From: Bacteroidota bacterium
Lineage (GTDB): Bacteria > Bacteroidota > Ignavibacteria > UBA10030 > UBA8401
DNA length: 35,901 bases
Reading direction: 5' to 3'
Assembly: GCA_019455105.1 (NCBI GenBank)
Contig: JACFMZ010000017.1
Span: 1-35,901 of the forward strand
Numbering within the stretch: the stretch's first letter is position 1; each line of letters begins with the position of its first letter. Shown one piece after another: positions 1 to 35,901 of this stretch. The notes under the pieces were generated by a model. It was not told the origin of the DNA. It saw nothing but the letters and a program-made list of their open reading frames with translations, and did no database searches. The position numbers and the translations under genes were made by a program.

Positions 1-645
1 AAAGGAAAGTCTGCACAGGGAACGGACCAGGATGATATTATTATTGCGCCGTACACCACCGTTCAAAAGAAAATGCTCGGCGTAACCTACTTGGGAATTA
101 TTCTCGCTTCAGCGGTCAGCACCGATGCGATGAACGATGCACAAAATCAAATTACGGAATTGCTCCGCGCGCGTCATAAACTGCAGCCGTGGGATGATAA
201 TGATTTTACGGTGCGGAGCCAAACCGAAATTGCTAATGCCGCACAGGCAACCACGCAGGTGCTTACTGTGCTTCTTGCTTCTATTGCATCAATCTCGCTT
301 ATTGTCGGCGGAATCGGCATTATGAATATTATGCTTGTTTCCGTAACGGAGCGGACTCGAGAAATCGGAATTCGCATGTCTGTTGGTGCGCGGGGAAAAG
401 ATATTCTCTCGCAGTTTCTTGTTGAAGCGGTGGTGTTGAGCGTGTTCGGAGGAATTGTCGGAATATCTATCGGAATTGTTGCTTCAAAATTAATTACAAA
501 AATTGCAGAATGGAATACGGTTGTTTCGGTTGAATCTGTTGTAATAGCATTTATTTTTTCTGCCGCCGTTGGAATTTTTTTCGGATTTTATCCTGCACGA
601 AAAGCCGCCAATCTTAATCCGATTGACGCGCTTCGGTACGAATAA
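1..645 (+). CDS. MacB/FtsX-family ABC transporter permease, C-terminal part (5' end outside window)
   Basis: The frame is open from base 1, so the gene starts upstream and only about 214 codons are present. The visible part begins in the periplasmic MacB-like domain (residues ending GTDQDD, then IIIAPYTTVQ). It continues into the FtsX permease domain with three hydrophobic segments and the conserved stretch GGIGIMNIMLVSVTERTREIG, and ends with PARKAANLNPIDALRYE. These are hallmarks of MacB-type permeases (type VII ABC systems), which use ATP hydrolysis in the cytoplasm to drive movements of a periplasmic domain and export peptides, macrolides or lipoproteins. The ATPase and any membrane-fusion partner would lie upstream and cannot be seen. 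The substrate is therefore unknown. The gene ends just before a hairpin terminator, so it is probably the last gene of its operon. Confidence 0.93.
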   Translation, partial: KGKSAQGTDQDDIIIAPYTTVQKKMLGVTYLGIILASAVSTDAMNDAQNQITELLRARHKLQPWDDNDFTVRSQTEIANAAQATTQVLTVLLASIASISLIVGGIGIMNIMLVSVTERTREIGIRMSVGARGKDILSQFLVEAVVLSVFGGIVGISIGIVASKLITKIAEWNTVVSVESVVIAFIFSAAVGIFFGFYPARKAANLNPIDALRYE

Positions 646-674
646 TTTTTTCACCCGCTGAATCATTTTTTAAA

Positions 675-706
675 ATGCCCGACAGAATGTTCGGACATTT
701 TTTTTT
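675..706 (+). terminator. Rho-independent terminator after the MacB-like permease
   Basis: ATGCCCGA (675-682) pairs with TCGGACAT (691-698) with one mismatch, and an uninterrupted run of T follows to 706. It lies 30 bases after the permease stop codon. Stem, short loop and T-tract fit an intrinsic terminator. Confidence 0.75.
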
Positions 707-775
707 GCAGATAAATGCATGAAAGTATTTTTCGGAGAATGGTTGAAGAAACCGTAAATATTTTCTTACCTTTCC

Positions 776-812
776 TTTGCTTAATGAAATTTGGATTTCT
801 ATATTAAGCAAA
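776..812 (+). promoter_or_regulatory. Promoter of the lipid kinase gene, embedded in a 10-nt inverted repeat
   Basis: TTGCTT (777-782) and TATATT (800-805) are separated by 17 bases and resemble a sigma70-type promoter. A perfect inverted repeat, TTTGCTTAAT (776-785) and ATTAAGCAAA (803-812), covers both boxes. Transcription would start near 812, leaving a leader of about 20 bases before the ATG at 832. A palindrome over the -35 and -10 boxes is a typical place for a repressor site, but no regulator is identified. The -35 match is weak. Confidence 0.4.
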
Positions 813-831
813 ATTACTATTGGAAAGCAGC

Positions 832-1752
832 ATGATACCGTTTAAGAACATTACCTTTATCGTTAATCCTGCGGCAGGAAGAGGAAAAACAAAACATCTT
901 GCCGAGCGGTTGGAAGTTTTGCTGAAAGATTCTCCGGTTACGCACACTATTCTAGAAACGCAATATCCCCGCCATGCCACAGAACTTGCACGGCAGGCTT
1001 CCGGTACCAGCGATATTATTGTTGCTGTCGGCGGAGACGGAACGGTTAATGAAGTTGCTTCCGGTTTAATTCACTCGCCGGCAATCTTCGCCGTGTTAAG
1101 TGAAGGTTCAGGAAATGATTTTGCCCGCCTTATTAACGCCCCTTCAAAAATTGACCAAGCTGTTCAGCGGTATTCCGAAGCCGAACAAAGACAATTTGAT
1201 ATCGGCAAAGTTGAAGTTACGCTGCACGACGGAAGCGTCAGCGAGCGCTACTTTTTTAATTCACTCGGCATCGGCTTTGATGCCGCGGTGGCAATTCGGG
1301 TTTCGCAGATTTCCTGGCTGCGCGGACTTCCGCTCTACGGCGCGGCATTGCTGCAGACGCTGTTCGGTTATAAGCCGCATCTCTTTTCGCTCACTTCGAC
1401 GGAATATAAGAACAAAAAGAAATCATTCGTTGTCTGTGTCGGAAACGGAACGTGGGAAGGAGGCGGTTTTAAGCTGACACCGGACGCGCTTCCGGATGAC
1501 GGAAAATTTCAGGTCTGCTGCGTGTACGGCTCTTCTGTGCTGAATATCTTGCCGGTGCTTCCGTTTACCATTAACGGAAGCCATATTAAAAGAAGCAATG
1601 TAAGAGTCTTCGATACCTGTTCGCTTCTTGTAGAATCGGATAAACCGTTTCCAGTACATGGCGACGGAGAAATTTTTGGAACAACCGTTGTAAAAATAAA
1701 AATTGATTTACTTCCCAAAGCGCTGAACGTTGCTTCTACAGCAGCGCCGTAA
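832..1752 (+). CDS. Diacylglycerol/sphingosine kinase-family lipid kinase (YegS/DagK type)
   Basis: The 306-residue product has the layout of the DAGK catalytic family (YegS, BmrU, DgkB). An N-terminal NPAAGRGK motif lies at about 12-19, the nucleotide-binding GGDGTVNE at 67-74 and GSGNDFAR at 92-99, followed by a C-terminal beta-rich substrate domain. These enzymes are cytosolic or membrane-associated, phosphorylate diacylglycerol or a similar lipid with ATP, and recycle lipid for phospholipid synthesis. The true lipid cannot be told from sequence. A TTG at 820 would add four residues. I prefer the ATG at 832 because the upstream GGAAAG sits at a suitable distance and the protein then begins directly with the first beta strand. 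It appears monocistronic: a terminator precedes it and a long non-coding region follows. Confidence 0.92.
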   Translation: MIPFKNITFIVNPAAGRGKTKHLAERLEVLLKDSPVTHTILETQYPRHATELARQASGTSDIIVAVGGDGTVNEVASGLIHSPAIFAVLSEGSGNDFARLINAPSKIDQAVQRYSEAEQRQFDIGKVEVTLHDGSVSERYFFNSLGIGFDAAVAIRVSQISWLRGLPLYGAALLQTLFGYKPHLFSLTSTEYKNKKKSFVVCVGNGTWEGGGFKLTPDALPDDGKFQVCCVYGSSVLNILPVLPFTINGSHIKRSNVRVFDTCSLLVESDKPFPVHGDGEIFGTTVVKIKIDLLPKALNVASTAAP

Positions 1753-1824
1753 TAAGGTATTGAGTTGCTAAGAAAATAATGTGTCCTCGCAGGGGAGAGG
1801 AAGTAGAAATTTGAAGATATGTTT

Positions 1825-2045
1825 TTTGTCATTCCGAATCTCGCCTACTGGTGCCAAAGGCATCCCTTCGGAAGAGAAGCATGAGTCACTCTTCGACTCA
1901 CTCCGTTCGCTCAGAGTGACTTGAAGAACTAATCGGTCACTTTCTTTTTTCTTTGTCATTCCGAATCCCAAAGGGATGAGGAATCAGCTGGTGATTTTTT
2001 ATTTAAGTTTGAGATTCCTCGCCCTACCGGACTCGGAATGACAAA
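1825..2045. repeat. Non-coding repeat cluster with TTTGTCATTCCGA arms
   Basis: A 16-base unit, TTTGTCATTCCGAATC, occurs at 1825-1840 and again at 1952-1967. Its first 13 bases recur as a perfect inverted copy, TCGGAATGACAAA, at 2033-2045. Inside the second unit GAGGAATC (1978-1985) pairs with GATTCCTC (2013-2020), so 1952-2045 can fold into a nested hairpin. The first unit contains AGTCACTC (1884-1891) pairing with GAGTGACT (1914-1921), plus TGCC/GGCA (1852-1862). There is no credible coding frame; the reverse-strand frame here gives a LSERSESK-type peptide, which is what such repeats give when translated. The structure is that of a dispersed, non-autonomous palindromic repeat, possibly a MITE- or REP-like element. 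I cannot see other copies within this window. Confidence 0.7.
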
Positions 2046-2109
2046 CATAAGCAAAAGTAAACGAATATTTACACCGCTCAACGTTGTTTTTGTATAAATT
2101 CTTTTCTAT

Positions 2110-2138
2110 TTGAAAGAAACGTTTGATTTAAGTATTAT
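2110..2138 (+). promoter_or_regulatory. Sigma70-like promoter of metF
   Basis: TTGAAA (2110-2115) and TATTAT (2133-2138) are separated by exactly 17 bases. This is a close match to the general sigma70 consensus rather than the Bacteroidota TTTG/TAnnTTTG form. Transcription would begin around 2145, about 36 bases before the metF ATG. Confidence 0.5.
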
Positions 2139-2164
2139 ATCCCATTGTTACGATGGGATTTTTT
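2139..2164 (+). promoter_or_regulatory. Palindrome/hairpin with T-tract at the metF transcription start
   Basis: ATCCCAT (2139-2145) and ATGGGAT (2153-2159) form a perfect 7-bp inverted repeat around a 7-base loop, followed by T2159-T2164. Read alone it looks like a terminator. It begins immediately after the predicted -10 box and ends 16 bases before the metF start, so it could instead be an operator over the start site or an attenuator. The sequence does not decide between these. I do not recognise a SAM riboswitch around it. Confidence 0.45.
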
Positions 2165-2180
2165 ATTGAAGGATAGTTCA

Positions 2181-3089
2181 ATGCATATTGCTGAAGTTCT
2201 AAAACAGCCGGGACCGCATTTTAGTTTTGAATTTTTTCCGCCGAAAACGGAAGAAGCCTCAAAAACATTATTTCATTCTATTTCAGAATTGACGCCGTTA
2301 AAGCCGTCGTATGTAAGCGTTACGTACGGCGCCGGAGGTTCAACCCGCCAGTTAACGCAGGAGCTTGTCGTCCGTTTGCAGAAAGAGACGCAGTTGACAA
2401 TTGTTTCGCACCTTACCTGTGTCGGTTCAACAAAAGATGAAATAAAAAATATTCTGGAAAAATATTCGGCAAACGGAATTCAAAACATCATGGCTCTGCG
2501 GGGCGATCCGCCGAAAGGTGAAACAGCATACACTCCGCTTCCGAACGGATTTGCAAATGCCGGAGAGCTTGTGGCGTTTATTAAAATGCATTTTCCAACC
2601 ATGGGAATCGGCGTTGCCGGATTTCCCGAAGGACATCCCGATACGCCGAACCGGCTGAAAGAGATTGAATACTTAAAAGAAAAAGTCGATCAAGGAGCAG
2701 ACTATATCTGCTCTCAGCTTTTTTTTGATAACCGCGATTTTTATGATTTCTGCGAGCGATGCGAACTTGCCGGAATTCGTGTTCCAATTATTGCCGGAAT
2801 AATGCCGGTTACCTCGCGTAAAGGATTAGCGCGCATGTCGGAGCTTGCGCTCGGTGCCCGTTTCCCCGCGAAACTTCTTCGCGCTGTTTCCCGCGCGGAA
2901 AATGATGAGTATGTGGAAAATGTCGGCGTCCAGTGGGCAAGCCAGCAGGTAATGGATTTACTGGATCATCATGTTGCCGGAGTGCATTTCTATACACTCA
3001 ATCGCTCAAAGTCCACAGTAAAAATTTATGAATCGCTCGGCGTGCGCTCATCCGAAGGATTGCGAAAAACACCCGCGCCGTTGGTGTAA
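2181..3089 (+). CDS. metF: 5,10-methylenetetrahydrofolate reductase
   Basis: This 302-residue cytosolic flavoenzyme reduces 5,10-methylene-THF to 5-methyl-THF, the methyl donor for methionine synthesis. MetF-family motifs are in order: SFEFFPPKTE (catalytic Glu at 17), YVSVTYGAGGS (44-54), MALRGDPP (Asp at 109), GVAGFPEGHP (144-153), SQLFFD (Gln at 179), IIAGIMPV and a C-terminal GVHFYTLN. The three residues match E. coli Glu28, Asp120 and Gln183 in context. The length is normal for the bacterial single-domain form. A longer frame can start at a TTG at 2145, but that lies in the hairpin. The ATG at 2181 has AAGGA seven bases upstream and fits the family N-terminus. It is first in a (+) gene run, with no methionine synthase nearby. 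Confidence 0.95.
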   Translation: MHIAEVLKQPGPHFSFEFFPPKTEEASKTLFHSISELTPLKPSYVSVTYGAGGSTRQLTQELVVRLQKETQLTIVSHLTCVGSTKDEIKNILEKYSANGIQNIMALRGDPPKGETAYTPLPNGFANAGELVAFIKMHFPTMGIGVAGFPEGHPDTPNRLKEIEYLKEKVDQGADYICSQLFFDNRDFYDFCERCELAGIRVPIIAGIMPVTSRKGLARMSELALGARFPAKLLRAVSRAENDEYVENVGVQWASQQVMDLLDHHVAGVHFYTLNRSKSTVKIYESLGVRSSEGLRKTPAPLV

Positions 3090-3127
3090 AAATATTATAG
3101 AAGAAAAACTGTTCATCCGTACGTTCA

Positions 3128-3802
3128 ATGTCATCACGGTTTGAAATAATAAAAAATATCGTTGAGGTCTGTCATAAATTAGAAGCGAAAGGATTTGTGG
3201 CGGCGACGGACGGCAATGTCAGCGCGCGATTGCCGAACGGAAATATTCTTACCACGCCGGCTTCTTTGAATAAAGGTTTTGTCCGGGCTGAAGATTTGGT
3301 TGAAGTAACTGTTGAGGGAAAACTTGTCAGCAAACAAGGAAAGCCCTCGAGCGAAATCGGCATGCATCTTTTTATTTATCGCGAGCGGAAAGATGTGAAT
3401 GCTGTGGTACATGCGCATCCGGTGTATGCAACTGCCTTTGCCGCGGCACGAAAAGAAATTTCCGTAAAAGCATTTCCGGAAGTGCTGGTGGCGATCGGAA
3501 GAATTCCGCTGGCAGAATATGCAACGCCTTCAACCGGTGAAGTTGCCGATTCGTTACAACCGTTTGTGCAGCATCATGAAGCGGTGCTGCTGATGAATCA
3601 CGGCGCAGTAACGTACGGCGGCAATGTTTGGGAGGCATATTTTAGAATGGAGAAAGTTGAACACGCGGCGCATATTCAAATTACCGCGCAGGCGCTGGAA
3701 GGAATTCAAGAGCTATCGCCGGAGCAGATTAAAAAATTATCGGATATTTCTTATTCTTCTTACGGAAAAGTAATTTCACAATCAATTATCAATTCAAAAT
3801 AA
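3128..3802 (+). CDS. Class II aldolase/adducin-family protein
   Basis: The 224-residue product matches the zinc-dependent class II aldolase fold (FucA, AraD, MtnB). It has GNVSAR near 29-34 for phosphate binding, a TTPASLNKG segment, Glu76 in SSEIGMH, HAHP giving His95 and His97 as zinc ligands, and His158 in MNHGAV as the third ligand. The family splits or dehydrates phosphorylated sugars or ketoses, for example fuculose-1-phosphate or methylthioribulose-1-phosphate. The neighbours do not fix the substrate. A position 38 bases after metF would be compatible with a methionine or 5'-deoxynucleoside salvage role (MtnB- or deoxyribulose-phosphate-aldolase-like), but no other salvage gene is present. 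No clear ribosome binding site is seen. The start is chosen because helix 1 follows directly. Confidence 0.88.
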   Translation: MSSRFEIIKNIVEVCHKLEAKGFVAATDGNVSARLPNGNILTTPASLNKGFVRAEDLVEVTVEGKLVSKQGKPSSEIGMHLFIYRERKDVNAVVHAHPVYATAFAAARKEISVKAFPEVLVAIGRIPLAEYATPSTGEVADSLQPFVQHHEAVLLMNHGAVTYGGNVWEAYFRMEKVEHAAHIQITAQALEGIQELSPEQIKKLSDISYSSYGKVISQSIINSK

Positions 3803-3815
3803 TAAGCGTTGAACT

Positions 3816-4799
3816 ATGAAACATAAAAAAAATATTTTTCAGCTTTCTTTACTCAATTGTATGAGAATATTTTTCCTTCTCTTTCTCTTGTGCGGCACGT
3901 TGTTTCCCCAGCAGACGCAGTTTCCGAAAGCCAATCCGGATAAAATATTAACTGCTGAGCTTCAAAAATTAGTAACAACCTTTCACGGCGAAGTCGGTAT
4001 TTATGTTCGCAATTTAAAAACTGGAAAGACGGTTGAAATTAACGCCGATTCTTTGTTCCCGACTGCCAGTATGATTAAAGTTCCGATTATGTGCGGAATA
4101 CTGGACAGAGTAGAGAAAAAAGAATTGAGATACGATACCATTCTGGTGTACCGCGATTCGCTGGAATACCCCGGTGTTGATATTGTTGCTGCGCTGCGCG
4201 ACTCGACAAAAATTCCGCTCGGACAAGTTATTATGCTGAGCATGACAACGAGTGATAATACCGGAAGTTTGTGGCTTCAATTTCTTGCGGGAACGGGAAC
4301 GCGCATTAATAAAGTAATGGAAGAAAACGGATTTGCCGTAACGCGCGTAAATTCCCGAACGCCGGGAAGAGAAAAAATGCGAAGTCTTTACGGCTGGGGT
4401 GTTACATCGCCGCGGGAAATGGCAGAGCTTGTGGCAAAAATTCGGAACGGAAAAATGATCAGTCCGTGGGCGAGCGAGCGAATGTTTCGCAACATGAGCC
4501 GAACGTACTGGGATGACAGAGCGCTGGCGGAAATTCCGCCGTATGTTCATGCTGCCACAAAGCAGGGAGCCGTTGATGAATCCCGTTCCGAAGTTGTGCT
4601 GGTAACCGGTCCCGTATCGGAATATGTTTTTTGCGTGGTAACAAAAAATCAACAGGATACAAGTTGGAGTGTGAACAATGAAGGTTATCTTCTCATTCGG
4701 AATGTTTCAAAAATTTTATGGAATTATTTTGAACCGAAAGATACCTGGAAGCCGTATCCCGAAAGTTTACCCATGTATCACACACGGGAAGAAGAGTAA
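3816..4799 (+). CDS. Class A beta-lactamase-like serine hydrolase, exported
   Basis: The 327-residue protein has an N-terminal hydrophobic segment (about 16-32; a second possible start is the ATG at 3861) that should act as a Sec signal peptide, so it acts in the periplasm. The penicillin-recognising core is visible: S85-x-x-K88 in TASMIKVP, S146-D147-N148, and K249-Q250-G251 where KTG or KSG is usual. No ExxLN-type omega loop with the deacylating Glu166 equivalent can be found, since the segment after SDN reads [17 protein letters not shown]. This fits the Beta-lactamase2 group of serine hydrolases rather than a proven resistance enzyme. It lies 13 bases after the aldolase and 8 bases before ddl, so a cell-wall-related role such as peptidase or esterase activity is plausible. 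It should not be called an antibiotic-resistance gene without testing. Confidence 0.85.
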
Positions 4800-4807
4800 T
4801 ACACTCT

Positions 4808-5932
4808 ATGAATAAAATAAAAGTTGGTGTCTTATTCGGCGGCCGTTCGGCGGAACATGAAGTTTCGCTTGTTTCTGCCGCCTCCATTATTAATGCGCTG
4901 GATAAAAATAAATATGAAATACTTCCCATCGGCATTACGCGTGAAGGGCGCTGGCTGAGTGCGGTAAACGCCGTTCAATTATTAAAGAATCACGAACCGA
5001 TTGAAAAATTTCCCGAGCATGTGCTTCTTCCCGATCCGAGAAAACAATCGCTGATAAATATCAGCACGGCATTTCCGCAGGCAGCGCAGCAGGTGGATGT
5101 AATTTTTCCGGTCATACACGGAACCGGAGGCGAAGACGGAACCATTCAAGGATTGTTTGAACTTGCCGAAATTCCGTATGTCGGCGCCGGCGTGCTCGGC
5201 TCGGCAATTGGTATGGATAAAGTAGTGGCGAAACAGCTGCTGCTTCAGGCAAAAATCCCGGTAACGCCCGGCATTTGGTTTCTCTTTTCCGATTTTGTAA
5301 AGAAACCGAAAGAGCAGCTTGCGCTCATTGAAAAAAAATTAGGCTATCCCTGTTTTGTAAAACCGCCGAATCAAGGTTCCAGTGTTGGAATTACAAAAGC
5401 ACACAACCGAAAAGAACTGCTTGATGCTGTTCACCTTGCCGGCGAATACGATCACAAAATTCTTGTCGAAAAAGCAGTGATGAAGCCGCACGAAATAGAA
5501 GTGAGTGTGCTGGGAAATGAAACTCCGAAAGTTTCGCTGCCGGGAGAAATTATCCCTTCCAATGAATTTTATGATTACGACGCAAAATATGTTGACGGAA
5601 AGTCGGTCGCCGTTATTCCGGCGAAACTTCCGAAACCGTTGATAAAAAAAATACAACAATGCGCCGTCGCCTCCTTTCAAGCGTTGGAATGTTCCGGGAT
5701 GGCGCGCGTTGATTTTCTTGTGCAGAAAAACGGCAGATTCTTTTTAAATGAAATCAATACGATTCCCGGCTTCACCTCAATCAGTATGTATCCGAAATTG
5801 TGGGAAGCCTCGGGATTGAAATACAGCGATTTACTCGATGAATTGATTCGGCTGGCGATAGAGCGGTACGATAAAAGAAAAAAATTGAAAACTGCTTACA
5901 CGCCGAAAAACGATTGGTATAAACAGCCATGA
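4808..5932 (+). CDS. ddl: D-alanine--D-alanine ligase
   Basis: The 374-residue ATP-grasp enzyme joins two D-alanines for the peptidoglycan stem peptide in the cytosol. Visible motifs are [11 protein letters not shown] (Glu16), [12 protein letters not shown] (104-115), [26 protein letters not shown] (183-195, nucleotide-binding loop), the omega loop FYDYDAKY (254-261), MARVDFL and [12 protein letters not shown] (312-323, Mg2+-binding Glu and Asn). The Tyr and Lys of the omega loop are as in ordinary D-Ala-D-Ala ligases, so there is no sign of D-Ala-D-lactate specificity. The length is near that of DdlA. It overlaps the next gene by four bases (ATGA), so the two should be translationally coupled. 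Confidence 0.95.
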
Positions 5933-6834
5933 TCTCAAAAGAATTTCTTACGAAAATTCCAATTTTCAAATTTCTTCCGGAAGAAGATCATCTTTCGCTG
6001 GTGAGTTTATGGAAACTTAAAACACTGAAGGCGGGAGAAGTCTTATTTCGAAAAGGAGAATCCGGCTCCGCCATGTATGTTATTGAAGAAGGAGATATTG
6101 AAATATTTCTTCCGGTTGGTCCGCCGGTGAATGAAGTGCAGCTTTCGGTTTTGCGCGAAGGAGATTTTTTCGGCGAGCTTTCGTTATTTGCCGATATGCC
6201 CCGCACGGCAGCGGCCCGCGCCGTAAGCGATACACGATTAGTGGAAATGCAGCGCGGTGATTTTATTACGTTTGTTATGGAACGCCCTTCCGTGGGAATT
6301 TCTATGCTGGCAGAAATGGCAAAGCGCCTGCAGCTGACTAATGATTTAATTACTTCGCTTGCCTCAAAAAATCCGAATGAAGAAATTGAAGAAACGTTAA
6401 GTTTTGCCGATAGAGTTTCCGATAAAATTGCGGAATTCGGCGGAAGCTGGCCCTTTATTTTTTCATTCGGCGGCTTTATGGCGGTATGGATAATTGTGAA
6501 TACACTGCAGCTTATTTCCGGACCGTTTGATGAGTATCCGTTTATCCTTTTAAATTTAATGCTTTCAACCATTGCCGCGCTTCAAGCGCCGGTTATTATG
6601 ATGAGCCAAAACCGCGCGCAGAAAAAAGACCGGTTGAAAGCCGATCTCGATTATCAGGTGAATGTGAAATCAGAATTAATGCTGCAGCAGCTTCATAAAA
6701 AAATGGATCAACTGCGCGAGGAAGAACTACATGCGCTCAGAAACGGGCTGCAATCACAAATTGAATTATATGAAACCCGCCTTCAAGCGTTGGAAGGAAA
6801 GAAGAAGGGAAAACAGAAATTAAAAAAGAAATAG
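5929..6834 (+). CDS. Cyclic nucleotide-binding domain fused to DUF1003 membrane domain
   Basis: The 301-residue protein has two recognisable parts. Residues about 12-130 form a CAP-type cyclic nucleotide-binding domain. Its phosphate-binding cassette FFGELSLFADMPRTAAAR (80-97) keeps the Glu and Arg that contact cAMP or cGMP. Residues about 155-250 match DUF1003: a membrane segment at 174-195, then GPFDEYPFILLNLMLSTIAA and QAPVIMMSQNRAQKKDR, which include the second hydrophobic segment. The tail (250-301) is a charged coiled coil ending in many lysines. No DNA-binding helix-turn-helix follows the sensor. It is therefore an inner-membrane protein with a cytoplasmic ligand sensor, not a CRP-type transcription factor. 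Function is unknown. The four-base overlap with ddl suggests shared expression with cell-wall synthesis. Confidence 0.88.
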   Translation: MISKEFLTKIPIFKFLPEEDHLSLVSLWKLKTLKAGEVLFRKGESGSAMYVIEEGDIEIFLPVGPPVNEVQLSVLREGDFFGELSLFADMPRTAAARAVSDTRLVEMQRGDFITFVMERPSVGISMLAEMAKRLQLTNDLITSLASKNPNEEIEETLSFADRVSDKIAEFGGSWPFIFSFGGFMAVWIIVNTLQLISGPFDEYPFILLNLMLSTIAALQAPVIMMSQNRAQKKDRLKADLDYQVNVKSELMLQQLHKKMDQLREEELHALRNGLQSQIELYETRLQALEGKKKGKQKLKKK

Positions 6835-6888
6835 CAGCGTGGTCGCGGTGTTCTGCCGCTGCAATTATTACTTATATTCGGAGGGCTG

Positions 6889-8502
6889 ATGATATCTCGT
6901 TCATTGTTATCTGCGTGTGTTGTTCTTTTCTTTTCAATTGCTGCCTTCGGCGCACCGCCGAAAAAAATAAATACCGGCAATGCGGAAGCCATTACCGAAG
7001 CTCAGTTGAAAGATTATCTTTCCTTTCTTGCTTCGGATGAATTTGAAGGACGCGATACCCCTTCGCGCGGACTAAATATTGCCGCCAAATTTATTGCTAC
7101 CGAACTTTCCCGCTGGGGATGGAAGCCGGGAGGAGACAGCGGTTCATATTTTCAGAACATCGAATTGGATCAGCTGCGGATTATTCCTTCCGAAACGACC
7201 GTGCGTGTCGATTCGCTTTCCTTCGCCTTCGGTGATGATTTTATTCTCTCTCCGGTTGAAGAAAAACTTTCCGGAAATCTTGTCTATGTGCAGAGCGGAT
7301 TTTTTATTAAATCAAAAAATCTTAATCCGTATGAAGGTATTGATATTCAAGGAAAGTTTATAATCGTTCTCGGCGGATTTCCGCAGGGAATCGGCTTTGC
7401 CGATTTTAAAGGCAGGCGTGGTGAAGACTGGGATTTTCCTTCAGGGTACGCAAAAGCGCACGGCGCGCTCGGGGTTATCACCATTCCTTCAAAGCAGCAG
7501 TTTTCTGGCTGGGAACGCTTGAAAGCGAACGCAACGGTGAAAGGAACCGTGAGAGTTGCCAAATTTGAAAATAACGAAAGTCAAAACAGCATTCCGGTAA
7601 TTACCGCATCGGAGAGATTAATAAAAGAAATATTTTTAGGAGAAATTCCGGATACTATTTCAATGACGAATTCCCGTCAGGCGGAATCGGTTCGTCCCTT
7701 TGCGCTTTCTTCTAAAAAAATATTTTCTCTTTCCTCGGCTGTTTCTCACGAAAAAATTATTACGCAGAATGTTGTCGGCATTCTTGAAGGAAAAGGGAAA
7801 AAATTAAAAGATGAATATGTTGCTTTCGGTGCACATTATGATCATGTCGGAATCGGAAATCCCGTTCACGGCGATTCCATCTACAACGGTGCGGATGATG
7901 ATGGAAGCGGAACGGCAGCGCTGCTGAGCATGGCGGAAGCGTTTGCGAAAGGGGCAAAGCCCGAACGCTCGCTTCTTTTTGTGTGGCATTGCGGCGAAGA
8001 AAAAGGTTTGTGGGGCTCAAAATATTTTACCAACTACCCGACGGTTCCTCTTTCCAATATTATTACACAGTTAAACATTGATATGATCGGGAGAAGCATT
8101 GCCGATACCGATACAACGAATAATAATATGACAAAGAATAATGAAGTGTTTGTCATCGGTTCGAAAATGATGAGCAGCGAGCTGGGAGCGTTCAGCGAAA
8201 AAATAAATAATGAATATCTGCATCTTTCGTTTAATTATAAGTTCGACGATCCGAATGATTCGCAGCGGTTATTTTACCGGAGCGATCATTACAATTACGC
8301 CAAGAAAGGCATTCCGATAATATTTTATTTTGACGGGCTGCACGAAGATTATCACCGTCCTTCCGATGAAGTGGAGAAAATTGATTTCAATAAACTGTGC
8401 AAAGTTACCAGAACAGTTTTTGTTACGGGATGGAATCTTGCGAATATGCCGAAAAAGCCGGCGGTTGATACGCCGTTGAAAGAACAAAGCACTGAAGATT
8501 AA
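6889..8502 (+). CDS. M28-family zinc peptidase, secreted
   Basis: The 537-residue product has a Sec signal peptide (1-21, cleavage near AFG/AP), a PA-like insert (about 125-260) and a C-terminal M28 aminopeptidase domain. Zinc-binding and catalytic motifs are visible: AHYDHV (His316), NGADDDGSGT (Asp337 region), CGEEKG (general base Glu370 and ligand Glu371), NIDMIGR (Asp398) and the late DYHRPSDE His. All five ligand positions appear intact. Such enzymes remove N-terminal residues from peptides in the periplasm or outside the cell, supporting peptide feeding. GGAGGG at 6880-6885 is a strong ribosome binding site, with short spacing to the ATG at 6889. It is the last gene of the (+) run, ending before a strong two-way hairpin. 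Confidence 0.93.
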   Translation: MISRSLLSACVVLFFSIAAFGAPPKKINTGNAEAITEAQLKDYLSFLASDEFEGRDTPSRGLNIAAKFIATELSRWGWKPGGDSGSYFQNIELDQLRIIPSETTVRVDSLSFAFGDDFILSPVEEKLSGNLVYVQSGFFIKSKNLNPYEGIDIQGKFIIVLGGFPQGIGFADFKGRRGEDWDFPSGYAKAHGALGVITIPSKQQFSGWERLKANATVKGTVRVAKFENNESQNSIPVITASERLIKEIFLGEIPDTISMTNSRQAESVRPFALSSKKIFSLSSAVSHEKIITQNVVGILEGKGKKLKDEYVAFGAHYDHVGIGNPVHGDSIYNGADDDGSGTAALLSMAEAFAKGAKPERSLLFVWHCGEEKGLWGSKYFTNYPTVPLSNIITQLNIDMIGRSIADTDTTNNNMTKNNEVFVIGSKMMSSELGAFSEKINNEYLHLSFNYKFDDPNDSQRLFYRSDHYNYAKKGIPIIFYFDGLHEDYHRPSDEVEKIDFNKLCKVTRTVFVTGWNLANMPKKPAVDTPLKEQSTED

Positions 8503-8575
8503 ATTCTTAACGCCGTTAAGATAATTAATTTTTTTCACACGGCAGAAATTTTTTTATGTTCAGCGAATGGAAAAT

Positions 8576-8604
8576 AAAGGTCTTTCAATAATTGAAAGAC
8601 CTTT
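8576..8604. terminator. Two-way hairpin terminator between convergent genes
   Basis: AAAGGTCTTTCAA (8576-8588) and TTGAAAGACCTTT (8592-8604) form a perfect 13-bp stem with a three-base loop. It lies between the stop of the M28 peptidase and the stop of the reverse-strand lipoprotein gene. The T-tracts on either side are short, so termination strength is uncertain. Position and symmetry fit a bidirectional terminator. Confidence 0.7.
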
Positions 8605-8610
8605 GTTCTT

Positions 8611-9246
8611 TTATGGAAGATAATCGACCGACTGCGGTTTCACCCGCTTAAAGATAACGTACTTCTCACCGTACTGAATCGGTTTTGTTATTTCGTCCGT
8701 TTCCAGTTTCGACAGAACTGCCTGAATATGTTCAGGATACGATTGAATGTTTACCTCGCCGATTAATCCTTCATTTATTCTTGTTGCCGATTTGGAAAAT
8801 AATTTGGCAACATCACAAAACGGGCAGCCGTTTTTTAAAAGCTGATAGAGCGAATCAGCCTCTCTTTTTGATGAACTGGTAATTTCTGCGAGAGTTAAAA
8901 TCTGTAAATCGGATACGCGAACAACGGCTGTCTGTTTCAGCCAGAGGCGGACAGGATTACCTTGATAATATGCCGGCTGATATTTCCACTGCATAATGGT
9001 TGCAATAGCACGGGCATTCCAATCTTCGTCTGTACTTCCACTTAATAAATTAACATGCCGAACCGTTCCGTCTTCCATAACTAAATATTGAAATTCAATT
9101 CTTGTATTCGAGTTAGCGGGACACGGAGGATACATTGGTAATGGAATGCGTTCAACAATTTGCGGTAAAATAAGATCGGGATTTTGCGATACCGATGAAC
9201 ATCCGGCAAGAAATGCTAAACAGAGTAGAAAGCTGAGAGGTTTCAT
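8611..9246 (-). CDS. Lipoprotein with TonB C-terminal-like domain and degenerate parvulin domain
   Basis: The 211-residue product starts at the ATG whose complement ends at 9246. It has the perfect ribosome binding site GAAAGGAGG and begins MKPLSFLLCLAFLAGC, a lipoprotein signal with Cys16. Upstream extension to 9306 would spoil the signal peptide. Residues about 48-112 look like a TonB C-terminal domain (EFQYLVMEDGTVRHV, then ARAIATIMQWKYQPA and VRLWLK). Residues about 115-203 align with parvulin-type prolyl isomerases of the SurA/PpiC kind, including FCDVAKLFSKSA, GLIGEV, LSKLETDEITKPI and KYVIFKRV. Both usual histidines are replaced (Glu121 and Val197), so isomerase activity is doubtful. 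A CPFC pair (141-144) lies in the first parvulin helix. It should sit in the periplasm, anchored to a membrane. There is no ExbB/ExbD partner next to it and its function is unknown. Confidence 0.8.
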   Translation of the reverse strand: MKPLSFLLCLAFLAGCSSVSQNPDLILPQIVERIPLPMYPPCPANSNTRIEFQYLVMEDGTVRHVNLLSGSTDEDWNARAIATIMQWKYQPAYYQGNPVRLWLKQTAVVRVSDLQILTLAEITSSSKREADSLYQLLKNGCPFCDVAKLFSKSATRINEGLIGEVNIQSYPEHIQAVLSKLETDEITKPIQYGEKYVIFKRVKPQSVDYLP

Positions 9247-9274
9247 TGTGTTCCTCCTTTCACTTGTTTCTACC

Positions 9275-9306
9275 CAAATGTACGGACTTTTTTGTGAAGA
9301 TAGCAA
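9275..9306 (-). promoter_or_regulatory. Possible Bacteroidota-type promoter of the TonB_C/parvulin lipoprotein
   Basis: On the minus strand, TACATTTG (complement of 9275-9282) matches the Bacteroidota -7 box TAnnTTTG. A TTG (complement of 9304-9306) stands 21 bases upstream as the -33 element. The start codon at 9246 follows at a sensible distance. A single short match can arise by chance. Confidence 0.3.
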
Positions 9307-9472
9307 GAGGCGGCATTCGTGAAGACTGAATGCTGGACTTACACAATTTCCAAAAGCGTTATTGAAATTTCCGCAGGGACTTTATAGAAAAAAGAAATTG
9401 TATAGAGATAATTAAAGATATAAGAAGAGAAGCAGGGAGAATGTAACTTTTTTAGAAACCAAAGAAAAATTT

Positions 9473-9865
9473 TTATCCGCCGGAGAGACTGTATAATAAA
9501 ATACACAGAACAATAATGGTAATGCCGACGTAGAGAAAATCTTCTTCCAATAAAAAAGCAAACAATGAAAAAACAACGCGGGCAATCGGCGTTGCAATAA
9601 GCAAGAGAATTCCCAATTGAATGACTGCCGTGCCGTGAAGCTGAAAGGCGGAAGCAATAATTGCCGGAATGCTGCGTAACTCGTTCGCTTCGCCGGTAAA
9701 CGTGCTGAATGAAAATGAGGATTGATTATTCTGAGAAAAAAATAAAATTGCACCGAAAAGCACCACCGCGCCGGAAATGAAAACACCGATGCGAAGCAGC
9801 GTTCCGATTAACTGCTCAATCTTATCATCTGTAATATTGAAAAACGCAATCTTTCGCCGTTTCAT
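9473..9865 (-). CDS. DUF1634 family inner-membrane protein
   Basis: The 130-residue protein has three predicted membrane helices (about 22-43, 79-103 and 109-127). Its N-terminal part, TDDKIEQLIGTLLRIGVFIS, is typical of DUF1634, followed by the SIPAII and LGILLLIATPIARV segments common to the family. Genes of this family are repeatedly found beside TauE/SafE transporters. That is so here, with one base between the TauE stop and this ATG (TAAAATG). It is probably an accessory subunit of that transporter. The molecular role is unknown. A competing overlapping frame (9412-9786 on the same strand) has no family signature and is discarded. The 226 bases between this gene and the lipoprotein start hold only the promoter candidate noted there. 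Confidence 0.85.
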   Translation of the reverse strand: MKRRKIAFFNITDDKIEQLIGTLLRIGVFISGAVVLFGAILFFSQNNQSSFSFSTFTGEANELRSIPAIIASAFQLHGTAVIQLGILLLIATPIARVVFSLFAFLLEEDFLYVGITIIVLCILLYSLSGG

Positions 9866-9866
9866 T

Positions 9867-10703
9867 TTATAATCTCCCGGTAATGCCGTTAAAAATCATT
9901 TCCACGGCAAGAACAAAAATAACAACGCTGAACACTAACCGTAAAGATTTTACGTTGGCTTTCTGTAAAACTCTGGCGCCGCTCAGCGAGCCGATAAGCA
10001 CGCCTAAGACAACCGGCATGGCAATAATCGGGTCAATGTAGCCGCGGTGGAGATATAACCCGGCGCTTGCCGCAGCCGTTACGCCGATCATAAAATTGCT
10101 GGTAGTGGTGGAAACTTTAAAAGGAATTTTCATCGCCTGATCCATCGCCAGAACTTTTACCGCACCGGAGCCGATGCCGAGCAGTCCGGAAAGCGCGCCG
10201 GCAGCCGCCATTAAGCTAAAACCGGCAGGAACAGAATAGACATTGTACTGCTGCATTCCTTTGGATGTCGGAAATTCTCCATTTAATTTTAATTTTGTTG
10301 CCAGTGCATCCGGGGGTTTGCCTGATGGCGCATCGTGATGAGCGCGGCGCGACATTATTGCCGAATACAATAAGACTAATCCGAAAATAATTGCAATAAC
10401 AGAAGTTGAAAGAATTCCCGCCAGGTACGCGCCGAATAATGCGCCGATTGTTGTCGCAATTTCTAACAGCATCCCAATGCGGATATTGGCGTATCCTTCT
10501 TTAACATACGCTGCCGCCGCGCCGGATGATGTGGCAATAACTGCCACCAGCGAAGCGCCGATAGCATAACGAATATCAACACCAATCACTAACGTTAAGA
10601 GCGGAACAATGACAACGCCGCCTCCCAATCCTGTTAGTGCGCCGATGAGTCCCGCAAGAAGTGAACCGCCGAAAATTAGAAGTGTAAATTCAGTTGGAGT
10701 CAT
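9867..10703 (-). CDS. TauE/SafE-family sulfite/organosulfonate or anion exporter
   Basis: The 278-residue polytopic membrane protein has the TauE/SafE signature. Its N-terminal repeat contains GALTGLGGGVVIVPLL and YAIGASLVAVIATSSGAAAAY, and the second repeat contains GALSGLLGIGSGAVKV and STTTSNFMIGVTAAASAG. Around eight hydrophobic segments are seen. The family (formerly DUF81) moves sulfite, sulfoacetate, thiosulfate or related anions across the inner membrane; the substrate cannot be assigned. The gene lies directly upstream of DUF1634 and the pair is surely one transcript. No good ribosome binding site is seen before the ATG. An 18-bp palindrome lies 55 bases upstream and could be its operator. 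Confidence 0.9.
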   Translation of the reverse strand: MTPTEFTLLIFGGSLLAGLIGALTGLGGGVVIVPLLTLVIGVDIRYAIGASLVAVIATSSGAAAAYVKEGYANIRIGMLLEIATTIGALFGAYLAGILSTSVIAIIFGLVLLYSAIMSRRAHHDAPSGKPPDALATKLKLNGEFPTSKGMQQYNVYSVPAGFSLMAAAGALSGLLGIGSGAVKVLAMDQAMKIPFKVSTTTSNFMIGVTAAASAGLYLHRGYIDPIIAMPVVLGVLIGSLSGARVLQKANVKSLRLVFSVVIFVLAVEMIFNGITGRL

Positions 10704-10758
10704 ATCAACGTAATCAATGTACGGTAAAATAATTTTTTAATAAAGAGAAAAGAATGAA

Positions 10759-10776
10759 GCAGAAAATATTTTCTGC
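10759..10776. repeat. Perfect 18-bp palindrome between the TauE gene and the alpha/beta hydrolase gene
   Basis: GCAGAAAATATTTTCTGC is identical on both strands. It lies upstream of the TauE/DUF1634 pair and downstream of the alpha/beta hydrolase, both on the minus strand. It has no loop, which argues for a binding site for a dimeric regulator rather than a transcription terminator. A near-match, AGAAAAAATATTTTCT, occurs at 15753-15768. Confidence 0.6.
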
Positions 10777-10813
10777 GAAGCGTGGTTGATGAATGGGGGG
10801 AAATTATAAATGA

Positions 10814-11662
10814 TTAATGCGTATGAATATTCGGTGAAGCAAAGAATCGAATTAACTCGCGGCTTAACAGTTCTGCGCACTCAATCGGCACTGAATGGCT
10901 GCAGTTCGGAACAATAAATAATTGTGAGTGAGGAAGAGAGTGAAAGAGCTCAACAGTATGAGAAAGCTTGATAATGTCGTGATCTCCCGCGATAACAAGT
11001 GTGGGAACAGTAATTTTATTTAACTGCTCTTCGGTAAAGTTTGGATAGTTTAAATCGAGCAGAATCAGCTTGTTATAAATACTCCCTGCGCGCTTCGGAA
11101 AACGGGAGTGCTTTCGCACCCGTTCTTTTTCTGTGTCCGGAAGATTATTGAACCAGATAATTTTTGTCGTATCAAAAAATTCGTACGCCAATGCCGTGGA
11201 ATCCGCTCTAAAGTTTGCTCCGCTTACGGCAAGGCGGGAAATTTTTCCGGGGAAGGAATAGGCTATTTGTAATCCGATAATTCCTCCGTCGCTCCAGCCG
11301 AACGCATACACGCTGTCTAAATGTAATGACTTCAGCAGTTCGTTAACGTCCGAAGCCATTTGCTCAAACGTTAAATCTTTGTCGGAATCTTCCGACCTTC
11401 CCTGCGCTCTGCTGTCAATCGCAATAATTCTGTACTTTTTAGAAAGCAAAGGAATAAGTTTGCTGAACGCCGCAATTGAGCCGCCGTTTCCGTGCATTAA
11501 CAAAAGCGGATGTCCTTTGCCGTACTCTTCGTAATAGAGGGTGATATCATTAACTTTTACATAATGCCCGGCAGAAGAATTTGAACCGTATTCAACCGCC
11601 GACTGTGCCTGCAGCTCACATTGAAAAAGAAAAATTATCAAGAAGAAAAAATTTTTCATCAT
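10814..11662 (-). CDS. Alpha/beta hydrolase, exported
   Basis: The 282-residue protein starts with a hydrophobic signal (MMKNFFFLIIFLFQC, cleavage near LQAQS) and is likely periplasmic. The alpha/beta hydrolase core has the oxyanion motif HGNGGS (57-62), IDSRAQGRS (82-90), nucleophile elbow GWSDGG (Ser124), acid AGDHD (227/229) and catalytic His256 in NCSHSV. The triad is complete, so it should be an active esterase, lipase-like enzyme or lactonase; the substrate is unknown. It lies 50 bases after the RNA methyltransferase gene on the same strand and could be transcribed with it. No ribosome binding site is evident, and of the two adjacent ATG codons I keep the first. Confidence 0.9.
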   Translation of the reverse strand: MMKNFFFLIIFLFQCELQAQSAVEYGSNSSAGHYVKVNDITLYYEEYGKGHPLLLMHGNGGSIAAFSKLIPLLSKKYRIIAIDSRAQGRSEDSDKDLTFEQMASDVNELLKSLHLDSVYAFGWSDGGIIGLQIAYSFPGKISRLAVSGANFRADSTALAYEFFDTTKIIWFNNLPDTEKERVRKHSRFPKRAGSIYNKLILLDLNYPNFTEEQLNKITVPTLVIAGDHDIIKLSHTVELFHSLPHSQLFIVPNCSHSVPIECAELLSRELIRFFASPNIHTH

Positions 11663-11712
11663 TCATTTACGGGTGAAGGGAAAATTTGTTGAAATTTATT
11701 TTTCGTTGTATT

Positions 11713-13005
11713 TTACAACAACACTGCGCTGCTTGGTTTCAGCAACACCATCACTTCAATGTCATCGGTTCCCGGAAACATATCGAACGGAACAGCTTTC
11801 ACCGGCAGATATCCGCAGGCGCTCCATCGCTTTAGTTCTTTCCCGATGATTTCACTGTTGCAGAAAATATGCAGAACGGCTTCCGGCTGTTTTGAAGCCA
11901 TATATTCAATCACCTCTTCTTCCGTTTTGTTTCGGGGCGGATCAAGAAGAATTTTCAGCCCGTTACCCGAATGCCGGAAAATTCTTTGAACGGAACCTTC
12001 ATTAATTTTTGCCGAAAAGAATTTCGCACGTGCCGCTTTATTCCGCACAGCATTTTCTTTGGCATCATCAATGGCTTCGCGGGAAGCTTCCACGCCGATT
12101 ACTTCTTTGACTTTTCCCGCCAGCGTAATTCCGAAAAGTCCGTAGCCGCAGTAAAGATCGTACAGTGTATCGCCGGATTGCAGTTCCAAAAGAGCTGCTG
12201 CCGATGAAATAAAATTTTCCAGTATGGAATGATTGGTCTGCGTAAAAGCGAGAGGAGAGAATAAAAACTTTTTTCCTGCAGTGGAATGAAATAATTTTCC
12301 TTTTCCGAAAATTTTTTGAAACGATGCCTTGCCGCTTCGCTTGGCTTTTGCGGACATGTAATATCTTGAACGCTCCTCATCTATGAAAACAAAAACATTC
12401 ACAATGCCCGGAATATGTTTTGTTAAATATTTTGAAAGCTGATTGAGTATTTTCCTCGAGAAGGAAGTGTTATCATTTACATTAAAAATAATACTGAGTT
12501 CAGTACTCCCTTTTACAACGATGTAATTAAAAATTTCACCCGCTTTTTTGTTGTGCGGCTGCTGAATGAATGTTTGAATGGTTTGATAGACGGCGTTATG
12601 GTTATTCGGTTCAATAACGCATTCAACAATATTCATCGCAAAGCTTTTATTGTTATCGTCGTTCACGCCGATAAGTCCGAGAACATATTTCTCCCGTGAA
12701 ATAAAAACTTTCCGTTTTGTGACAAAGCGGTATTCTCTTCCGAGCGGAGAGTGTATAAGAGGCTCAATGGATATTCCGGTTTTTAGCGAATTCCAAAATT
12801 CCCGGAGGGCATTATTTTTAGGTTGAATTTCCTGCTGGTAGGTTACGGCATGCGCGAAGCAAAGATTGCACACATCGCCGCGCGGCGTCTGACATTCACC
12901 TTCTTTCAGCATACGGGGCTGAATTTTCGAATATTGAAATTCGAGAAGTTCGGCATAATTATTTTTAGCGATAGTTTTTTTCGATTTATCAGCTGGTGGT
13001 TTCAT
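11713..13005 (-). CDS. RNA 5-methyluridine methyltransferase (RlmD/TrmA family)
   Basis: The 430-residue SAM-dependent enzyme methylates C5 of a uridine in rRNA or tRNA. The C-terminal Rossmann domain has motif I LYDLYCGYGLFGI (281-293), GVEAS, LLDPPRNK (353-360), the nucleophilic Cys382 in IFCNSE (usually SCNP) and the general base Glu417 in GTDDIEVMVLL. Cys38, Cys46, Cys49 and Cys129 (NIVECVIEP) are placed like the four iron-sulfur ligands of RlmD, although the first spacing is C-x7-C rather than C-x5-C. The N-terminal TRAM domain of RlmD is absent. Whether it acts on 23S rRNA or tRNA is unclear. It is divergent from the FtsB-like gene. Confidence 0.9.
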   Translation of the reverse strand: MKPPADKSKKTIAKNNYAELLEFQYSKIQPRMLKEGECQTPRGDVCNLCFAHAVTYQQEIQPKNNALREFWNSLKTGISIEPLIHSPLGREYRFVTKRKVFISREKYVLGLIGVNDDNNKSFAMNIVECVIEPNNHNAVYQTIQTFIQQPHNKKAGEIFNYIVVKGSTELSIIFNVNDNTSFSRKILNQLSKYLTKHIPGIVNVFVFIDEERSRYYMSAKAKRSGKASFQKIFGKGKLFHSTAGKKFLFSPLAFTQTNHSILENFISSAAALLELQSGDTLYDLYCGYGLFGITLAGKVKEVIGVEASREAIDDAKENAVRNKAARAKFFSAKINEGSVQRIFRHSGNGLKILLDPPRNKTEEEVIEYMASKQPEAVLHIFCNSEIIGKELKRWSACGYLPVKAVPFDMFPGTDDIEVMVLLKPSSAVLL

Positions 13006-13034
13006 TTTTTGTGATGTTTCGATATTGAAATCTT

Positions 13035-13061
13035 TTGAATTTCTTCAATCATTCTTATAAT
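13035..13061 (+). promoter_or_regulatory. Promoter for the divIC/ftsB-like and rarA genes
   Basis: A perfect TATAAT lies at 13056-13061 with TTGAAT at 13035-13040, only 15 bases apart; TTTTGA at 13033-13038 gives 17. Transcription would start near 13068. This rules against an ATG at 13060 as start of the first gene and supports the ATG at 13117. Confidence 0.45.
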
Positions 13062-13116
13062 GGAAGTACTTTGGTATTCCAACTTACGCCAATTGTTCTT
13101 ACATTTCAATGAGAAT

Positions 13117-13455
13117 ATGAAAATTTTTAGAAAAATAAAGAAGCAGTTCACCCTGCAAAACATCTATCAAAAAGCGAAAGAAAATCCTTTACGAGCAATC
13201 GTTATCGGCATTCTGGCAATTCTCTTTGTGGTGGCATTCTTCAGCAGCAACGGTATTTATGCGCGGTTGAAATTAGAAAGTCAGAAGAAAGAAATTCAGG
13301 AAAAAATCCGTACGGCGGAAGAAGAACAAGAAAAATTGAAAGCCGCTTCCAAAGCGCTGGAAGGAGATGACAAAGCCATTGAAAAAGTAGCCCGTGAAAA
13401 ATACGGCATGGTGCGCGAAGGCGAAAAAGTCTATAAGGTAAAACCAAAAGAATAA
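13117..13455 (+). CDS. DivIC/FtsB-family septum formation initiator
   Basis: The 112-residue bitopic protein has one membrane helix (about 26-43), a coiled coil at 47-82 rich in Glu, Lys and Gln, and the family ending VAREKYGMVREGEKVYKV (91-108). This is the layout of DivIC/FtsB, which joins FtsL and FtsQ in the divisome and links cell-wall synthesis to the Z ring. An upstream ATG at 13060 lies inside the promoter's -10 box and would add an unneeded 19 residues, so I start at 13117. The gene is followed ten bases later by rarA. No ftsL or ftsQ is present in the window. Confidence 0.85.
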   Translation: MKIFRKIKKQFTLQNIYQKAKENPLRAIVIGILAILFVVAFFSSNGIYARLKLESQKKEIQEKIRTAEEEQEKLKAASKALEGDDKAIEKVAREKYGMVREGEKVYKVKPKE

Positions 13456-13465
13456 TTTATTAAAT

Positions 13466-14758
13466 TTGTCAAATCTCAAAACACATACCGCCCCGTTTGC
13501 GGAACGGGTTCGTCCTAAAACGCTGAATGAATTTATCGGACAGTCGCATTTGCTGGGCGCAGGAAAGCCGCTTCGGTTGATGGTAGAAAAAGATGAAGTC
13601 CGTTCGTTTATTCTTTGGGGACCGCCGGGAGTCGGCAAGACAACGCTTGCGCGCATTATTGCCAACGTAACGAAGTCGGAATTTTTTGCATTAAACGCCG
13701 TCTCTTCCGGCGTAAAAGATGTTCGTGAAGTTATAGCGAAAGCGGAAGAATTTAAACGCGCATTCAAAAAAACAATTTTGTTTATTGATGAAATTCATCG
13801 TTTCAACAAAGCACAGCAAGATGCGCTCTTGCATTCCGTTGAAGAGGGAATTATTACGCTCATCGGTGCAACAACGGAAAATCCTTCCTTTGAAGTCATT
13901 GCGCCGCTTCTTTCCCGTATGCGGGTGTTTGTTATGGAAGCGCTGGGGAAAGAAGAATTGGAAAAAGTATTGCAGCAGGCTCTTTCTGCCGATGATGAAA
14001 TTTCTCATAAATCTCTTCGTATTGAAGATCCGGAATATTTTCTGCTGCTTTCCGGCGGCGATGCAAGACGAATGTTAAACGGATTGGAAATTGCGTTTCA
14101 ACTTGCCGCTCCGGAGAAAGAGGGGAAGCGTTTCATTACTAAAGAAACAATTGAAGAAGCGTTTCAGCGGAAATATTCTCTCTATAATAAAAAGGGAGAT
14201 CAGCACTACGATATTATTTCTGCTTTTATAAAAAGTATGCGCGGAAGCGATCCGAACGGCGCGGTCTATTGGCTGGCGAGAATGCTGGAAGGTGGAGAAG
14301 ATCCGAAATTTATTGCGCGCCGGATGATAATTCTTGCTTCGGAAGATATCGGCAATGCCGACCCTGCGGCGCTGATGCTTGCGGTTGATGCCTTCACGGC
14401 GGTGGATTATGTCGGTATGCCGGAAGCACAGATTATTTTATCGCATGTTGCCACCTATCTTGCCGGCGCGCCGAAAAGCAATGCGGCAGTGAAGGCAATC
14501 AGCGAAGCAATGGGAGATGTGAAGCGTCTGCCGAATCTTCCGGTGCCGATTCATTTACGCAATGCGCCGACGAAATTAATGAAAAGTCTGGGGTACGGAG
14601 CTGAGTATCAATATTCTCATAATTATCAAAATAATTTTTCCGTGCAGCAATATCTTCCCGATGAGATAAAAAATAACGTCTATTATCATCCCACGGAAAA
14701 CGGAAGAGAAAAACAAATTAAAGAACGCTTGGAAGCTCTCTGGAAAAAGAAAAAGTAA
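13466..14758 (+). CDS. rarA: Replication-associated recombination protein A (AAA+ ATPase)
   Basis: The 430-residue AAA+ ATPase matches RarA/MgsA/Mgs1, which acts at stalled replication forks and the single-strand gap ends. Seen in order: N-terminal [17 protein letters not shown], Walker A GPPGVGKT (52-59), Walker [11 protein letters not shown] (105-114), [11 protein letters not shown] (134-144), arginine finger in LLSRMRVF (R151) and the C-terminal tetramer domain with [23 protein letters not shown] and SEDIGNADP. Length is normal. The start is a TTG at 13466. No ATG is in frame near it and the family N-terminus is reached ten residues later. It shares a promoter with the FtsB-like gene. Confidence 0.95.
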
Positions 14759-14800
14759 GAGAGACATTTTTTTTGAAACAGAAATAACTGAAAAAAACTT

Positions 14801-15751
14801 ATGGAACAACGATACGCAATCGGCGTCGATCTCGGCGGAACAACGGTAAAGACCGGATTAATTTCAGAATCCGGCGAAATTGTTTTTCAAACAAAACTTC
14901 CGACTCTTGCCGAACAAAATCCTGAGGCAATTATCAGCCAGATAAAAAAGACAATTCACGATGCGCTTCAGGCGGCGCGCGGAAAACATCTTGCCGGTAT
15001 CGGAATTGCTTCCGCCGGAATTATTGAAAACCCGGGGGGAATTGTAAAAAGTCCTCCGAATTTTAAAGGATGGGAAAGCATCCCGCTCGGCAAAGAAATG
15101 GAAAAAGAATTCGGAATGGATGTAGTAGTGGATAACGATGCAAACGCGGCAGCAGTTGCGGAATCGAAATTCGGCGCCGGAAAAGAATATCCGAATTTTC
15201 TTTTTGTTATTTGGGGAACGGGAGTCGGCGGCGGAATTATTTTGAACAATCACATCTATCGCGGACAGTTCGGCGGAGCGGGCGAAGTCGGACATATTTC
15301 CATTGATTACAAAGGACTGCAATGTAACTGCGGAAGCATCGGCTGTGTGGAAGCGTATGTGGGACAGAAGTATTTATCGAAACGGACGATTGAAAAATTG
15401 CAGCATCATCCCGAATCATCGCTTCATAAAATTGTAGGGGGAAATCTTTCCGCGCTTGAACCGATTCATCTTTCTCAGGCGGCGGAAGCGGGGGATGAAT
15501 TCTCTCGGAATGTCTTGCTCGAAGCAGGACAGTTACTCGGCGTTGCCATTGCCAGCGTAATGAATATGCTGGACCTTCGCGTAACGGTTATCGGCGGAGG
15601 TGTTTCGGCAGTCGGTGATTTTGTGTATAATGAAATTATCGCGACAACAAAAAAATATGTATTAACGCCGCTTCGCCCGGGGATTACTGTGCTGCGCGCA
15701 AAACTTGGTAATGATGCAGGAATGTTAGGTGCTGCGGGTCTTGTTCTCTAA
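14801..15751 (+). CDS. ROK-family sugar kinase (glucokinase-like)
   Basis: The 316-residue protein has the ROK fold: phosphate-1 loop GVDLGGTTVKTG (8-19), catalytic Asp113 in DNDANAAAVAE, WGTGVGGGI (138-146), GEVGH (161-165, sugar contact) and the zinc motif CNCGSIGC (175-182) with Glu184. No helix-turn-helix precedes it, so it is an enzyme rather than a repressor. It likely phosphorylates glucose or an N-acetylhexosamine with ATP in the cytosol. The sugar cannot be named from sequence alone, but glucokinase is the usual assignment. It lies 42 bases after rarA and 70 bases before the preferred LptD start. Confidence 0.92.
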   Translation: MEQRYAIGVDLGGTTVKTGLISESGEIVFQTKLPTLAEQNPEAIISQIKKTIHDALQAARGKHLAGIGIASAGIIENPGGIVKSPPNFKGWESIPLGKEMEKEFGMDVVVDNDANAAAVAESKFGAGKEYPNFLFVIWGTGVGGGIILNNHIYRGQFGGAGEVGHISIDYKGLQCNCGSIGCVEAYVGQKYLSKRTIEKLQHHPESSLHKIVGGNLSALEPIHLSQAAEAGDEFSRNVLLEAGQLLGVAIASVMNMLDLRVTVIGGGVSAVGDFVYNEIIATTKKYVLTPLRPGITVLRAKLGNDAGMLGAAGLVL

Positions 15752-15821
15752 AAGAAAAAATATTTTCTATATTCATTGTTTACGATACAGTAATGCTGAA
15801 CAATATGGCATTGCTGTACAG

Positions 15822-18407
15822 TTGCGCGTTCTCGCTTTCGCCGTATTTCTTTTTGCCGCTCAAATAGTTTCCGCTCAAACACCGGATTCGTCTGCGCCTC
15901 TGAGAGATTCCGTTACAGCAGTAAAAGATACTTCCACATTTTTTTCTGATTCTCTTTTCGCAAAAAAAGATACAACAAAATCTTCCGGCGGGATTGATTC
16001 CGTAGTTACCTATTCTTCTTCGGATTCCATTGTCTTTACATTTTCCGATAAGCAGATGAAGCTGTATGGAAAAGGAAAAGTTCAGTATCGAGATCTTGCG
16101 CTGACGGCTGAGCAGATTGAGGTGAATTGGAATTCGAATAATCTCGAAGCTTCCGGCGTGCTGGATTCTTCTAAAGCAATGACAACAGATTCGCTGAAAC
16201 AGCGTTACCGCGGCACTCCGGTGATGAAAGAAGGTTCTGAAGAATATAAAGGATGGAAGATCGGTTATAATTTTAAAACACAAAAAGGGCGTGTTACGCT
16301 CGGCGAAACAGAAAGTGAGAAAAGTTATTACTACGGCGAGCAGATTAAAAAAGTTGACCGCAATATGATGTTTATCTCAAACGGAATGTTTACTACCTGC
16401 GAACTCGGTCATCCGCATTTTTATTTTTTTACGCCGGAAATGCGCATGACCATGAAAGATAAAATCGTTGCCCGGCCGATTTATCTCTATATTTCCGATG
16501 TGCCGATTTTTGCTCTTCCATTCGGCGTGTTTCCGAGTCAGGGGGGAAGGCGTTCGGGAATTATTGCGCCGGCGTACGGCGATGACGGAAGAAGAGGGCG
16601 TTATCTTTCGCATTTAGGGTACTACGAAGCAATAAATGATTATATGGATTTCAGCATTGCCGGTGATTGGTACACCAGCGGCGCGTATCGCGTCTATCCC
16701 AATTTTCGTTATGCAAAGCGGTATGATTTTACCGGTTCAATTTCCGGTGAATATGCGCGTGATATCAGCGGCGAGCCGAAAGATTTTGACCGCGTGAATA
16801 ATGAATATTACCGCGCAAATCTTATTCATCATCAAACCTTTAATCCTACAACGCGTCTTGATGTGGATTTTACCTTTGCCAGCAACAATTCATTTCAGGC
16901 AACCAATTCATACAAAGAATATTTGCAGCAGGAAATTTATTCTAACGCCACCTTAAGCAAATCGTGGGAAGGAACAAACCGAAGCATGACGGTGAATATT
17001 TCCCGCCGCCAGGATCTTCGCTTGGGAAATGTTGATGCAACGCTTCCTGCCGCCAGTTTTTCTCAAGGTCAGGTGTATCCATTCCGCTTTGGAAAAACAA
17101 AATCTTCTTCAAGCTATCAGTGGTATGAAATGATTGGCTTGAGTTACAGCGCTCAGGGAATGCGTAAAGAGAACAAAACACGGCAGAACGACACAACGGC
17201 GTTTACCTTTTATAAGCGAGAAGGTATTAATCATAGTCCGTCAATTAATTTAACATTGCCGAAACTTGGATATTTTTCTGTTACGCCGTCGTTAAATTAT
17301 TCTGAAAAATGGTACGACAAAAGTTCCGCCATTACCGGATTTGATTCTTTGAGGAATCCCGTTGTGGAAGATAAAAACGGATTTGAGGCGGTTCGCTATT
17401 TCAGTACCGGCGTAAATGTTTCAACAAAACTTTACGGCATTTTAAATTCGCCGATTCCCGGTATCGTCGGATTTCGTCATACGGTTACGCCGTCGATAAG
17501 TTATTTTTATCAGCCGGATTTTTCTGAAAAGGAATGGGGTTATTACACATATTATACCGATAGAAGCGGGAGAACGGTAAAGTTCAATCGTTTTCAAAAA
17601 GAAATATTCGGCGGTGCGCCGGCAGGAAAATCACAGGCGATAAATATGAGCGTTGGAAATTTATTTGAAATGAAAACCGCCGCGAAAGATACAATTCAGA
17701 AAGAACAGAAATATCAGTTGTTAAATTTAGGCGCCAGCGCGGGATACAATTTTGCCGCCGACAGCATGCGTCTTTCTGATCTTTCCGTAAATTTCCGAAC
17801 TGATGTTGCACAGATTCTCGGCTTAAGCGGAAATGCAAATTACAGTTTTTATGAATTTAATCAGACGGCGAATACGCGGGTAAATAAATTTCTTTTTAAT
17901 GAAGGGAAAGGTATCGCACGAATGACGAGTTTTAGTGTAAGCGCCTCCATTACACTCAGTGGCGAACGAAGAACGGCTGAAACTCAGCAGCAAAAAGATG
18001 ACTCAATTCGTGTTGCGGACAATCAACTGAACCGGCAGACCGGTTATCGCGGAATATATCAAGAAGATGTTCCCGATTTCAGTGTTCCCTGGAATCTCAG
18101 CGTCAATTTTAATTTTAATCAGAACCAGGAAAATCCGAAAAATAAATTTCGCAATGCAAGCGTTAACGGAAACTTAGGATTTAGTCTTACGGAAAATTGG
18201 CGGTTTACAATGTCGGGAAATTATGATCTCATTCGAAAACAATTTGCGGCACCCAGCATCAATATTTTCCGCGATCTGCATTGCTGGGAAATGAGTTTCC
18301 AATGGACGCCGATCGGCGCGCTTGCCGGTTATCGTTTTGAAATTAAAGTGAAGGCGCCGCAATTGCAGGATATTAAAGTTACCAAAACCGAAAATAATCG
18401 TTTTTAA
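15822..18407 (+). CDS. LptD/OstA-like outer-membrane LPS assembly protein
   Basis: With a TTG start at 15822 the 861-residue product begins with a clean signal peptide ([18 protein letters not shown]). A GTG at 15729 would add 31 residues, overlap the kinase gene and bury the signal, so I consider it unlikely. No ATG is in frame and no ribosome binding site is clear. Residues about 70-170 form an OstA/LptA jellyroll ([22 protein letters not shown]). The LptD signature follows ([42 protein letters not shown]), then a long beta-barrel rich in alternating aromatic strands. LptD inserts lipopolysaccharide in the outer leaflet with LptE. This large Bacteroidota-type form lacks an obvious LptE partner in the window. 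It is followed one base later by the DUF255 gene. Confidence 0.9.
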
Positions 18408-18408
18408 T

Positions 18409-20508
18409 ATGAACCGTTTACAATTTGAAAAATCTCCGTATCTCCTTCAACATGCACAGAATCCTGTGGATTGGTTCCCGTGGGGAACGCAAGCATTTGA
18501 AAAAGCAAAAAAAGAAAACAAGCCGATATTTCTTTCAATCGGATATTCAACGTGTCATTGGTGCCATGTTATGGAACATGAATCGTTTGAAGACGAAACT
18601 GTCGCAAAAATTATGAACAGCAATTTTGTCTGCATCAAAGTCGATCGTGAAGAACGTCCGGATGTTGATAAGGTGTATATGACCGCCGTGCAGATGATGT
18701 TCGGACACGGCGGCTGGCCACTATCTGTTTTTCTTACGCCGGAACTGAAACCGTTTTACGGCGGCACCTACTTTCCGCCGAAAGATATGAACGGAAGGCC
18801 GGGATTTACAACGGTGCTGGAAAGAATCAGCGAAGTGTGGCAAAAAGAGAACGATGATATTGTTCACTCAGGCGAAGAATTAATAAACGCTATGCTTCAG
18901 CAGCAGTGTGTAAATATTGAAACATCGGAAATTTCCGAGTCGATGCTGAAAAGAACGTACCACCAGCTTGCGGCAAGTTATGATGTGAAATACGGCGGTT
19001 TCGGCGACGGTACAAAATTTCCCCGCCCGGTTATTTTTAATTTTCTCTTTCGTTATTACCGGCGAAAAAAAGAAGATGAGGCATTAAAAATGTCCCTAAC
19101 AACTCTTCTGGCAATGGCAAACAGCGGAATGGTTGATCATCTCGGCGGAGGGTTTCACCGCTATTCCGTAGATGCGCAGTGGAGAGTTCCGCATTTCGAA
19201 AAAATGTTGTATGATCAAGCGCAGCTTGCCCATTCCTACTGCGATGCCTATCAGATTACTCAGGATGAAGTCTTTGCCGCTACGGCAAGAGAAACGCTGG
19301 ATTATGTTCTTCGTGATATGACTTCTTCCGAAGGGGGATTTTACTCGGCGGAAGATGCGGACAGCATTGATCCGAAAAATCCGGGACGAAAAACCGAAGG
19401 AGCATTTTATGTTTGGGAGAAAAACGAGATTGAAGCCGTATTAACTCCGGAAGAGGCAAAAGTATTTTGTTTGTATTATTGCGTAGAAGAAAACGGAAAT
19501 GCTTTTTCCGACCCGCAGAATGAATTTGTTAAAAAGAATATTTTGTATTCTCCGTTAACCATTGAAGAAACAGCGGAGAAGTGCGGCGTAACATCGGAAG
19601 TCTGTGCTCGTTTGCTGGAAAGCGGAAAGAAAAAACTTTTTCACCATCGTGCGGCGCGGCGCCGTCCGCATCTGGATGATAAAATTCTTACCGGATGGAA
19701 CGGTCTGATGATTGGCGCAATGGCGCGCGGTTCACGTGTGCTGGGAGAAAAAAAATATCTTAAGGCGGCAATTGCTTCGGCGGAATGTATTCAGAAAAAC
19801 CTGTTTCATTCCGCATCGCAAAAATTATATCGGCGCTACCGAAGCGGTGAAGCAAAAATTGATGCGCAGCTTGATGATTATGCATTTTATATTTCCGGCT
19901 TACTTGAATTATATTTTGCCACATTCGATCTTCGCTGGCTGAAATTTGCTTCCGAATTGCAGGGACTGCAAACGACATTATTCTGGGATTCATCCGGTGC
20001 CGGATTTTTTGATACCGACGGAAAAGATTCTTCATTGTTAGTTCGTATGAAAGAATCGTACGACGGTGCCGAACCTTCAGGAAATTCCGTTTCTGTATTG
20101 AACCTTCTCCGTTTAGCTGAATTGACCGGAGAGAAGCAATTAAAAGATTATGCGGAAAAGTCATTAAAATATTTTTCGGGATTGCTTCAACAATCTCCGC
20201 AGACGGCGCCGTTAATGATGTCCGCCGTTGATTCATATCTGGCTGCACCGATGCATCTTATTCTTGCCGGCGGAAAATCCGAAGCAGAACAATTTGCCGG
20301 CGCTGTTTCAAAATTTTATCTTCCCGATTTATTACAAATTTTATTGGATAAAAGTTCTAAAGAATATTTCCAAGCAAAGCTGCCGTTTACAACCTTAATG
20401 GGAAATGAAGCAGAAGAGAGAATAACGGCGTATTACTGTAAAGATTACGCGTGTCAGCTTCCGGTGAAAACCGCGGAGGAACTTGTCACCCTTATACAGA
20501 AATACTAA
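18409..20508 (+). CDS. DUF255 thioredoxin-fold protein (YyaL/SSP411 family)
   Basis: The 699-residue cytosolic protein has an N-terminal thioredoxin-like domain with the family opening [19 protein letters not shown] and active-site-like C49-H50-W51-C52. The segments [10 protein letters not shown] and [11 protein letters not shown] (about 76-110) follow. The rest is an alpha/alpha-barrel domain related to N-acylglucosamine 2-epimerases and glycosidases ([53 protein letters not shown]). Members are common in bacteria, archaea and animals (spermatogenesis-associated protein 20). Their reaction is not established to my knowledge. One base separates it from the LptD stop, so they should share a transcript. 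Confidence 0.93.
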
Positions 20509-20635
20509 TTACGATGTGACATAAAATATTGGAAATTTTATGAAATTTTCTATTGCAAATGGAGTACTATCTATTTATTTTCACTATACTTAATAATAAA
20601 AATTACTCTCTGTTGATCTATAAAGGATATCTTAT

Positions 20636-20983
20636 ATGAGTCTAAAATCTTCAACGCTTGATGATGGTAAAGTTGTCATCTTAGAGCCAAAGGGGTCGCT
20701 GGTCGGCGGCGCTGAAACTGATGAATTGAAACTTAAAATTCAATCTCTTGTTGAGCAAGGCAATCGTAAATTAATTATCGACCTTGCCGATGTTACGTAT
20801 CTCAATTCTTCAGCAATCGGCACTCTTGTTTCCGGTTATACAACGTACACCAATCGTCAAGGCAAGTTTATTCTCTGCAATGTTAATAAAAGTATTTCAA
20901 ATATTTTTCTTGTAACAAAGCTTTCAACAATTTTTATTGTTGCGGATAAACGAGAAGACGCAATTTATGAAATAGCAAAATAA
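20636..20983 (+). CDS. STAS-domain anti-sigma factor antagonist
   Basis: The 115-residue cytosolic protein is a single STAS domain of the SpoIIAA/RsbV type. It has GSLVGGAETDELK at 20-32, KLIIDLADVTYLNSSAIGTLV (45-65), and the phosphoacceptor region N57-S58-S59-A60 where DSSG is usual. Ser58 corresponds to the serine phosphorylated in SpoIIAA. Such proteins bind an RsbW-like kinase/anti-sigma factor, and phosphorylation switches the binding. No kinase, phosphatase or sigma factor is present in the window. AAGGA (20623-20627) lies nine bases before the ATG. It is followed 41 bases later by the TolQ/ExbB gene, so it heads the TonB operon and may control or be controlled with it. Confidence 0.9.
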   Translation: MSLKSSTLDDGKVVILEPKGSLVGGAETDELKLKIQSLVEQGNRKLIIDLADVTYLNSSAIGTLVSGYTTYTNRQGKFILCNVNKSISNIFLVTKLSTIFIVADKREDAIYEIAK

Positions 20984-21024
20984 AAACTTTTAACTAATCT
21001 TTATATAAATAAAGGAGTCGTTAT

Positions 21025-21747
21025 ATGAAACAAGGTTCACTCAACCTGATTATTATCTTCGGTGCCGCTATCATCGGCTACGCGATTTACGAATATATGC
21101 TGCCGCAATTTGTTAAAGAAGGAGGTCCGCTTGTTGCCGGTCTTGTTGCTCTTTCTATTATGGTGTTAACATATGTTATTGAACGTTTACTTTCTTTAAA
21201 GAAAGCCGGCGGAAAGAGTCCTCTGCCGAAATTTCTTCAAGCGTTGGTAAAAAATTTGAATGAGAATGATATTACCGCAGCAATTACCGCCTGCGATAAA
21301 CAACGCGGTTCGCTTGCAAATATTGTGAAATCAGGATTGATTCGATATCAAGAGACCGAAACGAAAAAAGATTTTACGAAAAAAGAACGCATGGAAGAGG
21401 TAAAACGCGTTATTGAAGAATCCACGATGCTCGAAATGCCGATTCTTGAAAAGAACCTTATTTCATTATCAACTATTGCCTCTATTTCTACAATGTGGGG
21501 ACTGCTTGGAACTGTGCTTGGAATGATTCGTGCTTTTGCCGCTCTTGCCCGCGCCGGCGCGCCGGATGCCACGCAGCTTTCTCTTGGAATTTCCGAAGCG
21601 CTTATTAACACCGCCGGCGGAATCGCCATTGCGATTGCAGCGATTGTTTCTTACAACTTCTTTACGACAAAGATCGACGGCATGACCTATATGATTGATG
21701 AAGCAAGTAAGAATATTTTAATGAACTTGCAATCGAAGCACGAATAA
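21025..21747 (+). CDS. MotA/TolQ/ExbB proton channel protein
   Basis: The 240-residue inner-membrane protein has two N-terminal hydrophobic segments (about 7-27 and 38-56), a cytoplasmic loop and two conserved C-terminal helices (147-170 and 192-213). The family core is SISTMWGLLGTVLGMIRAF, then LSLGISEALINTAGGI with the Thr in the proton path. With two ExbD proteins it should form the proton-driven motor that energises TonB. The extra N-terminal helix is usual in Bacteroidota-type ExbB, as I recall. AAAGGAG lies before the ATG. Gaps to its neighbours are short and on one strand, as in an operon. Confidence 0.93.
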   Translation: MKQGSLNLIIIFGAAIIGYAIYEYMLPQFVKEGGPLVAGLVALSIMVLTYVIERLLSLKKAGGKSPLPKFLQALVKNLNENDITAAITACDKQRGSLANIVKSGLIRYQETETKKDFTKKERMEEVKRVIEESTMLEMPILEKNLISLSTIASISTMWGLLGTVLGMIRAFAALARAGAPDATQLSLGISEALINTAGGIAIAIAAIVSYNFFTTKIDGMTYMIDEASKNILMNLQSKHE

Positions 21748-21766
21748 AACTTGAAGAGGTTTTCTT

Positions 21767-22222
21767 ATGGCAAAGAGTAAACGTGTCGGTTTTAAGCTCG
21801 ACATGACCCCGATGGTAGACGTCGGATTCTTGTTGTTAACGTTCTTTATGTTAACAACGCAATTTAAACCGCCCGAAGTAGCAGAAATTGTTCTTCCGGC
21901 ATCGCACTCTGCATTTAAACTGCCGGATTCCGATGTTTTGACGATTACCATTGATAAAGACGGCAATATTTTTATCGGTGTAGATTCGCAAAATCTTCGT
22001 GCGGCATTGTTCGGCGAACAGAATAAATTAAAAGCCGGTGTCCAGGTAAATTTACAAGAACTGGATCAAACAATTCGCGAAGCCAGAACACGAAATCCAA
22101 AATTACGTACTGTTATTCGCGGGCACAGAGATGCACAATATAAAGTTGTTCAAGATGTGATGGATGTTTTACAAAAAACATTGGTAACGCGTTTCAATTT
22201 GGTTACTGATCTTGAAAGGTAA
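21767..22222 (+). CDS. exbD: ExbD/TolR biopolymer transport protein, first paralog
   Basis: The 151-residue protein has one membrane helix at about 17-34 with the conserved proton-carrying Asp18 in LDMTPMVDVGFLLL, and a periplasmic ExbD domain that ends VMDVLQKTLVTRFNLVTDLER. It should pair with the TolQ/ExbB protein. GAAGAGG serves as ribosome binding site. It is followed after 19 bases by a second ExbD, which is the common Bacteroidota arrangement. Confidence 0.93.
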   Translation: MAKSKRVGFKLDMTPMVDVGFLLLTFFMLTTQFKPPEVAEIVLPASHSAFKLPDSDVLTITIDKDGNIFIGVDSQNLRAALFGEQNKLKAGVQVNLQELDQTIREARTRNPKLRTVIRGHRDAQYKVVQDVMDVLQKTLVTRFNLVTDLER

Positions 22223-22241
22223 TCCTTAGGAGTTTATACTT

Positions 22242-22754
22242 ATGGCAGATGTTGATTTATCGCAATCGAAGGGGAAGCAAAAGCACGGAAAAAAGAGGAA
22301 AGGTAAACGTCTTGGTGTGCGTATAGATATGACGCCGATGGTGGACGTAGCTTTTCTCTTGTTGACGTTTTTTATGCTCACCACAACAATGAGCAAACCC
22401 CAAACAATGGAAATTAATTTACCGCCGGATTCTAAAACAAATGTGGAAGTCGCCGAATCCAACTTGTTAACACTTCGCATCAGCGATGACTTTAACGTGT
22501 TTTGGAATATCGGTATTGAAAAACCGCAAAAGGTCGCCGGAGCTGATAAAAAAGAAAAGCTTGTCAATCTCGGAAAACTTTTAAAAGAACGAAGTGCGGC
22601 AAACCAAAAATTGATTACACTCGTTAAAGTTGATGGTAAAGCAAAATATATTGATATGGTAGATATTATGGATGAACTTAATATAAATGATATCACTAGA
22701 TTTAGTCTTGCCCCGATGCTTGATGAAGATAGAAAATTAATTTCAACGCTTTAA
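22242..22754 (+). CDS. exbD: ExbD/TolR biopolymer transport protein, second paralog
   Basis: The 170-residue product has a Lys-rich cytoplasmic tail (8-24), the same DMTPMVDVAFLLLTFFML motif with Asp35, and a periplasmic domain longer than that of the first copy. The two paralogs are similar around the membrane helix but differ in the periplasmic part, so they probably form a mixed ExbD pair inside one channel. TAGGAG lies upstream of the ATG. It overlaps nothing and is followed 26 bases later by tonB. Confidence 0.93.
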   Translation: MADVDLSQSKGKQKHGKKRKGKRLGVRIDMTPMVDVAFLLLTFFMLTTTMSKPQTMEINLPPDSKTNVEVAESNLLTLRISDDFNVFWNIGIEKPQKVAGADKKEKLVNLGKLLKERSAANQKLITLVKVDGKAKYIDMVDIMDELNINDITRFSLAPMLDEDRKLISTL

Positions 22755-22780
22755 CCTCAAATGTGTAAGGGATAATAATT

Positions 22781-23518
22781 ATGGCAACAATAACAGCCGA
22801 AAAATCTGTATACGGCTATAAAGAACTTCGCCTATTAGCAAAGAAATATTCTTACACAGCTTTAATAATAGCTGGAATATTTCATATTGCGGCGATGGGA
22901 ATATACTACGGGGCGCAGGCGTTGTCTGTAGAAGAGGAGCCGGTCTATTCGGTTCGTATTATGAAATACAGCGACCTTGGTCCGCCTCCTTCAATAACCA
23001 ATTCGCAAGCAGCACCGGCGGTTTCTGTGCAGGCGCCGACAGCACGCCCGACAGTCGGAACGCCGGTACCGGTTCCCGATGCTGAAATAAATCCGGAGCA
23101 AACCATTGCAACGCAGACAGAAATGGCGGCAGCAATGCCGAGCGGCGAAGGTATCGGCGAAGGTTCGGGTCCCGTGGAAATTGAACAGGATGTGAAAATT
23201 GAAGACGACAGTCCACCGCCGGATTTTGTTCCAGTAGAAAAACAACCGCAGCCGATTCCGGGAAATAACCCCGCGCCGGCATATCCGGAAATTGCCCGCC
23301 GCGCCGGTGTTGAAGGTACGGTATGGGTAAAAATTTGGGTTGATAAAGACGGACATCCGAAAAAAGCGATCGTACAAAAATCCGATGCAGAGTTGTTTAA
23401 TCAGCCGGCAATTGATGCGGCGATGAAGTGGAAATTTACACCGGCAATTATGAATAACGGTCCGGTTGCCGTATGGGTTTCCATACCGTTCCGCTTTAAG
23501 CTGAACACCGGACATTGA
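22781..23518 (+). CDS. tonB: TonB-family energy transducer
   Basis: The 245-residue protein has a cytoplasmic stretch of about 26 residues, one membrane helix (27-49), a Pro/Ala/Glu-rich periplasmic spacer (about 55-160, with glycine-rich GEGIGEGSG) and a TonB C-terminal domain (about 162-243). The last contains PAYPEIARRAGVEGTVWVKI and AAMKWKFTPAI. TonB uses the ExbB/ExbD proton motor to open TonB-dependent receptors in the outer membrane. None is in this window, so its clients are unknown. The Pro-Lys repeats of classical TonB are replaced by an acidic spacer. AAGGGA is the ribosome binding site. Confidence 0.93.
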   Translation: MATITAEKSVYGYKELRLLAKKYSYTALIIAGIFHIAAMGIYYGAQALSVEEEPVYSVRIMKYSDLGPPPSITNSQAAPAVSVQAPTARPTVGTPVPVPDAEINPEQTIATQTEMAAAMPSGEGIGEGSGPVEIEQDVKIEDDSPPPDFVPVEKQPQPIPGNNPAPAYPEIARRAGVEGTVWVKIWVDKDGHPKKAIVQKSDAELFNQPAIDAAMKWKFTPAIMNNGPVAVWVSIPFRFKLNTGH

Positions 23519-23528
23519 CACTCTTGAA

Positions 23529-23738
23529 ATGAAACCAGAAAATATATTTGCATACTTCGGATATGCAATGGGAATTGTTTTCTGTGGTTTAGGCGTGTAT
23601 GTGCTGTTCTTTTTTCCGCAAGAATATACTATACCGGAACGCTCTCGGGTAATGTTCGGTGTTGTCTTGCTGTTATACGGTGTTTATAGAATTGCATCAC
23701 TAAAAATTAAACAACGGCAAGAAAATGAAGAACGTTAG
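23529..23738 (+). CDS. Small two-helix membrane protein of unknown function
   Basis: The 69-residue product has two hydrophobic segments (about 8-29 and 40-57) joined by FFPQEYTIPERSRV, and a charged tail. It lies ten bases after tonB, and its end overlaps the start of the PstS-like gene by 14 bases, so it is almost certainly translated as part of the operon. I do not recognise a named family. It may be an assembly or stability factor of the motor, but that is only an inference from position. Confidence 0.8.
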   Translation: MKPENIFAYFGYAMGIVFCGLGVYVLFFFPQEYTIPERSRVMFGVVLLLYGVYRIASLKIKQRQENEER

Positions 23739-24660
23739 ATTATTAATACTGCTGATTTTTATCACCGTTGTTACTCTCACTATAATTTCTTGTAACAGAG
23801 ATGAAAAACGTGAATCCCCGACCGAAGGGGAGCTCACGCTTATTTCATCAGAGGAAATTTTTCCCGTTATGAAAATTGAGTCGGATGATTTTCAACGGGC
23901 GTATGAGAAAACAAAAGTGCTTAATCTCCCTTCCACAACGCGGGATGCCGTTGTGCAGTTATTGAACGACAGCGTAAAGTTAATTATTATTCCCCGCTCG
24001 TTTAACGACGAAGAGCGTTCGGTAATACAGAAGAATGAAATGGAAATTGATTCAACCATTATTGCCTATGACGCCGTGGCGGTAATTGTGAATGCAGAAA
24101 ACAGTCTTTCGCAGATTACCACCGAACAGCTTGGAGCCGTTCTTTCCGGTTCGGCGAAATTCTGGTCAAACATTTCGGGCAAGAATGACCAGCGGACAAT
24201 TGTTGCCGCAATGGGAGAACCGAATTCTGCCGTGTACGAATATCTTAAAACAAATATTACCAAGGGGAAAGCATTTGCCCCGATTGTGTATCCGTGTTCT
24301 ACTTCGTTTCAAATTTTAGAGTTTGTTCAAAAACATTCCAATGCAATAGGATTTATCGGAACGGCATGGATTGCGCAGCTGCCGAAAGGAATTAAAGTAC
24401 TTAAAGTCGGCGATCCGAATTTTAAGAGTGATTCAACGGCAACAGCACTGGAGTTTTTTGAACCTCATCAAGCCTATATCTATCAGAATTTTTATCCGAT
24501 GCGCCGAACAATTTTTATTTATGAACATAACGTCGGTCGGGGGGTCGGGTTAGGCTTAACGTCATTTATCGCCGGCGCGCAAGGTCAAAGCATTATTGTA
24601 AAAAACAATCTCGTCCCGGCAACAATGCCGGTTCGGCTGATTCAACTCACACAAAAGTAA
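23725..24660 (+). CDS. PstS-like substrate-binding lipoprotein
   Basis: The 311-residue protein has a lipoprotein signal (VTLTIISC, Cys23) and a phosphate-binding-protein-like fold (PBP superfamily). Recognisable segments are IIPRSFNDEE, IAYDAVAVIVNAENSLSQIT, GSAKFWSNISG, SAVYEYLK, IGFIGTAWI and a C-terminal MRRTIFIYE plus GLGLTSFIAG. It is most like PstS, the phosphate-binding subunit of the Pst ABC system. However, no pstC, pstA or pstB is nearby. PstS-like genes beside TonB clusters recur in Bacteroidota as I recall. Its ligand and partner are unknown. It starts inside the preceding gene. Confidence 0.88.
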   Translation: MKNVRLLILLIFITVVTLTIISCNRDEKRESPTEGELTLISSEEIFPVMKIESDDFQRAYEKTKVLNLPSTTRDAVVQLLNDSVKLIIIPRSFNDEERSVIQKNEMEIDSTIIAYDAVAVIVNAENSLSQITTEQLGAVLSGSAKFWSNISGKNDQRTIVAAMGEPNSAVYEYLKTNITKGKAFAPIVYPCSTSFQILEFVQKHSNAIGFIGTAWIAQLPKGIKVLKVGDPNFKSDSTATALEFFEPHQAYIYQNFYPMRRTIFIYEHNVGRGVGLGLTSFIAGAQGQSIIVKNNLVPATMPVRLIQLTQK

Positions 24661-24672
24661 AAGGTTATTTTG

Positions 24673-26418
24673 ATGAACGTTGTAAAAATATTTTTGGCGA
24701 TCGTCGTCTTTATCGGTGCAGTATCTGCGCAAGATCAATTAACAGCAGGAAAAGAGGCGTTAGCAAAGAAGCAGTATGATGAAGCGATTTCCAGCTTTAC
24801 AATGTATTATAAAGTAAACGCACGAACTGCCGAAGCGAACTACTGGCTCGGTGAAGCCTATCGCCAAAAAGGCATGTATGATTCTTCGCTCTATTGGTTA
24901 GACCGTGCATTGGATTTTGATGACGAACATGAAGCGGCTCTTTCTGCCGATATTTATGTGAACGGAAAATTAAATCGCTGGGATAAAGCGCAGAAACGAT
25001 ATGACGCAGCGATGAAATATCACAAGAAGAGCATTCTTGCGCCTAAAATGTTTGCGGATGCTTATCTGGAAGCTGATTCGCTTGACAAGGCATCAATTTA
25101 TTATTCCAAAATGAAAGAAATTGATAATAATAATGCAGATGCGTATGTCGGTCTTGCTGAAGTGTATGCACGGCAAAATGTTATTGTGCTTGCCGTTGAT
25201 AATCTTCGCACGGCGGTTTCGTTAAAGCCGAAAGATGCGGTTCTTCACTACAACCTTGCTGCTATGATTTTAAAAAATCGCTCTTTAAACAAAGAGATGA
25301 TTGAAGAAGTGCTGACTCACTTAAATGAATCTATTAATCTTGACCCGACGAACGAACGGGCGATTTTTGATGCCGCAAACACACTCTACCGAATTGCAAT
25401 CAATACGCCAAAATTTTATTCTGACGCCGCGCAATATTTTAAAAAATATTTAGATCTCAATAAAACAAATGCTGAAGTGTGGGATAAATATGCTATCTCG
25501 CTGTACAATGCGAAAGTGTACGGCGATGCGATTTCAGCACTTGAGCAAGCCATGAAAATGAATCCGAACGACTTCGGATTAAAACCGATGCTTGCCCATT
25601 CGTATTTTGTAGAGAAAGATTATAAGAAAACGATTGACACGTATAAAAACATACCGTCAGATTCGTTGGATAAGGAAGCGTATTTCCGAATCGGATATTC
25701 ATATTTTCAATTGAAAGATACCGCTAATGCAATGAAGAATCTGGAAAAGAGTCTTGCAATGGATCCGGGAAATATTGATGCCGCCGGAACGTTGGCGTAT
25801 ATCTATTTAAGCCAGAAAAATTATGCAAAGGCAGTAACGAATTATGAATTAATTATTAAGAACGATCCGCAGAATTTAACGGCGTTATTCTATGCCGGAT
25901 TTTCTTACAGTGTGTTAGGAAAAATTGATACGGCAAAAAATTATTTTAAACAACTAATTACCTTAAAACCGGGTTACATTCCGGCGCGCATGTATCTTGC
26001 CAATATGTATAGTCTTCTTGATTCGATAGAGCAAAGTAAATTCCATTACAACATCGTTATCGAACAGTCCGACAGTTCCATGAAAGCCGATCCTAAAAAA
26101 GCTGATAGCTATAAATCCAATATGATTAGTTCGTATCGCGCGCTGGCAATTTTCAGCTATAAAGATAATGATATTCTTAGTGCCATTAATATTTTATTAA
26201 AAGCCGTAGAGTTAGAAAACAAATCGAAACAGGATGAAGGGCTCCATCTTTTCCTGGCGCAAATGTATGCGGTAAAAAGCGGCGATCAGAAAATATCCCC
26301 GGAAGAAGCAAAAACATACAGACAAAAAGCCTGTCAAGAATATCTTCTTGTCTTAAAATTAAATCCAAAGAACGCAGCGGCAAAAAAAGAATCTGCACAA
26401 ATGAATTGTGGAAAATAA
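24673..26418 (+). CDS. Exported tetratricopeptide-repeat protein
   Basis: The 581-residue product has a signal peptide (1-20, cleavage near VSAQ) and then about a dozen TPR-like helix pairs, for instance KEALAKKQYDEAISSF, ANYWLGEAYRQKGMYD, DAYVGLAEVYARQ and AAGTLAYIYLSQKNYAKAV. No catalytic domain is visible, so it should be a periplasmic protein-interaction scaffold. I start at the ATG at 24673 rather than a TTG three bases earlier; AAGG lies upstream. It follows the PstS-like gene by 12 bases, and the next gene starts 37 bases later. Its co-occurrence with the TonB motor suggests that it links motor, binding protein and cargo. Confidence 0.92.
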   Translation: MNVVKIFLAIVVFIGAVSAQDQLTAGKEALAKKQYDEAISSFTMYYKVNARTAEANYWLGEAYRQKGMYDSSLYWLDRALDFDDEHEAALSADIYVNGKLNRWDKAQKRYDAAMKYHKKSILAPKMFADAYLEADSLDKASIYYSKMKEIDNNNADAYVGLAEVYARQNVIVLAVDNLRTAVSLKPKDAVLHYNLAAMILKNRSLNKEMIEEVLTHLNESINLDPTNERAIFDAANTLYRIAINTPKFYSDAAQYFKKYLDLNKTNAEVWDKYAISLYNAKVYGDAISALEQAMKMNPNDFGLKPMLAHSYFVEKDYKKTIDTYKNIPSDSLDKEAYFRIGYSYFQLKDTANAMKNLEKSLAMDPGNIDAAGTLAYIYLSQKNYAKAVTNYELIIKNDPQNLTALFYAGFSYSVLGKIDTAKNYFKQLITLKPGYIPARMYLANMYSLLDSIEQSKFHYNIVIEQSDSSMKADPKKADSYKSNMISSYRALAIFSYKDNDILSAINILLKAVELENKSKQDEGLHLFLAQMYAVKSGDQKISPEEAKTYRQKACQEYLLVLKLNPKNAAAKKESAQMNCGK

Positions 26419-26455
26419 AGACTTTTGTTAACTAAACACTATGAAAGGTGAACTT

Positions 26456-27529
26456 ATGAAAAAATATATTTCTACTTCGTTGCTTCTTTCTGTCATTGTA
26501 GTGTTGTGCGCCGGTCTTCTTTCTTCCTGTAAAAAGAAAGTTGAAGCGCCGGTTGTAACGGATTGGGTTACATTTCAAAACCAGCTTAATGTGAACGGAA
26601 CGGAATTACAGTACCCTCAGGGATGGATTATTAATTCCGATCCGAAACATATTAAAGTATATTCTTCTCAGGAAGTTTCAGAAAAATTTTATGAAGTCTA
26701 TGCTCAAGGCAGCACAACGGTGAATGAAGAAAATTCCGGTGTTGAAATTGATATGACCTATGAAACATATAAAGATGCCGGTGTGGGGAATCTTGAAGAA
26801 TATAAAGCAAAAGAAATGAAAGATTTTTCTGCGCTTAATCTCGGCAATGAAACGGCGATTGTTATGGGAAAAGAGAACGGTGTAGAATATTCGTTCAAAG
26901 TAAAAGTTGGTAAAGAAACTACCATGCAGGGAAAGAAACTTATTGTTTCGCATGACAGCGCCTTCTACACGTTAACGCTTACAGGATTTAACGAGTATTT
27001 TGATGCCTATAAACCGATTTTTGATAAAATCGTAGAATCGGTAAAACTACCGAAGCCCAAAATTCGTTCCACCGATCCTAACGAAATCTTAAAACCAACG
27101 AAAGAATTAGTAAAATACAGCAACGATTTTGTTGAATTTATGCAGCCCGATAATTTTATTGCAACACCGTCCGAGAAAAAAGCCGGCGCACTCTTTGCCC
27201 TGCACGTTGAAGTTGAAAACGGACGTAAAGACTGCACCATTGATATGGATGTTTTCCCGACGAAAACGGATAAGGGCGAGTTGAAATTTGAGCGCTTTGT
27301 TGATGATAACAAAACAAAATTCAAAGCAAAAACGGTAACGGATGCACACCTTGACGGGCTAAGTGCAAAAACTCTCACCGATAATTCTATTAAAAATATT
27401 GAACGTAAAGTATATTTTGTGCAAAAAGGAGATAAGTTATACCGGATAATTTTAACATGGTATAAGCCGATGTCCGCTGATTTCCAGCCGGCGTTTGAGA
27501 ATCTTCTCAATTCAATGAAACTAAAATAA
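26456..27529 (+). CDS. Two-domain lipoprotein of unknown function (PsbP/DcrB-like halves)
   Basis: The 357-residue product begins with a lipoprotein signal (VVLCAGLLSSC, Cys25). The ATG at 26441 is rejected because AAAGGTGA at 26444-26451 sits just before the ATG at 26456. Two halves of similar pattern follow: about 45-200 (YPQGWIIN ... FDKIVESVKL) and about 215-357 (FMQPDNFIA ... FENLLNSMKL). Each starts with a beta-strand pattern like that of PsbP/DcrB proteins and ends with a helix such as FENLLNSMK. I infer an internal duplication; sequence identity between halves is low. No catalytic motif is seen. It is the last gene of the operon, ahead of a clear terminator. Confidence 0.85.
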   Translation: MKKYISTSLLLSVIVVLCAGLLSSCKKKVEAPVVTDWVTFQNQLNVNGTELQYPQGWIINSDPKHIKVYSSQEVSEKFYEVYAQGSTTVNEENSGVEIDMTYETYKDAGVGNLEEYKAKEMKDFSALNLGNETAIVMGKENGVEYSFKVKVGKETTMQGKKLIVSHDSAFYTLTLTGFNEYFDAYKPIFDKIVESVKLPKPKIRSTDPNEILKPTKELVKYSNDFVEFMQPDNFIATPSEKKAGALFALHVEVENGRKDCTIDMDVFPTKTDKGELKFERFVDDNKTKFKAKTVTDAHLDGLSAKTLTDNSIKNIERKVYFVQKGDKLYRIILTWYKPMSADFQPAFENLLNSMKLK

Positions 27530-27556
27530 ATAACGATCCAAATTTTTAATAACAGC

Positions 27557-27589
27557 GCCCCGGGTCAGGTAATGTCTCGGGGCTTTTTT
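27557..27589 (+). terminator. Rho-independent terminator of the TonB operon
   Basis: GCCCCG (27557-27562) and CGGGGC (27578-27583) form a GC-rich stem with a 15-base loop, followed by six T (27584-27589). It lies 28 bases after the lipoprotein stop and before the pyrophosphatase gene. Confidence 0.8.
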
Positions 27590-27602
27590 GTAGAAGAATA
27601 AT

Positions 27603-28142
27603 ATGAATCTGAAAGACCTCCCGATCGGCGAACAATTTCCCCGCGTCGTCAATAGTATTATTGAAATACCCAAAGGCAGTCGTAATAAATATGAATACGA
27701 TGTTGATTTGGGAGTGTTTAAATTAAACAGGGTATTGTATTCCTCCATGGTGTACCCTGAAGCGTACGGTTTTATTCCCAGCACCTTATGGGATGACGGC
27801 GACCCGCTGGATATTTTTGTCTTTATCGATCAGCCGCTGACAACCGGCGTGCTGGTCGATGCGAAACCGGTCGGCATTCTTCGAATGAAAGATGAAAAAG
27901 GACCCGACGATAAAATTCTTTCGGTTGCCATCGGGGACCCGACGTACGGCTCAATTCACGACATTAACGATGTTCCTCATCACCTGTTAATTGAGATTGA
28001 GCATTTCTTTGTGAATTACAAAAAATTGGAAGGGAAGCATGTAGAAAGCTTCGGCTGGGATAATGTATTGGTTGCATTGGATGCGGTAAAACACGGACAC
28101 CAGCAATATAAAAAATCGTTGCGGCGAAAAAAGAAAAAATAA
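27603..28142 (+). CDS. ppa: Inorganic pyrophosphatase (family I)
   Basis: The 179-residue cytosolic enzyme hydrolyses pyrophosphate and pulls biosynthetic reactions forward. Family I signature D65-G-D67-P-L-D70 (WDDGDPLDIFVF) is intact, with the EIPKGSRNKYEYD substrate region at 21-33 and YPEAYGFIP at 51-59. Length matches bacterial hexameric enzymes. It begins 14 bases after the operon terminator, so it is probably separately transcribed; no strong promoter was recognised. Its own terminator follows. Confidence 0.95.
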   Translation: MNLKDLPIGEQFPRVVNSIIEIPKGSRNKYEYDVDLGVFKLNRVLYSSMVYPEAYGFIPSTLWDDGDPLDIFVFIDQPLTTGVLVDAKPVGILRMKDEKGPDDKILSVAIGDPTYGSIHDINDVPHHLLIEIEHFFVNYKKLEGKHVESFGWDNVLVALDAVKHGHQQYKKSLRRKKKK

Positions 28143-28175
28143 TTATTTTCGTTTAATTCCAGAAATGTAAAATGG

Positions 28176-28218
28176 AAAACATCAGTTTTCAAAGTTCGTG
28201 AGACTGATGTTTTTTTTT
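28176..28218 (+). terminator. Rho-independent terminator after ppa
   Basis: AAAACATCAGT (28176-28186) and ACTGATGTTTT (28203-28213) form a perfect 11-bp stem with a 16-base loop, and T continue to 28218. Its position also excludes a GTG start at 28198 for the following gene. Confidence 0.8.
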
Positions 28219-28233
28219 GTTATCTTTTACACA

Positions 28234-29073
28234 ATGATTTTGAAAAAAGAAATAACAATTATCGGTTCCGGCGCGGTTGCTAAGGCGCTTGCGGTAAATC
28301 TTAAAAGAAAACATTTCTCCGTTACGATAATCGGAAGAACAAAGAAAAAAATTACAAATCTTGCGTTAACGGTATCCGGAAAAGCGTATCTTTTCAACGA
28401 AGCAGAAGAAAAGCAATTTCAAAACCTTACGGTTATTGCCGTAAAGGATGATGCAGTTGCCGATGTTGTGCAAATGATTTGGCGTTCATGCAGGTCGCTG
28501 AACGGTGCAGTGTTTTTTCATGTTTCCGGCGGGTTAACCAGCAGTGTGCTTCAGCCGTTAGCCATGCTGGGAGCAAAAACCGCTGCGTTTCATCCGATGC
28601 AGACCTTTCCGAAAAAGGTAATGCAGAAAAATCCTTTTTCGGGAATCACAATTTCACTTGAAGGAAGCAGAAAAGCGGTGCAAGCCGGAAAACTTCTTGC
28701 AGAAATTCTTGGCGCAAAGACAATTGTTCTTTCATCGGAGAAGAAGGCGTTATACCATACGGCAGGAATATTTGCCTCGAATTATCTGGTTACCTTACTG
28801 TCAATTGTTCGAGAAATTGCCGTTGAAGCAGGTATTCCCAAAAAAAAAGTGTGGGAAGTGTATCTTCCGTTGATGCAGACAACCTTGATGAATGCTTCAA
28901 CCGTAACGCCGGAAAAAGCCTTAACCGGACCCATATCCCGTGGTGATGTTAAAACAGTGCAAAAGCATCTTCAAGCGTTATCGAAAAAAAAATTACGGCA
29001 TCTTGTTCCGTTATATGCCGCTTTAGGAATTGAAACAGTACGTTTAGCCAAAAAGAAAACTCATGCTCGTTGA
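28234..29073 (+). CDS. Rossmann-like and DUF2520 domain protein
   Basis: The 279-residue protein begins, from the ATG at 28234, with the nucleotide-binding pattern ITIIGSGAVAKALAVNL (GxGxxA). VIAVKDDAV, HVSGGLTSSVL and AAFHPMQTFP follow. The last 130 residues are the helical DUF2520 domain (ASNYLVTLL, AVEAGIPKKKVWEVYLPLM). It resembles F420-dependent or NADP-dependent reductases, but substrate and cofactor are unproven. The longer frame from 28198 begins within the ppa terminator and is rejected. It overlaps the following PHP gene by 11 bases, so the two should be co-translated. Confidence 0.88.
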   Translation: MILKKEITIIGSGAVAKALAVNLKRKHFSVTIIGRTKKKITNLALTVSGKAYLFNEAEEKQFQNLTVIAVKDDAVADVVQMIWRSCRSLNGAVFFHVSGGLTSSVLQPLAMLGAKTAAFHPMQTFPKKVMQKNPFSGITISLEGSRKAVQAGKLLAEILGAKTIVLSSEKKALYHTAGIFASNYLVTLLSIVREIAVEAGIPKKKVWEVYLPLMQTTLMNASTVTPEKALTGPISRGDVKTVQKHLQALSKKKLRHLVPLYAALGIETVRLAKKKTHAR

Positions 29074-29863
29074 TTATCATACGCATAATTATTTATGTAA
29101 ACATGCAGACGGTACGATTGAAGATTATATTCAGCATGCCGTTGCCATTGGGCTGCACGAAATCGGAATTTCAGACCACAGCCCAATGCCGGATCATTGG
29201 GACGGCGAAGTGCGCATGAATGAAGAACAATTTTGGAATGAATATAAGCCGGCGGTCTTTGCATTACAGGAAAAATATAAAGATAACATAAAAGTTAAAT
29301 TCGGTTTGGAAGGAGATTTTTTCCCGGGAACGGAACAGTGGGTGAAAGAATTTCTTTCGAAAAACGAATTTGATTATGTGCTCGGTTCGGTGCATTATCT
29401 CGGCGAATGGGGATTCGACAATCCGATATTTGTTCACCGGTATGAAGAGCAGGATATTGATTCGGTGTATGAGTTGTATTACGAACACATAAAAAAATCA
29501 GCTCAATGCAGATTGTTTGATATTATCAGCCATTGCGATTTGGTGAAGAAGTTCGGACACCGTCCGACGAAAAATATGGAAGAACTTCTGCGCGAAACAT
29601 TTAAAGTGGTGAAAGATTCGAATATGGCTGTTGAAATTAATACTTCCGGATTACGTAAACCGATAAAAGAACAATATCCCAGCGAAAAAATTCTGGCAAT
29701 ACTATCTGAACTGAAAATTCCTTTAACGCTTGGTTCCGATGCACACACTCCGGAAGATGTGGGACGAGATTTTGGACTGGCGAAAGAATTCATTGAAAAA
29801 TACGGGAACGGAAGAATTTCTCTTTTTACAAAACGGCAGCGAAGTGAAGTAAAGGTTTCCTGA
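29063..29863 (+). CDS. PHP-domain phosphatase (histidinol-phosphatase-like)
   Basis: The 266-residue protein carries the PHP metal centre: His6, His8 and His14 (DYHTHNYLCKH), SDHS (His39), GLEGDF (Glu83), GSVHY (His111), ISHCD (His157) and GSDAH (Asp226, His228). All ligands expected of HisK/HisJ-type histidinol-phosphatases are present, and length is normal. Other his genes are not here, so a different phosphoester may be the true substrate. It overlaps the DUF2520 gene by 11 bases and the next gene by one base. Confidence 0.92.
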   Translation: MLVDYHTHNYLCKHADGTIEDYIQHAVAIGLHEIGISDHSPMPDHWDGEVRMNEEQFWNEYKPAVFALQEKYKDNIKVKFGLEGDFFPGTEQWVKEFLSKNEFDYVLGSVHYLGEWGFDNPIFVHRYEEQDIDSVYELYYEHIKKSAQCRLFDIISHCDLVKKFGHRPTKNMEELLRETFKVVKDSNMAVEINTSGLRKPIKEQYPSEKILAILSELKIPLTLGSDAHTPEDVGRDFGLAKEFIEKYGNGRISLFTKRQRSEVKVS

Positions 29864-30327
29864 TGGAAAGAAAAATTATTATCATCCTTATCCTTTCAAT
29901 ATTAGCAGCTGTGCTGACGCTGATTCGCGAAACAAAATCTCCGGAATCGACGCTGGCAAAAGCTTTTCCGCCGGCGAAAAAACAGCTTTCGCTCGACCGC
30001 ATTCGTCCGATGGCGGACACAACCTTAGTGATGCTGGGGATTGAGAAAAAAAATATTAAACCGGTAAAAAATCAGAATGATGTGCGCGTCGGTTATCCGA
30101 AAGAATTTGACATTCTCCGTTTTATTCGCGCGCTGAGTGATTCGTTATCCGAGTTTGAGGTGACTGTCATTTCAATGGAAAATCCGAAAAATAATTCTGC
30201 AGTAGTGCAGATAAAATCGGGTGATAAAATTTTACAAAGTTATTTATTTTCACAAGAGATACAAAAAGTTGAACAGAAAGGAGTTTCACCATTAGTAAAG
30301 AAGAAGGCAAAGGGAAAGAGCCGGTAA
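29863..30327 (+). CDS. Small membrane-anchored protein of unknown function
   Basis: The 154-residue product starts with a hydrophobic anchor (about 4-20) and then a soluble, mixed alpha/beta part ending in a basic tail (KKKAKGKSR). I recognise no family. The TGATG arrangement with the PHP gene (one shared base) indicates translational coupling. Its 3' end contains AAAGGAG (30277-30283), a strong ribosome binding site that must serve the next gene. It is a real gene on the evidence of tight packing between two known genes and a matching reading frame. Confidence 0.75.
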   Translation: MERKIIIILILSILAAVLTLIRETKSPESTLAKAFPPAKKQLSLDRIRPMADTTLVMLGIEKKNIKPVKNQNDVRVGYPKEFDILRFIRALSDSLSEFEVTVISMENPKNNSAVVQIKSGDKILQSYLFSQEIQKVEQKGVSPLVKKKAKGKSR

Positions 30328-30338
30328 GCTCTGCCGTA

Positions 30339-31781
30339 ATGGAAAAAATTGTTTCGCTTGCAAAGCGACGCGGATTTGTTTTTCAATCAAGTGAAATTTA
30401 CGGCGGGCTCAACGGCTGCTGGGATTACGGTCCATTGGGCGTTGAAATGCTGAATAATCTCAAACAAGCATGGTGGCGTTCCATGACCTTTCGCGATAAT
30501 ATTGAAGGAATTGATGCCGCCATTTTAATGCATCCGAAAACATGGGAGGCTTCCGGACACGTTGCGAATTTTACCGATCCGATGGTTGACTGTAAGCAGT
30601 GTAAAGCCCGTTATCGTGTTGATGTGCTACTTGATGAATTGACGATAAAGAAGAAAAAAGATGTCCTGCGTGATCTTTTCCCCGGCGAGTTTGAAGGGCA
30701 GCAAAAAGATGAAACAATTGAGGCAGAATTTGCCCAGCGGTTGAATAATGATGAAATTATTGCACAAGCAATTCAGAAAAGTATCTCATGTCCGAACTGC
30801 GGAAACAAAGGAACGTTTACCGAAGCGCGCCAATTTAATCTTATGTTTAAAACCTATGTCGGTCCGGTAGAAGATGCCGGCGCGGTGGTGTATCTTCGCC
30901 CGGAAACAGCACAGGGAATATTTGTGAATTTTTTGAATGTGCAGAGCGCGTCGCGCCAAAAACTGCCGTTTGGTATTGCTCAAATCGGAAAAGCATTTCG
31001 GAATGAAATTAATACCAAGAATTTTCTGTTCCGCACGCGCGAATTTGAACAGATGGAAATGCAGTATTTTGTAAAACCCGGTGAAGAAGATAAGTGGTTC
31101 GACTATTGGCGCGCCGAACGAATGAACTGGTTTCTCGAGCTCGGCATGAAACAAGAAAATCTTCAATGGCATAAGCACGAAAAGCTTGCCCATTATGCCA
31201 AAGCCGCGTTTGATATTGAGTTTAAATTCCCGTTCGGCTGGGGAGAAATTGAGGGCATTCACAGCCGTACGGATTTTGATCTCGGCAATCATGAAAAATT
31301 TTCCGGCAAGGCAATGCGCTATTACGACGAGCAGACAAAAGAAAAATATGTTCCGTTTGTTATTGAAACTTCTGTCGGCGCGAGCCGCTCGTTTATGGCA
31401 TTTCTCTGCGCGGCATATGATGAAGAAATGGTGGAAGGCGGAGAAGGAGCCGGCGAAATGAGAACCGTTCTGCATCTTCATCCCAAGCTTGCACCGATGA
31501 AAGCGGCAATTCTTCCGCTGGTGAATAGAGACGGCATGGATGAAATAGCGCAAAAAATGACCAAAGATTTACAGAAACATTTCCGTGTATTTTATGATGA
31601 CAGCGGAGCCATTGGGAGACGCTACCGCCGTCAGGATGAAGTTGGTACGCCGTATTGCTTCACTGTAGATTCGCAGACATTGGAAGATCAAACCGTTACT
31701 GTTCGTGAGCGGGACTCAATGAAGCAGGAACGTATTTCTATAGAAAAAGTAAAAGGATATTTACTTGAGCGAATTATCTAA
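30339..31781 (+). CDS. glyS: Glycyl-tRNA synthetase, homodimeric (alpha2) type
   Basis: The 480-residue class II enzyme charges tRNA-Gly with glycine. Its family motifs include GFVFQSSEIYGG (12-23), WDYGPLG, a zinc-like pair C85/C88 and CPNCG, the motif 2 region RPETAQGIFVNF plus KAFRNEI, motif 3 ASRSFMAFLC, and the anticodon domain beginning HLHPKLAPMKAAI. The C-terminus ends with VKGYLLERII. This is the single-chain form, not the alpha/beta tetramer. The first ATG is at 30339 and has no ribosome binding site. A perfect AAAGGAG lies 7 bases before an in-frame ATT at 30291, reading (I/M)SKEEGKGKE, so translation may start there at an AUU codon, giving 496 residues. Confidence 0.95.
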   Translation: MEKIVSLAKRRGFVFQSSEIYGGLNGCWDYGPLGVEMLNNLKQAWWRSMTFRDNIEGIDAAILMHPKTWEASGHVANFTDPMVDCKQCKARYRVDVLLDELTIKKKKDVLRDLFPGEFEGQQKDETIEAEFAQRLNNDEIIAQAIQKSISCPNCGNKGTFTEARQFNLMFKTYVGPVEDAGAVVYLRPETAQGIFVNFLNVQSASRQKLPFGIAQIGKAFRNEINTKNFLFRTREFEQMEMQYFVKPGEEDKWFDYWRAERMNWFLELGMKQENLQWHKHEKLAHYAKAAFDIEFKFPFGWGEIEGIHSRTDFDLGNHEKFSGKAMRYYDEQTKEKYVPFVIETSVGASRSFMAFLCAAYDEEMVEGGEGAGEMRTVLHLHPKLAPMKAAILPLVNRDGMDEIAQKMTKDLQKHFRVFYDDSGAIGRRYRRQDEVGTPYCFTVDSQTLEDQTVTVRERDSMKQERISIEKVKGYLLERII

Positions 31782-32736
31782 CACAGGAAGAAAAACGACT
31801 TTCTTTTATAATGCCGAGCGGTTTTCTATTCGGTCCGGCTGGAGAATTCTTATTTTTCTTCTTATCTCCGGTTTATGTATTGGAATATTTTCACTGCTTG
31901 CGAAAGGCATCATTGAATATTTTCCTTTTTTAAAAGTGAATGCTTTTTTCATGTTTATTGTATATGCGGGACTTTCACTTTCAACCTTCGTGATGCTGAA
32001 ATTTGTTGATGAACGGCCGTTTAACTCTGTTGGCTTAACATTTAAAGCGCCGGGGGGTAAAGATTTGCTGCTCGGAACCGGCCTCGGATTCGGCATGATG
32101 ACGATTATTTTTGCAGCGGAATATTCTGCCGGCTGGGTGGTGATTGAATACCGTAACTTGTCAACCGCAGAAATTTTAGGAATCGCCGGAAATAGTTTTC
32201 TGCTTTACGTTATCGTCGGTTATGGAGAAGAATTGTTATTTCGCGGTTATATTCTTCAAGCGCTGGCGGAAGGAACAAATAAAATTACTGCGGTAATTAT
32301 TTTTTCGGTGATATTTGGTTTCATGCATAGCGGAAATCCGAACGTAACGATTTTTGCTATTGTAAATATTATTCTTGCGGGCGTCTGGCTTTCCATTGCT
32401 TATTTTAAAACGCAGGCACTGTGGCTTCCTATCGGCTTGCATTTCGGCTGGAATTTTACGCAAGGATTTATTTATTCATTTCCCGTTAGCGGCACGACTT
32501 CCTTCAATGAACAAATTGGAACGGCAATTGTCAGCGGTCCGGAATGGCTGACCGGCGGTAATTTCGGTCCTGAAGGCGGCGCAATGGCAACCATTGTTAT
32601 TCTTGGAGGCTCTTTTTTTCTCTGGTACGGAGCGTTTATTAAAGCCAATGCCGGTCTCTGGAATGTGAACGATTGGATTGCCGAACGCCGCCGCGGAATT
32701 GAATCTTCTATTCAAACTCAAGAACACTCTCTGTGA
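31765..32736 (+). CDS. CPBP-family intramembrane glutamic endopeptidase
   Basis: The 323-residue polytopic membrane protein (about eight hydrophobic segments) carries the CPBP/Abi motifs E155-E156-L-L-F-R160, FGFMH (His188) and HFGWN (His226, Asn230). These form the catalytic site of the Rce1-like intramembrane proteases. The start is TTG at 31765, backed by AAAAGGA seven bases upstream, which makes it overlap the glycyl-tRNA synthetase gene by 17 bases. Substrate unknown. It overlaps the TPR gene by four bases (GTGA), so coupling is likely. Confidence 0.92.
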   Translation: MSELSNTGRKTTFFYNAERFSIRSGWRILIFLLISGLCIGIFSLLAKGIIEYFPFLKVNAFFMFIVYAGLSLSTFVMLKFVDERPFNSVGLTFKAPGGKDLLLGTGLGFGMMTIIFAAEYSAGWVVIEYRNLSTAEILGIAGNSFLLYVIVGYGEELLFRGYILQALAEGTNKITAVIIFSVIFGFMHSGNPNVTIFAIVNIILAGVWLSIAYFKTQALWLPIGLHFGWNFTQGFIYSFPVSGTTSFNEQIGTAIVSGPEWLTGGNFGPEGGAMATIVILGGSFFLWYGAFIKANAGLWNVNDWIAERRRGIESSIQTQEHSL

Positions 32737-33884
32737 AATATCTTTCAAGAATATTTTTTCTTGGTCTATTTTCTGTCTCCGTTCTTTCTTCGCAATGGAT
32801 TACCGATCAGCATTTCAAAGAACATTCGCAAAAAGGAATTGCGTATGTGTATAATTTGGAATTTGACAGCGCGAAAGCAGAATTCGATTATCTCGCCGCC
32901 CGTTACCCTTCACATCCGGCGGGAAAGTTTTTTTTGGCGATGATTGATTGGTGGAAAATTTTAATGAACGCTGACGATGAATCGCATGATGCAGAATTTA
33001 TTCAAAAGTTAGATTTGGTAATTACCTTGTGCGACAGCTTATTGAATGTGAATGAAAACGACATAACGGCAATGTTTTTTAAGGGAGGAGCGCTGGGATT
33101 TCGCGGGCGCCTTTATGCAAACCGAAGCAGCTGGATTAAAGCGGCAAACGACGGACGGGTTGCACTTCCGATTGTGCAGAAAGCCTATAAGATAGCGCCG
33201 AATAATTATGATATTTTACTCGGCATCGGAATTTATAATTATTACGCTTACATTATTCCGGAGCGGTATCCGCTTGTAAAACCCTTAATGATTTTTTTCC
33301 CGAGTGGAAATAAAATTAAGGGAATTGAACAGCTTCAAAAAGCTTCCGAGCATGCCGAGTATGCTTCTATTGAAGCGGCGTATTTTTTAATGCAGCTGTA
33401 TTTCTTTTATGAAAAAGAATATTACAAAGCCCTGGAAATTGCCGTCACTCTATACAGCCGCTTTCCGAAAAATGTATTATTTCACCGGTATCTTGCCCGT
33501 ACGTATGTTATTCTGGCAAAGTGGGATAATGCCGTTACAGAGTTTAATGAAATACTTAAACGATGCACTGAGCACTATACCGGCTATTCCGAATACACAC
33601 GGCGCGAAGCATTATATCATCTCGGCGTGTGTGCAATGGAAAAAAAGAATTATGTTGAGGCATTACAATTTTTTTATCAAAGCGATAAATTAAGCCGTGA
33701 GCTGGATAAAAAAGAGATTTCAAGCTATATGACCATGACCAATTTGAAAATCGGAATGATTTACGATCTTCAAAAGAAACGAGAATATGCCGTTCAGCAA
33801 TATCGGAAAGTGTTGCAGTTGAAAAAATTTGAAGACTCGCATGATTCTGCCGAACGCTATTTAAAAACACCGTATAAAGAATGA
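32733..33884 (+). CDS. Exported TPR protein
   Basis: The 383-residue product starts at GTG 32733 and has a signal peptide (about 1-20, cleavage near LSSQ). TPR-like helix pairs follow (FDSAKAEFDYLAARYP, KALEIAVTLYSRFP, WDNAVTEFNEILKR, REALYHLGVCAMEKKNYVEAL). No enzymatic motif is visible, so it is probably a periplasmic or outer-membrane-associated scaffold. It overlaps the protease gene and the ZIP gene by four bases each, a tight three-gene chain. The role is unknown. Confidence 0.88.
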   Translation: MKYLSRIFFLGLFSVSVLSSQWITDQHFKEHSQKGIAYVYNLEFDSAKAEFDYLAARYPSHPAGKFFLAMIDWWKILMNADDESHDAEFIQKLDLVITLCDSLLNVNENDITAMFFKGGALGFRGRLYANRSSWIKAANDGRVALPIVQKAYKIAPNNYDILLGIGIYNYYAYIIPERYPLVKPLMIFFPSGNKIKGIEQLQKASEHAEYASIEAAYFLMQLYFFYEKEYYKALEIAVTLYSRFPKNVLFHRYLARTYVILAKWDNAVTEFNEILKRCTEHYTGYSEYTRREALYHLGVCAMEKKNYVEALQFFYQSDKLSRELDKKEISSYMTMTNLKIGMIYDLQKKREYAVQQYRKVLQLKKFEDSHDSAERYLKTPYKE

Positions 33885-34636
33885 ATGTTATCTACTATAT
33901 AATCCTTGCCGGCATTATTGCGGCATGCGCCGAATTGTTCGGCGGAATGCTTGTTGCCTCACGTCGTGAACTGTCGAGAAAAATTCAGGAATATTTTATT
34001 GCACTCGGCGCAGGATTTCTTCTTGCGCTCGGAATTATTGATTTAATTCCTGAAAGCCTGGAACATATCGGCGGCTTTGCTCCGTTTTGGATTTTGCTCG
34101 GCTTCAGCGTTATTCATTTTGTTGAACATACGGTGGTTGAACATTTGCATTTCGGCGAGGAGACGCATTCTGAGGTGATGATTTCAAGAGCGGCAAGTTT
34201 ATCTGCTTTTGCCGGATTATTTATTCATGCATTTTTTGACGGATTGGCAATTTCTGCGGGCATGTATTATAATTTTTCACTCGGCGTAATGATTTTTATT
34301 GCCATTCTGCTGCACAAATTTCCCGAAGGATTGACAATTTCATCCATTATGCTGGCGGCACGGCAGCCGCGGAAAGTTGCCATGTATGCAACATTCGGCA
34401 TTGCCGGCGGAACCATGCTCGGTATATTAATGATATTTTTTCTTACCAATGTTGATCCGCAAATAACAGGATATGCTTTTGCGTTTTCTGCCGGTGCTAC
34501 GTTGTATGTCGGTGCGAGCGATTTAATTCCTGAAATAAATCATTCTCAAAACAGAATTCTTTCGGTTGTTGTGTTTTTTGGAATGATGCTTTACTATGTC
34601 AGCGAATTATTGTTAAAGCAAATTCTCAATCATTAA
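33881..34636 (+). CDS. ZIP-family metal transporter
   Basis: The 251-residue membrane protein has about eight hydrophobic segments. Helix IV has HAFFDGLAISAG (His116, Asp120) and helix V LLHKFPEGLTISS (His145, Glu149), the binuclear metal-binding motifs of ZIP transporters such as ZupT. A histidine-rich loop (His79 to His96) lies between helices III and IV and may sense or feed metal. It most likely imports zinc or iron into the cytosol, but direction and metal are not proven. It is last in its chain, before a strong terminator. Confidence 0.92.
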   Translation: MNVIYYIILAGIIAACAELFGGMLVASRRELSRKIQEYFIALGAGFLLALGIIDLIPESLEHIGGFAPFWILLGFSVIHFVEHTVVEHLHFGEETHSEVMISRAASLSAFAGLFIHAFFDGLAISAGMYYNFSLGVMIFIAILLHKFPEGLTISSIMLAARQPRKVAMYATFGIAGGTMLGILMIFFLTNVDPQITGYAFAFSAGATLYVGASDLIPEINHSQNRILSVVVFFGMMLYYVSELLLKQILNH

Positions 34637-34637
34637 A

Positions 34638-34668
34638 AAAAAATCCCGCTGCAGAAGCGGGATTTTTT
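34638..34668. terminator. Two-way terminator between the ZIP and PorQ-like genes
   Basis: AATCCCGCT (34642-34650) and AGCGGGATT (34656-34664) form a perfect 9-bp stem with a five-base loop, flanked by A on one side and T on the other. That gives T-tracts on both strands, and the convergent genes both end beside it. Confidence 0.85.
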
Positions 34669-34688
34669 CGTTGAAAATATCCGTGCTG

Positions 34689-35627
34689 TTAAATATCTAT
34701 TCCAACGGTGATGCGGTTTAAACTGCCGATTTTTCCGAGAGAATTAAATGCGTAATCAATCCGAATTGAGTTGAGCACTAACCCGCCGCCGAAAGAAAAT
34801 CCCGTTAACCCCGCCGATGTACCGATCTTTAATTCTTTTCTTTTTTCATTGCTGTAGCCGAAACGAAACCGAAGGGTTTTACTTGCCGTAAATTCGCCTC
34901 CCAGTGTAAATGAAGAAAAGTGATTGATAAAATTCGATTGAGCTTCGGTAAGTTTTGTGAAATTTAAATTTAATAACAGCGGAAGGTGCTGCGGTTTTAT
35001 TGTGCCGCCGATTCGTAATTCCAGCGGCAATGATTCTTTTTGCGTGTCGAATGCCGAAAGCTGCGTTCCGGCATTTGTCAGCGCTGCGCCGAGCGTAATC
35101 GGGTTATCACCGGGAATGGAGTAGAGAATTCCAAAATCAAAACCAAGTGCGGATGAAGAGTACTGTTCAATAGATGAATGAATAATCTTGGCGGTAATTC
35201 CGTAGTACAAATTTTCTTCATACGTGCGAGCCAGAGAAAGCGAAAAGGCGGCATCGCCGGCGTTAAATGTTCCTGTCTCAATTCCCAAATCATTTCTGCC
35301 GTCGAACGAGCCGTAATTTACATAGTTCACGCCAATACCAAGCATGCCGATATCAGATAATTCATTCGCGTATGCGAGCGAACCGAGATGAATATCTAAT
35401 AAAAATTTTGTATAGCCGAGTGAGATTTGCTGATTGGTGATTGTTGCCAACCCTGCCGGATTGTAAAAAAGCAGATTCGGATCGTTGGTCATGGAAACAA
35501 AACTTCCGCCCATTGCCGAAGCACGCGCACTGACATCATTTCGTAAAAAGTTATACGCCGGAAGGTCGCCGCCAAAGGCAGCGGAAACCGTAAACATCCA
35601 TAATAATACATTACCGTACAATCGCAT
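34689..35627 (-). CDS. PorV/PorQ-family outer-membrane beta-barrel protein
   Basis: The 312-residue product has a signal peptide (1-19, cleavage near AAFG/G) and the family N-terminus YNFLRNDVSARASAMGGSFV with NDPNLLFYNPAGLATI. About fourteen alternating beta strands follow, ending in the C-terminal strand NRITVGIDI. This matches PorQ and PorV, outer-membrane parts linked to the type IX secretion system, as well as broader UPF0164 barrels. Members without T9SS also exist, so I do not claim secretion here. It is divergent from the Ig-like lipoprotein gene. No strong promoter is recognised in the 107-base gap between them. Confidence 0.85.
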   Translation of the reverse strand: MRLYGNVLLWMFTVSAAFGGDLPAYNFLRNDVSARASAMGGSFVSMTNDPNLLFYNPAGLATITNQQISLGYTKFLLDIHLGSLAYANELSDIGMLGIGVNYVNYGSFDGRNDLGIETGTFNAGDAAFSLSLARTYEENLYYGITAKIIHSSIEQYSSSALGFDFGILYSIPGDNPITLGAALTNAGTQLSAFDTQKESLPLELRIGGTIKPQHLPLLLNLNFTKLTEAQSNFINHFSSFTLGGEFTASKTLRFRFGYSNEKRKELKIGTSAGLTGFSFGGGLVLNSIRIDYAFNSLGKIGSLNRITVGIDI

Positions 35628-35734
35628 AAAATTCTCTCATGGTTAGTTCAATGTAGCGAAGGATCGGCTGAAATTCAAGAATGATAAAATATTTTCAATT
35701 TTTAATTCAAGCGAATTATTTTTATACTGCATGT

Positions 35735-35901
35735 ATGAAATCATCCATACCATTTTTTCTGATGCTTCTTTTTCTTTTCGGCTGTGCGGGACAGCGTCCG
35801 CCCGAAGGGGGACCGGTTGATACGGTTCCGCCGGAAATTATTTCTGTGTATCCGGCTCCCAATACAACGCACTTCAAAGAGGATCGTGTTGCCTTAGAAT
35901 T
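35735..35901 (+). CDS. Ig-like (BIG_5/SbsA-type) lipoprotein, N-terminal fragment running off the window
   Basis: From the ATG at 35735 the frame stays open to the end of the window (55 codons). It begins with a lipoprotein signal (FFLMLLFLFGC) followed by the motif RPPEGGPVDTVPPEII, then SVYPAP and FKEDRVALE. That pattern starts many Bacteroidota surface lipoproteins with Ig-like domains. A TATACT at 35723-35728 ends six bases before the ATG, hinting at a leaderless or very short leader transcript. The product is truncated, so further domains are unknown. Confidence 0.75.
   Translation, partial: MKSSIPFFLMLLFLFGCAGQRPPEGGPVDTVPPEIISVYPAPNTTHFKEDRVALE

Follow-up and report, generated by a model that had tools for sequence, protein, structure and literature searches.

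The PrsA foldases are lipid-anchored and carry a foldase N/C module of their own. The parvulin of E. coli PpiD has been published as inactive, and the chaperone activity of SurA and PpiD resides outside their parvulin domains, according to the available part of the source (PMC2956729); a statement on inactivity of SurA P1 was not found in PMC2556385. In Pin1 the catalytic histidines are His59 and His157, and the accessible text of the same paper describes the parvulin TbPar42, which keeps the histidines and is still inactive, with peptide-dependent shifts nonetheless seen (PMC6468809). This indicates that residues alone are an imperfect guide to activity. The BAM complexes of Bacteroidota contain PPI-fold lipoproteins, reported in the available sections as BamJ and BamK (PMC12578637) and BamM (PMC12611786), and in other parts of the phylum organisms without BamP, a further BAM accessory, may have unrecognized analogous proteins, as stated in the accessible portion of one of these two papers (PMC12578637 or PMC12611786). 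In this work we analyzed a stretch of 35,901 nt (hereafter the window) from a Bacteroidota bacterium of the class Ignavibacteria, which encodes a lipoprotein joining a TonB_C-like domain to a parvulin-like domain. We concluded that this protein belongs to a real family of well-supported identity, and that its unusual part is the fixed, class-wide combination of familiar modules in one lipoprotein, not the loss of the catalytic histidines. No description of the TonB_C-parvulin pair was found in a literature search whose reach mostly excluded subscription journals.

The gene, its signals and its N-terminal features are located in the window as follows.
8611 to 9246, minus strand: TonB_C-parvulin lipoprotein gene, an open reading frame of 211 aa with ATG at 9246
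9253 to 9259, minus strand: Shine-Dalgarno sequence AAGGAGG, read from the sequence
8573 to 8607, no strand assigned: terminator-like hairpin between convergent genes, strong (z -5.68)
9202 to 9246, minus strand: predicted signal peptide, residues 1 to 15, from the sequence, with the lipobox recognized by eye
9199 to 9201, minus strand: predicted lipidation residue Cys16, with Ser at +2; Cys in 90 of 90 homologs with a readable N-terminus

The motif GGAGG also precedes the chosen start in the inspected f1 homologs of the lipoprotein, f1 being one of six taxonomic families in the order. The hairpin is common to the lipoprotein gene and the convergent downstream M28 peptidase gene, and the upstream gene on the same strand ends 226 bp before the lipoprotein start codon. 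The strong shared 3' hairpin and the 226-bp gap make it likely that the lipoprotein gene has a transcript of its own, and the original prediction of a monocistronic gene is plausible in this light. At 9473 to 10703 (minus strand) two genes lie next to each other and encode DUF1634 and TauE/SafE proteins; the stop of TauE falls at the start of DUF1634. Elsewhere in the window (15729 to 20508, plus strand) an LptD_2 family gene (15729 to 18407) is immediately followed by a DsbH/thioredoxin-domain gene (18409 to 20508).

The lipobox LAGC16 was seen by eye, the Pfam LPAM_1 model scoring 13.0 bits against a cut-off of 20, and the invariant Cys among the homologs bears out the lipid anchor that had been proposed. 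In the E. coli Lol rule the +2 residue governs outer-membrane sorting, and a residue other than Asp fits the outer membrane; Asp was found at +2 in none of 90 family sequences. At least two acidic residues among the six that follow the lipid Cys are described for the BamH-K surface lipoproteins in the available part of PMC12578637, and such a mark is present in 2 of 90 homologs, with none in the window protein. The absence of Asp at +2 and the rarity of the acidic surface-export mark suggest that the protein is likely held in the outer membrane, facing the periplasm, by rules taken from bacteria other than Ignavibacteria.

The mature protein is composed of two domains, whose coordinates are given below together with the residues discussed later.
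8917 to 9147, minus strand: TonB_C-like domain, residues ~34 to 110, with W76 and W87, from Pfam and fold match
8638 to 8898, minus strand: parvulin-like (PpiC) domain, residues ~117 to 203, from Pfam Rotamase and fold match
8884 to 8886, minus strand: Glu121, in the column of the first catalytic His, from alignment with the two parvulin domains of SurA
8656 to 8658, minus strand: Val197, in the column of the second catalytic His, from the same alignment
8815 to 8826, minus strand: CPFC, residues 141 to 144, not conserved

Pfam matches TonB_C at residues 49 to 104 (E 9.4e-8) and Rotamase at residues 124 to 201 (E 1.7e-8), both above the curated cut-offs; apart from TonB_C and Rotamase models, no Pfam family exceeded its cut-off in the lipoprotein, and a search of PHROGs and NCBIfam gave no match above cut-off. 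Both Pfam domains were matched by 17 of the 17 family members tested, and a profile built from 17 relatives matched PrsA (1zk6, 1e-8), SurA (1.3e-8), and TonB (3.1e-4) in the PDB. These results together show that the domain matches are not due to chance. An AlphaFold2 model, built from four sequences only, is of moderate confidence (pLDDT 69.5, pTM 0.43; residues 153 to 168 mostly poor), so the mutual placement of the domains is not fixed by the model. In a fold search, the best match of model residues 115 to 204 is PrsA (4wo7_B, Z 10.9, 2.3 A, 86 aligned residues) and the parvulin half also matches SurA (1m5y_A, Z 9.6), while residues 25 to 115 match the TonB C-terminal domain 6i97_D (Z 10.0, 2.8 A, 89 aligned). 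The Rotamase hit and the PrsA and SurA matches thus agree on a parvulin fold for the second half, as had been proposed from the sequence, and the Pfam, profile and fold results likewise uphold the TonB_C-like unit in front of it.

For the family analysis we gathered 92 sequences in three rounds (59, 30, and 3); we did not collect partial matches (those of G089 and G126, and short ones to TonB_C or the parvulin alone). Of 22 genomes from the taxonomic family to which the window belongs, 20 produced a match of some kind, and 17, counting the window's own genome, have the full-length protein. Among the 98 genomes searched in the order, 48 have a full-length copy and G089 has only a partial match to the family's front half (residues 5 to 91). 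The lipoprotein occurs in families f1, f5, and f6 and is missing from f2, f3, and f4 (23 genomes), that is, from three of the six families of its order, which shows that it is dispensable. Wider samples matched in 83 of 391 Ignavibacteria genomes at E 1e-15 or better, in 26 of 395 genomes of the phylum at 1e-12 or better (with parvulin-only and TonB_C-only hits among these), and in 5 of 145 genomes of another class of the same phylum, where the matches are more diverged. A scan of GTDB contigs with a 4-row alignment returned only three loci, all already present in the genome search: one in a MAG of Ignavibacteriales, with 45% identity, and the other two in Bacteroidetes/Bacteroidota MAGs. Two or three diverged family copies per genome were observed in G047 (L103, L104), G541 (L165, L177), and G548 (L170, L181, L184).

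Conserved positions include W76 (90/92), W87 (91/92), A130 (89/92), Asp/Asn166 (85/92), P189 (83/92), and R201 (82/92), and the two halves are alike in mean column entropy, at 2.35 and 2.26 bits (89 rows). As R201, Asp/Asn166, and A130 show, constraint persists in the parvulin half in spite of the missing histidines. The spacing is also fixed: the inter-domain junction from residue 108 to 119 is 11 residues long in 91 of 92 sequences, and 32 to 36 residues separate the lipid Cys16 from residue 49 in all 87 rows that have both. Together, the domains thus make up one compact unit near the membrane.

Next, we consider the catalytic positions. The original prediction described a parvulin domain lacking both catalytic histidines, and this loss proved to be a trait of the whole family. 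The first catalytic column is Glu in 64 of 92 sequences and His in one, the rest being Gln, Ala, Gly, and others, while the second has no His in 92 sequences and is mostly Val, Ala, or Ile and nearly always hydrophobic. Homologs retaining both histidines were looked for among the 92 and none was found. The sole first-column His is that of L086, whose sister L087 has Gln, and in a maximum-likelihood tree of 90 of the 92 rows (the truncated L126 and L186 were left out) it lies deep among rows with Glu or Gln. The His of L086 looks like a later change and fits less well as an ancestral remnant, and its nested position implies that the family diversified only after both histidines had gone. The protein is a member of the fold family, yet with the histidine pair absent it falls outside the active PpiC/parvulin enzymes. 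Based on the family-wide loss of the pair and established parvulin enzymology, we infer that the parvulin half no longer isomerizes proline bonds. Parvulins without the histidines are not rare. Seven other parvulin domains were scored in the same genome, of which five retain both histidines and two have neither, namely L006 (Tyr/Ser) and L008 (Glu/Thr). These two domains and the published inactive PpiD make the finding of a dead parvulin less odd than the original prediction implied. L008 is a SurA-like open reading frame of 627 aa on contig C34 of the window's own genome, and its first-column Glu is the residue seen in the lipoprotein family.

Genomic context was surveyed at 59 loci, 56 of them with a scorable center (L098, L119, and L120 were dropped). 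Across the 56 scorable loci the lipoprotein gene has no widely common neighbor and no conserved neighbor tie to BAM, TonB-dependent transporters (TBDTs), or TonB; a function based on the operon or on neighbors was rejected for lack of any neighbor widely common to these loci. The commonest neighbor cluster within four genes covers 10 loci and is mixed, two inspected members having secretion-type C-termini by eye. A probable lipoprotein of 180 to 197 aa (by eye) is found near the gene in a few f1 genomes only; it is the next gene downstream in L015, L073, L075, L076, and L078 and the third downstream in L072. The TBDT plug count has a median of 24 in genomes with the lipoprotein vs 15 in those without (98 genomes; the 49 genomes scored as having it include the partial match G089). 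Within the three families where some genomes have the gene and others lack it (58 genomes with a completeness of at least 90%), the difference in plug count has a p value of 0.063, and plug density per Mb in the same 58 genomes shows no difference (p 0.49). Co-occurrence with TBDTs was rejected as evidence because the signal vanishes on density within families; the difference in counts is lineage structure and no evidence of a link.

The reading we prefer, tentatively and at somewhat less than an even chance, is that the lipoprotein is a non-catalytic tether or client-binding accessory that works on the periplasmic side of the outer membrane and docks via its TonB_C-like domain. The two-domain lipoprotein would sit in the outer membrane and face the periplasm. 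Its dead parvulin half, which retains the fold and a conserved surface, would probably bind extended client segments, as inactive parvulin domains can, with PpiD and TbPar42 as precedents. The TonB_C half lies no more than about 20 residues from the lipid and is connected to the parvulin by the 11-residue linker; it would probably dock by strand pairing on an outer-membrane beta-barrel system, for example a TBDT or its assembly machinery. The fold matches, a constraint that seems to have outlived catalysis, the short tether, and, by analogy, the PPI-fold lipoproteins of the Bacteroidota BAM favor such an accessory. Against it, a chaperone module of the SurA/PpiD type is absent from the lipoprotein, there is no genetic link to a partner, half the families of the order do without the gene, and the moderate model confidence leaves the relative placement of the two domains unfixed. 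The family is a concrete conserved candidate for an accessory like those of the BAM in Ignavibacteria, and the very short lipid tether together with the fixed linker yields a simple structural prediction.

A bolder version of the accessory reading, which we regard as quite unlikely, would make the protein a class-wide accessory not described before, a TonB mimic anchored on the outer-membrane side: not energized by ExbBD, it would grip TonB boxes or plug segments of TBDTs while the dead parvulin holds neighboring unfolded segments, and in this way a chaperone of the pseudo-isomerase type would be tied to the assembly or gating of the transporter. If TonB-box binding were true, a TonB-like domain would be acting from the outer-membrane side. 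It is improbable, in our judgment, that the protein is instead a competitor or regulator of TonB, in which a TonB_C domain held at the outer membrane would trap TonB boxes or the TonB protein and so damp or time energized transport. The TonB domain matched in the fold search (6i97_D) is a receptor-complexed one, and the window has a separate cluster in which ExbB (21025 to 21747) and two ExbD/TolR genes (21767 to 22222 and 22242 to 22754) are followed by TonB in a row spanning 21025 to 23518 on the plus strand; this TonB (22781 to 23518, plus strand) is canonical, with TonB_C at the C-terminus. However, the regulator idea meets neither linkage to TBDT genes nor a plug-density difference within families, and it leaves the parvulin half unexplained. 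Somewhat unlikely, though a real contender, is a lipid-anchored holdase or scaffold that works alone, its TonB_C-like fold being merely structural or dimerizing and contacting no TonB-dependent system. Gene neighbors that are not conserved would suit it, and so would the occurrence of TonB_C-like domains in several further periplasmic proteins encoded by genomes with the family, as judged by eye: L030 is a lipoprotein with TonB_C alone, and L031, L036, L037, and L038 join a TonB_C-like domain to other periplasmic-looking domains in longer fusions. But the conserved W76 and W87 and the fixed spacing to the lipid and to the parvulin exceed the needs of a passive spacer.

Two further alternatives were weighed. 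An unconventional active prolyl isomerase, with Glu121 standing in for the histidine pair, could draw on the prevalence of Glu in the first column, but that column also varies to Gln, Ala, Gly, and others and its partner column is hydrophobic nearly throughout. Such an unconstrained residue pair is unlike catalytic sites, so Glu121 is disfavored as a replacement catalytic base and we consider this isomerase very improbable. Almost no credence is given to a redox-active or disulfide-regulated protein. The CPFC pair on which this idea depends is indeed present at residues 141 to 144, as first described, but not inside the first helix: in the model it lies between helices 127-138 and 143-150. Both cysteines occur in only 2 of 92 sequences, the window protein (L009) and L078, which has CDFC; a functional disulfide is therefore unlikely and CPFC was rejected as a functional motif. 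The commoner Cys of the family is a single one in the residue-124 column, right after the LAEI strand, which is found in 43 of 89 homologs and is Ser in the window protein.

The lipoprotein would work like known inactive parvulins with a docking fold of the TonB type, and it shares features with several known systems, though TonB, SurA, PpiD, and PrsA all differ from it. BamJ, BamK, and BamM resemble it as PPI-fold outer-membrane lipoproteins of the same phylum, as far as the available parts of the papers describe them (PMC12578637, PMC12611786). By the same accessible text BamJ is of the FKBP_C type, whereas the window lipoprotein is a parvulin, no TonB_C domain is mentioned for BamJ, BamK, or BamM in those parts, and the acidic export mark of BamH-K is rare in the window family, the window protein itself lying outside the BamJ/BamK-type surface lipoproteins by that mark. 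With SurA and PpiD it shares a parvulin fold without catalytic role, and PpiD is also membrane-anchored according to the available portion of PMC2956729. SurA and PpiD differ in having an N-terminal chaperone module, no TonB_C, and no lipid anchor, and SurA has the histidines in our alignment; the mature lipoprotein consists of two short domains only and is not a chaperone of this type. PrsA of Bacillota is similar in its lipid anchor and parvulin fold. However, in the printed alignment PrsA has SHIL and YHII, with the histidines, where the window family has LAEI and YVIF, and PrsA has its foldase module and no TonB_C, while the window family has TonB_C and no foldase module. The TonB and TolA C-terminal domains share the TonB_C fold and family match, so that part of a TonB energy transducer is present; unlike TonB, the window lipoprotein has no transmembrane anchor or long Pro-rich spacer. 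It is anchored by lipid instead, only ~17 residues separate Cys16 from the TonB_C domain, and that domain stands N-terminal with the parvulin behind it.
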